Virus record (IMG/VR): IMGVR_UViG_3300032516_000045
Span: 1 to 48,094 of that record
Source of the DNA: a virus
Length of the DNA: 48,094 bases
Reading direction: 5' to 3' (one strand)
In this document: in pieces, positions 1 to 48,094 of the stretch
Layout of the letters: every line of letters starts with the position of its first letter
Position numbering within the stretch: the stretch's first letter is position 1
Notes under the pieces: generated by a model
Databases searched by the model: none
Told to the model about the DNA's origin: nothing
The model's input: the letters and a program-made list of their open reading frames with translations, nothing else
Program-made: the position numbers and the translations under genes

Positions 1-27
1 GCTACAATTATTAAATTGATGGATTAG
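1..27 (+). CDS. 3' end of the small membrane protein that starts at 47755 (partial)
   Basis: These bases encode the last eight residues and the TAG stop of the 79-residue two-helix membrane protein whose complete copy is at 47755-47994. It appears here only because the circle was cut inside the gene. Confidence 0.85.
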   Translation, partial: ATIIKLMD

Positions 28-127
28 GGAAAGCGAGGAGAAGAGTAGAAATGGATGATACTCTTTGTAAATTTCATGAAGCAGTTATGGTAAGGATGGA
101 TGGAATTTGTCATAAAATGGAGGAGAA
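1..127. repeat. Terminal direct repeat, copy 1 (circle overlap)
   Basis: Bases 1-127 are identical to 47968-48094. The repeat covers the 3' end of one small membrane-protein gene and the first 77 bases of the next. An exact 127-base overlap is what a k=127 de Bruijn assembly leaves on a circular contig, so this is best read as a closure artefact and not as a biological terminal repeat. Confidence 0.95.
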
Positions 128-428
128 GGAAAAGGTATCCAATATCAAATTTGAAGCTCTCCATGGTGCTACCACAATGGCAAAAGCGGAGATGGATAGG
201 CGTTTGGAGGGGATGAATGAGTTTAGGGAACAGTTAACCAGACAGACGGCCGAATTTGCTGGAAAGAAAGAGGTGGATTTAATGTTTGAAAAGATTGATG
301 TGAAGTTAGATCATCTTGAAGCAATGGCACACCAAAGGACAGGGGGCAAGCAGTGGAGTGATCATATTTTACAGGTTTTAATTGCTATCGGTCAAATCGC
401 TGTAATTGCATGGTTATTTAAGAGTTAA
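51..428 (+). CDS. Coiled-coil protein with C-terminal membrane anchor (lysis region)
   Basis: The 125-residue product is charged and heptad-rich over residues 1-95. It then has one hydrophobic segment (about 105-122, rich in I, A, V and L) and a short charged tail. This topology is common among phage lysis-region and holin-associated proteins. The start ATG follows a GAGGAGA ribosome binding site. It lies between a two-helix membrane protein (47755) and the M15 peptidase, so a role in lysis is inferred from position. No specific family is recognised. Confidence 0.75.
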   Translation: MDDTLCKFHEAVMVRMDGICHKMEEKEKVSNIKFEALHGATTMAKAEMDRRLEGMNEFREQLTRQTAEFAGKKEVDLMFEKIDVKLDHLEAMAHQRTGGKQWSDHILQVLIAIGQIAVIAWLFKS

Positions 429-483
429 ACATGGAGAGTGAGAGGCGAGGGAAGCCATTATCCAGAAGGCTTTTGGCGTCTGC

Positions 484-609
484 ATGTGGGTAACAAGGAA
501 GGCCGACCTTGCCCGCAGGGGTGAAGGTATGCTTGCCTTACGTTGCGATATTATTATTTCTAAATGGATAAAGGAATTGATTAAGGTGTGTGATGAAAAT
601 CCAGACTAA
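484..609 (+). CDS. Small hypothetical protein overlapping the endolysin start
   Basis: An open frame fills the gap between the coiled-coil gene and the endolysin. It ends in TAA at 607-609, overlapping the endolysin start by 17 bases. The ATG at 484 gives 41 residues but has no clear ribosome binding site. The frame is open back to 442, and an ATT at 457 sits at a good distance from GAGGGA, which would give 50 residues. The product is basic with a hydrophobic C-terminal half. Function unknown; the start is uncertain. Confidence 0.35.
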   Translation: MWVTRKADLARRGEGMLALRCDIIISKWIKELIKVCDENPD

Positions 610-913
610 AAAAGAAGTCTATTTCAGGTTTATAGATGACATCTTTATCACCCTTGCCCATATCTTCTGGGAAGAGTATCAGAGGGACGAGATAACGCCT
701 ACCGTTACCAGTGCGGATGACGGGAAGCATCACCCTAATTCATGGCATTACAAGGGGACGGGATGGGACTTCAGGATATGGGGGCTAACTAACCCACAGG
801 ATACGGCAGACAGGATCAGGGTGAAGCTGAAGGCAATCAATCCAAAATATGAGATCATCTTTGGTGATCCTGCTCACCTTGACCATATTCATTCTGAATT
901 CAGGGAGAAATAA
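593..913 (+). CDS. M15-type peptidase, probable endolysin
   Basis: This 106-residue protein carries the zinc-ligand pattern of M15 D-Ala-D-Ala or L-Ala-D-Glu peptidases. A SxHxxGxxxD block lies at residues 50-59 (ligands H52 and D59), and the C-terminal HxH lies at 98-100. Such phage enzymes cut peptide bonds of peptidoglycan at the end of infection. It sits among small membrane proteins and a lipoprotein in a lysis cassette. A GTG at 590 is an alternative start one codon upstream. It abuts the next gene (stop TAA, then ATG at 914). No export signal is seen, so release would need a holin. Confidence 0.75.
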   Translation: MKIQTKKEVYFRFIDDIFITLAHIFWEEYQRDEITPTVTSADDGKHHPNSWHYKGTGWDFRIWGLTNPQDTADRIRVKLKAINPKYEIIFGDPAHLDHIHSEFREK

Positions 914-1225
914 ATGAAAGATAAACTTATCGCCATAGGATTAATATTCGGGCTTCTTGCGAGTTGTTATGGAGTTTTTACTTTCCTTGAAAGATATGCT
1001 CTATGTGAGGATTTAAAGAAAGTTGACCAAAAGACCGACAAGATAATGCAGATGATGGACTATAAATTTAAAGCAATGGAATTAAAAACAAACGAAGATA
1101 GGATTTACGATATGGAAAAGAGATATGGGTCAAGTCCGAGCGATTCGACCAAGAAAGCTGATCTTGAGAAACTTAAACGGGAAAGGGAACAGATATTAAG
1201 AGAGATGAAGGAAATAAAGAAGTAA
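914..1225 (+). CDS. N-terminally anchored coiled-coil protein, spanin-like candidate
   Basis: The 103 residues start with a short charged end and a hydrophobic stretch (about 6-26). A long charged coiled coil follows (about 40-103). The anchor contains LASC, which fits a lipobox, so it could be either a lipoprotein or an inner-membrane protein of i-spanin type. It starts immediately after the endolysin stop, indicating translational coupling. The spanin role is inferred from topology and position only. Confidence 0.65.
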   Translation: MKDKLIAIGLIFGLLASCYGVFTFLERYALCEDLKKVDQKTDKIMQMMDYKFKAMELKTNEDRIYDMEKRYGSSPSDSTKKADLEKLKREREQILREMKEIKK

Positions 1226-1238
1226 AGGAGGTGAGACA

Positions 1239-1460
1239 ATGTTCACAAAACTATGGAGGGTTAAATTATCGGATTGGGAGAGGGCTTTTTTTATAGCTAT
1301 TATTACTGCACCACTAACCATCATCCTTCAGTCAGTCAATGCCGGTTCTCTGGTGATTAACTGGAAGACAATTTTAGCGGCAGCCCTATCTGGTGGGATT
1401 GCTTACATCATCAAAAATCTTGGAACAGGTCAGAACGGGAATATGCTGACCGATAAATGA
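1239..1460 (+). CDS. Holin-like two-helix membrane protein
   Basis: This 73-residue protein has two hydrophobic segments (about 16-34 and 43-60) joined by a short turn, and a polar tail rich in G, N and D. That is the usual size and topology of class II holins. An AAAGGAGGTGAG ribosome binding site precedes the ATG. The flanking genes encode the spanin-like protein and a lipoprotein, supporting a pore-forming role in lysis. Three other small membrane proteins lie nearby, so which one is the timing holin cannot be decided. Confidence 0.65.
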   Translation: MFTKLWRVKLSDWERAFFIAIITAPLTIILQSVNAGSLVINWKTILAAALSGGIAYIIKNLGTGQNGNMLTDK

Positions 1461-1473
1461 AAGGAGGAATGGT

Positions 1474-1854
1474 ATGCGAAGAAAGGCAAGTCTATTTTTG
1501 GTCATGGTGGTAATACTGATGATAGTGACGGCCTGTGCATCCGATCAACCCTGGAGGAAGGCGGCGGTTACGACCTATGAGTTGACAGGAATCACCATCG
1601 AACAGTCCAGAATAACGGCTGAGGCTCTCTATGCCCAGAAGCTAATTACCGATGCACAACTGGTCAAAATTAAAGATGCCTATAACAAGGCCAGGTCAGC
1701 CTTCATCGCTGCGGGGAGTGCCTTAAAGGTTGCCGGTAAAGCGGAGGATGCCGCAAAAAGGGATGCCCTGTTGGTTGAGTATGACAAGCTTCTGAGTCAG
1801 TTCAAGGGTCTTGCTTATGAACTTATCACCCTGGTAAACCAATTTAAAAAATAA
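1474..1854 (+). CDS. Lipoprotein (o-spanin-like or lysis accessory)
   Basis: A basic start (MRRK) and hydrophobic stretch lead to a VTAC lipobox at about residue 21, so lipidation at that Cys is expected. The mature part (about 105 residues) is alanine- and lysine-rich and predicted helical. It is not proline-rich as Rz1-type o-spanins are. It follows the holin-like gene by 13 bases with its own AAAGGAGG site. A role in outer-membrane disruption or surface exclusion is inferred from context. Confidence 0.7.
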   Translation: MRRKASLFLVMVVILMIVTACASDQPWRKAAVTTYELTGITIEQSRITAEALYAQKLITDAQLVKIKDAYNKARSAFIAAGSALKVAGKAEDAAKRDALLVEYDKLLSQFKGLAYELITLVNQFKK

Positions 1855-1868
1855 GGAGGTGACTTGAT

Positions 1869-2051
1869 ATGGGAAAGGTTTTGTTGGCAATCGAATTATT
1901 GGTATTGGCAGGGCAGGCAGTTCCTAAGCTGGCCCCTGGAGTTAAAGACCTTCTAAATATGATAAAAGGGGAGCGGGTGAAAGACATCACTCAGGAAGAA
2001 TTTGAGGCCAGGATTGACGCAGCCATTGCTAAATTGCCGCCTTGGGATTGA
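1869..2051 (+). CDS. Small hypothetical protein, last gene of lysis cassette
   Basis: This 60-residue product has a hydrophobic N-terminal helix (about 3-22) and an acidic helical tail ending in PPWD. It is preceded by AAGGAGGTGAC and lies 14 bases after the lipoprotein gene. It is the last + strand gene before the bidirectional terminator. No family is recognised. Confidence 0.65.
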   Translation: MGKVLLAIELLVLAGQAVPKLAPGVKDLLNMIKGERVKDITQEEFEARIDAAIAKLPPWD

Positions 2052-2072
2052 GCAAGATTAAAATTAAAATTT

Positions 2073-2098
2073 GAGGGGGGGCCTTCGGGTCTCCCTTC
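2073..2098. terminator. UUCG-loop hairpin terminator between convergent operons
   Basis: An 11-bp stem (2073-2083 with 2088-2098, three G-T wobbles) closes a TTCG tetraloop. T-rich sequence follows it on the + strand (ATTTTATT), and on the - strand the flank is also T-rich. It lies exactly between the ends of the rightward lysis genes and the leftward operon, so it probably terminates both. Confidence 0.8.
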
Positions 2099-2321
2099 AT
2101 TTTATTCTCCAGCATCGTCCGAGTTTTTTATCCGTCTTTTTTACCAGAAACCTTTTTCCTTTTCCAAACCTACTCATCCAGGAATATGAACCGGTCCTGA
2201 CTTTCATAAGTATTTCTGTTTCAAACCCAAATGAATCCCCTATCTCCATCTTGGAAAATGGGTATTTTCCCCTATGCAAAGGGATAGGGATATTTTTCTC
2301 GATCTTAAACTGTGCTTCCAT
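2097..2321 (-). CDS. Small phage protein (GKYPF-type, unknown function)
   Basis: The 74-residue product has the layout of a small family common in phages: a short N-terminus, a GKYPF block, then MEIGDSF, and a basic aromatic C-terminus. No biochemical role is established for such proteins as far as I know. Its TGA stop overlaps the terminator hairpin. It is the last gene of the leftward operon. A GAGG-like site lies about 11 bases upstream of ATG. Confidence 0.6.
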   Translation of the reverse strand: MEAQFKIEKNIPIPLHRGKYPFSKMEIGDSFGFETEILMKVRTGSYSWMSRFGKGKRFLVKKTDKKLGRCWRIK

Positions 2322-2404
2322 TTGCGTGAATTACCTCGCCCTTACTGACGGCTTGAAGGGCTTTTGCCACCGACCCACCTTATTTTCCGCCTATTACACT
2401 GTTA

Positions 2405-2575
2405 TCACTCTTTAGATAAAGCCTTGATTGCCACACAAGCGGGTTTTCCAGTAATCCATGCGATCCATTGTCCATATCTTTTCTCGATGGCGGTTACTTT
2501 GTGCCCAGAGGAAGTCACTTTGCCTCCAATCACGGAATGGTAATTCACGATGTCTCCAACTTTGATATTTTCCAT
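2405..2575 (-). CDS. Small hypothetical protein, beta-rich
   Basis: ATG at 2575 is preceded by GGAGG with 7-base spacing. The product is 56 residues. It begins with a KVGDIV segment typical of small SH3-like or KOW-like barrels, but that assignment is only suggestive. It lies between the end gene of the leftward operon and an attC-like site, so it may be a gene-cassette cargo gene. The downstream gap 2322-2404 shows nothing convincing. Confidence 0.65.
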   Translation of the reverse strand: MENIKVGDIVNYHSVIGGKVTSSGHKVTAIEKRYGQWIAWITGKPACVAIKALSKE

Positions 2576-2603
2576 CTTGAGTCCTCCAAAATTATTAAAA
2601 AAA

Positions 2604-2656
2604 GTGCTAACAAGTTACTCCAGCCGATGCTTATAGCACCACCCGAAGTGGCTCTA
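2604..2656. repeat. attC-like site A (degenerate)
   Basis: The + strand reads GTGCTAACAAGTTACTCCAGC, then a TGC-TTATA-GCA hairpin with AGCC/GGCT outer pairing, and ends at CTATATTTC. The left side matches sites C, D and E (AACAAGTCACT), and the right junction matches sites C and D. No intact GTTRRRY box remains on the right, so this copy is degenerate. The stop codon of the neighbouring - strand gene (2654-2656) falls at its edge. Confidence 0.45.
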
Positions 2657-2836
2657 TATTTCTACGGTAATTTTATAAACTCCTGCCCCTAAGTGTTTGC
2701 TTTTTATTTTCATCAAATGACCCTGTATAATTGCAGTTCCCTCAGTATTCAATAACAATTCTCTCAATTCCTTTCTCGTAATTACCGTGCTTGCATAATG
2801 TGGGAAAGCATAAAAATTGTCAGGTAATTGCTTCAT
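2654..2836 (-). CDS. Small hypothetical protein, cassette-type
   Basis: The 60-residue product starts at ATG 2836 after GGAGAAGCC. Its start overlaps the stop of the preceding 37-residue ORF (ATGA), which indicates translational coupling. The TAG stop lies directly at attC-like site A. Its last codons (GAAATATAG) are the same as those of the 3611-3886 gene. No function is recognised. Confidence 0.65.
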   Translation of the reverse strand: MKQLPDNFYAFPHYASTVITRKELRELLLNTEGTAIIQGHLMKIKSKHLGAGVYKITVEI

Positions 2837-2946
2837 GGCTTCTCCTCAATCAGTTTTAGTAATTTAGTTAGACATTTAGATGTAGCTTTTGACATACAGT
2901 GTTCTTCGTATGCTTCATTATCAAACTCCTCAATCCCCTCCTTCAA
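2833..2946 (-). CDS. Small hypothetical protein (TTG start)
   Basis: This 37-residue ORF uses TTG at 2946 with GGAAGGA about 8 bases upstream. It ends in an ATGA overlap with the 2654-2836 gene and overlaps the end of the 2943-3251 gene. The product is acidic at the N-terminus and helical. The tight coupling on both sides is the main evidence. Confidence 0.5.
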   Translation of the reverse strand: MKEGIEEFDNEAYEEHCMSKATSKCLTKLLKLIEEKP

Positions 2947-3251
2947 TCCCTTAATCCTTCCTTTTCAATCAGTTCCCTAAGTCGTTTGCCTTCTTCGTTT
3001 CTTGTTGATCGCCATCCATGAGCCACTGCCAAGCCAACAATTTCATTTATTTCATCAACTAATAATTTCGCATAATCCTTTTGTGTCTTGATTAAAAATT
3101 CCAACTGTTTAACCTTTGCCTCCAACCTCTCACATTCGGAGAGGAGAAGTTTTGCGGAACCTAATGTGAGATACGGTTGATAATCCTTTATGTGGTCACA
3201 TGCCCGCTCCACTCTATTCTTAATCTCCTTTACCATCTCATCCCTTGTCAT
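2943..3251 (-). CDS. Small helical hypothetical protein
   Basis: The 102-residue, highly charged and predicted helical protein starts at ATG 3251 behind AAAGGGGGCAAAG. The ribosome binding site lies at the outer edge of attC-like site B, so the gene begins immediately next to the site. No domain is recognised. It may be a cassette cargo protein. Confidence 0.6.
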   Translation of the reverse strand: MTRDEMVKEIKNRVERACDHIKDYQPYLTLGSAKLLLSECERLEAKVKQLEFLIKTQKDYAKLLVDEINEIVGLAVAHGWRSTRNEEGKRLRELIEKEGLRD

Positions 3252-3254
3252 CTT

Positions 3255-3389
3255 TGCCCCCTTTCACTGGAGTTGACGGCCAATGGACAGCAGTCCCTCT
3301 ACATCCGACACGCTGCGATCCATACTCTCCGACTTTAACGGTATGTAGCAATCATCAACCATTGGCCGCAACTCACTTCTACGTTAGGC
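3255..3389. repeat. attC-like site B (long form)
   Basis: On the + strand the site runs from GCCCCCT to a perfect core GTTAGGC (3383-3389). Inner arms 3271-3286 and 3359-3373 pair over 15 bases (AGTTG/CGGCCAATGG). One unpaired extra A sits in the left arm, the mark of attC L'' boxes. The 72-base loop holds further inverted repeats (CTACAT/ATGTAG). The TCACTGGAG spacer matches site D. The left core box is degenerate. Confidence 0.5.
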
Positions 3390-3527
3390 ACCCTTCCTAT
3401 CCTTCATCTTCTTTTGGGGCGTTTTTTGGCAATGCTTCAAGTCGGAAATTACTCGAAAAATAGTTATGGTTTCGTATCCATGTTTGTGCAACATTAAATA
3501 TTTATCAATTAATCTCTGAATGGTCAT
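3384..3527 (-). CDS. Small basic hypothetical protein, cassette-type
   Basis: ATG at 3527 follows TAGGAGAATGGTT. The 47-residue product is basic (K-rich C-terminus) with helical character. Its TAA stop lies inside the GCCTAAC core of attC-like site B, and its ribosome binding site lies just outside site C. The gene therefore occupies exactly one putative cassette (site C to site B). No function is recognised. Confidence 0.6.
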   Translation of the reverse strand: MTIQRLIDKYLMLHKHGYETITIFRVISDLKHCQKTPQKKMKDRKGA

Positions 3528-3553
3528 AACCATTCTCCTATGAAATATAAAGT

Positions 3554-3608
3554 GCCTAACAAGTCACTCCAGCGGACGCCCAATGCGCCGCTGAGCTTTA
3601 CGTTCGGC
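3554..3608. repeat. attC-like site C (best preserved)
   Basis: The + strand shows GCCTAAC (3554-3560), the spacer AAGTCACTCC, arms AGCGGACGC and GCGCCGCT around a CCAAT loop, and GTTCGGC (3602-3608). The arms pair perfectly except for one extrahelical A in the left arm, as in integron attC sites. The outer boxes pair with one mismatch. Length and order fit a short attC: R''-spacer-L''-loop-L'-spacer-R'. The bulge side suggests the + strand is the canonical top strand. Confidence 0.6.
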
Positions 3609-3610
3609 GA

Positions 3611-3886
3611 CTATATTTCTGGTATATAAAGTTTAGGACCACCGTTGCCATAATCTTGCCACATTTCTTCATGGCCTCGGCAAGCATGAACCCAGAATTC
3701 CCCTCCATCGGGATCGTCGCCCATCGAATCTATTACCTCGACATTTCCCCAGCATTGTCCTTTGTCCTGTCCAAGCGCCCAACAGTCTGCACCACAACAG
3801 TTTTTGGGATTGTAGGTCGCCGAACAAGTCACTGGAGCGGATGGCTTATAGCCATCCTTTTCTTGAACTTCATTCTCATTTACCAT
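3611..3886 (-). CDS. Cysteine-rich small protein, reading through an attC-like site
   Basis: The 91-residue ORF has seven Cys, including CCGADC and a later C-x2-H pair, and ends in YIPEI. This resembles Cys-rich phage proteins that probably bind a metal. ATG 3886 lies inside attC-like site D, so residues up to about 22 are encoded by the site itself. An in-frame GTG at about 3837 is an alternative start near the site edge. The TAG stop abuts site C. Function unknown. Confidence 0.55.
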   Translation of the reverse strand: MVNENEVQEKDGYKPSAPVTCSATYNPKNCCGADCWALGQDKGQCWGNVEVIDSMGDDPDGGEFWVHACRGHEEMWQDYGNGGPKLYIPEI

Positions 3887-3919
3887 ATCGAACCTTCACC
3901 GCTCAGTTTTTCGTTATAT
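3819..3919. repeat. attC-like site D
   Basis: The + strand begins GCCGAACAAGTCACTGGAGCGG and contains a perfect hairpin (GGATGGC-TTATA-GCCATCC). It ends with ACCGCTCAG and GTTATAT. AGCGG and CCGCT pair across the site. The left box is the exact complement of the right box of site C, so sites C and D look like the two ends of one cassette. The right core is degenerate. Confidence 0.45.
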
Positions 3920-4036
3920 TTCAACACAACAACCATATCCATCCTTGCGCAACTTTGTTAAAATGGCACAAAAACGTGTATTCATGATCGGACAAATCTT
4001 ATCTTTTTTTGGGCAATCTTTTGGTTTTTTCTTCAT
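3914..4036 (-). CDS. Small Cys-rich protein, cassette-type
   Basis: ATG 4036 overlaps the stop of the upstream zinc-ribbon gene (TGATG) and follows GGAG. The 40-residue product is Lys- and Cys-rich (CPKK, IC, FC and CC positions), hinting at metal binding. It ends in VEI-stop, coded GAAATATAA, at the edge of attC-like site D. This is the same ending as the 2654 gene and close to that of the 3611 gene. Confidence 0.55.
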   Translation of the reverse strand: MKKKPKDCPKKDKICPIMNTRFCAILTKLRKDGYGCCVEI

Positions 4037-4221
4037 CACTCCAATCCCATTTTTAGGGCAATGGCATCTAACGATTTAGATATTCGATCAATCCTTTTTG
4101 CATCGCATTCCGGACACCAAAAGGGACTCCATTTATACTCTGTGAACTCCCTTTTGCAATCGGCGCAAACTTGCCGAATCGGGATTCCGTTTAATTTGAC
4201 CTTTTTAAGCCTTCTTCCCAT
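4036..4221 (-). CDS. Zinc-ribbon small protein
   Basis: The 61-residue product has two CxxC pairs (CADC and CPEC) separated by about 16 residues, a classic zinc ribbon, and a helical C-terminus. ATG 4221 is preferred because GAGGT lies 6 bases upstream. An in-frame ATG at 4233 lacks a binding site. It is separated from the next upstream gene by an attC-like half-site. Nucleic-acid binding is plausible but unproven. Confidence 0.65.
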   Translation of the reverse strand: MGRRLKKVKLNGIPIRQVCADCKREFTEYKWSPFWCPECDAKRIDRISKSLDAIALKMGLE

Positions 4222-4244
4222 TGCGGACCTCATTGGTAAAAATA

Positions 4245-4260
4245 TAACAAGTCACTCCAG
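4245..4260. repeat. attC-like half-site E
   Basis: TAACAAGTCACTCCAG is identical to the left half of site C (3557-3572). No right half follows; the next bases run into the stop of the 4268-4936 gene. This marks the boundary between the early genes and the cassette-like cluster. Confidence 0.5.
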
Positions 4261-4267
4261 TTAAAAA

Positions 4268-4936
4268 TCATATTTGAGTTTTTTTACTAATACTGTGCAC
4301 TCCTGGTATTGATAATGCCTGTTTGTAAGCCCTGGCCTGCCCATTGAGAAACGTCATGTCAGCCTGAACCGATTGAAGAGGAGCCTTCCCCTGAGAGATT
4401 GCCATGATCAAATCTTTCAAATTGATAACCTCCGCACTCCAGGTCTCCCTGATGTGAGATTCCTTTGATTTCGGAATTTCGGAAGCAACCCGGATGGGCG
4501 GAACATAGACGGGTTCGGCCATGATCTGCTCGGCCTCCTCTTTCTCCCCGGCCTCCTCCGCTTCGATGGCCTGGCGAAGCGCCTCCTCTTCTGCCCTCTT
4601 CCGGGCCTCCTCCTGGAGCCGCCTCTCTTCTTCCCGACGCCTGGCCTCCTGCTCTTCAGTCCACTTGACCATGATCTGATTCAGGTGCTCTTTGGCATTG
4701 TTGAGCTTCTCGAGGTGGGGCCGGAAGAAATCTATGATCCTCTTCTTACTTTCATCCAAAGGCCGGGTCTGGGCCATGCGCTCCTCTTCGAGCATCTTGA
4801 TCCTTTGTTTGATCCGGCCCATATAAATCTGACCGACTTCATAATCCTCCCTATTGCTCACCACAAGGGATTGAGCCTCAAAGACTTCCTGTAGGGCTGA
4901 TTTTTCTATTTCAGGTTTGATGATTTGAAGTTCCAT
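4268..4936 (-). CDS. Coiled-coil early protein
   Basis: The 222-residue protein has a central coiled coil rich in E, R and A (about 40-145). A C-terminal part with ETWSAEV and IPGVHS motifs follows, typical of a widespread family of phage early proteins adjacent to recombination genes. Biochemical function is not known to me. ATG 4936 is chosen because GGAGG is well spaced and TAATG overlaps the nuclease stop. An ATG at 4951 is less likely. Confidence 0.75.
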   Translation of the reverse strand: MELQIIKPEIEKSALQEVFEAQSLVVSNREDYEVGQIYMGRIKQRIKMLEEERMAQTRPLDESKKRIIDFFRPHLEKLNNAKEHLNQIMVKWTEEQEARRREEERRLQEEARKRAEEEALRQAIEAEEAGEKEEAEQIMAEPVYVPPIRVASEIPKSKESHIRETWSAEVINLKDLIMAISQGKAPLQSVQADMTFLNGQARAYKQALSIPGVHSISKKTQI

Positions 4937-5493
4937 TAGTTCCTCCTCCATCTGACAAAATAGAGCATCGAAGCATAAGCCTTAAACGCTTCTCGCATCT
5001 CTGATGTCTTGTAAGGTTTCACTTTGGGCGGGCCACCATCTGGATCGAGGTAAACCCCCATTGGGGATTTTGCCATGTCGTGCATACCATGACAAATTAA
5101 AGCTGACCATTGCAGGGCTAATTGAAGAATATGCCATTTATCTGGGGCTCCAGACTTGATATCAAGCAAAGGGAGCCGGTCAATCTTCGTGCCGACCATG
5201 AGTTCAGGATGCCAAATAGGATATTCGATTTCGACTGCCGTGTAGTTCTGGTCTGCCCTGAACTGCTTCCAGGATAAAAGATACCCCTTGATCTCATCAG
5301 CGACAGAATCCTCATCGAGAGTCCCCTTATCAAAATATTCTGTTGCAAGATGGACAGCTGTCCCGCGCCCCATATACCAGGGATCACCACCCCGGATGAG
5401 TCCCGCCTCGGCGATTGTGGAGGTCAACCCATCCAAGGGCTTATTGTCGAGATAGTAAGTATGTGTTGGAATATCAAGAATTAGATTTGACAT
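4936..5493 (-). CDS. PD-(D/E)XK family nuclease (RecB/Cas4-like)
   Basis: The 185-residue protein shows the RecB-nuclease motif order: GTAVH at about 44-48, D105 in the GTKID strand, LDIKSG (D111, K113), and Q124 in the following helix. These are the metal-binding and catalytic residues of PD-(D/E)XK exonucleases that supply single-strand ends for phage recombination. It lies next to a possible strand-annealing protein, consistent with a recombination pair. The last codons overlap the coiled-coil gene start. Confidence 0.75.
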   Translation of the reverse strand: MSNLILDIPTHTYYLDNKPLDGLTSTIAEAGLIRGGDPWYMGRGTAVHLATEYFDKGTLDEDSVADEIKGYLLSWKQFRADQNYTAVEIEYPIWHPELMVGTKIDRLPLLDIKSGAPDKWHILQLALQWSALICHGMHDMAKSPMGVYLDPDGGPPKVKPYKTSEMREAFKAYASMLYFVRWRRN

Positions 5494-5746
5494 ATTCTTT
5501 TATCTTTAATTTCTTGTATAAATGTCCCATTATTGGATTAAGGGCTATGGTTCCACCCAATTTTTTCCCTTTATAATATTTTTTAGCCTCTTTCAATAAT
5601 TTAGTTGCATGACCTTTTCTTTTTTCTTTACTTTCGATATCATAAAGTGTTGCCCAATCATCCCCTACCCCAAAATGAGCGATCGAAGAATTAATCCTCC
5701 ATTCATCAAGTTCCATCCCCAAAATCATTACTTTTTCAGGTCTCAC
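5474..5746 (-). CDS. GNAT-like acetyltransferase (short)
   Basis: The 90-residue product contains the GNAT acetyl-CoA loop (KEKRKGHATKLL, about 40-52) and the C-terminal ALNPIMGHLYKKL segment. It lacks much of the N-terminal part of a full GNAT fold, so it may be minimal or reduced. ATGA couples it to the upstream gene, and it overlaps the nuclease gene by 20 bases. The substrate is unknown. Confidence 0.6.
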   Translation of the reverse strand: MRPEKVMILGMELDEWRINSSIAHFGVGDDWATLYDIESKEKRKGHATKLLKEAKKYYKGKKLGGTIALNPIMGHLYKKLKIKEYVKSNS

Positions 5747-6636
5747 CCTTCGCTCCCCGGCTCGGGCGCCTCATTCAGCGTCAAAGACACAATCTCCGGC
5801 CCGTATTGGGTGTCTTTGGATTCGATATTAGCGGAGATTTTGAACTCTATGGAGCGTTTGGCGGTTTCGGCGATGGTCTTAGAGAAGGTCGAAAACTTTT
5901 TCTCTCCGGCATGGATAGTATATTTGGTGTAATCAGAACCATCCTTTTTCTTCCCAGCCGTTTGCGTGACTTTATCGATGCTAACTTCGACTGTTGGATT
6001 ATGTGAGGCCTCGTCTTCCTTTCCCTTCTCTTTCGGCATATCGACCGGGGGCTTATCCCCGCCCTTCTTATACTGGACGGAGGCGACCTGGTCTCTGGTG
6101 ATTCCGGCAAACTCTTTGAGATCGTCCCAGGTAAGATTCCGAATCCCCAGGATGCGGGTGTTTCCGTTCACGAGAAGATTTGTAAATGCAGACATTTTAA
6201 CATCTCTCTTCTCAATCGCAGAAATGGGTTTTTCTTTTTTTTGAGGACCAGAATAATCATATTTCTTAAAGAAGGGATCTTTGCTCGACCTCGAACCGTC
6301 AACTTCTATTGTTCTTCCCCCTAAAGAAAAACGTCCCCGGTAGGTATAGGTAAAATGTCCATCTTCCTCAAATTCTGGTTGTGGATCATTAAGAAGAATC
6401 CAAGAAATACCAAAAAGACCGGCTATTTTTTCTGCGCCCGATCCTTCAAGGTAGGGATTCCCGCCCTGATCTGTCCAATCGTCAATATTTGTTGCTTTTA
6501 GTGCTGTTTTTTTGATCTTGATAACAGCTCCAAACATTTCCTCCGCTTCATTGGCGATTTGAAGCAGAGACTTTTCTTTCTTAATAACCTGTAGGCTATC
6601 GCCTACCACTTCAGCATTAAGTATTTCATTGTCCAT
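5743..6636 (-). CDS. Putative single-strand annealing/recombination protein
   Basis: The 297-residue protein has a GNPYLEGSGAEKIAGLFGISW-type block at about 58-78, as in phage proteins found beside exonucleases. A conserved K/R-rich stretch (KRDVKMSAFTNLL) follows near 143-155. A charged linker leads to a C-terminal beta-rich domain (about 215-285). Its place next to a PD-(D/E)XK nuclease suggests the annealing partner, but no catalytic signature proves it. It is preceded by GGAGGGG. Confidence 0.5.
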   Translation of the reverse strand: MDNEILNAEVVGDSLQVIKKEKSLLQIANEAEEMFGAVIKIKKTALKATNIDDWTDQGGNPYLEGSGAEKIAGLFGISWILLNDPQPEFEEDGHFTYTYRGRFSLGGRTIEVDGSRSSKDPFFKKYDYSGPQKKEKPISAIEKRDVKMSAFTNLLVNGNTRILGIRNLTWDDLKEFAGITRDQVASVQYKKGGDKPPVDMPKEKGKEDEASHNPTVEVSIDKVTQTAGKKKDGSDYTKYTIHAGEKKFSTFSKTIAETAKRSIEFKISANIESKDTQYGPEIVSLTLNEAPEPGSEG

Positions 6637-6648
6637 ATTTTTCCCCTC

Positions 6649-7242
6649 CTACGGTAGTATTAGTATTTTTAAAATTCTACTTATTTCATTGCCCAATGGG
6701 TGACAGTTCTGGCAAAGTGTAACTCCATTTTTAAGATCCCACAGTTTATCACAATTCATGGCTTCCTCAACTGACCCAATATTGTTTTGATGGATTATAT
6801 CTGCCATTCCGTTTTTGTGATGAGCTTCAAGATTTCCCCCTCTATTATCCTCGCAAATTAAACAGGTAAATTTATCCCTCTCAAAGATTGCAATTCGCCA
6901 TTCTTTATATTTTGGGGAATTTCTTAATTTCATAATCAGTGGGGTTTTTCCTCCCTTCCATTGGGGATGATTCTCTCCCCGCAAGATTCCTTTCAGTAAG
7001 ATTCCCTTTGATTGTTGCCATACTCTGCGAAAAGTTAATTTATGAACTGGATTTCTGCTTGGGTGGTTTTCTCCGCGCATTTCAATCCATTCCTTGCCCT
7101 TATTCCAGGGGATCAAACCCTTTTTAAATTCGGTTGATGGAGAAAACCTCTTACCTTTTGGTGTTTTATATCCAATTGTTTTAAGCATATCTTTCAATCG
7201 GGTTTTCTCTTTTTCTGACCTATGATAAACTCCAGTCGGCAT
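6649..7242 (-). CDS. HNH homing endonuclease with NUMOD3-type repeats
   Basis: The 197-residue protein has two GENHP modules (about 57-62 and 89-99) like NUMOD3 DNA-binding motifs. A C-terminal HNH nuclease follows: C127-x2-C130, HH at 141-142 and C177-x2-C180. Such free-standing enzymes cut DNA at a specific site and spread themselves. It sits between unrelated early genes, preceded by AAGGAGG. It is probably a selfish insertion. Confidence 0.85.
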   Translation of the reverse strand: MPTGVYHRSEKEKTRLKDMLKTIGYKTPKGKRFSPSTEFKKGLIPWNKGKEWIEMRGENHPSRNPVHKLTFRRVWQQSKGILLKGILRGENHPQWKGGKTPLIMKLRNSPKYKEWRIAIFERDKFTCLICEDNRGGNLEAHHKNGMADIIHQNNIGSVEEAMNCDKLWDLKNGVTLCQNCHPLGNEISRILKILILP

Positions 7243-7287
7243 TTAAATATCCTCCTTTATGGCAAGCCGGGTTCATTCCTCGTGCTT

Positions 7288-7337
7288 AACCGAAATTAAT
7301 TAAATTAAAACGAACCTAACGGAATCGAAGCAAATCT
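7288..7337 (+). repeat. Pentanucleotide-phased (AANNN) array 1
   Basis: AA occurs at exactly every fifth base from 7288 to 7334, giving ten consecutive units with variable other bases. It lies in the spacer between the HNH gene and a 40-residue ORF. It is followed by TCTTCTATCTT, which is also found after array 2. Confidence 0.75.
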
Positions 7338-7361
7338 ATTCTTCTATCTTAATGCTTGACT

Positions 7362-7421
7362 GAATTTAAATTAATCGAAAAAAACCTAACCAAATCTAAC
7401 CCAACCCAACGGAACAAAATC
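7362..7421 (+). repeat. Pentanucleotide-phased (AANNN) array 2
   Basis: Twelve consecutive units with AA every fifth base, from 7362 to 7418. Together with the shared TCTTCTATCTT flank (7339 and 7423), arrays 1 and 2 look like diverged tandem copies of one spacer block. Confidence 0.75.
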
Positions 7422-7437
7422 AATCTTCTATCTTCAG

Positions 7438-7560
7438 CTTAATCACCAGATGTATAAATTTAACCTTCCCTTCCCTGCGCTCTTCATGATAATCACAGAA
7501 ATTGACCTTGTATCGTTCTATGATTTCCTTGATAATCTTTTTGGCCTCTACAAGTGTCAT
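7438..7560 (-). CDS. Small helical hypothetical protein between AANNN arrays
   Basis: A 40-residue ORF from ATG 7560 to TAA 7438. The product is charged with a clear amphipathic helix, then a beta-like end (VKFIHLVI). No ribosome binding site is visible, because the upstream DNA is AANNN array 3. Coding character comes from amino acid composition only. Confidence 0.4.
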
Positions 7561-7561
7561 A

Positions 7562-7626
7562 AATTTAAGTGAATTAAATTAAAATAAACTTAACCGAACC
7601 CAAGCGAACTTAACAAAACCTAACGA
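7562..7626 (+). repeat. Pentanucleotide-phased (AANNN) array 3
   Basis: Thirteen consecutive pentamers beginning AA, from 7562 to 7626. The array fills the whole gap between the 40-residue ORF and the stop of the 7629-8165 gene. Confidence 0.8.
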
Positions 7627-7628
7627 AG

Positions 7629-8165
7629 TTAATCTACTACCACAAACCGCCCATATTCGGGATGTCTTGCACCAATGCCGACATAAAGACCGGCATATCT
7701 CAAAACCTCGTCTATCTTCTCCGCAGGGATAGAATCTTCAAGGACATTGATTGATACTTCCACCTCCCAGTCGTTGAAGGCCACCCTGGGATTAAATACC
7801 ATGTCGCTCTTTGGAGGCGGCTTTAAAATAGGTTCATTGTAAATAAAATCATATTTCTGAATAGGCTTCCCGTTTCTCTTCATCTGATTCTCTATCCCTT
7901 CAAAGAAAACGCAAGCCTTCATAAAATTGAACATTGAAACTTTTCCGAGTTTGACTTTCTTCCCCGCCCCATTCATTGCTCCCTTGATCTGCTTGGAAGG
8001 AATGAAATACCCCTTCTCATTTTTGTATCCAGTCTTTTCTGGTTCATGAACTTTTTTCCCAATCTGTGTCGTGGCGGTCTTATCTCTCACGCCCTCAATA
8101 ATGGTCTCTGGATTATTCTGGATGTACGGCGCTACGCTTTTGAGTTTTCTCTTTAGCTGATACAT
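7629..8165 (-). CDS. Conserved phage protein, unknown function (RAMP-like C-terminal pattern)
   Basis: This 178-residue protein has YFIPSKQIKGAMNGAG near residue 53. It ends with an AGLYVGIGARHPEYGRF segment. This order (an IP..IKGA block, then a C-terminal helix and GxGxxRPxYGRF) recurs in proteins of phages and archaeal viruses and is reminiscent of RAMP folds. That resemblance is from memory and unproven. ATG 8165 follows AAAGGAGAC. Probably a nucleic-acid-binding early protein. Confidence 0.6.
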   Translation of the reverse strand: MYQLKRKLKSVAPYIQNNPETIIEGVRDKTATTQIGKKVHEPEKTGYKNEKGYFIPSKQIKGAMNGAGKKVKLGKVSMFNFMKACVFFEGIENQMKRNGKPIQKYDFIYNEPILKPPPKSDMVFNPRVAFNDWEVEVSINVLEDSIPAEKIDEVLRYAGLYVGIGARHPEYGRFVVVD

Positions 8166-8181
8166 GGTAGTCTCCTTTCTA

Positions 8182-8246
8182 AAGTGAAATTAAGTTAATT
8201 GAACATAATTCAATGGAAAGTAAAACAATTCAACATAACGGAATTT
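8182..8246 (+). repeat. Pentanucleotide-phased (AANNN) array 4
   Basis: Thirteen consecutive units with AA every fifth base, from 8182 to 8243, filling the gap between two - strand genes. The ribosome binding site of the downstream gene is just outside the array. Confidence 0.8.
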
Positions 8247-8508
8247 ATTTCTTCTCAATCATCATTTGTGGCATGGACTTCTCCACATATTTCTTCATCT
8301 CCACCGGATCGCCATAGACCTTACTCGCCATGATTAGACGATTCGTCTCCATATTGGCCTCGGTCGCCATTATCTTGGCGTGAAGATTCCCGGCCTGAAG
8401 AGCAAACTTCGCCAAATCGGTATATTGCCTTTTCTCCGTGATTACATCAAAGATCATCTCATTCGCCTTCTCCCAATTCTTTCTTGATTTTTCTGAATCT
8501 CTGATCAT
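8245..8508 (-). CDS. Small helical hypothetical protein
   Basis: The 87-residue, methionine-rich, all-helical product starts at ATG 8508 behind AGGAGGTCATT. Its stop lies in the last unit of AANNN array 4. No family is recognised. It lies in the cluster of small early genes. Confidence 0.65.
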   Translation of the reverse strand: MIRDSEKSRKNWEKANEMIFDVITEKRQYTDLAKFALQAGNLHAKIMATEANMETNRLIMASKVYGDPVEMKKYVEKSMPQMMIEKK

Positions 8509-8527
8509 AATGACCTCCTTTTGAGTT

Positions 8528-8582
8528 AAGTGAATTAAATTTAATTAAAAACAACCAAACCAAAGTTAATTTAACAGAAAAT
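8528..8582 (+). repeat. Pentanucleotide-phased (AANNN) array 5
   Basis: Eleven consecutive AANNN units from 8528 to 8582, between the 87-residue gene and the 35-residue ORF. The array covers the 3' end of the latter. Confidence 0.8.
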
Positions 8583-8678
8583 ACATAATTCATTGACGCC
8601 TTTTACCTCTGCCACCTGAATCAAAAAATCGTCCGCTATCGACATCTCGCCTTGAACTAAACTTCGATCTCTTTCCAT
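8571..8678 (-). CDS. Small hypothetical protein (35 residues)
   Basis: ATG 8678 is preceded by AAGGAGGTAAAG. The product is acidic in its first half and ends in CIFC. Its 3' end runs into AANNN array 5. The strong ribosome binding site is the main support. Confidence 0.5.
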   Translation of the reverse strand: MERDRSLVQGEMSIADDFLIQVAEVKGVNELCIFC

Positions 8679-8691
8679 CTTTACCTCCTTT

Positions 8692-8874
8692 TTAGTTAAG
8701 GAATCGGCGAGGGCCACCGCTTGCCCATCTTTGGTTGTAGCCCCCGTTTACCGGTTGATCCCATTTCGGGCCGCCGACCCTATGGCATCTCCTCAACGCC
8801 CACGCGTATAACCGCAGCCTGTAAAGGTGAAAACTGTTCCTCAATGTGAGATAAAATCTTATGAGATGGATCAT
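8692..8874 (-). CDS. Doubtful ORF in a GC-richer spacer
   Basis: A 60-codon frame rich in R, W and G with no ribosome binding site. Its first 18 codons fall in a 56-base dispersed repeat (8819-8874). The composition is unlike the neighbouring genes, so the stretch may be non-coding. Nothing else convincing is seen in 8679-8884. Confidence 0.2.
   Translation of the reverse strand: MIHLIRFYLTLRNSFHLYRLRLYAWALRRCHRVGGPKWDQPVNGGYNQRWASGGPRRFLN
8819..8874 (-). repeat. Dispersed 56-bp repeat, copy 1
   Basis: The stretch starts CTGTAAAGGTG, ends ATCAT, and shares GTGAGATAAAATCTTATGAG with 10257-10312. The two copies differ at scattered positions but have the same length. Both lie in spacers of the leftward operon just before a downstream gene. 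Confidence 0.6.
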
Positions 8875-8884
8875 TATTTTTAAG

Positions 8885-9655
8885 TTATACGTGATTGCCC
8901 CTCTGTTGAATTATACATTTTTTTGCTTGCTCCATCGCCATCGTAAAGGCCGTTCCTTTTCCCCAGCATTTATCAGCCGTAGCGGGTAAAAGGGCTTCAT
9001 TTAATTGATCCACAAAAAGATTTATTCTTAACGACAATGGCTTAATATCATCATTGTTTTTAGCCACCTTACATATGGCAGACAAAATCATAATTAAGGA
9101 CTTTGTTTTTTTCATGCCAGCTGTTTCGGAAATAAGTTCTTTTGCTCTATCACAATTTAAAACGATCATTTCTCCAAGTTCATCAACAGATGGTTTTGGC
9201 TTTCCATTGAGTACACATAAGCATCTTGCGATACTCGCTTCTATTGGAGAATGTTTTTTTTGTGTATTGCGAGAAGCCAAGTCACGGGCAGACTGAGGTC
9301 TACCACGATCCAATAAATTGGCTACAGTTGATGGATTGCCCTTGCTTACGCGCATATATATGTTAGATTCACTGAAGATAACTGCCCACAATCGATTTTG
9401 TCCCGTTAATAGGTTATTTGATCCATCAAAAATTATTCCCTGTGAATGCAATTGCCATTTACCTGCTGCCATTATCGCAGCATATTCTTCTACTTTTCTC
9501 CAATTCACGGGACGATTGTTTCCATTTCTTTTTAGCATTTCTTGGGCAATGGATGGGGTGATAAGTTCTGTTTTGTCAGTAATCAACGGCAAATTTGATC
9601 CTATCCGTATTGCATCTTTTGTTTCAATGGCTCGTCTTAGAGATCTCCCTTTCAT
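8885..9655 (-). CDS. ParB-like nuclease-fold early protein
   Basis: The 256-residue protein has a ParB-type core: a TPSIAQEML helix (about 34-42), GKWQLHSQGIIFD, then LLTGQNRLWAV at about 81-91 (the xGQNR/HRL motif). A long helical C-terminus follows. Such phage proteins are common, but their target is not established. ATG 9655 overlaps the stop of the upstream gene (ATGA), with GGAGGTG upstream. A longer frame to 9700 is less likely. Confidence 0.65.
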   Translation of the reverse strand: MKGRSLRRAIETKDAIRIGSNLPLITDKTELITPSIAQEMLKRNGNNRPVNWRKVEEYAAIMAAGKWQLHSQGIIFDGSNNLLTGQNRLWAVIFSESNIYMRVSKGNPSTVANLLDRGRPQSARDLASRNTQKKHSPIEASIARCLCVLNGKPKPSVDELGEMIVLNCDRAKELISETAGMKKTKSLIMILSAICKVAKNNDDIKPLSLRINLFVDQLNEALLPATADKCWGKGTAFTMAMEQAKKCIIQQRGNHV

Positions 9656-10242
9656 TCTGATTTCACCTCCTTTAATGCCAACCGTATAATTGATTCGCAA
9701 ATTGTATCGAGTGTTCCATCGGATTTTAATCGTTTAAGTTCATTGCATAACAATAAGAACTGTTCTAACCTCTCTATTTCTGTTTTATATTCGGAAACCA
9801 AGAAAAACTGCCGAATCTCTTTGAGTTCCCTAAGCAGTTGAGTTACTTCAGATGTAACCGTCATACGATAGTTCCTTAAATCCTTTATCTGATTTATAAT
9901 CATTGGGTTGACCACTGTTCCTATTGCTTTAATTTCATTGGCAATGGTCTCCATAACCTTTTTCGATTCTTCAAGTTCACTTCTAACGGCATTAAGACAA
10001 TCTTTTGTCGATTCCATCATTGATCCCGCCATAATTGGAGAATTTTTTTCAAGCACATCGGTAGAATATCTTTCATTTTTACCTGTTTGGTATAACGCTT
10101 TCTCTCTTGCCTCTATAAAAACTCCCGCTAATTTATGGCCAAAATGTTCATTGTCAACCTTGTATCCCATTTTCCGCAAATCGGTTTGATAAGTTGAATC
10201 ATTTTTTCTCCCTTGCGGTATAGGACGTGCTTTTTCTATCAC
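9652..10242 (-). CDS. Coiled-coil hypothetical protein
   Basis: The 196-residue protein has a charged N-terminal region and long coiled-coil helices (about 75-195). ATG 10242 is preceded by AAGGAGGG. It is translationally coupled to the ParB-like gene downstream. No known domain is recognised; it may be a partner of that protein. Confidence 0.65.
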   Translation of the reverse strand: MIEKARPIPQGRKNDSTYQTDLRKMGYKVDNEHFGHKLAGVFIEAREKALYQTGKNERYSTDVLEKNSPIMAGSMMESTKDCLNAVRSELEESKKVMETIANEIKAIGTVVNPMIINQIKDLRNYRMTVTSEVTQLLRELKEIRQFFLVSEYKTEIERLEQFLLLCNELKRLKSDGTLDTICESIIRLALKEVKSE

Positions 10243-10256
10243 AATCCCTCCTTAGT

Positions 10257-10312
10257 CTGTAAAGGTGGAGGTTGTTTCTCCAGGTGAGATAAAATCTTAT
10301 GAGTCGAATCAT
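10257..10312 (-). repeat. Dispersed 56-bp repeat, copy 2
   Basis: Counterpart of 8819-8874, again starting CTGTAAAGGTG and containing GTGAGATAAAATCTTATGAG. It lies between the small membrane-protein gene (10314-10466) and the coiled-coil gene. Confidence 0.6.
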
Positions 10313-10313
10313 T

Positions 10314-10466
10314 TCACTCCCCCCTCATTATGTTGAGTGCTATTATAAATCCCTTGATGACTCCCCATGCTGCTACAATAAACAGGAAGAACACACAGGC
10401 CATGAGTGTCCATTCAAACCATGTTAACGGGGCCATCAACCCCAGTTCGTGAAATGTCCATCTCAT
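10314..10466 (-). CDS. Small membrane protein
   Basis: This 50-residue ORF has an amphipathic N-terminus (WTFHELGLM) and a long hydrophobic helix (about 20-46). ATG 10466 follows AAAGGAGATCACC. It overlaps the upstream gene by 53 bases in another frame, which is unusual but supported by its ribosome binding site and clear membrane segment. Confidence 0.6.
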   Translation of the reverse strand: MRWTFHELGLMAPLTWFEWTLMACVFFLFIVAAWGVIKGFIIALNIMRGE

Positions 10467-10734
10467 TGGTGATCTCCTTTACGGGTTTCAAAGGTGAACA
10501 AATCTCGTGATATTTTAATCCTGCCTTCACCTTGCTCTTGCCGGTGGGGAAGATATAACAATTACACCGCTTGCATCTCCAGACCTCTTCCTTCTTGCGG
10601 TTCTCCCACTCAAAACCCTCTTTCAGGATGAGTAGCATAGTTACATTGCGGTCAAGAGTCGGGAAAACAGCTACCCTTCCGTTTGTAGCCAATGTTGGTA
10701 TGGCGGACTTTAGGGCAAAGGCTTTTTCGATCAT
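10414..10734 (-). CDS. Small zinc-binding-type protein
   Basis: The 106-residue product carries CKRCNCY (about 54-60) followed by HEIC about 20 residues later, a probable zinc knuckle. ATG 10734 follows AAGGAG; a GTG at 10737 is one codon upstream. Its 3' end overlaps the membrane-protein gene. Function unknown; a DNA-binding early regulator is possible. Confidence 0.6.
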   Translation of the reverse strand: MIEKAFALKSAIPTLATNGRVAVFPTLDRNVTMLLILKEGFEWENRKKEEVWRCKRCNCYIFPTGKSKVKAGLKYHEICSPLKPVKEITNEMDISRTGVDGPVNMV

Positions 10735-10801
10735 CACTCCTTACCTCCTTTCGATGAGGGGGTCTCCACCTTTTTCAGCTTTTCAGCCTATGTCTGGCCC
10801 T

Positions 10802-10829
10802 ATTCTTCCCCACAACTCGCTTCTGTCAA
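10802..10829 (-). promoter_or_regulatory. Candidate sigma-70 promoter inside the leftward operon
   Basis: On the - strand TTGACA (10829-10824), a 16-base spacer and AAGAAT (10807-10802) fit a sigma-70 promoter. It lies in the 150-bp gap before the 10414-10734 gene, which holds no convincing ORF. The same -10 word is used by the promoter at 20122-20150. Confidence 0.35.
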
Positions 10830-10887
10830 GGCCAGCGTCAACCGTCCCCCAGAAGCACTAACCAGACACCCGCTCACCGATATTCAT

Positions 10888-11169
10888 TTATTCCCCCCCG
10901 TCAACCTTCTTCTCCCTCTTCTTCTTCCCGTAAAAAGTAGATCCTTCGTCGGCATCAGGAAGAGAGGCGTCTGCTTTCGGTGGAGGAAATTCAACAATCT
11001 TCACCTTCCGAGTCCTTTTCTTCCTCGGCTTCTTCTCTGCCGGCACATGAATGTTCCCCACCAGAATCTTCGTGTCGATCGCCCCGGTGATCTCGTCAAT
11101 GGCATCATTAACCAGCGTCTTTGCTCTCTCTGCTATTGCCCGTAGTTCTGAAACATGAATTGTGTCCAT
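10888..11169 (-). CDS. Small basic hypothetical protein
   Basis: The 93-residue protein has a helical N-terminus (about 1-36). A K/R-rich, proline-containing and apparently disordered tail (about 45-93) follows, resembling nucleic-acid-binding tails. ATG 11169 follows AAAGGAGAAAA. No family is recognised. Confidence 0.65.
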   Translation of the reverse strand: MDTIHVSELRAIAERAKTLVNDAIDEITGAIDTKILVGNIHVPAEKKPRKKRTRKVKIVEFPPPKADASLPDADEGSTFYGKKKREKKVDGGE

Positions 11170-11193
11170 TTTTCTCCTTTCTGGGGATAATAA

Positions 11194-11532
11194 TTAATTT
11201 CCACCAAGTGTCACTGATTTTCCTCCGCTACTAATAATTTCCATTGTCGCTCCATCTTTTTTTAGACCGGCATCCATCTTTTCGATAATCTTAAAAAGTT
11301 CTCCCTGATTGGGATCCCAATAAAACGTCGAGGTATCCTTCACTTTGTCCTTCGTAAAGGAAATGGAGACCTCACAGATGTTCTTTCCCTTGGCGATACC
11401 AATCTTTGCACCGAAAGAAATGGTGAGTGGATCATCGCCGGCATTTACCCATGCCTGCTCCAAATCTTCAGCATAATCTTTCAGCATGGCCTCAATCTTG
11501 GACGGGATCAATAGTATTGCGCCCTTAATCAT
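11194..11532 (-). CDS. Conserved early phage protein, unknown function
   Basis: The 112-residue mixed alpha/beta product has a helical start (about 10-30), then beta strands containing FGAKIGIAKG and ICEVSISFTKDKVKD segments. ATG 11532 follows AAAGGAGAAAG. I recognise the pattern from phage early regions but no function. Confidence 0.65.
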   Translation of the reverse strand: MIKGAILLIPSKIEAMLKDYAEDLEQAWVNAGDDPLTISFGAKIGIAKGKNICEVSISFTKDKVKDTSTFYWDPNQGELFKIIEKMDAGLKKDGATMEIISSGGKSVTLGGN

Positions 11533-11595
11533 TCTTTCTCCTTTCCGGGGATAGTTATCCCCTGTTTGATTTTACTGATGACTGCTTACTGATCA

Positions 11596-11825
11596 CTACC
11601 TACTTGAATCTCTTTCTCCCCTGCCTACGGTTTCCCGGATCAGCAGACTAATTGTCAGGTTTCCACAAGGGATGCGCACACCGCCCGGTCTGATCGGGTT
11701 AGCGATCAACTCCGTGTAACCGCTGCGGACAACCCCGCTTTGCGGGGAAGGGTCTCCGTCTTCACGGGACCAGCTACGGGACTGAGGGTTTCGGGCGCTC
11801 CTGACAAATGACATTGGGATCCCTC
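11596..11825 (-). other. GC-rich structured spacer, possible RNA element
   Basis: No convincing gene is present; a 90-codon frame here has low-quality composition. The stretch holds several perfect hairpins: CCCCGC/GCGGGG (11733-11747), TGATCG/CGATCA (11691-11708) and CGG/CCG (11628-11637) inside a CTGC/GCAG pair. This density in a compact operon suggests a structured RNA or processing element, but no known RNA family is recognised. Confidence 0.25.
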
Positions 11826-12542
11826 TTATTTTAGGTAATTTCTTATCTTCCAACCCTGACTTTTGCAAATTTCAAGGATCAGTTGGTAATCCGATATTTC
11901 AGGTTTCCCAGGTTTCCATAATTCAGGTTTTTGTTCAAACAACCAGAAACGTTCTTCATTTTGATATGGACATTTTCCTGTTTTTACCCATTCATCAAAA
12001 AGCTCTGGATGAGGATGTGATTGGGCATCTCGGCGCATTAATTCAAGTTGAAGATCATCCGGTAAATTATAAAGATTTATTTTGGCAAGTGTCGCAAGGG
12101 AAGGTAAATTATAAAATTCTATATTTTTGGCCCTTGAGAGATTGGCCCGTGAGAGATCGGCCCCTGAGAGATCGGCCCCTGAGAAATTGGCCCCTGAGAG
12201 ATCGGCCCTTGAGAGATTGGCCCTTGAGAGATTGGCCCCTGAGAGATTGGCCCTTGAGAGATTGGCCCCTGAGAGATAGGCCCGTGAGAGATCGGCCCTT
12301 GAGAGATTGGCCCTTGAGAGATTGGCCCTTGAGAGATTGGCCCCTGAGAGATCGGCCCTTGAGAGATTGGCCCTTGAGAGATTGGCCCTTGAGAGATTGG
12401 CCCTTGAGAGATCGGCCCATGAGAGATCGGCCCCTGAGAGATCGGCCCCTGAGAGATTGGCCTTATTTTTTTCTGCCAACTTTTTTATGGACTCTTCTCC
12501 CTCGCAAATCACATTTCCATCCCATCTATTTTTTATCTGCAT
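11826..12542 (-). CDS. Pentapeptide-repeat protein
   Basis: Residues about 29-138 are some 22 consecutive A(N/D)LS(R/G) units, which form a right-handed quadrilateral beta-helix. A 100-residue non-repeat C-terminal domain follows. DNA-mimic members (Qnr, MfpA) bind gyrase, and others have unknown roles. At the DNA level this is a nearly perfect 15-bp tandem repeat (about 12133-12460), so unit number may vary. It is the second gene of the leftward early operon. An anti-restriction or topoisomerase role is speculation. Confidence 0.85.
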
Positions 12543-12594
12543 AAATCCTCCGATGAAATTGGGATCCCTCTATTCAGTAGAAATAGGGCTCAAA

Positions 12595-12912
12595 TTAGTA
12601 AAAATCTTTTTGCAATCTATCGCCCTTTATTAAATCTAAATCTACTTTTAGGTTTCGCCTACCGAGTTGGTTATTGATGATCCAGAATTTGACCTCATTC
12701 TCATTGTCAAATTCCTTTTCCAATGTCTTGAATCCAATATTATGCTTCTGACAGATTTCATAACGGTTATGACCGTCAAGGATACAGTCATTCCAAGCGA
12801 CAATGGCATCCCTGCAACCTTCGTGAAGGATACTTTGTTCGAGAAGGCCATATTCTTCTTTGGAAATAGGCGGAATTAAAGAATGGAATATGGGGTTGAT
12901 TGTGAGTTCCAT
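12595..12912 (-). CDS. ParB/sulfiredoxin-fold protein
   Basis: The 105-residue product has the compact ParB N-terminal fold. It shows a PPISKEEYGLLEQSI segment, then ILDGHNRYEIC (about 44-54, the DGHNR motif) and NNQLGRRNL at the end. It is the first gene behind the leftward promoter. ATG 12912 has AGGAGG 5 bases upstream; the adjoining TTG (12915) is too close. It could be regulatory, but no HTH is visible. Confidence 0.7.
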   Translation of the reverse strand: MELTINPIFHSLIPPISKEEYGLLEQSILHEGCRDAIVAWNDCILDGHNRYEICQKHNIGFKTLEKEFDNENEVKFWIINNQLGRRNLKVDLDLIKGDRLQKDFY

Positions 12913-12930
12913 CAAGGCCTCCTAATTTTT

Positions 12931-12968
12931 GATACCTAACAAGTATCACAAGTAAATATGTTTGTCAA
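12931..12968 (-). promoter_or_regulatory. Leftward early promoter with overlapping operator (PL-like)
   Basis: On the - strand TTGACA (12968-12963), a 17-base spacer and TACTTG (12945-12940) form a promoter. The palindrome GATAC-N7-GTATC (12931-12947) covers the -10 element and start site. The stretch ACCCCCTTGACAAA is identical to the rightward promoter. Repressor bound here would shut the leftward operon, whose first gene starts at 12912. Confidence 0.8.
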
Positions 12969-12986
12969 GGGGGTATTTAAAAAAAA

Positions 12987-13241
12987 TTATTCCAGGTATT
13001 CGTCGGTGAGATCGTGAAAGAATCTGCCTTCAGACTTATTGAGGACTTTCAGGATGGTTTCGAGGTATTCAAAGGTGGGTGCTTCTTTCCCTGTTTCAAT
13101 CCGGCTAATGTAACCGTGGTAACTTTTCCCTCTGATTTTTAAATTTGGGTTGGCTTCCTTTATCCTTTTAGCAAGTTCTGTTTGATTTAAACCTTTGATA
13201 TTCCTATATTTTTGAATTACTTTGCCGATTTCCTTTTTAAT
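12987..13241 (-). CDS. Cro/CI-type HTH repressor with non-canonical (ATT) start
   Basis: The frame encodes 84 residues with a clear XRE-type HTH: QTELAKRI (20-27), a loop, then YISRIETGKEAPTFEYLETIL (about 44-64). No ATG, GTG or TTG precedes the HTH, and an in-frame TGA lies just upstream. The ATT at 13241-13239 has an AGGGGGTG site 7 bases before it and is the likely start. The gene lies between two GATAC-N7-GTATC operators, exactly where a phage repressor is expected. A weak start would keep levels low. Confidence 0.75.
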   Translation of the reverse strand: MKKEIGKVIQKYRNIKGLNQTELAKRIKEANPNLKIRGKSYHGYISRIETGKEAPTFEYLETILKVLNKSEGRFFHDLTDEYLE

Positions 13242-13255
13242 TTCACTTCACCCCC

Positions 13256-13293
13256 TTGACAAATTAATATTTCTTTGATACTGTTACGGTATC
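13256..13293 (+). promoter_or_regulatory. Rightward early promoter with overlapping operator (PR-like)
   Basis: TTGACA (13256-13261), a 17-base spacer and TACTGT (13279-13284) lie in the same geometry as the leftward promoter. The operator GATAC-N7-GTATC (13277-13293) overlaps the -10 and start point. It drives the Cro-like gene, whose ATG begins at 13294, so the transcript would be leaderless or nearly so. Confidence 0.8.
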
Positions 13294-13512
13294 ATGGAAA
13301 TCAAAAAATATCTCAAATCCAAAAGAATAAAAATGATAGATTTTTGTCAAAACAATGGCATTAGTTATGGATATTTCAGGCATATAGCTAATAAAAGGAA
13401 AGTTCCATCTCCCGAACTGGCCTTCATAATCGAAAATGCCACTAACGGTAAAGTCTCACGATTAGAGCTTCTCTATCCCAAAAATGACAATTCAAAGAGA
13501 AAAGCGGCCTAA
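13294..13512 (+). CDS. Cro-like HTH protein (YdaS-type)
   Basis: This 72-residue protein matches small Cro/YdaS proteins: an N-terminal helix, YGYFRHIANKRKVPSPELA (about 25-43, turn and recognition helix) and the ATNGKVSRLEL block typical of the family. It is the first gene of the rightward operon and opposes the repressor at the shared operators. The ATG immediately follows the operator and there is no ribosome binding site. Confidence 0.8.
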   Translation: MEIKKYLKSKRIKMIDFCQNNGISYGYFRHIANKRKVPSPELAFIIENATNGKVSRLELLYPKNDNSKRKAA

Positions 13513-13591
13513 CTGGTGCAAGGATTGTGTGCATTGGGAAAAACAAGATGCCTGATGTAAAAAGAGTAAACCAATGGATCACAAAAAATGA
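13484..13591 (+). pseudogene. Small zinc-finger-like gene interrupted by an in-frame TGA
   Basis: From ATG 13484 the frame reads a WCKDCVHW motif to a TGA at 13553-13555. It then continues with CKKSKPM and stops at 13589-13591 in an ATGA overlap with the next gene. The conserved-looking Cys on both sides and the coupling of the distal part suggest one 35-codon gene broken by a nonsense codon. If not read through, a 23-residue peptide results. Confidence 0.4.
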
Positions 13592-13944
13592 ATCAGCTTT
13601 CTTTCTTTGATATCGAAAAGCCAAAACCTGATGGAGTAACCCTCCGGGATAAAGGAATCCGTATGGCCATCGAGCATGCCGAGGATCTTCATGAGGGCTG
13701 GCAGGGGAAGGCGCTCGAATTTTTGGAAGGGTTTGTCAAAGAAAATAGGGGACGGAAGTTTTCCGGAGAAATGGTCCGGCTGACAGCAAAGGGCGTGCTT
13801 GAAGATCCTCCGTCGCTCAGGGCCTGGGGATCTATTTTGCTTTACGGAGCCAGAAGAGGATGGATCAAGCAGGTGGGGTGGATCAGAGTTGAAAATCCCC
13901 TGGCCCACAGGACTCCCGCCGCCCTCTGGGAAGGTTGTCTATGA
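13588..13944 (+). CDS. Conserved phage early protein
   Basis: The 118-residue product follows a pattern seen in many phages between the switch and replication genes: an AIEHAEDLHEGWQGKAL helix (about 27-43), FSGEMVR, RAWGSILLYGARRGWI (about 78-93) and a final HRTPAALW. The function is unknown to me; a winged-helix fold would fit. It is coupled by ATGA overlaps on both sides. Confidence 0.65.
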   Translation: MNQLSFFDIEKPKPDGVTLRDKGIRMAIEHAEDLHEGWQGKALEFLEGFVKENRGRKFSGEMVRLTAKGVLEDPPSLRAWGSILLYGARRGWIKQVGWIRVENPLAHRTPAALWEGCL

Positions 13945-14480
13945 AGTGCGAACATTGCGGAGGATCGATTATCTTGGATCCGGGGGATTGTTTAAATCCA
14001 TTTCGGCTCGTCTGCATGGCCTGCGGCAGGGAGCCGGATCTTAAAAACATTGGAGGTAAAAAAATGGATGATCAAAAAAAGTGTAATACGTGTCAGGGGA
14101 TAAAATCTTTAACAGAAGATAATTTTTCAAAAAACAGATCAGCCCCGGACGGATGGGAAAGGTTTTGCAAGCTCTGTGGAAGAAAAAAAGCAAAAGAGCG
14201 CCGAGAAAGGAGGCGGCAGGAAAATTCCGGAGTATCCACAAAAAGGACGGTCCCGAGGGTTAAAAAAGCGCCTTTAAGGAGAGCTATAAACCCGGATTCC
14301 CCGCCCCTATCTGGCCTGGGTGTTTCTTATGAAATCTTGGCAAAAGATTTTAAAAACGTAAAATATTCTTCCATATCGAAGATCGATGACACCATCCTCC
14401 TCGACCAGCAGATTCTAAAGGCTATCAAAAAATCGGTGGCAAACCAGATCATTCGAATCATCCAGGAGGCATTTGTATGA
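13941..14480 (+). CDS. Two-zinc-finger protein (possible double start)
   Basis: From ATG 13941 the 179-residue product has a zinc ribbon (CEHC and CMAC, residues 3-32). A second C4 module follows (CNTC and CKLC, about 48-77) of the kind seen in endonuclease VII-like and HNH-associated proteins, then a basic linker. A strong GGAGGT with ATG at 14064 lies in frame, so a shorter 138-residue protein with only the second finger may also be made. Both starts are plausible. Confidence 0.65.
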   Translation: MKCEHCGGSIILDPGDCLNPFRLVCMACGREPDLKNIGGKKMDDQKKCNTCQGIKSLTEDNFSKNRSAPDGWERFCKLCGRKKAKERRERRRQENSGVSTKRTVPRVKKAPLRRAINPDSPPLSGLGVSYEILAKDFKNVKYSSISKIDDTILLDQQILKAIKKSVANQIIRIIQEAFV

Positions 14481-15106
14481 GCCGAGAGAGAAGGTCTTTG
14501 TGGGGATCGATCAGCACATCTCGTAAGGTGAATGCCTTATCCGTTAAGGCTGCCCTTCTTTTTACATGGTCCATACCTCATGAGGATGATGATGGATATC
14601 AGGAGGGAGATCCGCAAACTCTCAAGCATACCGTAATTCCATTTCGGAATGATATACCTCTGGAAGAGATAAAAGACCTTATTATTGAAATACTTACAGT
14701 CCATGACAAACTCAATGATGGTGTCCCGTTATGGAGACTTTTCCACATTGGAAACAGAGCGTTTATTTATAATCCAGTCAGCCAAAACCGTCAATCCTTC
14801 CATGGCGTCAAGAAAATTATAAGTAAAATCAAGGAATTAATAGGAGATACACCAGAGACGGTGTTTAAGATAACCAAATCTGGTGTTCGGCTTAACCAAA
14901 CCTGTAACCGAGTGGTGATAAAGAGAAGTGAAGTTAAGTTAAGAGAAGAGAAGAGAAGTGAAGTTAAGGGAAGTGAATGTGGAAAACCTATTTCTCTCTC
15001 TTCTCTTTTAAAGACAAAACCAGAAGAAATCCCGTTAAGTAAACTCGATCCAGTATCCAGAAAAGCGATACTCAAAGAGCAAGCCAAACAGTTAGGGGTA
15101 AAATGA
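14477..15106 (+). CDS. Replication initiator/organizer-like protein
   Basis: The 209-residue protein begins MSRERRSLWGSISTS, followed by LSVKAALLFTW and PHEDDDG. This opening is typical of phage replication proteins with an N-terminal winged helix. Its middle (about 150-175) is low-complexity R/S/E/K, encoded by an AANNN array. The C-terminal tail is short and helical. It sits in the early operon before the RusA gene. No helicase motif is seen, so it may act as a loader or origin binder. Confidence 0.6.
   Translation: MSRERRSLWGSISTSRKVNALSVKAALLFTWSIPHEDDDGYQEGDPQTLKHTVIPFRNDIPLEEIKDLIIEILTVHDKLNDGVPLWRLFHIGNRAFIYNPVSQNRQSFHGVKKIISKIKELIGDTPETVFKITKSGVRLNQTCNRVVIKRSEVKLREEKRSEVKGSECGKPISLSSLLKTKPEEIPLSKLDPVSRKAILKEQAKQLGVK
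14921..14980 (+). repeat. Pentanucleotide-phased (AANNN) array 6, inside a coding region
   Basis: Twelve consecutive units with AA every fifth base, mostly AAGNN, from 14921 to 14980. It lies inside the replication-protein gene and encodes a five-residue-period R/S/E/V/K stretch. It follows the same phase rule as the five arrays in leftward-operon spacers. Confidence 0.75.
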
Positions 15107-15594
15107 TGAACTTTTTCATAGAAATCCCGGGCACACCAATAGCCAAAGCAAGGCCGAATTGGCCCATTCCTATTGAAGAGGGGAAAATATTATTCAACAT
15201 TGAATTTTTGGGAGATCCAGTTGCACATGAAAGACCCAGAAAGGGTCGATTTGGAAAATTTTATACTCCATCAAAAACAAGAAATTATAAAGAAGCTCTC
15301 TCATGGGAAATACGATTAAAAATTAAGCATTTAGATTATAAAGATAAACCAGAAAGTTTTTATGGTCTTCAGGCTATTTTTTATCGGAGTACTCGCCAAA
15401 GGATTGATGTTGATAATTTATTAAAAACAGTTTTAGATTCTATTACCCAATCAGGATTTTGGTCTGATGATACTAAGGTCCATGAAGTTGCGGCCAGAGT
15501 AGAAAAAGCTCAAATTAATCCACACACCAATTTTATAGTATATTTATATAATTCTACTAATTTTACCAAAACATCGCCAGAGATGCAGTCGTAG
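15103..15594 (+). CDS. rusA: RusA-family Holliday junction resolvase
   Basis: The 163-residue protein carries the RusA core: GDPVAHERPRKGR (about 37-49), RIDVDNLLKTVLDSI (about 100-114) and FWSDDTKV (about 119-126). The catalytic Asp cluster is D102, D104, D112 and D122/D123. RusA dimers resolve branched DNA before packaging. The N-terminus is odd: a second IPGTPIAKARP-like strand precedes the normal one, a partial duplication of about 30 residues. ATGA couples it to the gene before. Confidence 0.85.
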   Translation: MMNFFIEIPGTPIAKARPNWPIPIEEGKILFNIEFLGDPVAHERPRKGRFGKFYTPSKTRNYKEALSWEIRLKIKHLDYKDKPESFYGLQAIFYRSTRQRIDVDNLLKTVLDSITQSGFWSDDTKVHEVAARVEKAQINPHTNFIVYLYNSTNFTKTSPEMQS

Positions 15595-15707
15595 CCCTGG
15601 AGAGATCATATATCCGGTTCGGTCCCGACAGAGAAGTGGTAATCCGGCAGATAGATAGGGTCATAGAAAGGCCACCCATAAGCAGGGTGGCAAGGGATGG
15701 GGCATAA
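15561..15707 (+). pseudogene. Coding-like frame without a start (early operon remnant?)
   Basis: A 48-codon frame from just after a TAA at 15558-15560 to TAA 15705-15707 overlaps the RusA end in the -1 frame. It has protein-like composition (ARDAVVALERSYIRFGPDRE). The first canonical start is a GTG far inside. It fills the gap to the next gene and resembles the end of a phage early protein. It could be read by frameshift, by a rare start, or be decayed. Confidence 0.35.
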
Positions 15708-15709
15708 AA

Positions 15710-16441
15710 ATGGCAATGTTTGAATTCAAACTCGAAGGAATAGAAGAAGCGAAAAAACTCGTCAGTTCAAAGCTGCACAAAGGAGCTCTGTCTTTAGCCG
15801 TTTTTCGCACTGCACATAATGCCAAACAAGCAGTCATCGAAGAAATGAAAGAGGTATTTGATAGACCAACCCCCTTTATCTTGGGAGGCGTGAGGGTAAG
15901 TCACAAAAACTATGATCCAACGGGATTAAGTGCATTGATAGATTTACAAGGGACAAGCGGAAAACGAGAATTCACATCTGCAGAAGATATTTTAAGGCCT
16001 CACATAGAAGGAGGTTCAAGAAGGAAGAAATCATCTGAACAATATTTAAGAAGCTATTGGGTGCCCGGGCAAGGTGTTCAATTAAACAAATATGGGAATA
16101 TTCCTGGTTCATTGATTACTCAGATATTATCCTATTTCCGCAAATTCCCAGAAGTGGGTTATAAGGCAAATATTACTCCAGTATCAGAAAGAAGGAAAAA
16201 GAAAAAAGGAAAACTTCGGAATTTTTTTATTGTTGGTCCAGGAAATAAAGGTTTACATACCGGAGTCTGGGAAAGATTAAAGAGCGGAAGGGTAAAACCA
16301 ATTTTGATGTTTATTCAGAATCCGAAATATCATAAGCGTTTTAATTTTCACAGAGTAGTAGTAAGGGCAATAGAACGCAACATGCAAAGGAGATATGATG
16401 AGGCGCTCAGAGAGAAAACGGGCGGTCTCATTAACAGATAA
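15710..16441 (+). CDS. Head-tail morphogenesis (Z/gp10-like) protein, displaced
   Basis: The 243-residue protein matches a phage family that I recall from head-tail gene blocks. It has FRTAHNAKQAVIEEMKEVFDRPTPF (in two parts, about 32-56), then LRPHIEGGSRR, YGNIPGSLITQILSYF and a final KPILMFIQNPKYHKRFNF. A minor tail Z or connector role is inferred. It is unusual that it lies in the early operon, about 4 kb upstream of the terminase, and not with the head genes. Confidence 0.55.
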   Translation: MAMFEFKLEGIEEAKKLVSSKLHKGALSLAVFRTAHNAKQAVIEEMKEVFDRPTPFILGGVRVSHKNYDPTGLSALIDLQGTSGKREFTSAEDILRPHIEGGSRRKKSSEQYLRSYWVPGQGVQLNKYGNIPGSLITQILSYFRKFPEVGYKANITPVSERRKKKKGKLRNFFIVGPGNKGLHTGVWERLKSGRVKPILMFIQNPKYHKRFNFHRVVVRAIERNMQRRYDEALREKTGGLINR

Positions 16442-16576
16442 GAGAGGATAACATGAAAAGCAGGGGTGAGCTGGTAAGTCCCCTTTCCGGCCCACCCGGG
16501 AGGAGGGAGGCCCGAAAGCCTCCCCGATCCCGAACCTAATAGGTAGGGCATCGAAGTTAAAGTCTTCGGAGGCAAT

Positions 16577-16804
16577 ATTGAGGCGACCATACAAATCTTC
16601 ATAAAGGCGACTGGCCCCATCGTTAAGGAACTGGCGGAAATCTTCCACTACAATGGTGTTGTAGCCGTTTTGCTACAGATTAAGTGGAAATCTTCCCCTA
16701 TAAGGAAATTCTCTGGAGTCTATATTATTGAAATGATTAATGTTTATTTTTTGGGCAATTGCCTAATAAATAGGCAGCGAATCTTAATTAGTGTGTCATA
16801 TTAA
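16577..16804 (+). CDS. ORF with only a non-canonical start
   Basis: A frame open from 16547 to TAA 16804 has protein-like composition (an EATIQIFIKATGPIVKELAE segment). It has no ATG/GTG/TTG near its 5' end. ATT at 16577 has GGAGG 4 bases upstream. It lies in the 493-bp gap after the Z-like gene; before it only a doubtful 28-codon ORF (16453-16539) is seen. Coding status is uncertain. Confidence 0.3.
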   Translation: MEATIQIFIKATGPIVKELAEIFHYNGVVAVLLQIKWKSSPIRKFSGVYIIEMINVYFLGNCLINRQRILISVSY

Positions 16805-16836
16805 GAAGATGGGTCCTTCCTGGACATAAGTGAACA

Positions 16837-16852
16837 GGGTTATTAATACCCC
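16837..16852. promoter_or_regulatory. Near-perfect 16-bp palindrome, possible operator
   Basis: GGGTTATTAATACCCC is symmetric around TATTAATA with one mismatched pair. It lies in a gene-free stretch upstream of the ParB-like gene at 16935 and looks like a dimeric repressor site. It differs from the GATAC-N7-GTATC operator. Confidence 0.35.
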
Positions 16853-16875
16853 GACTATCGAGAGGGAGTGATTTT

Positions 16876-16917
16876 TTTTTGGGGGGTTTCAATTCAATTG
16901 ACCTTGAGCCCCAAAAA
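16876..16917 (+). terminator. Long-arm inverted repeat before the ParB-like gene
   Basis: TTTTTGGGG (16876-16884) and CCCCAAAAA (16909-16917) can pair perfectly. The loop contains the palindrome TCAATTGA. It ends 17 bases before the 16935 start. It could be an attenuator or a protein site; the T run precedes the stem, so it is not a standard + strand terminator. Confidence 0.3.
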
Positions 16918-16934
16918 CAATAAAGGCTGAGATT

Positions 16935-17540
16935 ATGAAAGAGATAAAGATCACCTGTAAGGCGGCGGCGATGGTTTCTATTGATAAACTGGAAGCCTTT
17001 CAGGGGAATCTAAAAACCCTGAACGAAAAAGAATATAGGAAATTTCGGGCGGCTATCGAGAAACATGGATTCTCTTTTCCGGTGTATGTTTGGAAATCTG
17101 ATAAGAGCCATTTCATTATCGACGGGCATCAGCGTCTTAATACGATTCGTCAGATGATCAAAGAGGGATGGACCCTAAAAGATAATCTCGTTCCGGTTGA
17201 CTGGATTGAGGCCAAAACTAAAAAAGAAGCCAAAGAGAAAATCCTCCTGGCCATGAGTCAATATGGAAAATATACCGAAGAATCTCTTTATGAGTTTATC
17301 GAGATCGAGGGTCTTGATTTTGGTGAGGAGAAATTGAAAATTGCCCTTCCGCAGATTGATCTTGACAAATTTGAAGAGGGTTGGGGCAGGGACCTTCCGG
17401 AAACCGAAGAGGTGATCCGGCCGTTTAAAAAAGTCCATGTTCTTTTGAGTTTTCATCCCGATAAGATTGTAGAAATTGGTGATTTACTCAAACAGATTAT
17501 AGGTGTCCAGGGGGTAGAATACGAACAGTCTTCAAACTGA
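16935..17540 (+). CDS. ParB-like nuclease-domain protein
   Basis: The 201-residue protein has the ParB-type core with HFIIDGHQRLNTI at about 59-71 and a preceding helix RKFRAAIEKHGF. A helical region and a short beta domain (HVLLSFHP) follow. In phages such modules are often fused to, or beside, DNA methyltransferases, and the next gene is methyltransferase-like. No clear ribosome binding site precedes ATG 16935. Specific function unknown. Confidence 0.65.
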   Translation: MKEIKITCKAAAMVSIDKLEAFQGNLKTLNEKEYRKFRAAIEKHGFSFPVYVWKSDKSHFIIDGHQRLNTIRQMIKEGWTLKDNLVPVDWIEAKTKKEAKEKILLAMSQYGKYTEESLYEFIEIEGLDFGEEKLKIALPQIDLDKFEEGWGRDLPETEEVIRPFKKVHVLLSFHPDKIVEIGDLLKQIIGVQGVEYEQSSN

Positions 17541-17574
17541 CAATTCCCATCTTCAGGCAAAAGTAAATCTCCGC

Positions 17575-18075
17575 ATGGCTCATCTTCCGGATAAACCTGC
17601 ATTTAAGGTTCTTGACGCATTCCATGGGCAGGGGGAGATCTGGAAATATATCGTGGCCCGGGTGAATAAAAAAATTGAAGTTATAGGTATTGATACAAAA
17701 CCAAATCCGAACGAGTTTGTTCTCTTTGGAGACAATAAGAAATTCTTTCCATCCATTTCCCTGGAGCATTATGATGTAATCGATCTCGACGCTTACGGAG
17801 TCCCCTTCGATCAGCTTGAATATATTTTTGACCATGATCGCCGGAAGAAAATCCATCATAAAATCTTTCTTACTTTTATCCAATCGATTTATGGACGGCT
17901 GCCCCTGGGTTTGCTTCGGAAGCTGGGTTATTCGGAGAAGATGGTCAAAAAAATTCCGGTCCTTTTCGACCGGAATGGAATTGAGAAGCTCAAGACCTAT
18001 CTTGCCTTAATGGGAGTTCAAAGGATCTTCATAAAAAGTCAGGGCAAGAAATATTATATTTTTTTTGAAATTTAA
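17575..18075 (+). CDS. Methyltransferase-like protein (Rossmann SAM fold)
   Basis: The 166-residue product shows a class I SAM-binding start VLDAFHGQGEIW (about 12-23). An acidic strand IGIDTKPN (about 37-44) and HYDVIDLDAYG (about 64-74) follow. No clear DPPY/NPPF catalytic motif of N-methyltransferases is seen, so it may be degenerate or act differently. No ribosome binding site precedes the ATG, and the frame is open 19 codons further upstream without a start. It overlaps the convergent radical SAM gene by 4 bases. Confidence 0.55.
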   Translation: MAHLPDKPAFKVLDAFHGQGEIWKYIVARVNKKIEVIGIDTKPNPNEFVLFGDNKKFFPSISLEHYDVIDLDAYGVPFDQLEYIFDHDRRKKIHHKIFLTFIQSIYGRLPLGLLRKLGYSEKMVKKIPVLFDRNGIEKLKTYLALMGVQRIFIKSQGKKYYIFFEI

Positions 18076-18854
18076 AAATCCTTCCATTTCAGGGCGTGGA
18101 GATCCGGGTCTTTTTCTTCTGGTCTGAGATAGGATTCAATTTTGGGAGATCGGAGCGAATGTTTGATGTAAAAGGGTTTGCCGGCAGCCCTCAATTTATT
18201 TACCGCTTCGATGGTGAAAGCATCCCAGTCGACGCCATGGCCAAGCTCGGGCATATGGTTGATCTTGCCGATCTTGTATTCGTCGATGAAGGGGATGGTG
18301 AAGTTAATGATCGAAAGAGTTTCTTCGGGATCTATTACCGGTTCGAGGCTTGCCCAGGTTCGGATTCCTTTTCGATGGAAGAGATCCAGGGCACCCATTC
18401 TTGCTGTCGGCAGGGGCGCAAAAGGTTCAAATTTGATACTTTGGACTTGCGAGAAGAAAGTTAGGCTGGAACCTATCTTCAGATTTGGGCCAAACTTTTT
18501 AAAGAGTTCCGCATCTGCGATCGCATTATCCGGGGCCTTGGTCAGGATAGCGACCGGGACTTTAAATCGTAGAAGCATCGAGAGGACCAGCGATGTGATC
18601 CCGTTGGCGTGTTTGTTGTAGGGATCCCCAATGAAACTTAGAAGCACCTGGTTTTTTGGAGACGACTTGATGAGTTCCTTTTCGAGCAGGTTCAGGAGGT
18701 TTGCTTTTGGCTGGATCGATTCAAAATAATCTTTCTTCTTCAGGCCTGCCGGTCCGAAACAGTAAACGCATCCATGCGGGCAGCCGGAGAAGATATTTAG
18801 GGCCAACGGAGAATATTCCCTGGCCTTTCCTCTGGGTTCGTAGATTAGTGACAT
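18072..18854 (-). CDS. Radical SAM protein, SPL/DNA-repair-photolyase-like
   Basis: The 260-residue enzyme has the cluster motif C25-x3-C29-x2-C32 (CPHGCVYC). It also has the LLSFIGDPY and ILTKAPD blocks and a WASLEPVIDPE segment typical of SplB-like repair photolyase relatives. It would reductively cleave S-adenosylmethionine to form a radical; the substrate (thymine lesions or another DNA/RNA base) is unknown. ATG 18854 is chosen for its GGAG site, although the frame extends to 18911. It is encoded with ParB on the - strand. Confidence 0.75.
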   Translation of the reverse strand: MSLIYEPRGKAREYSPLALNIFSGCPHGCVYCFGPAGLKKKDYFESIQPKANLLNLLEKELIKSSPKNQVLLSFIGDPYNKHANGITSLVLSMLLRFKVPVAILTKAPDNAIADAELFKKFGPNLKIGSSLTFFSQVQSIKFEPFAPLPTARMGALDLFHRKGIRTWASLEPVIDPEETLSIINFTIPFIDEYKIGKINHMPELGHGVDWDAFTIEAVNKLRAAGKPFYIKHSLRSPKIESYLRPEEKDPDLHALKWKDF

Positions 18855-18868
18855 GGCTTCTCCTTTCT

Positions 18869-19735
18869 TTAATTTATAGCCAGGGTCAAGCCCTGGGCGG
18901 CGGATTGACATTCGTTTCTCTTAAAAGGTTTTCCAATCAAATCCCATTCTTTGGCGGATTGTTCCCAAAAATTGATTTGATTCTTAATAATCTGCTGCAT
19001 GGTTCGCCCGATCTTTGGAGGGATGGTCGTTGCCGGATGTGGAGGTTCAGGGATAATGTGGTTATTGATTTCTATTTTTTCAAGCCCATCAAAAAGCGGA
19101 CCCTTAAAAAGAACGCCTTGATCCTGTTTTTGTTTAAGGTCAAGAACGACATTCCTGAACCATCCCGGGGTCGGTTTAGGATTATCTCTAAATGCGGCGA
19201 AGGCAGTGATTTGAAAATTATCTACCAGGCTTGCATCCGCAAGTATCTGGGCATAACCGAGAGAAATATTTCCGAAGCGGATAAGTTTCTGGACTTCGGG
19301 GATGAGTTTGAGGAGTTTCAATCTGAACCGGATATGGATCGAAGAGGTCCCGGCGTATTTCGCAAGACCGTCCACACTCCACCCAAAGTCATCAATTCGC
19401 CTCTGGTATGCCTGGGCCTCATCGATGGGATCCAAACTCTTGCGTGCGATGTTCTCGGCCAACGTGACTGCCGAAGCCTCTTCGTCTTTCATGATTTTGA
19501 TAATAGCAGGGATGGTTTCCATTTTCAAAAGGCTGCAAGCCCTGAATCTTCTTTCCCCTGCGATGATTTCAAATTTAGCGCAATCCTCGGTATATCGGAC
19601 GGTGATCGGTTGAATGAGCCCATGCTCTTTGATGCTGTCGGCCAGCTCGCGGAGTCCTTGTTCATCGAACACCGTTCGATCATTTTTGCCAGCGATAATT
19701 TGAGAAATCGGGATCTCATTGATTTTGTCCGACAT
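18869..19735 (-). CDS. parB: ParB/RepB/Spo0J-type protein
   Basis: The 288-residue protein has the full ParB layout. It shows IPISQI, GLRELADSIKEHGLIQPI (about 28-44) and GERRFRA (60-66, the CTP-binding box). LAENIARKSLDPIDEAQAY and an HTH region (about 112-150) follow. No ParA is encoded, so it may act in partition through a host ATPase, or as a regulator. AAGGAGAG precedes ATG 19735. It is cotranscribed with the RHH gene upstream and radical SAM downstream. Confidence 0.8.
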   Translation of the reverse strand: MSDKINEIPISQIIAGKNDRTVFDEQGLRELADSIKEHGLIQPITVRYTEDCAKFEIIAGERRFRACSLLKMETIPAIIKIMKDEEASAVTLAENIARKSLDPIDEAQAYQRRIDDFGWSVDGLAKYAGTSSIHIRFRLKLLKLIPEVQKLIRFGNISLGYAQILADASLVDNFQITAFAAFRDNPKPTPGWFRNVVLDLKQKQDQGVLFKGPLFDGLEKIEINNHIIPEPPHPATTIPPKIGRTMQQIIKNQINFWEQSAKEWDLIGKPFKRNECQSAAQGLTLAIN

Positions 19736-19737
19736 GG

Positions 19738-19869
19738 TTACTCTCCTTGTTTTTCTCCGACATATCGAGTGATTAATTCCAGGATCAGCCCCTGCATGGT
19801 TTTGTCTTCCTTCATGGCTTTGATCTTTAATGCTTTTCGGAGTGATTCTGGTACATTGCGGATGATGAT
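19738..19869 (-). CDS. RHH/CopG-like regulator with non-canonical (ATC) start
   Basis: The frame ends in TAA 19738, three bases before the ParB start. It encodes an IIRNVPESLRKALKIKAMKE segment followed by TMQGLILELITRY, the strand-helix-helix pattern of ribbon-helix-helix proteins. No ATG, GTG or TTG lies before it. ATC at 19869 has AAAGGA 7 bases upstream, giving 43 residues with the usual RHH N-terminus. Such proteins commonly autoregulate par operons. Confidence 0.6.
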   Translation of the reverse strand: MIIRNVPESLRKALKIKAMKEDKTMQGLILELITRYVGEKQGE

Positions 19870-19882
19870 CGCCGATTCCTTT

Positions 19883-20080
19883 CTATTGAATTATTTCGAT
19901 CAAAGTCGTTGGCCTTCTTCTGAGGATCCATGTCGAGGCAAAGGCGGACCATGCCTGCATTGTGAGAACGATAAGACCTTGTTTTTGCGATCTGTCGAGA
20001 ACTTCATAACTATAATTCATCGGGGACGTTCCAATCTTAATCCTCATGCCTTTTTGAACCTCTTTGATTTGAATCTTCAT
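19883..20080 (-). CDS. Small hypothetical protein, first gene of the ParB operon
   Basis: The 65-residue product is beta-rich at its start (MKIQIKEVQKGMRIKI). Its stop overlaps the upstream end of the RHH reading frame. ATG 20080 follows AAAGGAGGAAGCAAG. No domain is recognised. It lies directly behind the promoter at 20122-20150. Confidence 0.6.
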   Translation of the reverse strand: MKIQIKEVQKGMRIKIGTSPMNYSYEVLDRSQKQGLIVLTMQAWSAFASTWILRRRPTTLIEIIQ

Positions 20081-20121
20081 CTTGCTTCCTCCTTTGTTTT
20101 TATTATGTTCAACTTATTGAT

Positions 20122-20150
20122 ATTCTTACACTTTTCAATACTTTTGTCAA
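20122..20150 (-). promoter_or_regulatory. Promoter of the ParB operon
   Basis: On the - strand TTGACA (20150-20145), a 17-base spacer and AAGAAT (20127-20122) form a good sigma-70 promoter. The arms TATTGA/TCAATA flank the -10 region and might be an operator for the RHH protein. It lies about 40 bases upstream of the 20080 start codon. Confidence 0.6.
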
Positions 20151-20226
20151 GACAATTCGTCACCAAAAACGACCTTGTGCAAAGAAAAACACCTTTGAAA
20201 TTCGTTAAACATTTTAAGGGGTTACG

Positions 20227-20445
20227 GTGCAGTTTATGACCTGGACATGGTTTTTGACCTTATTTTCAGTGATTGGGGTGATTTTAAACATCCAAAAAAA
20301 GAAGTCGTGCTTTTATTTTTGGGCGGGATCAAACATTTGTTGGGCGGTCGTTGATTATGTTAACGGCCTCTACTCCCAGGCCGCTCTGTTCGGAATCTAT
20401 TTTCTTCTGGCTGTGTGGGGCATCATTGCATGGCGAACGAGATAG
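20227..20445 (+). CDS. Small membrane protein upstream of terminase
   Basis: The 72-residue product has three hydrophobic segments (about 4-20, 27-42 and 50-68) with the W, N and Y spacing seen in phage proteins resembling half of a PnuC transporter. GTG 20227 follows AAGGGG; an ATG at 20236 is alternative. It overlaps the small terminase gene by 16 bases. Its role is unknown. Confidence 0.65.
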   Translation: MQFMTWTWFLTLFSVIGVILNIQKKKSCFYFWAGSNICWAVVDYVNGLYSQAALFGIYFLLAVWGIIAWRTR

Positions 20446-20924
20446 AACTTGAAAGGGTTGCAAAGCCCGTCTTCGGCATTACATCACGCCGTTATCGTCA
20501 GATGGCAACGGATGAGATTGCGCCTGCTGTCATTAATGGCAAAATTGATTTTATCGCGGCATCAAAGGCTCTTATCGCCTATTATCGCAAGCTCTCCGAA
20601 GGACAGGGATCTCTCAACCTCACCGATGTTCGGACCCGCAAAGAAGCGGCCCGGGCGGAGCGGGAGGAGATCCTTGTCAAAAAACTTAAAGAAGAGCTGG
20701 TTCCTAAAAATGCCTCTATCGGGTGGCTTGTCGCTCTCGGATCTGCGGCGAAGCAGGCCTTTCAAGGACTTCCTAAAAGACTTGCGTCCACGGTTCTTCT
20801 TTGTGATGACGAAAAAGAAATCGAAGTTATCATCCGAAATGAGATCTATAAAATCATCCGCGAATTGGAGAAGCCCTTAAATGTTTCCAAATCTATACGC
20901 CGAAAGAAAAAAGGTGCCAAGTGA
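20430..20924 (+). CDS. Terminase small subunit (Nu1-like)
   Basis: The 164-residue protein has an N-terminal HTH-like segment (AKPVFGITSRRYRQMATDEI). A conserved ADVRTRKEAARAEREE-type helix (here LTDVRTRKEAARAEREEI) and a basic tail follow, as in small subunits of GpA-type terminases. It would recognise the packaging site and recruit the large subunit. ATG 20430 is preferred over GTG 20415. It overlaps the large subunit gene by 44 bases. Confidence 0.75.
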   Translation: MANEIELERVAKPVFGITSRRYRQMATDEIAPAVINGKIDFIAASKALIAYYRKLSEGQGSLNLTDVRTRKEAARAEREEILVKKLKEELVPKNASIGWLVALGSAAKQAFQGLPKRLASTVLLCDDEKEIEVIIRNEIYKIIRELEKPLNVSKSIRRKKKGAK

Positions 20925-22836
20925 GGCCTGGGAAATAATCTGGAGGCTGCCGGATGATATATCACTGCCGGATTGGGTTGAGGCCAATGTCAGGCTTTCA
21001 GATAAAATGGCTGCCGAGCCTGGACCTCTTCGCATCTCCCGCACCCCTTATATTCGAGGGCCACTCGAAGCCCTGGGGAATATCTTTATTGAGGAAATTG
21101 TTCTGGTCTGGGGCCGCCAGCTTGGGAAATCGACCGGCGTGCAATATGCTTTTGCCTGTTATGTGGTGGCCCAGGATCCCGGGCCTGCGACCTTTCTTCT
21201 TCCAACGCGGGATAAAGCGAAAGAGATCTCCGAAACCAAACTCGATCCGATCTTTCGGGCCTGTCCGGAGGTGGCAAGGAGGATGCCCGATAATCCGGAT
21301 GACTATACCAAACTCCGGATGAACTTTCAGACCATGATCTTTGCCATGGCCTGGGCCGGATCGGATACGCAGACCACAACAAGGTCGAATCGTTATCTTT
21401 TTGTGGATGAAGCTGATGAAATAAAAAAAACGGTCGGAGAAAATGCCATTGATCCGATCAAGGGGATCGAACAGACGACCACTACCTTTTCAAATAGGAA
21501 AATCGTGAAGACTTCCACTCCCACCACTCCCGAAGGAAACATCTGGCAGGCGCTCAAGCAATGTCAGCGCATCTTTGAATACTGGGTAGCCTGTCCTCAT
21601 TGCGGGGTCTATCAGATTCTTTACTGGGAAAATGTGAGATTCGGAGAAGACCATGACCCGGTGGTGGTGGAAGAGAACGCTTATTATGATTGCGAAGCCT
21701 GCCAGAAAGAAATCTCCAATCTTGATAAAATAAGAATCCTTGCCGGAGGTCAGTGGCGGGCCAGGTTGACCGAGGGTCCCTGTGATCAAATTATGAAGAA
21801 TATCAGGGCCAAGATAGAAGAGACCATCGACCTTGAAACGCTTTTAACCGATCCGAAATATCGAAGGATTAAGAAAATAGGCTTCCATCTCCCTAAATGG
21901 TATTCTCCTTTTTCCGGTGGGACCTTCGGGGTCATTGCTAAAGAATTTTTAGAAGCGAACAAGGATCTCCAGGAGGGAGGCGACTTCGCCCCGATGCGTA
22001 ACTGGAGGATATATAACGCCGCCCGACCGTGGATGGAAGAATCTCTTTCCAAGACAGAACTTGAATTGATGGAAAACCTAATTGACCTTGAGCCGAATGT
22101 CTGTCCGGCGAACACGGTCGCCGTCACTTGCGGGATCGACCCGAGCGAGGGAGGCTTCTTCGTTGACGTGCTGGCCTGGCACATGGTCAACCAAACGATC
22201 AGCGCCCACCTCATTGATTACCGGAAGATTTTTGACTGGGATGAACTTGCGAATTTTATAAAAAATACGGCCTACCCCGTTGTGGGAGGGGCAAATAAGA
22301 AGCCTATCCTGGTGTCTGGGCTTGATACCGGCGGGTCTGAATATGAGGGCGAAGATACGACAATGACTGAGGCCGCCTATCAATGGCTTTTAAAAATGCG
22401 GAAGATGGGTCTCAATGTCTTTGGAACGAAGGGTATGTCTCATCCGTCAAAAAACAGGGCGAAGCAGACAAAGATTGAGAAGATGCCTGGTCGATCCGGA
22501 AAACCTATCCCCGGAGGTCTCGTTCTCTGGGAGATTAATACTGGAGAGATGAAACGGGTGCTCTGGTTTCATCTGAAAATTGAAAAAGATAATCCAGGTC
22601 GATTTACATTCCATTCCCAGACGGATGCCGATTATATCAAACAAATCCTCGCGGAGAAGGAAGTTCGGGATAAAACCGGAAATTGGGAATGGGTAAGAAG
22701 GGGCCGGAACCATCACCTTGATGGAACTGTTATCGCCATGACCCTGGCCGAAAGAGACTGCTATGGTCTCCAGATATTCAGCGGGGTCGGATCAAAGGCT
22801 GTTGCCAGGAGAACAATCTCGAAGGGGGTAGAGTGA
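20881..22836 (+). CDS. Terminase large subunit (GpA family)
   Basis: The 651-residue motor has Walker-A-like GRQLGKST (78-85), Walker B LFVDEADE (173-180) and a zinc-type insert with CPHC (238-241) and CEAC (271-274). C-terminal nuclease Asp residues lie in CGIDPSEGG (about 417), GLDTGG (about 481) and HHLDG (about 619). GpA enzymes package DNA and usually cut at cos sites. The length is normal for the family. It overlaps the small subunit, and its stop overlaps the next start. Confidence 0.93.
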   Translation: MFPNLYAERKKVPSEAWEIIWRLPDDISLPDWVEANVRLSDKMAAEPGPLRISRTPYIRGPLEALGNIFIEEIVLVWGRQLGKSTGVQYAFACYVVAQDPGPATFLLPTRDKAKEISETKLDPIFRACPEVARRMPDNPDDYTKLRMNFQTMIFAMAWAGSDTQTTTRSNRYLFVDEADEIKKTVGENAIDPIKGIEQTTTTFSNRKIVKTSTPTTPEGNIWQALKQCQRIFEYWVACPHCGVYQILYWENVRFGEDHDPVVVEENAYYDCEACQKEISNLDKIRILAGGQWRARLTEGPCDQIMKNIRAKIEETIDLETLLTDPKYRRIKKIGFHLPKWYSPFSGGTFGVIAKEFLEANKDLQEGGDFAPMRNWRIYNAARPWMEESLSKTELELMENLIDLEPNVCPANTVAVTCGIDPSEGGFFVDVLAWHMVNQTISAHLIDYRKIFDWDELANFIKNTAYPVVGGANKKPILVSGLDTGGSEYEGEDTTMTEAAYQWLLKMRKMGLNVFGTKGMSHPSKNRAKQTKIEKMPGRSGKPIPGGLVLWEINTGEMKRVLWFHLKIEKDNPGRFTFHSQTDADYIKQILAEKEVRDKTGNWEWVRRGRNHHLDGTVIAMTLAERDCYGLQIFSGVGSKAVARRTISKGVE

Positions 22837-23069
22837 TGGAGAAGTGCTGGATCTTACACAAAAATAGTTTAGAGGAAACACGCGGGGAGATAAATTCTAA
22901 AAATCATGCATGGGTTACCTTGGAAAATGGTCACAATATTTTTAGGCATAATGTTTCTTTCTCAGAAAGAAAAGGGTTAAAAAAAGTTCTCCACGGGATA
23001 AGGTTCGAGATCGAATTTTTAAAAAGAAGAAAGTGTGAAATAAGAAAACGCTTAAAAATATTAAAATGA
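22836..23069 (+). CDS. Small basic hypothetical protein
   Basis: The 77-residue product has a K/R-rich helical C-terminus. ATG 22836 has AAGGGGG 7 bases upstream and overlaps the terminase stop (GTGATG). It lies between terminase and the connector gene. No family is recognised. Confidence 0.6.
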   Translation: MEKCWILHKNSLEETRGEINSKNHAWVTLENGHNIFRHNVSFSERKGLKKVLHGIRFEIEFLKRRKCEIRKRLKILK

Positions 23070-23079
23070 GGTCGTTTTA

Positions 23080-23331
23080 TTGAAAGCCCTTTATCGCATT
23101 GATGAAGTTATGGAAATTTTGAGCTGTTCGAGGGGGACTGTTTATAATCTCCTCGCAGAAGGGAAATTAAAAGGTCATAACGATAAGCCGAAGATGACAG
23201 GAATAAGAATCACCGTAAAGTCGGTGAATGAATACATCGAAAATTATGAGTTGCCAGCCGAATATTTTACAGATAAAGAAATCCCAATAGAAACTTCTCA
23301 AAGGAAAATCATCTCAAAAGGCGTCGAATAG
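23080..23331 (+). CDS. Excisionase-type HTH protein
   Basis: The 83-residue protein has an N-terminal MerR/excisionase helix-turn-helix (YRIDEVMEILSCSRGTVYNLLAEGKL in two parts, residues 4-30). TTG 23080 follows GAGGT at 8 bases. It ends ISKGVE, the same six residues as the large terminase. Its place inside the head operon is unusual; it may be a moron regulator or a small-terminase-like accessory. Confidence 0.7.
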   Translation: MKALYRIDEVMEILSCSRGTVYNLLAEGKLKGHNDKPKMTGIRITVKSVNEYIENYELPAEYFTDKEIPIETSQRKIISKGVE

Positions 23332-23424
23332 CCTTCCTTCCAAATCATTTTCCTTCCAAAAGCCACCAAAAGCCCACAAAAGCTATCTTGTAAAACCTAA
23401 AAATACCTCTATCCTGAAATCATA

Positions 23425-23640
23425 ATGGCGCGCACCCTCGTTCAGGCCGAAGAGGAATACACTGCTGTCAGGGCGGCTTACTTGAAGGCCCTCAATGCTG
23501 AATCTTATGGCGTTGGGGGCCGATCTGTTTCAAGGCCGAGGTCAACAGACCTACGAAAGCAGATGGATCAGCTTGCCGAGGAGATAGCACGTTTTGAGGG
23601 TTCTGGAATCAAAGTTGTGGCTATAACCCCAATAGGATGA
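23425..23640 (+). CDS. gpW-like head-tail connector
   Basis: The 71-residue protein fits the lambda W pattern and position (between terminase and portal). A first helix EEEYTAVRAAYLKAL, a short beta turn and a second helix DLRKQMDQLAEEIARFE are visible. gpW closes the portal after packaging. The upstream spacer 23332-23424 holds three 10-bp repeats of CAAAAGCC type and no ribosome binding site. Confidence 0.65.
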   Translation: MARTLVQAEEEYTAVRAAYLKALNAESYGVGGRSVSRPRSTDLRKQMDQLAEEIARFEGSGIKVVAITPIG

Positions 23641-23647
23641 ACATGAT

Positions 23648-25276
23648 TTGAGACAATCCATTCCATTGCAGTTGAACCCGATCACTGGTCAATGGGAGAA
23701 AGCCTCTCCCGTGACGATTCTCTATGACGCACATGGGCGGGCAATGGCTATCTCTTCGGGTGCCTACACGGGGGCCTCCACTTCCCGCCGTGCTCTCCGA
23801 TATTTTAACCCCAAACATCTTGACGCCGATTCTGCTCTCCTTCCCGAACTCCCCCGTTTGAGAGACATATCCGAAGACCTTGCCCGCAATTCTCCCCTTG
23901 CTCTCGGTGCCATCAATACTGCCGTGACAAATGTTGTCGGAGCCGGGCTGAAACTCCAGTGCCGTGTAGACCGAGAATTTTTGAAGATGGAAGAGGGGCA
24001 GGCCGATGAATGGGAGACCACAACAGAACGGGAATGGCATTTATGGGCCGATTCTCAGGATTGCGATGTTGCCAGAACCATCCCATTCCCCGAAGGGCAG
24101 GACTTGGTTTTTAGAAAAGTTCTTATCGATGGCGATATTTTCGTTTTGATGACCCGAAAAGAAGTCAAATTTTCTCCGTATGCTCTCAGGCTTCAATACA
24201 TCGAAGGGGATCGGGTCAAAAATAAAGACAACATTTCTGAGACAAAGACTCTACGGGCAGGAATTGAAAAAGACGAATACGGCGCTCCCATAAATTATCA
24301 CGTCATGAAAGATTCACCTGGATCTATGTTCGCTCCGATCCGGCAGGAATGGGATGTTATTCCTGCCTTTTCTGATAAAACTGGTCTCCGAAACATGATT
24401 CACCTTTATCGAATGCTAAGACCTGGGCAATCCAGGGGTCTTCCCTATCTTTCTCCAGTTATCGAATTGCTGAAACAACTGACCAGATATTCGGAAGCCG
24501 AGATCATGGCCGCCGTTGTCGCCTCTTATTTTACTGGAGTTATTGAAACCGAATCTGGAAGCCAGGGAATGATTGGGAACATGGTCGGAGATGATGATGT
24601 TGATTCTGCTGTTGCGGGTAGTTCATCGGATCAGGATATAAAACTCGGCCCAGGGGCTTTAATTGGGCTTAAAATGGGCGAGAAGATCACCTTCGGCAAT
24701 CCTGGGCGTCCCAATACGGGTTTTGACTCATTTGTAAAATCCATCCTTCAACAGATCGGTGTTGCTCTCGAAATTCCCTTTGAGATATTGATTGGCCACT
24801 TTTCGGCTTCTTATTCAGCTTCAAGAGCGGCCCTATTGGAGGCCTGGCGCTTCTTTAGGGGTCGTCGGGCATGGATCGCACGGAACTTCTGTCAACTCGT
24901 CTATGAAAATTGGCTTTACGAGGCCGTGGCGATTGGTCGGGTCAAGGCTCCTGGATTTTTTAAGGATTTTATGATTCGGAAAGCCTTCTCGAATGCTATT
25001 TGGATTGGCGAGGCTCCAAGTCAAATTGATCCCGTGAAAGAAGTCGATGCGGCGGAGAAGAGATTGGGTCTTTTCCTTACCACGAGGGATGAAGAGACGG
25101 TGGCGCTTACGGGTGGCGATTTTGAGGCGAACTGGCCGAGAATCAAAAAAGAGAAAAAGATGCTTAAAGAATTGCAACCCGAACCCCAATCCTTGAAAAA
25201 TGTGAACGATAAAGGGGAACCCGAAAACATGGGGAACGATTTGGAAGACGAAACGATACAGGAGGCACAGCAATGA
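23648..25276 (+). CDS. Portal protein (lambda family)
   Basis: The 542-residue protein has the lambda-type portal hallmarks. LALGAINTAVTNVVGAGLKL lies at about 77-96, followed by a DGDIFVLMTRKE strand, then HLYRMLRPGQSRGLPYLSP and IPFEILIGHFSASYSASRAALLE (the latter in the long helix region). It forms the dodecameric DNA channel. The start is TTG 23648 with AGGATGA upstream. The stop overlaps the protease start. Confidence 0.9.
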   Translation: MRQSIPLQLNPITGQWEKASPVTILYDAHGRAMAISSGAYTGASTSRRALRYFNPKHLDADSALLPELPRLRDISEDLARNSPLALGAINTAVTNVVGAGLKLQCRVDREFLKMEEGQADEWETTTEREWHLWADSQDCDVARTIPFPEGQDLVFRKVLIDGDIFVLMTRKEVKFSPYALRLQYIEGDRVKNKDNISETKTLRAGIEKDEYGAPINYHVMKDSPGSMFAPIRQEWDVIPAFSDKTGLRNMIHLYRMLRPGQSRGLPYLSPVIELLKQLTRYSEAEIMAAVVASYFTGVIETESGSQGMIGNMVGDDDVDSAVAGSSSDQDIKLGPGALIGLKMGEKITFGNPGRPNTGFDSFVKSILQQIGVALEIPFEILIGHFSASYSASRAALLEAWRFFRGRRAWIARNFCQLVYENWLYEAVAIGRVKAPGFFKDFMIRKAFSNAIWIGEAPSQIDPVKEVDAAEKRLGLFLTTRDEETVALTGGDFEANWPRIKKEKKMLKELQPEPQSLKNVNDKGEPENMGNDLEDETIQEAQQ

Positions 25277-26169
25277 GGATCATAGATATTCTGACCTCAG
25301 CCTGGGCGATTGTCCCTTCAAAGCTCGTTGAAATAGTTGAAATCTATAATGTACATCTAAAGGGTGAGAAAATTGATCTGAAAATCATTGAGGCACAGGT
25401 TGGGAGGCCTCTGAACCGAGAGGAGCAGGGCTATGAAGTCATTGACGGTGTGGCTGTGATCCCCATTGATGGTGTGATCTCAAAAAAAATGAATATGTTC
25501 ACAAAGATTTCTGGTGGAGCTTCAACTCAGATGGTTGGAAGAGATTTCCAGCAGGCCCTTCACGATCCATTTGTCAGGGCGATTGTTCTGAATATTGATT
25601 CTCCTGGGGGTTCGGTCGACGGAACCTTTGAACTTGCAAATATGATCTATGAATCTCGTGGTCAAAAACCGATTCTTGCTCATACGGACGGAATGATGGC
25701 TTCGGCTGCTTATGCTATCGGATCGGCTGCCGATAAAATTTATATTTCAGGAAATACGACTCAGGTTGGGTCTATCGGTGTGATGGTCACTCATTACGAT
25801 TATTCGGCTCAGGATGAAAAGAGGGGGATTAAAATAACTCATATCACCGCTGGAAAATACAAAGCCGTGGGTGTTGATTCGCAACCCCTATCGAAAGAGG
25901 ACAGGGAAATAATTCAAGCCGAGATTGACTATCTTTACACTGGATTTGTTCAGGACGTTGCCCGCAATCGCGGGGTATCCGCTGAGCAAGTCCTTTCTGA
26001 TATGGCAGAGGGAAGAATCTTTATTGGCAAAACGGCGATTCAGGCCGGATTGGTGGACGGTGTGCTACCTCTTGACAAACTGATTTACGAATATAGTTCC
26101 GCAAATCTTCCCTCCATTACCAGGGCGGTAGTGGAGGCCAAAATCAGAGCCTTTATTCCAGAGGCTTAA
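25273..26169 (+). CDS. Capsid maturation protease (S49, gpC/SppA-like)
   Basis: The 298-residue protein has the S49 core: NIDSPGGSVDG (108-118), nucleophile Ser144 in MASAAYAIG, and the general-base Lys in AGKYK (193-197). In lambda-like phages such enzymes process scaffold and portal in the prohead. ATGA couples it to the portal gene. No signal peptide is seen, consistent with a cytoplasmic prohead protease. Confidence 0.88.
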   Translation: MRIIDILTSAWAIVPSKLVEIVEIYNVHLKGEKIDLKIIEAQVGRPLNREEQGYEVIDGVAVIPIDGVISKKMNMFTKISGGASTQMVGRDFQQALHDPFVRAIVLNIDSPGGSVDGTFELANMIYESRGQKPILAHTDGMMASAAYAIGSAADKIYISGNTTQVGSIGVMVTHYDYSAQDEKRGIKITHITAGKYKAVGVDSQPLSKEDREIIQAEIDYLYTGFVQDVARNRGVSAEQVLSDMAEGRIFIGKTAIQAGLVDGVLPLDKLIYEYSSANLPSITRAVVEAKIRAFIPEA

Positions 26170-26190
26170 AAGAAAGAAAGGAGAAATGAT

Positions 26191-26727
26191 ATGGACGGTA
26201 TTGTGACAAAAGAAACTTTTTCAAAAGCATACCCTGATCTTTTTGCCGAGATCCAGAAGGAAGCCATCTCAGTTGGCATTTCTGAAGGAATCGAAAAGGG
26301 CAAAAAAGAAGGTTTTGCAATCGGTGCAGAGGCAGAACGGGAGAGAATTAAGGCAGTTCAGAATCAATTGCTTCCCGGACACGAAGCATTGATCGAAATT
26401 CTGAAATTTGATGGAAAGACCACGGGACCAGAGGCGGCAGTTCAGGTTCTCGGTGCAGAAAAGGCGCTTCTGGATGGGAAGAAAAAGGAGTTGATGGGAG
26501 GGGCGCAGCAACCGATTTCCCAGACCAATATTGGGACGGGGAAAAAGGAGGAGATCGACCCTAATCTCCCGATTGAAGATCAGGCCAAAGCAACCTGGCA
26601 GAAAAACCCTGAACTGAGAAAAGAGTTTGGGGATAATTTCGACTCCTATCTTGCCTTCTCTAAAGCCAGTGCGGAAGGCAGGGTTCGGATCTGGAACAAA
26701 GAAAAGCCGAAGGGAGGTAACGAATAA
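26191..26727 (+). CDS. Scaffolding protein
   Basis: The 178-residue, Glu/Lys-rich, mainly helical protein has GISEGIEKGKKEGFAIGAEAERER (30-53 region) and a C-terminal EDQAKATWQKNPELRKEFGD segment. This is the typical C-terminal scaffold domain found after S49 proteases. It would guide capsid assembly and be removed by the protease. AAAGGAGAA precedes the ATG, and it is coupled to the next gene by TAATG. Confidence 0.75.
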   Translation: MDGIVTKETFSKAYPDLFAEIQKEAISVGISEGIEKGKKEGFAIGAEAERERIKAVQNQLLPGHEALIEILKFDGKTTGPEAAVQVLGAEKALLDGKKKELMGGAQQPISQTNIGTGKKEEIDPNLPIEDQAKATWQKNPELRKEFGDNFDSYLAFSKASAEGRVRIWNKEKPKGGNE

Positions 26728-27479
26728 TGACAACTTTAGCAGCAGATACGAGAAGGGATATTGTTATTGGGGATGTTAATGAGATCCCCGTTATCATCGC
26801 TGAGATCATCTATGAGGGTGCAGCGGTCGGGATTATTAAAGCGAGCGGGCACGCATGGCCCCTTGCATTTCCGAATAAGTTCGCCGGATTTTGCGAACAA
26901 AAATGTGATAACTCCCTTGGGGCAGCCGCCGCCAAGAATGTGCGCGTGATTTCAAAAGGAGTTGCGAAACTTTCAATCTCCGGGGCGGTGATTACGGATG
27001 TGGGATTGCCTGTCTATGCCACGGATGACGATACATTTGTTTTTCTTCCAACAGGAGGAATTTTCATCGGCATGACCAGGAGATTCGTTTCCTCTGGCAT
27101 CATGGAAGTAGAATTTGATGCCATCGGAATGAAAGATCCGTGGGAAGGAAGATTAGCTGAAACGGCTGGAGCGACTCTCACCCTTGACATTCAGGATTCC
27201 GGGAAAGTGATTTGTGCAACGGTAGACACCACCATCACAATTCCTGCAACGGCAGTGGCTATGGATACGATTCTCCTCAACTGCGGACCGTATGGCACGG
27301 TTCAAATCACTTGTGATCCTGGTTCAAGTGATAAGATCCAGGGACCGGATATCGCAGGGAGTGACAATACCAATCTTGCCAACACAAAGGCAACTGCTCA
27401 GAGAGGAGACTTTATCCATCTTCGAAACGGTGAGACCAACGGGGCCGTTATTCTCAGAATGAGAGGGGTCTGGGCCTAA
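26727..27479 (+). CDS. Capsid decoration protein 1 (DUF2190-like)
   Basis: The 250-residue beta-rich protein has a first half typical of DUF2190-type decoration proteins: IIYEGAAVG, FAGFCEQKCDN, VRVISKGVAKL and VYATDDDTFVFLPTGG-type blocks, to about residue 130. A second domain follows (about 140-250, GRLAETAGATLTL onwards). It is a close paralog of the next gene. Such proteins coat the head exterior near the capsid subunits. Confidence 0.75.
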   Translation: MTTLAADTRRDIVIGDVNEIPVIIAEIIYEGAAVGIIKASGHAWPLAFPNKFAGFCEQKCDNSLGAAAAKNVRVISKGVAKLSISGAVITDVGLPVYATDDDTFVFLPTGGIFIGMTRRFVSSGIMEVEFDAIGMKDPWEGRLAETAGATLTLDIQDSGKVICATVDTTITIPATAVAMDTILLNCGPYGTVQITCDPGSSDKIQGPDIAGSDNTNLANTKATAQRGDFIHLRNGETNGAVILRMRGVWA

Positions 27480-27515
27480 TCCATAGATTCCCTTTGAAAG
27501 AGAGGTGAAACAAGA

Positions 27516-28280
27516 ATGACAACTTTATCAGCGGATAAAAGAAGGGACTTAGTTCTCGGAGAAGTGAATGAGATTCCGATAATCATAGCAGAAATAATTT
27601 ATGAGGGAGCAGCCGTGGGTACGGTGAAGGCTTCCGGGCACGCATGTCCTCTGGCATTTGGTTATAAGTTCATAGGATTCGCAGAACAAAAGCGTGACAA
27701 CAGCACAGGGGCGGCAGCGGCAAAGGAGGTGCGGGTAGTAACAAAAGGGACGGCGAAACTGTCTGTATCGGGCGCGGTGATCACCGATGTTGGGGCGGCT
27801 GTCTATGCCACGGATGACGATACCTTTGTTTTCCTTCCGACGGGCGGGGTGTTCATCGGATTCGTCAAAAAGTTTGTGTCATCGGGTATCGTGGAAGTTC
27901 AGTTTGATTCGATCAATTATGGAGATCCCTGGGCGGGACGGTTGGCTGAAACTCTTGCAGGTCCGACAAAGACCTTGGCCATTACGGACAGCGGAAAGGT
28001 GATGTGTGTAACAGGCGATTGCGTAGTCACAGTTCCGGCTTACACCGTGAATCTCGATACGATTGTTTTAAACTGCGGTGCATATTCTACGGTCAAAATC
28101 AGCATCGATCCGGATTCGGGGTCTCTTGTGCAAGGGCCAAACCTTGCGGGGACCACGGACAAAGATTTGATCAATACGAAAGCCACCGCACAGCGAGGGG
28201 ATTACGTCAGATTAAAGGGCGGGGATACCGGCGGTTTTATCGCCGCGGAATTAAAAGGTGTCTGGGCTACAGAATTATAA
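27516..28280 (+). CDS. Capsid decoration protein 2 (DUF2190-like paralog)
   Basis: The 254-residue protein is colinear with the preceding one throughout (same IIYEGAAVG, VYATDDDTF and GRLAET blocks) and clearly arose by tandem duplication. GC-richer codon choice in places suggests divergence or exchange. Two copies may occupy different lattice positions on the capsid. GAGAGGTG precedes the ATG. Confidence 0.75.
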   Translation: MTTLSADKRRDLVLGEVNEIPIIIAEIIYEGAAVGTVKASGHACPLAFGYKFIGFAEQKRDNSTGAAAAKEVRVVTKGTAKLSVSGAVITDVGAAVYATDDDTFVFLPTGGVFIGFVKKFVSSGIVEVQFDSINYGDPWAGRLAETLAGPTKTLAITDSGKVMCVTGDCVVTVPAYTVNLDTIVLNCGAYSTVKISIDPDSGSLVQGPNLAGTTDKDLINTKATAQRGDYVRLKGGDTGGFIAAELKGVWATEL

Positions 28281-28341
28281 AATAAACTAAAAACCAGGGG
28301 TTTTCTCTTGGTCTGATCAATCGAGAGAGACGCAAGAATTT

Positions 28342-28388
28342 AAAAGGCGCACGGTAAGGTGCTTACCCACTTTACTATGTGCCTTTTT
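28342..28388 (+). terminator. Branched hairpin/attenuator upstream of the capsid gene
   Basis: An inner perfect hairpin GGTAAG-GTG-CTTACC sits inside an outer stem AAAAG..GCAC / GTGC..CTTTT, followed by TTTTTT. It lies in the 144-bp gap before the major capsid gene. It could partly terminate transcription or protect the 5' end of a processed capsid mRNA. Confidence 0.6.
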
Positions 28389-28424
28389 TATTGCCCCTGA
28401 ACTTTAAAAAGGAGGTAACACAAA

Positions 28425-29387
28425 ATGTCTGGAATTGGATTAACCACATCAAGAGCAATTATAGGCGAGTTTTACAATCGCCTTTCTCAGAACATCGGAG
28501 CCGAATGGGTGCCGCAGATTTCCATGCTGATGCCATCGGTTCAGGAAACGGAAAATTATAAATGGCTTGGAATGTCTCCCCAGATGAGACAGTGGATCGG
28601 AGGGAGAAACGCCAAGGGTTTCAAAGACCAGGGGATGACCATCACCAACCTGGAATATGAGGCGACCCTTGAAGTCCTCACCCGTGAACTCCGCAGGGAC
28701 AAAACGGGCCAGATCATGACAAGGGTAAGGGAATTAGCTGATCGGGCAAATTCCCACTGGGCAAAACTTCTTACGGCCCTGATTGTAGCGGGTGCAGCTG
28801 CTACCTGCTACGACACACAGTATTTTTTTGATACTGATCATGCAGATCCAGGTGCAGTTTATACAACCAGTCAGGACAACGATCTCACCTGGGACATTTC
28901 AGGTGTAGGGGCTTCTGTTCACAGCGCCACTGCTGCGCAGGCTACGGTAGAGGAAATGCGTTTTGCCATTCTTGCTGCGATTTCAGCTATCGTTGGATTT
29001 CTGGATGACCAGGGTGAGCCAATGAATGAAAATGCCAATAGTTTTCTCGTTATGACTCCCTTGAATCTCTATCCTTCAGCGCTTGCTGCCTGTTCTCTAC
29101 CTGTTGTAGCTGGAGGAGAACAAAACATTCTGCAAAGGGGAGGATTCAATTTAACTGCTGTCCCCAATGCAAGATTAACCAATAACACGGGCATTTTTTA
29201 TGTGTTCAGGACTGATGGACAGACGAAACCCTTTATCCGTCAGGAGGAAGTGCCCATTACTATCGAGGCAATCGCAGAGGGGTCGGAGTTGGAGTTCAAT
29301 GAGCACAAACACCATTATGGTGTGTGGGCTTCCAGGAACGTCGGCTACGGGTACTGGCAGCACGCAGTTCTCTGCACAATGACCTAA
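28425..29387 (+). CDS. Major capsid protein (Mu gpT-like)
   Basis: The 320-residue protein carries the gpT-type pattern. LMPSVQETENYKWLGMSPQMR lies at about 26-46, RNAKGFKDQGMTITNLEYEAT follows (in two parts, about 53-73), and FFDTDHADPG at about 130-139. This HK97-fold subunit builds the head. AAAGGAGGTAACAC gives strong initiation. A UUCG hairpin follows the stop. Mixing a Mu-like capsid with lambda-like portal and terminase is common in such phages. Confidence 0.87.
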   Translation: MSGIGLTTSRAIIGEFYNRLSQNIGAEWVPQISMLMPSVQETENYKWLGMSPQMRQWIGGRNAKGFKDQGMTITNLEYEATLEVLTRELRRDKTGQIMTRVRELADRANSHWAKLLTALIVAGAAATCYDTQYFFDTDHADPGAVYTTSQDNDLTWDISGVGASVHSATAAQATVEEMRFAILAAISAIVGFLDDQGEPMNENANSFLVMTPLNLYPSALAACSLPVVAGGEQNILQRGGFNLTAVPNARLTNNTGIFYVFRTDGQTKPFIRQEEVPITIEAIAEGSELEFNEHKHHYGVWASRNVGYGYWQHAVLCTMT

Positions 29388-29397
29388 ACAATTAACG

Positions 29398-29421
29398 GGG
29401 GCGGGGTTTCGACTCCGTCCC
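29398..29421 (+). terminator. UUCG hairpin after the capsid gene
   Basis: A ten-pair G/C stem (29398-29407 with 29412-29421, two wobbles) closes a TTCG loop 11 bases after the capsid stop. No T run follows, so it may block 3' exonucleases or give partial termination. It is nearly identical in sequence to the hairpin at 30278. Confidence 0.65.
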
Positions 29422-29440
29422 TTAAACGAGGAGGTTGGCT

Positions 29441-29626
29441 GTGACTGTTATCAATGTTACACATGGCGAGCAGTATATTGGGCTTTCAACCGAAACCAAG
29501 CCTGTAACTTGTAACGAAGGGTCCACATATCATTCGATTGATACGGGAGAAGAATGGATTTTTTATGATGGTATGTGGGAGTTGGATCTACGGAAAATAA
29601 ATGCAATTAAAATGGCGGTCACATAG
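29441..29626 (+). CDS. Small hypothetical structural-operon protein
   Basis: GTG 29441 with GAGGAGG 6 bases upstream is preferred over an in-frame TTG at 29435, which abuts the site. The 61-residue product is beta-rich with a GEEWIFYDGMWELD segment. It is flanked by capsid and a second beta-rich protein. Its role is unknown; it could be head decoration or a fibre-like tail. Confidence 0.6.
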   Translation: MTVINVTHGEQYIGLSTETKPVTCNEGSTYHSIDTGEEWIFYDGMWELDLRKINAIKMAVT

Positions 29627-29643
29627 AAGAAAAGGAGGATAAA

Positions 29644-30258
29644 ATGTTTGCAAAAATCGGAAGACTTATTAAAGGGACGGGAGCTAACCCGTTCCAATCA
29701 AATACGGAAGGCGATGTATTTGTAGGCCAGGGACATGGAAAGTATCATGCCGCCGTCATGTCTGGCAATACGTATGTAGCGATGAACCAGACAGGTGTTA
29801 TTCTGACGGTGGGTTTGTCACTAACTTACACCGGTCTTGTTGTAAGCAACCCCAATTCCTCCAAGAAGGTGTTGAGCCTTCTGGCGGCAGGATTCAATGA
29901 AGTGGTTGCTCCTGTCGCTATTCAGGCGGGGTTCTTGGGTGTTGGCAATTCAGTGACCGATGTTATCCACTCTGTCGCTGCACTAACTTACAATCTGCTG
30001 GTAGGTTGTGGAAATTCATCTGTTGCGAAGGCGGATACCGGCGCCACGCTCCCAACTTTAGTGACTCCTTATTATGCACTTCCCCTTACCGTTGGTCGGA
30101 CGGCTGGTGGTCTTGGGGCCGGTGCGGGGCCTGCATTGACAGAAATAGGCGGCATGGTGGTCTTGAATCCAGGCTCCTATGCCTTTATTGCCGGATTTAG
30201 TGCCGGTGCTGCTGTTGGAACGTACGGCTGCATCGTGTGGGAAGAGATTTCAATTTAA
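29644..30258 (+). CDS. Beta-rich head-associated protein, putative decoration
   Basis: The 204-residue, Gly/Ala/Val-rich product with alternating small residues suggests a beta-sandwich. It lies between two UUCG hairpins directly after the capsid gene and has AAAGGAGG upstream, so high expression is likely. A decoration or head-fibre role is inferred from position only. Confidence 0.6.
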   Translation: MFAKIGRLIKGTGANPFQSNTEGDVFVGQGHGKYHAAVMSGNTYVAMNQTGVILTVGLSLTYTGLVVSNPNSSKKVLSLLAAGFNEVVAPVAIQAGFLGVGNSVTDVIHSVAALTYNLLVGCGNSSVAKADTGATLPTLVTPYYALPLTVGRTAGGLGAGAGPALTEIGGMVVLNPGSYAFIAGFSAGAAVGTYGCIVWEEISI

Positions 30259-30277
30259 CATAACCTATTCTCACTGT

Positions 30278-30301
30278 GGGGCGGGGCTTCGGCTCCGCCC
30301 C
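30278..30301 (+). terminator. UUCG hairpin after the head-associated gene
   Basis: A ten-pair stem (GGGGCGGGGC with GCTCCGCCCC, one wobble) closes a TTCG loop. CATTTTTC follows. With the copy at 29398 it brackets the 29441-30258 genes, which should change their mRNA stability or level. Confidence 0.75.
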
Positions 30302-30324
30302 CATTTTTCAAAAAGGAGGGATTT

Positions 30325-30564
30325 ATGCAGTTTTACAGAACGACAGGGGTACTCAATATTCCAGTTGGATCTATATTGAGCCTGAATGACATTCAAATCA
30401 TGGGCAGAGATCGAAATCTCATTGTCAAGCCGAAAGGAAAGTGTGAGGTTATAGGACCCATCCAATTCAAACGTGGTGAATTGATCGGGATCGAGAAACC
30501 GGACAAAATCATGTTGAAGGTTTTGGAAATGATCGTGGAGAAAAAGAGTGACGCTAAAAGCTGA
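30325..30564 (+). CDS. Small head-completion-region protein
   Basis: The 79-residue beta-rich product (VGSILSLNDIQIMGRDRNLIV segment in the middle) starts at ATG 30325 behind AAAGGAGGG. It overlaps the FII-like gene by 17 bases. No family is recognised; its position fits a head-tail interface part. Confidence 0.55.
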   Translation: MQFYRTTGVLNIPVGSILSLNDIQIMGRDRNLIVKPKGKCEVIGPIQFKRGELIGIEKPDKIMLKVLEMIVEKKSDAKS

Positions 30565-30838
30565 TATTCTTGACGACATTTCATCCGTTTTGAGTGATTG
30601 GGACGATGTGATCTGGAATGCCGTCACCTACAAGGGCATTTTTTATAACGAATATGAGGCGGCCTCTTTGTTCGGAGGTGAGATCGAATCCCGGGACCCT
30701 TATGTTCAAGTGAGGGAAGCGGATTTTTTTACAATCACACATGCCTCCACGATAGTGATCGGAGGTGTCACTTATAAAATAACGGCTAAAGAGCCGGATG
30801 GCCTCGGCATGATGCTTTTAAGACTTTCAAAAGATTAG
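30548..30838 (+). CDS. Head-tail joining protein (lambda FII-like)
   Basis: The 96-residue protein begins with a helix (LKADILDDISSVLSDW). Beta strands follow that resemble the lambda FII core: YVQVREADF, THASTIVIGGVTYKIT and a final GMMLLRLSK. The order and length fit gpFII, which caps the connector for tail joining. GTG 30548 follows GGAGAAAAA. Identity is from pattern, not proof. Confidence 0.6.
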   Translation: MTLKADILDDISSVLSDWDDVIWNAVTYKGIFYNEYEAASLFGGEIESRDPYVQVREADFFTITHASTIVIGGVTYKITAKEPDGLGMMLLRLSKD

Positions 30839-30847
30839 GAGAATCAA

Positions 30848-31057
30848 ATGCCCGAGGGCACCGAACAAAGGGAGGTAATGGAAATGGAAAAAGAAAAATT
30901 CAACATCACAGTTTCAATGAAGGTGGAAGGCAAGGAGATTATGGAGGCTTCCCTGTCTTTTCAGGGAACGGATATGGAACAAGTTATCCGTATTGAGCAG
31001 GTTATCCTTGGAACCTTTGCCGACTTGTTAAACAAACAGGAGAAGGGAGAGATTTGA
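30848..31057 (+). CDS. Small acidic hypothetical protein
   Basis: Two starts are possible: ATG 30848 behind AGGAGA, or ATG 30884 behind GGAGGT (57 residues). The product has a beta hairpin (FNITVSMKVEGKEIMEASLSF in part) and a helix. It overlaps the next gene by 4 bases. Function unknown. Confidence 0.55.
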   Translation: MPEGTEQREVMEMEKEKFNITVSMKVEGKEIMEASLSFQGTDMEQVIRIEQVILGTFADLLNKQEKGEI

Positions 31058-31272
31058 TTGGCAGTTGTCTGTTCTATGCTTTTAGGAAATATTTTAGAAC
31101 AGGAGGCTACCTCCTGGTGCGTAAGAGTCGCTTTGGGTGGTGGCCTCATTTTCTTCACATGGATAATAATGGAAATATTACTCAATGGCAACCAGACGGG
31201 AAACTGAGATGGTGGAAGCCGTGGGAGATATTGATTTATAAGGGATACATAAAAAAAGGAGATGAAAAATGA
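31054..31272 (+). CDS. Small aromatic-rich hypothetical protein
   Basis: The 72-residue product has GGYLLVRKSRFGWWPHFLHMD (17-37), a block I recall from short phage proteins near head-tail genes. TTG 31054 overlaps the previous stop. Function not known. Confidence 0.55.
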   Translation: MIGSCLFYAFRKYFRTGGYLLVRKSRFGWWPHFLHMDNNGNITQWQPDGKLRWWKPWEILIYKGYIKKGDEK

Positions 31273-31451
31273 AGAAAGAGATAAATCCTCATAATCGGCT
31301 TATGGATGAACTTGTTACGGCCTGGATATTTGATGAAACCCAGACTACTCCAGACCCTATTTATAATCCATATTTAGATAGGTCTACGGAATATGACTAT
31401 CTATTTCTTCCTGGAAATGAAGATTTTCTCGCAAAATGGATGGATATATAA
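31269..31451 (+). CDS. Small acidic hypothetical protein
   Basis: The 60-residue acidic product starts at ATG 31269 behind AAAGGAGATG, overlapping the previous stop by 4 bases. It is rich in D, Y and P, without a recognisable domain. Confidence 0.5.
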   Translation: MKKEINPHNRLMDELVTAWIFDETQTTPDPIYNPYLDRSTEYDYLFLPGNEDFLAKWMDI

Positions 31452-31466
31452 AAAAAGGAGACTAAA

Positions 31467-31787
31467 ATGAAATTCGATGCAACCACTTTTAATGTGGAAA
31501 TTAGTGGAGTGAATCTTGTGGCCATGATTGGATTTGATCTGGTGGATGAGACGGTTATTGATCCTGTAACTGGAAAACCAACGATTCGGGCCTCAACCAC
31601 AACCAACTTCAATGTCAATAAGAATCAAACTGCTGCCCAGATCAAGACTCAAATCGCTTTGGCTTGTAAGAGTGTCCTCCAGGAATATTATGATAATTGG
31701 AAAGCCAAAACAGCTAAAATCGTGGAAGTCTTGAGTTCTAATGAGGCGGCCCTGGAAACATATCTTAACGCAAATATTACTTTTTAA
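31467..31787 (+). CDS. Hypothetical tail-region protein
   Basis: The 106-residue product has a beta-rich N-terminus (FNVEISGVNLVAMIGFD) and a long helix (about 50-95). AAAGGAGACT precedes ATG. It is one of several small genes between the FII-like gene and the LamG protein. Role unknown. Confidence 0.55.
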   Translation: MKFDATTFNVEISGVNLVAMIGFDLVDETVIDPVTGKPTIRASTTTNFNVNKNQTAAQIKTQIALACKSVLQEYYDNWKAKTAKIVEVLSSNEAALETYLNANITF

Positions 31788-31799
31788 GGATGGTGCAAA

Positions 31800-32273
31800 A
31801 TGGCTGATGTAAAATTAGCTTATGGGACTTCTACTGCAATTACAATCACCCTTGCGAACCTTGCCTCAAGCGCTACGGCTGGAAGGGAATCAACGGCGGT
31901 GGATAATGGGACAAATAAGTATCTTGATGCCCTGGTGACCGTGGTTTTAAATGTCATTACTGGAAGCATTGCCAACGATAAGGCTGCTTATATCTGGGCC
32001 TACGGTTCGGAAGATGGGACAATTTTTACGGACAACGCTACTGGTACTGATGCAGCCATAACTCCTGAAGACCCAACCTGTTTAAGATTGGTTCAAGTAG
32101 TTCCTATACCCACGGCTTTAAAGGCATACGAAGTTATCTTTTCAATCGCTCAGGCATTTGGTGGGGTTCTTCCGAGAAAATGGGGGATTGTTGTTAGAAA
32201 TTATTGTGGTCTTGCTCTTGCGGCAACTGGCAGTTCCGCTTCCTATTCTGGAATCTACGAGACGGTGGCGTAA
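31800..32273 (+). CDS. Structural-type beta protein
   Basis: The 157-residue protein begins DVKLAYGTSTAITITLANLAS. It continues as a beta sandwich with YLDALVTVVLNV and AAYIWAYGSEDG segments, the pattern of small phage tail or head surface proteins. Its stop overlaps the LamG gene start (TAATG). Specific role unknown. Confidence 0.6.
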   Translation: MADVKLAYGTSTAITITLANLASSATAGRESTAVDNGTNKYLDALVTVVLNVITGSIANDKAAYIWAYGSEDGTIFTDNATGTDAAITPEDPTCLRLVQVVPIPTALKAYEVIFSIAQAFGGVLPRKWGIVVRNYCGLALAATGSSASYSGIYETVA

Positions 32274-33832
32274 TGCTGAGACGATCTTATACTGCTAAGC
32301 CTCCTCCTGGCACTCCGATAATCCCTGGACATCCGTTGGCTCAGGGATTGATGGCAAATTGGACTATGAGTGAAGGTGGGGGTTTATACGTTTATGATTC
32401 AAGTGGTAGGAACAATAAAGGGACTCTTGTTAACGGACCTCTCTGGGTTCCTGGAAGAAGTGGTCTGACCCTGTCTTTTGACGGGTCGGATGATTATGTA
32501 GACTTTGGAAATTTTCAGCCCGCCTCAGATGCTATCACAATAATGGTTTGGGTTAATATTTTAACTCATGCTAATGCCAGAGCTCAAAGTAATGAATTTT
32601 TAGCAAAAGGGTATGGGGGAAGTTCTCCTTGGGTATCTTTTACTCTTGGAGAAATCGATAGCGGTGGCAATCAACCCCGATTTGGAATAGCGATTAATGG
32701 AAGTCTAAATTGGTCAAACATGACTGGTGTTTTCACTGCTACAGATTGGAATTTATGGATAGGTAGATGGAAAAATGGGGTAGGAATAAACATTAGAATC
32801 TATTCTCAAAGTGGATCAATATTGTTTGATCAAACGAGTAGTGCCAGTTCGGGAACTATAACCTATGGCACAGAATCGATTACTTTAGCAAGGGGAAGAA
32901 GTGGAGATCCCCATTATCCAAATGCTAAAATTAGTGATCCTATCATTTATAACAAATATTTACGGGATGATGAAATATCATGGTTTTTTCTCAATCCCTA
33001 CGCCATGTTCGAGCAACCCAGAAGAGGGAAGTGGTTTTTTGTGGCGGCAGGGGGGGAGACCAGAAATCTCCCGGCCTCCATCGTAGGAGCGAGTGTTACC
33101 CCTGAAATATCGGCCACTAACGTAAGAGCCTTACTCTCCGGTATCACGGGGGCAAGCCTTACTTCCGACATCACGGCTACCACCGTAAGAAGTCTGCTTG
33201 CGAACATCTTATCTGCGAGTTCGACCCCCGATATTATCGCTTTAATAACCCGTTCATTGCTGGCTACCATCGCTGCGGAAAGTGTTACTTCGAGTGCTGT
33301 TGCCACTACTGCCAGGAGCCTGCTTGCAAATATTCAGGCTGTAAGTTTGACCCCTGATATTACCCAGACAATCATCAGAAACATTCTTGCAAATGTCTCT
33401 GTATCAAGTCTCACATCAGATATTTCAGCGATCACCGCAAGGGCCCTGGCTGCAAATATTATAGCCGGAAGTTATACCCCTGATATCACGGCCACGATGG
33501 AAGGAGTCATTAATTTAATTGCCACCATTACCGGATCGAGTTTGACCCCGGATATTACGGTAATCATTCTCCGGCAATTAGGAGCTTCGATTTCTGCCCA
33601 GAGTATCACGTCTGATGCATTGGTGACAATCGTTCGTAATCTTCTCGCCAGCATTTTTAATACAAGTGTCACGCCGGACAATTTGATTTGCACATTTTTA
33701 GGGCTTTCGATACGTCAACAAATTCTGGATAAAATCCAAACCAGATTTGAGGGTATAACCGCTTCCGGGAGTGATTCGATACGTCAAAAGGTGATGGATG
33801 CAGTTGATGCAAGATTAAAAACAATTTCATAA
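32273..33832 (+). CDS. LamG-domain protein with ten 21-residue repeats and a terminator-like tail
   Basis: The 519 residues have three parts. A concanavalin/LamG-type jelly roll spans about 25-245 (SFDGSDDYVDFGNF, ITIMVWVNI and the closing IIYNKYLRDDEISW). Ten tandem 21-residue units follow (about 266-477). The last 42 residues hold two copies of a SIRQ...ARL helix that looks like the N-terminus of tail-terminator proteins. LamG folds often bind glycans. The protein is probably on the virion. The start TAATG overlaps the upstream stop; a longer frame to 32204 is less likely. Confidence 0.75.
   Translation: MLRRSYTAKPPPGTPIIPGHPLAQGLMANWTMSEGGGLYVYDSSGRNNKGTLVNGPLWVPGRSGLTLSFDGSDDYVDFGNFQPASDAITIMVWVNILTHANARAQSNEFLAKGYGGSSPWVSFTLGEIDSGGNQPRFGIAINGSLNWSNMTGVFTATDWNLWIGRWKNGVGINIRIYSQSGSILFDQTSSASSGTITYGTESITLARGRSGDPHYPNAKISDPIIYNKYLRDDEISWFFLNPYAMFEQPRRGKWFFVAAGGETRNLPASIVGASVTPEISATNVRALLSGITGASLTSDITATTVRSLLANILSASSTPDIIALITRSLLATIAAESVTSSAVATTARSLLANIQAVSLTPDITQTIIRNILANVSVSSLTSDISAITARALAANIIAGSYTPDITATMEGVINLIATITGSSLTPDITVIILRQLGASISAQSITSDALVTIVRNLLASIFNTSVTPDNLICTFLGLSIRQQILDKIQTRFEGITASGSDSIRQKVMDAVDARLKTIS
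33068..33703 (+). repeat. Ten 63-bp coding repeats (21-residue units)
   Basis: Units read L-L-A-x-I-x-x-x-S-x-T-P/S-D-I-T-x-x-x-x-R-x. All are 21 residues except the seventh (23). TP and TS variants mostly alternate (TPE, TSD, TPD, TSS, TPD, TSD, TPD, TPD, TSD, TPD), which suggests growth by 42-residue steps. The DNA copies have diverged, so this is not a recent expansion. Confidence 0.8.
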
Positions 33833-33847
33833 ATTTTGGAGGGAAAA

Positions 33848-34690
33848 ATGGGATCACTAAGTAATTTTGGCGAAAATGCTTTAATGAATCATGTTTTTGG
33901 AACGGCGTATACACCGGTTGCCACCCTATATCTGGCTCTTGCCACTGGCGATCCAGGAGAAGCAGCCACGGGGGCCTCAATGAGTGAATGTGCCAATACC
34001 GGGAGTTATGCTCGAAAGGCCATTACCTTTGCGGCAGCGGGTTCAAGAAAAATCTCCCAGACTGGCGCCGTTACATTCACCACAGCAACGGGAGCCTGGG
34101 GGGTGGTTACTAATTGGGCCATAGTGGATAGTATAACTTATGGTGCTGGAAATGTCCTGGCTTATGGGGCTTTCGTTTCCTCATTCTCTCCAGTTTCAGG
34201 AAATACCCCATCTGTGGCAAGTGGACAGGTGTATGTAGAGATTTCGGCCTCATCAGGAGAAGGATTCACCACCCAACTTTGCAATTGGCTGATTGATCTG
34301 ATGTTCAGGAATCAGGCCTATTCCCAACCCGCCACGTATGTTGCCCTTCTTGATAGTGCGGGGGCCGATGCCGATACGACCCTTACCACTGCCGGAAAAG
34401 AGATTGCGGGAACAGGTTATGCCAGGGTTCTGGTGAATAAGGCAGCAGGGGGGTCTCCAGAATGGGAAGATGTAAGTGGAGGAGCCTGCGATAATCAACA
34501 TGCAGTAACATTTCCAACCGTAGGGGCTGGTAACTGGTCTGCGGTAGTGGGTATGGCCCTTGTGGATGCTGCCACTCTCGATACAGGGAATGTCCTTGCC
34601 TATGATAACGATCAAGTGGTCGATCAAACCCCATTGGCGGGAGATACAGTCACATTTGCTATTGGAGCCCTGGATGTGAGTCTTTCATAA
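33848..34690 (+). CDS. Two-domain tail fibre/decoration protein
   Basis: The 280-residue protein consists of two homologous halves. Each starts with a helix (ENALMNHVFG; QLCNWLIDLMF), then PVATLYLALATGDPG or PATYVALLDSAG, then TGSYARKAITF or GTGYARVLVNK, and ends LAYGAFVSSF or LAYDNDQVVDQTP. This fold is known from small phage tail-fibre-type proteins normally present once. ATG 33848 with GGAGG is preferred over TTG 33836. It separates the two apparent parts of the tail terminator. Confidence 0.7.
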   Translation: MGSLSNFGENALMNHVFGTAYTPVATLYLALATGDPGEAATGASMSECANTGSYARKAITFAAAGSRKISQTGAVTFTTATGAWGVVTNWAIVDSITYGAGNVLAYGAFVSSFSPVSGNTPSVASGQVYVEISASSGEGFTTQLCNWLIDLMFRNQAYSQPATYVALLDSAGADADTTLTTAGKEIAGTGYARVLVNKAAGGSPEWEDVSGGACDNQHAVTFPTVGAGNWSAVVGMALVDAATLDTGNVLAYDNDQVVDQTPLAGDTVTFAIGALDVSLS

Positions 34691-34699
34691 GGAGAATTT

Positions 34700-35059
34700 A
34701 TGGGTTTAGGGGATAATGTTTTCGCCTGGCGAACAACTCCAATTCAATCCTCGGAAATTCCTGGTCTGGTTTACCGTGACCGGACTGAGACAAAGGAGTT
34801 TGGTTGGGGATATTGTGAGAACAAAACCCCCATTGAAATAGAAATCTATGCCAGTACGATAGAGGAGATCAGGGGATATATTGCCGATTTGGAAAAGGCT
34901 GTATTTACTGATGACAAATGGGGAAATTTGGCAATGTATAGTGATCTTAATATAAATGAAGTGGTAATAGAACAGAAAGAAAACATCTTTGTAGCCTCAC
35001 AAATTATTTTAACCGTGACCTATCGCACTGTTTTTGGCGATCCCTATACAAAGGCTTGA
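34700..35059 (+). CDS. Tail terminator, apparently lacking its N-terminal helix
   Basis: The 119 residues match the body of phage tail-completion proteins: NVFAWRTTPIQSSEIPGLVYRD (6-27, in two parts), a helix SIEEIRGYIADLEKAV-like segment, then WGNLAMYSDL and an IILTVTYRTVFGDPY strand near the end. Family members normally begin about 20 residues earlier with an IR..I...I..RL helix. That helix is found instead at the end of the 32273-33832 gene. AAGGAGAATTT precedes the ATG. Confidence 0.6.
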   Translation: MGLGDNVFAWRTTPIQSSEIPGLVYRDRTETKEFGWGYCENKTPIEIEIYASTIEEIRGYIADLEKAVFTDDKWGNLAMYSDLNINEVVIEQKENIFVASQIILTVTYRTVFGDPYTKA

Positions 35060-35074
35060 ATTGGAGGAGACAAT

Positions 35075-37126
35075 ATGAAAGTAAGTATTTTAATGCCTGT
35101 TCATAACCAGATTGATTTCACCAAAAAGGCCATTGAGAGTCTTTATCAATTCACGGATGAGAAGGATTTTGAATTGTTCGTGGTGGATAATGGATCTGAA
35201 AAAGAATTGATTCCCTACTTGCAATCATTGAAGGTTTCTAATTTGTTGTTGATTCCCTTACAGATCAATATGGGTTGGTGTGTAGCACTCAATAAAGGTT
35301 TTAAGGGAATGTCCTCTGATTCCGATTTTGTTCTCTGGGCGAATAATGACATTGTTTTTGAGAAAGACTGGCTCCCCAAAATGCTTGCTCACTTCCGGCC
35401 TGGGATTGGTGCCGTTGGCCCCACATCAAATTTTGTGAATGGTCTACAAAGAATCGAGGCGAATGATGGAAATTGGGAAGAAGAGGTTCAATGGCTTATC
35501 GGGTTTTGTCTGTTATTTCGTAGGGGAGTTATTGATGCAATAGGGGAAGTCGATGAACGTTATCACATGGGCGGTGCCGAGGAATTTGATTATATCATCA
35601 GGATGCAGCAAAAACTCGGTCTGAAATGTGTTATCGCACGGGATGTTTATATCCATCATTTCGGGAGTCAGACGATAAGAAATACTATCGCAAAGACCAA
35701 TGAAGAATATACCAATTATTGTATTGATGCCCTAAAGATTCTTAGCGAGAAATGGGGAGCCGAGTTTATTGATAAATGGATACAGCAAAAAATAAATTTT
35801 CAGGCAACTCCCCTCAAAACCGCATGGCCTTTGAATTGCCTTCTGGGACTGGCGATACCTCATACTTGGTCTCATATTGATTATTCTACCCATCTTTCCC
35901 TACTGGCATTAAAGAAACCCAATATGATTGTTTTAGAAGCGGGACGGGGTGGGGAACTTGATACCAAAAGAGAAAGACAAATTGAGGATGGATTTAATAA
36001 AAATTGCACTCATTTTTTGATTGGAGATGGCGATATGCTCTTTCCTTCAAATATCCTTATCGATCTATTCAAGGTTTTAGAGGATGGAGCAGACATGGCA
36101 GGAGGGTTATGTTATCGGGGTTATCCACCGTATGACCCGATTGCCTGGCATCCTACCCAGGATAGGATGATCTTGCCTTTTATTGACTATAAATTTGGCG
36201 ATGTGATTGATGCCGGTGCCGTTGGTTGCGCCTGCCTTCTGGTCAAGAGAGAGGTTTTTGAAAAACTCGAGAGGCCCTGGTTTCAGAATAAATGGGAAAA
36301 GGTCTTAACTGAAGAAAAGGAGGTGTCCGTTGATTATGAGGAGGGAGATTATTATTTCACCCGTAAAGCCACAAGAGCAGGTTTCAAACTAAGACTCTGG
36401 ACGAAATATGACGTGGATCATTTAAGAGAATTTCCGGTGAACAGGAAGCTCTGGCTCATTCAGGGATTGCTCGATAGATGCGGAGGTTGGGGAACGATTG
36501 TATCTTTATTTAAGAAATTGGGGGATCAAAAATGGATAGATCGAGAAATTAACAACAGTTCCCTTGAGGTGGATTGGAAAATGAATCAGAGCCCCTATGA
36601 GATAGGTTTACTTTATAACTTTCTCCAGGGGAAAAGGATCAAGGATGTTCTCGAAATAGGCACTCAGGGGGGCGGAAGTGCCCTTCTTTGGGCAAAACTT
36701 GTTGAATCAAGGGATGGGCATGTAGTCTCCATAGATCGTGCCTCCCAGACCCCTAAAGTCTATGAAAACCATGTTCTAAAGGACATTATCATAGAGATCG
36801 AAGGTGATAGCCACAACCAGGTAACGATTCAAGGGGTTCATGATGTCATTTCAAGCAATGGGGGGGAAATCGATTTTCTTTTCATCGATGGGGATCACAC
36901 CTATCAGGGGGTTAAGGCAGATTTTGAGGCATATTCCAGTCTGGTTAAGAAAGGAGGTTGGATTGCATTTCACGATATTGCGGATACAGAATGGCATAGA
37001 AGTCAAAATTGTAGGGTTTCGGATTTCTGGGAAGAGATTAAGCAAAAATATAACCACATAGAAATTATTGATCCAAATGATAAGAAGTGGATGGGTATTG
37101 GGTTACTGGAATGGAAAAAATCTTAA
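35075..37126 (+). CDS. Fusion of two glycosyltransferases and a methyltransferase
   Basis: The 683-residue protein has three parts. A family-2 glycosyltransferase (about 1-205) has VSILMPVHNQ, VVDNGS, a metal-site-like NND (90-92) and GGAEEFDYIIRM. A second GT-A-like domain (about 250-465) has the DGD motif at 318-320 and AGAVGCACLLVKREVFE. A class I methyltransferase of the CmcI/Methyltransf_24 type (about 500-683) has VLEIGTQGGGS (525-535), FIDGDHTY (603-610) and GGWIAFHDI. It lies between tail terminator and tail tube, with TTGGAGGAG upstream. Sugar modification of the virion or host surface is inferred. Confidence 0.8.
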   Translation: MKVSILMPVHNQIDFTKKAIESLYQFTDEKDFELFVVDNGSEKELIPYLQSLKVSNLLLIPLQINMGWCVALNKGFKGMSSDSDFVLWANNDIVFEKDWLPKMLAHFRPGIGAVGPTSNFVNGLQRIEANDGNWEEEVQWLIGFCLLFRRGVIDAIGEVDERYHMGGAEEFDYIIRMQQKLGLKCVIARDVYIHHFGSQTIRNTIAKTNEEYTNYCIDALKILSEKWGAEFIDKWIQQKINFQATPLKTAWPLNCLLGLAIPHTWSHIDYSTHLSLLALKKPNMIVLEAGRGGELDTKRERQIEDGFNKNCTHFLIGDGDMLFPSNILIDLFKVLEDGADMAGGLCYRGYPPYDPIAWHPTQDRMILPFIDYKFGDVIDAGAVGCACLLVKREVFEKLERPWFQNKWEKVLTEEKEVSVDYEEGDYYFTRKATRAGFKLRLWTKYDVDHLREFPVNRKLWLIQGLLDRCGGWGTIVSLFKKLGDQKWIDREINNSSLEVDWKMNQSPYEIGLLYNFLQGKRIKDVLEIGTQGGGSALLWAKLVESRDGHVVSIDRASQTPKVYENHVLKDIIIEIEGDSHNQVTIQGVHDVISSNGGEIDFLFIDGDHTYQGVKADFEAYSSLVKKGGWIAFHDIADTEWHRSQNCRVSDFWEEIKQKYNHIEIIDPNDKKWMGIGLLEWKKS

Positions 37127-37147
37127 CAACAAAGGAGGTAGAGTAAA

Positions 37148-37564
37148 ATGACTGATCCGATAATCGGAAGAAAAGGGACTGTGACATTGGCTGCGGCGGT
37201 AATCGCAAACCTGGCGAATTGGAGAATTGATAAGACCAGTGATGACCTTGATGGTTCAGTATTTGGGACAGGTTGGGGTGCAACCCTTCCAGGTCAGCAG
37301 AAATGGATGGCCACGGTAGGGGGATTCCTCGATATGTCTGATACAACTGGCCAGGTGGTTCTCAAAAATGCTTCATTTGCTGGGACTAAGATTACAAATA
37401 TAAAATTTTATGGTTCAGCAGGAGGTAGTTTTTGGGGTCCCGATATTACAGAGGATTCTGGGGCTGGATGTTATATCGGGGGACTCTCAATCACAGCGGC
37501 CATGAATAATCTCGTTGCCGTGGAATACAAAGTCGGTGGCGTTGGGCCAGTAGATATATTCTAA
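37148..37564 (+). CDS. Tail tube (major tail) protein
   Basis: The 138-residue beta-rich protein has a VIANLANWRIDKTSDDLDGSVF opening, GGFLDMSDTTGQ and a GCYIGGLSITAA strand, typical of siphovirus tube proteins. AAAGGAGGTAGAG gives strong translation. It is followed by the chaperone frameshift pair and tape measure, which fixes its role by order. Confidence 0.75.
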   Translation: MTDPIIGRKGTVTLAAAVIANLANWRIDKTSDDLDGSVFGTGWGATLPGQQKWMATVGGFLDMSDTTGQVVLKNASFAGTKITNIKFYGSAGGSFWGPDITEDSGAGCYIGGLSITAAMNNLVAVEYKVGGVGPVDIF

Positions 37565-37589
37565 ATCATGATTTTAAGAGGGAGGCTTT

Positions 37590-38039
37590 ATGACTTCGAT
37601 CAAGGATTTGGTTGATCCGAGCTTTACGGAGAGGACTATCTGGGTTCAGTATCTTGATACTTTCGAGGTTCAGCTTAAATTCTTACCCAGATTTGACGTG
37701 AATAAAATTCTTGAAAAATCAAAAACCTTTATCTGGGATAAGAGAGATCACACAAAGATAGAGAAGTTGGATTCCGAAAAATTCTATACTGATCTTGTCT
37801 CGAAAGTATTTGCAGGATGGAAAGGTCTGACCCAGGGAATTCTTGCAAAAATGCTTCCTGTAAAGATTATTAACCCAGATGAAGAAATCGTTTTTTCCTT
37901 CGAGAATGCGGTTGAATTGATGAAAAACGCCTATGACTTTGATATTTTTATTCAGAATATCATCATGGATATTGAACGGTTTCAGTCGGAGAAGAAAGAA
38001 GAAGAAATAAAAAACTCCGAGAGTTCGCAAGGTGGATGA
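37590..38039 (+). CDS. Tail assembly chaperone, upstream ORF (G-like)
   Basis: The 149-residue acidic, helical protein lies between tube and tape measure. Near its end the A AAA AAC slippery heptamer (38009-38015) is in the correct frame for -1 slippage, giving a G-GT type fusion of about 248 residues. Chaperones coat the tape measure during tail assembly. Confidence 0.8.
   Translation: MTSIKDLVDPSFTERTIWVQYLDTFEVQLKFLPRFDVNKILEKSKTFIWDKRDHTKIEKLDSEKFYTDLVSKVFAGWKGLTQGILAKMLPVKIINPDEEIVFSFENAVELMKNAYDFDIFIQNIIMDIERFQSEKKEEEIKNSESSQGG
38009..38015 (+). other. -1 ribosomal frameshift site
   Basis: A AAA AAC is read ATA-AAA-AAC in frame 0. After a -1 slip the frame runs without stop through 38015-38035 into the downstream ORF (LREFARW joins its Met). 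The position and gene order match the conserved tail chaperone frameshift. Confidence 0.85.
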
Positions 38040-38335
38040 GGGTTGCTGGGACCCTTGCGAACTGTTCCGATTGCGAAGAATTGCATGCCCAGATGAAAAA
38101 ACCTCTTCCATGCGAAGACGGCAAATGTGAAAAACCAGTAATCTCTGAAGAAAATTACGAAACAATGGCGGTCTATAATTTATGTCAAAGTCAACTTCTG
38201 GTTTCGGGGATGGGGGATGTTATAGGGATAAGAATCGAGGCAATAAAGACGGCGATGGAGATGATTGGTAATGATGATTTAGATTGTATTGAGAAAGTAA
38301 ACGCATTTGTAGGCGAACTCTATAGGAAGGAATAA
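38036..38335 (+). CDS. Tail assembly chaperone, downstream ORF (T-like)
   Basis: The 99-residue ORF from ATG 38036 overlaps the upstream stop (ATGA). It is probably expressed mainly as the C-terminal part of the -1 fusion. It has three Cys-pair positions (CSDC, PCEDGKC) and a helical end. The stop overlaps the tape measure start (TAATG). Confidence 0.75.
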   Translation: MRVAGTLANCSDCEELHAQMKKPLPCEDGKCEKPVISEENYETMAVYNLCQSQLLVSGMGDVIGIRIEAIKTAMEMIGNDDLDCIEKVNAFVGELYRKE

Positions 38336-41313
38336 TGGCTGAAATTAAATTAGTCCTGAAAGTCGATGATCAGGGAACTATTGTTCTGGATAAGTTCACG
38401 TCCCAGATCAAGAAAACTGGTGATTCGGTCTCCTCAATGGATAGGGCTCTCAGTGTTGTCAAATGGGATGCCTTTACAAATTTGGTTCAGAAAGCCTATG
38501 GAGTATTATCAAAATTCTATGACCTTGCTGAAAGAGGGGCAAAAGTTAGGGCCGTCGAAGAAAGCTTTACCTCAATGGCCCGCAATTTCAATGTCGCCGG
38601 TGATGCTTTAATTAGAGAATTAGAAAGAGTGACGAAAGGGACAGTTGAGAATAGTGATCTCATGGCGAAGGCTCTGAGACTCATTTCTGAGAGTTTTTCT
38701 GAGAAGCAGATTGTCGGTATTGGGGAGGCGGCAAGAGTAAGCGCAAGATTGACCGGAAAGACTGTCAGTGAAGCCTATGAGTCGATCTCGGATTCAATTA
38801 TAAATCTCAGGGAAAGAGGTTTGAAAACAGCAGGTATCGTAATCGACATGGATAAGGCATATCAGAAACATGCCATTACACTTGGCGTTGGAAAAGAGCA
38901 GCTCAGCGATTATGGGAAACGCATGGCCGTAGTCGATGCCGTTATGGAAAAGACCCAAGAAGATGCGGCGAAACTTGGGAAATCACTTAACGAATTAAAT
39001 GACTATGAGCAGTTCCAGAAACGGAGTGCTGTATGGAAGGAGATGGGAGATCAGGTTGCGAAACTTGCGGGAGAATTTGTTAAATTGAGTGCCGCTGCTG
39101 TTCGGACATGGGCAGATGTAGAAAAGGGAGCCAGGGAATGGGCGGGTATGAAACTTCTGCAAGGGTTGGGAGCTTTGGGATTGATGCCTACTCTTCCTTC
39201 TAACTATTATCTTTCTGAAAAATTGACAACAGGTTTGGGAATGACAACAGGGGCAGCAAGGGGAGGCCCCAGCCAAATCAAAGTTGCCGATCCACTCGAA
39301 GTCCAAAAGAAACTTCTTGAACTCCAGAAGCAGGGTCTTGCAATAGGTTATCAGACCTTTGAGGACAAGATCAAGATTCTCGATTTGGATAGGGAATCTG
39401 CAATCCAGGAACTTAAAAAGGTCGGAATGGGACAGTTGGCTTCAAAGGTATGGGAAAATTATTGGAAAAACGTCGAGAAGGCGGAGATAGAAGAGGCAGA
39501 TAGGATATCTGGAATTAATGTAGCCTTTGGCAAAGTTGTGGCTGAAGCTCAAAGATTAAGCGATCTTGGAGAGATGCCAAGTTGGGAAGATTTCTTGATT
39601 GATATTCCAAAGGGAATGATGGTGATCGAAACCGAGACCGGAAAGATTTTGGTAAAAGTCTCTGCTTATGCAGATATGCTCGATAGAGTAAGAGAATCAA
39701 CAGCAGAAATAATGAGATTAAATTCAGAATGGGTGAAGGGTGGGGGATTTGAAAGATTCGGATACGAAGCAGGAGATTTTACTATTCCTCAAGGCTACAT
39801 GAAAATTGGTGAAAAACTTCAAAAAATTTATGATCCAAAGATCGCAAAAGAAATGGAATTGGAAGCTGCAAAAATCACTTATGATTATCAGGCACAATAT
39901 GAAATTGGCCTCAAATTGATCGAGATGCAGGCCGATCAATACAATCAACTTGGTCTCTCAGATGCAATAATTGAGAAATGGAAGAGTGCAAAAACCTTCC
40001 AGTTAAATGTTGAGCTTGGAAGAACTGTTGACCTAACTAAATCGATAGGAGATGCTTTTAACAAAGTCTTTGATGGAATGATTGCGGGGACATTAAAAGT
40101 CAAAGATGCCTTCAAAAGTTTCTTCCTTTCCATTGGTAGGGATTATCTTAATGCCTTTTTAAAAAATACTCGTGAAGGTTTGGAGAAATGGATTAATAAT
40201 TTATTTTCCGGCAAGACTACGGCAACAACCGCGGGCCAAGCAGCCACAGGAACAGGAACAAGCGGAGGGGGAGGATTACTTGGTTTTCTTGGTTTAGGTG
40301 GACAGATGGGAGGGGGAGCAGGAGGGGCTGGAAGTTTATTGGGTGGGATTGCAGCGATTTATAGCATTTCTACTCTTTTCTCTGGCAGCGGCGGGCAAAA
40401 AATGAGTCAGCAAACATCTGCTGCAACAGGTGCAATTTATGGAGCAATAATTGGGGCCTATTTTCTTGGAATTGGGGCACTTGTTGGAGCAGTAGTTGGG
40501 GCAATTTATGGATGGTTCACTGGAAGTAAGGGGGGGGAGGCCGCAAAAAGAATGGCCATTGCATTGACCCAGAGATACAAAACTTATGTTTCGATGAAGG
40601 CGATGGGATTTGACATTCCGATAAATGAAAAAGGTACTGGTTTTGATATGTCCGCAATTAAGGAACAGGGGGGACTCCTCGGTATACCTGCTCCCCATGT
40701 CGGGAAAAAGAGAACAGCACTCTGGGAAGCAGCACAGGAACTTTATAAATCGGTGACAGAGGATTTTGCGAAAGCCTTGAGCGCAGGGTTAAGGATTGAT
40801 TCTTTTAAAACTTTTGAAAGAGGTTTGAGAAATTCTATCTATGAAAATGTTTTAGAGGGAATGGTTCAGGCATTCACCAGGGCATCAGCATTAAGAAATG
40901 TTTTAACACCCATTTATCAATTTATTTATGAGGGTGTCGCCAATGCCCTAACGAAAGGTTTTGACATTGCGGGATTCAAGGCAGGAATCGAGGAGAGATA
41001 TGCAAAGTTAACTCCTGTTCTTGCAGCGATGGAGCCATTATTTAAGATCATGTATCAAGCTACGCAGAGTTTAAGAGGCGAGATTACTGGAGGAGGAGGA
41101 AGGCTTTCCATTCCTTCTTTTCAGCATGGTGGTGTTATGCCTTATACCGGGTTGGCATTGGTTCATAAGGGTGAGCGAATTAGCTCAAAAGAAGGATCTC
41201 CTATTATGATAACAGTAAATGCTACTATTTCAAATGATATGGATTTGAAGATGCTTGCTCGTCAGTTGGGCAGGGATATCGACTGGGAAAGAAGAAAATC
41301 TTTGAGGTATTAA
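38335..41313 (+). CDS. Tape measure protein
   Basis: The 992-residue protein is mostly helical with a central Gly-rich hydrophobic part (about 640-725) that probably spans membranes. It ends with LALVHKGERI, a motif common near the end of tape measures. Its length predicts a tail near 150 nm by the usual 0.15 nm per residue. It follows the chaperone pair as expected. Confidence 0.9.
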   Translation: MAEIKLVLKVDDQGTIVLDKFTSQIKKTGDSVSSMDRALSVVKWDAFTNLVQKAYGVLSKFYDLAERGAKVRAVEESFTSMARNFNVAGDALIRELERVTKGTVENSDLMAKALRLISESFSEKQIVGIGEAARVSARLTGKTVSEAYESISDSIINLRERGLKTAGIVIDMDKAYQKHAITLGVGKEQLSDYGKRMAVVDAVMEKTQEDAAKLGKSLNELNDYEQFQKRSAVWKEMGDQVAKLAGEFVKLSAAAVRTWADVEKGAREWAGMKLLQGLGALGLMPTLPSNYYLSEKLTTGLGMTTGAARGGPSQIKVADPLEVQKKLLELQKQGLAIGYQTFEDKIKILDLDRESAIQELKKVGMGQLASKVWENYWKNVEKAEIEEADRISGINVAFGKVVAEAQRLSDLGEMPSWEDFLIDIPKGMMVIETETGKILVKVSAYADMLDRVRESTAEIMRLNSEWVKGGGFERFGYEAGDFTIPQGYMKIGEKLQKIYDPKIAKEMELEAAKITYDYQAQYEIGLKLIEMQADQYNQLGLSDAIIEKWKSAKTFQLNVELGRTVDLTKSIGDAFNKVFDGMIAGTLKVKDAFKSFFLSIGRDYLNAFLKNTREGLEKWINNLFSGKTTATTAGQAATGTGTSGGGGLLGFLGLGGQMGGGAGGAGSLLGGIAAIYSISTLFSGSGGQKMSQQTSAATGAIYGAIIGAYFLGIGALVGAVVGAIYGWFTGSKGGEAAKRMAIALTQRYKTYVSMKAMGFDIPINEKGTGFDMSAIKEQGGLLGIPAPHVGKKRTALWEAAQELYKSVTEDFAKALSAGLRIDSFKTFERGLRNSIYENVLEGMVQAFTRASALRNVLTPIYQFIYEGVANALTKGFDIAGFKAGIEERYAKLTPVLAAMEPLFKIMYQATQSLRGEITGGGGRLSIPSFQHGGVMPYTGLALVHKGERISSKEGSPIMITVNATISNDMDLKMLARQLGRDIDWERRKSLRY

Positions 41314-41314
41314 A

Positions 41315-42067
41315 TTGACAGCGACTTTTGGATGCAAACTTTATAATACGGCTGATTTTTTATTAAACCAAGTCAATGGTATTTTAATCCAGGGGATCAA
41401 CGAAGATATTTCATCTAAGATAAATTCCGTAAATATCCCAAGACGGCATGGCGGAAAGATCGATGATACTCAATTCTTGAATCCCCGTATCATTTCAATC
41501 GAAGGATTGATTATAGGGACTTCAAAGGAAAATTATAGAGATAACATTGCAACCTTTCTTAAAAATATCAAGTTTGGGAAGCAAAAATTTTATAAATTCG
41601 ATGATCGATATATCTGGGTAAATAATGGATCATTACAGGTAAGAGATATTTCAACTTTAATGGCAGGAAATTTCTCTCTTGACCTAATCTGTGTTGATCC
41701 TTTTTGGTATAATCTGACCGAATCGAACAATGATTTTACAACGGCCTCCACTTCTTATGGTTTTAGTGTGACCACACTTGGGAATGTCATAACACCGGCT
41801 CGAATATCGATAATGGCAGCAACAAACTTTACTAACCCAACAATCACAAATTCAACTCTTTTGCAAACGGCGACCTACACGGGGGTTTCGACTGCACTCA
41901 TCGAGGATACGGCTAATCTTACCGTAACCTCTGGTGGATCAAATGTTTTATCAAACTTTAGCGGGGAATTTATTAATCTTGGTGTTGGATTGAATAATTT
42001 GATTTTTACACAGAGTGCATCCGTAAGCGTAACGATTAGAGTCTATTGGACGAATCGATATTATTAA
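41315..42067 (+). CDS. Distal tail (Dit-like) protein
   Basis: The 250-residue protein has the N-terminal half of Dit proteins (SVNIPRRHGGKID, ISIEGLIIGTSKENY and a FYKFDDRYIWV strand). A C-terminal beta-sandwich (about 150-250) follows. It joins tube to baseplate. TTG 41315 has GAGGT upstream and follows the tape measure stop by one base. Confidence 0.7.
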   Translation: MTATFGCKLYNTADFLLNQVNGILIQGINEDISSKINSVNIPRRHGGKIDDTQFLNPRIISIEGLIIGTSKENYRDNIATFLKNIKFGKQKFYKFDDRYIWVNNGSLQVRDISTLMAGNFSLDLICVDPFWYNLTESNNDFTTASTSYGFSVTTLGNVITPARISIMAATNFTNPTITNSTLLQTATYTGVSTALIEDTANLTVTSGGSNVLSNFSGEFINLGVGLNNLIFTQSASVSVTIRVYWTNRYY

Positions 42068-42080
42068 GGAGGAAAAGAAA

Positions 42081-42293
42081 ATGAGAAAAGGAGATTATGT
42101 AAAATCGAAACGAATTCTGGCGATGCGTGAGACCTTCGGTTTTCAATGCGTTGGGAAGATTGAAGGTTATGTGATTCAGACAAAGCCCTATCTTGTTGTC
42201 GAATTCGATACAGGAGAAGAGAAGGGGCAGGTAGGGATAAGTCATGAGGCAATGGATCAATTTGAAATATTGAAGGAGGCTGAAAATGAATAA
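42081..42293 (+). CDS. Small beta-barrel-like hypothetical protein
   Basis: The 70-residue product has GDYVKSKRIL and PYLVVEFDTGEEKGQVGI segments suggesting a small SH3-like barrel. AAGGAGGAAAAG precedes ATG. It overlaps the next gene by 8 bases. Function unknown. Confidence 0.6.
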   Translation: MRKGDYVKSKRILAMRETFGFQCVGKIEGYVIQTKPYLVVEFDTGEEKGQVGISHEAMDQFEILKEAENE

Positions 42294-42885
42294 GAACTGG
42301 AATGAAATATTTTGGAAGACCTTTGAATCCACCCTCGGAGTGATCGGGAAGCAAATCAAAAAGGCATCCGATCAATCTGAATTCATTGATCGTATAGCGG
42401 TTTCGATAGCAAAGGCGATATCCGATTCATATCATTTCAAAACTCTATGGACGATTGACCGGTTTGATAATCGGGGTCATGACCTCGGAAGAAGTCTGAT
42501 TCATGGGAATCTGGCTCTCAATGAGGGTTTGAACGCCATCAATACCCTGATTTGCGGTGGCACGGAGACGGCCTACACAAATGCCAATGCTCAATCAGGT
42601 GTCGGGGATTCCAGTGCGGCGGTAAATGCTGGACATACCGATCTTCAGGCAGGATCCAATTTTCTCTGGAAGGCAATGGATGCCTCATATCCGACATATG
42701 GTACATCTCAATTAATGGTTTTTAAATCGACCTTCGGATTAACTGATGCCAATTTTGCATGGGAGGAATATAGTATTAGAAATGGTTTAGCAGCCAATAA
42801 AAATTTGAATAGAAAGATAAGTGCGCAGGGAACAAAAGTAGTAACCCAAGTTTGGATATTAACTACAACCGTAACGGGAGCATGA
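42286..42885 (+). CDS. Tail-associated structural protein
   Basis: The 199-residue protein has an N-terminal helix. Its C-terminal region contains GVGDSSAAVNAGHTDLQAGSN (in two parts, about 101-121), KAMDASYPTYG and NLNRKISAQGTK. This pattern is common in phage tail proteins of unknown exact place. GAAGGAGG precedes the ATG. Confidence 0.65.
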   Translation: MNKNWNEIFWKTFESTLGVIGKQIKKASDQSEFIDRIAVSIAKAISDSYHFKTLWTIDRFDNRGHDLGRSLIHGNLALNEGLNAINTLICGGTETAYTNANAQSGVGDSSAAVNAGHTDLQAGSNFLWKAMDASYPTYGTSQLMVFKSTFGLTDANFAWEEYSIRNGLAANKNLNRKISAQGTKVVTQVWILTTTVTGA

Positions 42886-42903
42886 ATGAAATAAGGAGAT
42901 ATT

Positions 42904-44310
42904 GTGCCAATAATAAATATAGATGAAATTTCATCTCAGATAAGACAGAAATATATTTTAAAAGATAATACTTTCTCCTATTCTCCTAAAGAAGATTTGG
43001 AAGAACGGATTGATGTTGAAATTGGAGATGCGAAGCAACCAGATATATTTTTACCGCAAATTAAAATTTTGAAATGGCAAAATGAATGTAATCTATCTGT
43101 TCGCCTCATTGATTCATCTCCAGGAGAAACCGTTGTTTCTCAAAAAGGAAATAAGATCGAATGGATTAAGCCTACAATTGAATCCCATTTTTACGATCAT
43201 CCCGTTTCAGATGAACATCCAGAGGGAGGCTTTGAATTTGAAATAATTTTAAAAGAAAAACCGTCATCCAACAAAATTCAATTCTCCATCCAGACAAAGG
43301 GATTGGATTTCTTTTATCAGCCACCCCTGACCCAAGAAGAAATAAATGAAGGATGCATAAGACCGGAAAATATAATTGGCTCTTATGCCGTTTATCATTC
43401 AACAAAAAATGGTGATTATTCTTCTTCTGGAGGTAAAAATTACAGGGCAGGGAAAGCTTTTCATATCTATAGGCCAAAAGTTAAAGATGCCACCGGAAAA
43501 GAGATTTGGGGGGAATTGAATATTGATGTTGGGAGGGAACTTCTTGGAATCACCATTGACCAGAATTTTCTTGATAGTGCAGTTTATCCAGTTAATATTG
43601 ACCCCACTTTTGGATACGATACGATAGGAGGAAGTAACGGCGGAATTACTGCAAATTATGTAGTTGGTTCTCTTTTTATATCTCCTGCGGAATCGTCGAA
43701 TCTCTTTCCCACCAGTTTAACTATTTATTGTTATGTATCCAGCGGAAGTGGAAGCATGAAAGGAGTATTGGTTCTACATGGCAATTTGAATATATTAACA
43801 AATGGGATTGGTAACGCAATTGCAATGGATGGTGCGCCTGCTTGGAAAACAAGTTCTTTTTCAATATGTCCGATGTTATCCATCAGTACAGGATATCTTT
43901 TAATGTTTGTTAATAATAGTTCCGGGATATATGGAAGACTTTATTTTGATACAGGTGATGCAGACCAAGGTCATTATGATTTCGAAAATAGTTATACTTC
44001 CCCTGCCAATTTGGAGGCCATCGACCATGATACAAGAAAATATTCAATTTATTGCACTTATATAGTTGCCACGGAAGTCAATATTTCAGATGGATGCTCC
44101 TTTACTGATTCCATTTTGGCTGTGCCTGATACTTTAATAAATATTTCCGAGACTTTATCTTTGACCGATTCAATTTTAGTAGAAAATTTAGTATCTCTTT
44201 CTGACTCAATTGCTTTTACCGATGTTCTTTCTTTCAGGAAATCACTGCTGACATATTTGATTCAATCCAAAATTATAACGACTATTTCGCTGGATTCAAA
44301 GATTGGTTAG
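42904..44310 (+). CDS. Large tail fibre-type protein
   Basis: The 468-residue protein has a conserved-looking middle (GSYAVYHSTKNGDYSSSGGKNY in part, GKAFHIYRPK, YPVNIDPTFGYD; about 155-240). A beta domain (about 245-385) and a repetitive C-terminus with (S)ISDS/LTDSI units (about 390-450) follow. GTG 42904 follows AAGGAGATATT. It is probably an exposed tail appendage. Confidence 0.6.
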   Translation: MPIINIDEISSQIRQKYILKDNTFSYSPKEDLEERIDVEIGDAKQPDIFLPQIKILKWQNECNLSVRLIDSSPGETVVSQKGNKIEWIKPTIESHFYDHPVSDEHPEGGFEFEIILKEKPSSNKIQFSIQTKGLDFFYQPPLTQEEINEGCIRPENIIGSYAVYHSTKNGDYSSSGGKNYRAGKAFHIYRPKVKDATGKEIWGELNIDVGRELLGITIDQNFLDSAVYPVNIDPTFGYDTIGGSNGGITANYVVGSLFISPAESSNLFPTSLTIYCYVSSGSGSMKGVLVLHGNLNILTNGIGNAIAMDGAPAWKTSSFSICPMLSISTGYLLMFVNNSSGIYGRLYFDTGDADQGHYDFENSYTSPANLEAIDHDTRKYSIYCTYIVATEVNISDGCSFTDSILAVPDTLINISETLSLTDSILVENLVSLSDSIAFTDVLSFRKSLLTYLIQSKIITTISLDSKIG

Positions 44311-44331
44311 GAGAAAAAGAGGGGCAAAATC

Positions 44332-44631
44332 ATGCCATTTACTGAAGATAGGGGAATAGATTTTAGAATCGATACTGGTATTAATCTTGTTGGCGCATCA
44401 TCAATAGTGGTAAAAATAGTAAAACCGAATGCAACAACAACCTCCTGGACATGTACGGTTCTTGACGAAGCAAATGGGATTATTAGGTATATAACCACTA
44501 CAGGTTCGGCTATATTGGATGGTCAGGTCGGAACCTGGCAGGTTCAGGCAAGAATTGGTTTTGCGACTGGGGAAGTTTATCACGGGGCAGTGGGTTCCTT
44601 CCCTGTATCTGAAGTTTTGGTGCCAACTTGA
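44332..44631 (+). CDS. Ig-like tail/baseplate protein, copy 1
   Basis: The 99-residue beta-sandwich protein starts PFTEDRGIDFRIDTGINLVGAS and ends GAVGSFPVSEVLVPT. It resembles small BppU-type N-terminal domains of baseplates. It is homologous to the 44767-45066 gene. Confidence 0.65.
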   Translation: MPFTEDRGIDFRIDTGINLVGASSIVVKIVKPNATTTSWTCTVLDEANGIIRYITTTGSAILDGQVGTWQVQARIGFATGEVYHGAVGSFPVSEVLVPT

Positions 44632-44647
44632 TAAAAGAGAATTGAAT

Positions 44648-44794
44648 ATGGAAAAAGATGATCTTATAGAAATTGTCAGTAAGGTCGATCAAATAATAAA
44701 TCTTGACAGCAAAATTGATAAAAACCATCCAACACCTCCATTATTTGAGGATGAGGAACTTGAACCATGCCATACACTGAAGATAGAGGAATAA
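44648..44794 (+). CDS. Small acidic ORF between paralogs
   Basis: The 48-residue product contains INLDSKIDK, similar to ISLDSKI at the end of the 42904-44310 protein, so it may derive from a duplication of that end. It overlaps the next gene by 28 bases. The ribosome binding site is weak. Confidence 0.4.
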   Translation: MEKDDLIEIVSKVDQIINLDSKIDKNHPTPPLFEDEELEPCHTLKIEE

Positions 44795-45066
44795 CATTCA
44801 GGATCAATACGGGATTCAATCTTACCGGGGCCTCAGCAACGAAAGTTGAGATTAAACCCACGGGAGCGGCTCTTGAATGGGATTGCACGGTTTACGATGA
44901 AGGGAATGGGATTCTTGAATATATCACCGCCTTGGATGCAAATGAATTACATGACCTTTTAGGGACCGTTCAAGGTCAGGCAAAAATAACTTATACCACC
45001 GGCGAAATCTATCATGGGACATTTTTCAGTTTTACCGTTACTGAAGTACTCGTCCCAACAACATAA
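44767..45066 (+). CDS. Ig-like tail/baseplate protein, copy 2
   Basis: The 99-residue paralog of 44332-44631 has the same PYTEDRGITFRI start and FTVTEVLVPT end, with a diverged middle. Two tandem copies suggest different contacts in the baseplate or fibres. Confidence 0.65.
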   Translation: MPYTEDRGITFRINTGFNLTGASATKVEIKPTGAALEWDCTVYDEGNGILEYITALDANELHDLLGTVQGQAKITYTTGEIYHGTFFSFTVTEVLVPTT

Positions 45067-45075
45067 GGAGAAAAC

Positions 45076-45729
45076 ATGGCTATTTATCCATCAACAATCA
45101 AAACATTCACTACTAAAACTGATGGGACGGATTATCCGTCAGCTTCCCATATCAATGATCCACAATCGGAAATTACGGCCATTGAGACGGAGTTGGGAAC
45201 TCTGCCTAAAGGTTCTGATGCCACTGTTAAGGCAAGACTCCTGGCTATTGAAGCGGGGACAAACATTACAAAAGGCGGAATCAGTCAATGTTCAATGGTG
45301 ATAGGAACTTCCGATATCAATACTACCAGCACATCTTATGTCGATATGACCGATATGAGTATTACTTTAACAACGATCCTAAATTCCAATGTCCTGATTG
45401 AATTTAATGGGATATTCGTCCCTTCATCTCAATTGACTGATTTAATGTTGGATTTACAGATTGATGGAGTGACTAAAATATGGGCAAGAAAGGAACCGAT
45501 ATGGGCGCAAGATTATAGCTGGGATGGAGCCTATGAATATCTAAAGACAACCTATTTTGATATCGGGCAAGTTGTTCTTCGTTATCTTGCCACCGATTTG
45601 ACGGCGACTTCCCATATTTTTAAGGTGCGTTGGAAGGTTGATGCAGGGACGGTTTATCAATATGGGACTACAGCAACCGGAAAGGGGGGAGGACCCCGAA
45701 CCCTCTCGGTTATGGAATTGAAGCGATAA
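45076..45729 (+). CDS. Tail fibre-associated protein
   Basis: The 217-residue protein begins YPSTIKTFTTKTDGTDYPSAS and has an ITAIETELGTLP segment, a pattern common in phage structural proteins. A C-terminal beta domain (about 75-215) is rich in S and T. AAGGAGAAAAC precedes ATG. Its stop abuts the hub gene. Confidence 0.65.
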   Translation: MAIYPSTIKTFTTKTDGTDYPSASHINDPQSEITAIETELGTLPKGSDATVKARLLAIEAGTNITKGGISQCSMVIGTSDINTTSTSYVDMTDMSITLTTILNSNVLIEFNGIFVPSSQLTDLMLDLQIDGVTKIWARKEPIWAQDYSWDGAYEYLKTTYFDIGQVVLRYLATDLTATSHIFKVRWKVDAGTVYQYGTTATGKGGGPRTLSVMELKR

Positions 45730-47748
45730 ATGGATAAGACCAAATTTTCACCTTACGGGACGGCAACCAAATTCTATGGAGATCCAACACGGTTTTATGG
45801 TTGGCCTTTAGAATTTGACTATAAAATCGAATTATGGAACGGAACCACTCTATCCGAAATCCTGAATAAAATGATGATTGGATGCTCCTGGGGTATTGAT
45901 CGGATAGGAGGGTGTAGTCAGGCGATGGTTACGGTGAAGGGAGAATGGACGGATTTTCTGACCATAACACCGGCATGGAAAATCAGGATAAAAGTAAGAT
46001 TTGAGGCAGGTTCAGATTATGAAAATGTTTTTGTCGGGAATGTTGTATCAAAAATTAGGACAATAGATAATATCGAAAATATTAGATTTATGGCAGTGGG
46101 TTATCAAAATCAATTGCAAAAGGTTGTGGTTTATAGGCATCCTTTAACAGATGAACCCGCCTCTTATTCCTCTGTTTCTATCAATGGTGTTTTGACTGAT
46201 CTTCTTGATGATTACATTCTGCCTTATACTGATATTCTATATAATGCTGGCGATATTGGAGATTCCTCGATCATTCCAGAAAACATCCTTTTCGATTCTG
46301 CCGGGATCAATGCCATTCAATTATTGGCAACTCTGGCCGGCAATTATGAATGGGGAATTAATGGGGATGGATATTTTTACTTTAAGGAAAAATCGGCAAT
46401 TAGAAAATGGGATTTCTACTCTGAAGATAATATCTCGTTTGCAGAACTAGAATCAGATGGATCGGATTTAACGAATCGCATCTATTTTACCGGAAATTAT
46501 GGTTTGGAAGAAATCCTTGAGGATGAAAATGATGTTGATTCTACCTCTCAATTGACCAATGATACCTCTTATTCCTTCGGTAAAATCACCACCTATAATG
46601 AACTTATGCAGACCTTTACCGGTCTATCTCGATTGAAAGATTTAACTTTGAAAATAAAAAAAGTAGGGGTTTCAAATATTATCATAGATGGAAATATGGA
46701 GATGCCTGGGGTTACCAATTGGTCTTGCTATGGATATTACGGGTCAATACAGAAATTAACGGATACTCCCTTTGAAGGATTGCAATATCTGGCTGTAAAT
46801 CCACCAGGGTCTGTAAGTGGTGTTTATCAAGCCGTTACTCTCATAGGAGGAGCTACTTATAATTTAAGTGTTGTTTATCGTAAGAAAAGTACATCCAAAG
46901 TTATAATCCAAATTTATAATTGGTCAAATGGAGATGAACTTAGTTATTATGAAAATAATCCGAAATCATGGACTACTTATCAAAAACAATTTACCGTTTC
47001 TGGAACTGGAGCCCAAGAAGTTCATATTAGATTCCGTGGAGCCAAATTTGATATAGACAAAGTAGAATTATATTCTGATACGGCAGACGACATTGATGTT
47101 TGGCTGGTTGCCACTTCCGATCCTTCAACGGCATTAAAATCTTTTATAATAGAAAATACACTTATCGGAGATAGTGAAACAACTGTTAAAATGGGGATCA
47201 CTTATGATGGTCTAATTCCTGCTACAGAATATGGGATCAGAATTAAGAGACAGGGGGCTTTAAGTAATGCTTCATATTATAACATCTTCGGATCGACGGC
47301 CAGTGGTTATGCAAACGGAATTTTAAAATATTCTTCAGATGCGGGTGAAACTTGGAGCAATCATGCTGGGGACGCGTATTTCAAGATGGAATATTCCCTG
47401 AGTCAGGCAACTTATGATGTCCGAAGCGAAAGGATTAAGAACAACTCAATTTCATCAATTGAAGATGCAAGATTATGGGTAAATTCTTATTTGAGTTCAA
47501 AAAATTATCCACGGAAAAGGGGATTGTTAAAACTCACTTCCCGTACTCATAGATTTGAGCGGGACATTCCGATTGATCTTGTTTCTATCCGTTCGTCTTC
47601 CGGTACGCAGGATGATTATCAAATCGACAATATCTCCTATGAGATTGGGGAAAACGGGTTGAACGTTTCCCTTGAACTTGGGACTGTGAACCCCAAAATT
47701 TCTGATTATTTGGGTTGGTTGAATTATCAGATTGAACAACTGAGGTGA
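45730..47748 (+). CDS. Baseplate hub/tail-tip protein with carbohydrate-binding module
   Basis: The 672-residue protein has hub-like N-terminal domains (about 30-310; MVTVKGEWTDFLTI, NVFVGNVVSKIRTI, GYFYFKEKSA). An inserted CBM-like beta-sandwich lies at about 315-450 (starts with DGNMEMPGVTNWSC, later GVYQAVTLIGGATYNLSV, closes DIDKVELYSD). A C-terminal domain (about 555-672) carries YLSSKNYPRKRGLLKL. The CBM could contact cell-surface glycans during adsorption. Confidence 0.7.
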   Translation: MDKTKFSPYGTATKFYGDPTRFYGWPLEFDYKIELWNGTTLSEILNKMMIGCSWGIDRIGGCSQAMVTVKGEWTDFLTITPAWKIRIKVRFEAGSDYENVFVGNVVSKIRTIDNIENIRFMAVGYQNQLQKVVVYRHPLTDEPASYSSVSINGVLTDLLDDYILPYTDILYNAGDIGDSSIIPENILFDSAGINAIQLLATLAGNYEWGINGDGYFYFKEKSAIRKWDFYSEDNISFAELESDGSDLTNRIYFTGNYGLEEILEDENDVDSTSQLTNDTSYSFGKITTYNELMQTFTGLSRLKDLTLKIKKVGVSNIIIDGNMEMPGVTNWSCYGYYGSIQKLTDTPFEGLQYLAVNPPGSVSGVYQAVTLIGGATYNLSVVYRKKSTSKVIIQIYNWSNGDELSYYENNPKSWTTYQKQFTVSGTGAQEVHIRFRGAKFDIDKVELYSDTADDIDVWLVATSDPSTALKSFIIENTLIGDSETTVKMGITYDGLIPATEYGIRIKRQGALSNASYYNIFGSTASGYANGILKYSSDAGETWSNHAGDAYFKMEYSLSQATYDVRSERIKNNSISSIEDARLWVNSYLSSKNYPRKRGLLKLTSRTHRFERDIPIDLVSIRSSSGTQDDYQIDNISYEIGENGLNVSLELGTVNPKISDYLGWLNYQIEQLR

Positions 47749-47754
47749 GACAAA

Positions 47755-47994
47755 ATGTTAGACAGACATCTTGTTTTGTCAGCACTGATTGTTGGCCTTT
47801 TGATGGGGATGATTGGAAGTATTTATGACCCTAACCTTATTGCCTTTGCTCAAAGAGAAGAGCAAAACACGGCTTACGTCGCAGGAGACAAATTGAAGAT
47901 CACTCTGGTAGCATTCTTATCAATACTCTGGGAGCCTATTGTGGTGGCATTTATCATAGTGATTCTTGCTACAATTATTAAATTGATGGATTAG
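47755..47994 (+). CDS. Small two-helix membrane protein (holin candidate)
   Basis: The 79-residue product has two hydrophobic segments (about 7-22 and 50-75) around a polar loop. It is the last gene of the late operon and in the circle runs straight into the lysis cassette at position 51. A holin or antiholin role is inferred from topology and place. Confidence 0.7.
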   Translation: MLDRHLVLSALIVGLLMGMIGSIYDPNLIAFAQREEQNTAYVAGDKLKITLVAFLSILWEPIVVAFIIVILATIIKLMD

Positions 47995-48094
47995 GGAAAG
48001 CGAGGAGAAGAGTAGAAATGGATGATACTCTTTGTAAATTTCATGAAGCAGTTATGGTAAGGATGGATGGAATTTGTCATAAAATGGAGGAGAA
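47968..48094. repeat. Terminal direct repeat, copy 2 (circle overlap)
   Basis: Identical to 1-127. It contains the end of the 47755 gene and, from 48018, the start of the gene at 51. Removing one copy gives a closed 47,967-bp genome. Confidence 0.95.

Follow-up and report, generated by a model that had tools for sequence, protein, structure and literature searches.

The stretch of DNA analysed here, referred to below as the window, is a virus record from IMG/VR, 48,094 bp long. It has a terminal repeat, the same 128 bp standing at both ends, and encodes a terminase, a portal and head and tail proteins. A minus-strand early operon that includes exonuclease-type and HNH genes extends over 2.1-12.9 kb. 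At its distal end, beside the exonuclease-type recombination genes, small genes alternate with sites resembling attC, the recombination sites by which bacteria trade antibiotic-resistance genes. Among isolated phages, even the nearest match to the window's TerL has less than 30% identity, and no host could be assigned from TerL. A blastn search for distant matches between the array and annotated phages gave chance matches only, and an Rfam search of 1500-5500 returned nothing relevant. When two of the cassette proteins were compared with IMG/VR, one was without homologue and the other had only a 22-residue match. A related phage, L004, has 27 genes in common with the window at a mean amino-acid identity of 63%.

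attC sites of the window

The 16-mer TAACAAGTCACTCCAG occurs at 2608, 3557, 3822 and 4245. With up to three mismatches allowed, it gave four matches in the window and 0-1 in eight block-shuffled genomes, bearing out a sequence-only reading of this DNA that had described a shared repeat at attC-like sites. All sites lie on the plus strand. Site C (3554-3608) is canonical, with the R'' box GCCTAAC (3554-3560), the R' box GTTCGGC and a hairpin in which the left arm (L'') carries one extra base, the lone unpaired base that the earlier reading had noted. Site D (3819-3919) has the R'' box GCCGAAC, L'' CTGGAGCGG, the R' box GTTATAT and a good right arm; its left arm is the same as that of site C and its terminal loop exceeds 50 nt. 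Site B (3262-3389) has lost its left R'' box and forms a long hairpin, yet retains a perfect R' box, GTTAGGC, at 3383-3389; the perfect cores previously noted in B and C are thus both present. Site A (2605-2676; R'' TGCTAAC, L'' ACTCCAGCCG) is degraded, its right half reading GGTAATT where GTTRRRY is expected. Half-site E (4242-4260) consists of the left half of an attC site, ATATAAC plus AAGTCACTCCAG, the right half being absent at the array boundary. The diagnostic attC features (RYYYAAC and GTTRRRY boxes, imperfect arms and the extra L'' base) are all found in C and in part in A, B, D and E. Folding of the bottom DNA strand gave z scores of about -3.0 for C, -3.5 for B, -2.8 for D and -1.6 for A. 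The array is partly worn, and with only one of five sites canonical it may no longer be mobile.

The identity of site C was assessed with a covariance model built on the known attC fold from the arms of 26 bacterial attC sites (plasmids and bacterial genomes); sites retrieved by a window-derived pattern were left out of the training, and the fold is backed by covariation within the bacterial set. Run with filters off over the whole 48-kb window, the model detected site C at 34.8 bits (E 3.3e-6) and did not detect A, B, D or E; the two matches that came next (12.2 and 9.4 bits) appear to be due to chance. Of the sites that the sequence-only reading had put forward for such a search, site C alone was recovered, and the complete lack of model hits that would have spoken against its proposal did not occur. 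The top blastn matches of site C among plasmids, 78-81% identical, were the attC sites of the dfrB2 (R388), OXA-732 and lnu(F) cassettes, and almost all of the plasmid matches listed were integron cassette attC sites in the gene-to-attC orientation. Because the genes of these plasmid records read into attC in the direction equal to the plus strand of the window, the polarity of the phage site is plus. A stricter attC pattern gave no match in IMG/VR.

Two further elements lie near these sites. An inner hairpin of site B (GTTGACGGCCAATGG ... CCATTGGCCGC, 3272-3368) recurs without attC arms in another relative, L005, at about 12180-12080 on the minus strand; site B may be an attC site with another hairpin family inside its loop. 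A possible boundary for entry into the array is placed at 2366-2408 on the plus strand (GCCACCGACCC...CTATTACACTG/TTATCA, the slash marking the boundary), and its motif is partly common to L004 (TTATTGCACTG/TTATCT). A second intergenic element, ACAGGGTCGGGCAGG ... GCCACCGACCCTGTTA, has two copies on the minus strand of L004 (about 12330-12213 and 11305-11230), and its right half, found at 2366-2408 of the window, adjoins the possible entry point.

Intergenic operon hairpins acting at the RNA level, in processing or translation control, could have come to resemble attC by convergence. Each site does lie between co-transcribed genes, some of which start or stop within it, and other hairpin families occupy the same intergenic regions. 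We nevertheless regard this explanation as very improbable: the match to bacterial attC sites extends to the extra L'' base and the box consensus, the hairpins have no RNA family match, and the matching of boxes between neighbouring sites, described below, would be left unexplained.

Cassette boundaries and cassette genes

Each cassette of an integron array takes in the R' box of the site before it, and that box should therefore pair with the R'' box of the following site. The facing boxes of the window are exact reverse complements in three intervals: GTTAGGC and GCCTAAC between B and C, GTTCGGC and GCCGAAC between C and D, and GTTATAT and ATATAAC between D and E. The C-D pair is off-consensus and still matches. 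Across 12 viral records, the window included, facing boxes R'(n) and R''(n+1) were perfect in 30 of 50 neighbour pairs, whereas 2,000 shuffles averaged 4.1 and never exceeded 11; the two boxes within one site were perfect in only 6 of 65. Facing boxes were again perfect in 32 of 58 pairs from a second set of viral loci (shuffle mean 4.3, maximum 12). Exact facing boxes are the signature of cassettes, and cutting at the G/TT points of successive sites delimits a B-C cassette at 3384-3602 (plus strand; ends TTAGGC and GCCTAAC) and a C-D cassette at 3603-3913 (plus strand; ends TTCGGC and GCCGAAC). Arrays in the sense of at least two serial attC sites without a linked integrase are clear in L004, L041 and L039; the window has one model-positive site, one near-complete site (D), two degenerate sites and a half-site.

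Small genes fill the intervals, as the earlier reading had it, with the correction that they lie on the minus strand, along the phage operon and antisense to attC. The B-C interval holds a gene of 47 amino acids (3384-3527, minus) that terminates on the TAA of GCCTAAC within the R' box of site B, confirming that a stop codon lies in a core box; the stop codon of the site-adjoining gene was inside the R' box in 30 of 63 cases. A gene of 91 amino acids (3611-3886, minus), assigned to no family at the curated cut-off, has its ATG and about its first 22 codons inside attC D, its start falling within the terminal loop. Between D and half-site E, a zinc-ribbon-like gene of 65 amino acids (4036-4233, minus) matched the zinc-ribbon region of PF01155 (HypA) at 23.2 bits, below the curated cut-off. 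The A-B interval contains a coiled-coil-like gene of 102 amino acids (2943-3251, minus) and one of 60 amino acids that ends at site A (2654-2836, minus); a gene of 56 amino acids lies left of site A (2405-2575, minus).

Genes of arrays elsewhere show further features. Three genes of L066 (9328-9570, 10864-11061 and 11090-11407) have the common N-terminus MTDTEKDEALSGVAIDPM, apparently encoded in near-identical attC sites, and the third (11090-11407) diverges after it, as if attC gave a common start to different proteins. Array genes encoding DNA methyltransferases (N6_N4_Mtase, MT-A70) and a PAPS-reductase-domain protein lie at L133 8092-8844 and 8945-9706, L124 7116-7925 (assigned from its sequence only), L047 17813-18607 and L052 1346-2050. 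Upstream of the array in L041, a 451-aa ORF (3192-4547, minus) has an HNH-like motif and by eye resembles IscB-type nucleases.

Inverted gene polarity and exchange between phages

In the window the attC sites are on the plus strand and every cassette gene is on the minus strand, a reversal relative to attC that is absent from the sequence-only reading. In five phage contigs, the window included, all model matches were antisense to the surrounding operon. The window shares its antisense layout with L004, the 66-kb contig of L039, the 94-kb contig of L041, the 75-kb contig of L040 and L066-L069. The contig of L039 contains two opposed arrays, both antisense to the genes that they hold, and that of L041 again contains two; opposed arrays of this kind within one phage (G011, G013) are each antisense to their own operon. 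A few isolated small same-sense calls in the large contigs of L039, L040 and L041 are probably gene-caller errors. For most contigs genes were called by a simple script, and the annotated phages of Qi et al. were used as a check independent of our own gene caller: by the depositors' gene tables H101 and MW202573 are antisense and TJE1 is same-sense. P12002L had no attC model match.

Two broader pattern scans of IMG/VR added 53 loci (35 antisense, 10 same-sense and 8 mixed). A fairer count, after removal of duplicates (L072/L092, L094/L097, L118/L128 and L122/L134) and related phages, is 30 antisense versus 9 same-sense, with L096, whose contig carries an intI gene, left out. Among terminase-positive viral loci, nine are antisense and two same-sense. 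In bacterial loci the proportions are reversed, with 32 same-sense and 3 antisense (viral versus bacterial, Fisher p ~1e-9); that is, genes read towards their attC, as in canonical cassettes, in 32 of 35 bacterial loci but not in the window or most viral loci. Normal polarity was seen in ten viral loci and TJE1; an integron integrase is present in two of those loci, which may derive from a bacterium or a prophage. The inversion in phages is a strong tendency and not a law, and its contrast with bacteria suggests a version of the cassette-swapping system particular to phages.

This polarity could reflect expression alone: cassettes would enter in random orientation, those whose genes are read by the operon would be kept, and strand exposure would play no part. 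All cassette genes do follow the operon direction, and the opposed arrays of G011 and G013, each antisense to its own operon, fit as well. Selection of this kind fixes the gene relative to the operon and not attC relative to the gene, however, and both polarities would then be expected, whereas same-sense viral loci are a minority. On balance we think it unlikely that expression accounts for the inversion, though this is the most credible of the alternatives.

The arrays also differ between related phages. In L004, attC sites begin just beyond the homologue of window gene 4268-4951, and the two arrays have no genes in common; the sequence-only reading had named conservation of the same spacers in the same order among relatives as evidence against its view, and at the same place this relative has an unrelated array. 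In the stretches examined of two other relatives, L005 and L006, the attC model had no match. Outside the window lineage, L124 and L133 come from different samples and share 99.97% identity over 6,265 bp, yet their arrays differ, and L124, L131 and L133 have single cassettes in common at 97-100% identity with breakpoints at G/TT. From CGTTATATTCCC onward L131 and L124 have the same sequence, the attC arms before it being unrelated; from GTTATGTGGAAT onward the same is true of L124 and L133, where attC precedes in one and a non-attC leader in the other. A leader of about 95 bp ending TTGTTAATCAATG/GTTA (L133 7045-7140 and 7289-7389, L124 6179-6277, L131 562-659) is followed by four different cassettes and is a candidate attI-like entry point in a phage without integrase. 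Contigs with no other relationship, such as L070, L097 and L110, also have single cassettes in common. Cassettes are thus exchanged independently of their flanks, both between the window and L004 and among L124, L131 and L133. A blastn search of the richest array (L044) against annotated phages found no match. The same attC-bearing phage segment was seen in L040 and L042, contigs of 75 and 39 kb from different metagenomes.

These junctions bear on the possibility that the sites are frozen relics of a bacterial array captured once by illegitimate recombination, which then decayed while its repeats recombined by homology (RecT/Erf-type annealing) without an integrase. The degenerate state of sites A, B and E, the adjoining exonuclease-type recombination genes and a record without integrase would all suit such a history. 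Facing boxes, however, agree between cassettes much more often than chance would give, which boxes within a site do not; this pattern needs breakpoints at G/TT, and near-identical phages differ by whole G/TT-cut cassettes, including junctions whose left sides are unrelated. We accordingly judge relics to be improbable, less so than RNA hairpins.

A proposed host integrase in trans and comparison with known integrons

The whole window record lacks a PF00589 (tyrosine recombinase) domain, and the window has no complete integron (intI and attI). No TIGR02249 match exceeded the cut-off in related phage contigs. Among 50 viral contigs, intI exceeded the cut-off in three, namely two same-sense loci and L096, which has one site, scored as antisense. 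L096 is doubtful, and the other antisense-array phage contigs searched contained no integron integrase. With the model match of site C, the plasmid attC matches, the three facing-box intervals and the different cassettes that occupy this position in the related phage L004, these searches uphold the earlier proposal of a cassette run without integrase at the distal end of the operon. We put at roughly 80% the probability that the region is a short, partly decayed integron cassette array with inverted genes, in a phage without tyrosine recombinase, presumably served by a host IntI in trans.

Under this reading each cassette would comprise a small phage-operon gene and an attC site, and a presumed host integron integrase (no integrase-bearing host was identified) would recombine the folded bottom strands of the phage sites. 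In the mRNA, attC lies 5' of its own gene, which may start in the attC loop and often terminates on the TAA of its own RYYTAA end box. Given the position of the array, distal in the early operon, a swapped-in cassette would be expressed with the operon, without a Pc promoter. Folding and recombination of attC proceed more readily with the bottom strand on the lagging-strand template, an arrangement that chromosomal integrons mostly avoid (PMC8946536). With inverted polarity, the attC bottom strand is the coding strand, and hence the lagging-strand template if genes run with the fork. GC skew in the window switches sign where the gene directions do, near 12 kb and near 2 kb, which agrees with co-directional forks yet could reflect transcription. 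A broader proposal, that phages keep a largely private pool of inverted-polarity cassettes, exchanged by host integron integrases at operon-end hotspots, with the inversion placing the recombinogenic attC strand on the exposed coding (lagging-template) strand, is tentative, and we rate it slightly below even odds.

The sequence-only reading considered such arrays unusual in phages. This holds only in part, since a report on them appeared in 2023 and they occur in dozens of IMG/VR contigs. Qi et al. describe attC clusters without integrase (CALINs) in temperate, virulent and uncharacterised phages and bottom-strand recombination by IntI1 at five of six phage sites, including those of PH101 (H101) and TJE1 (PMC9892861). 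The integrase-less clusters and methyltransferase cassettes of that study resemble those found here. It describes the cassettes of PH101 and TJE1 as typical, whereas in the present analysis PH101 and MW202573 are antisense to attC, and no mention of cassette exchange between phages or of a conserved array position was found in the text examined. No report of either inverted polarity or inter-phage exchange was found in open full text, subscription papers and preprints being outside reach; phage attC clusters are already known, and these two aspects are apparently new to the open literature.

If the proposal is true, integrons serve phages, too, as a gene-shuffling platform, in a cassette layout distinct from that of bacteria, and a phage cassette that entered a bacterial attI would lie antisense to Pc. 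Strand exposure and expression would be oppositely coupled in phage and bacterial arrays, offering a direct test of the role of attC polarity. Small phage genes, often for DNA methyltransferases or unknown proteins of 50-100 residues, would be swapped as units and are candidates for anti-defence functions. Tools for attC detection that do not compare site strand with gene strand would overlook the inversion.

The phage arrays are like the sedentary chromosomal and mobile integrons of bacteria in attC sequence and structure, in the R'/R'' rule and in their runs of small unrelated genes. They differ in being without intI or a known attI, in reversed gene polarity and in expression from a phage operon instead of Pc. 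Another close comparison is with the class 1 cassettes dfrB2 (R388), OXA-732 and lnu(F), whose attC sites of about 55-60 bp have the same site polarity as site C; their genes read into attC, whereas the phage gene reads away from its own attC.
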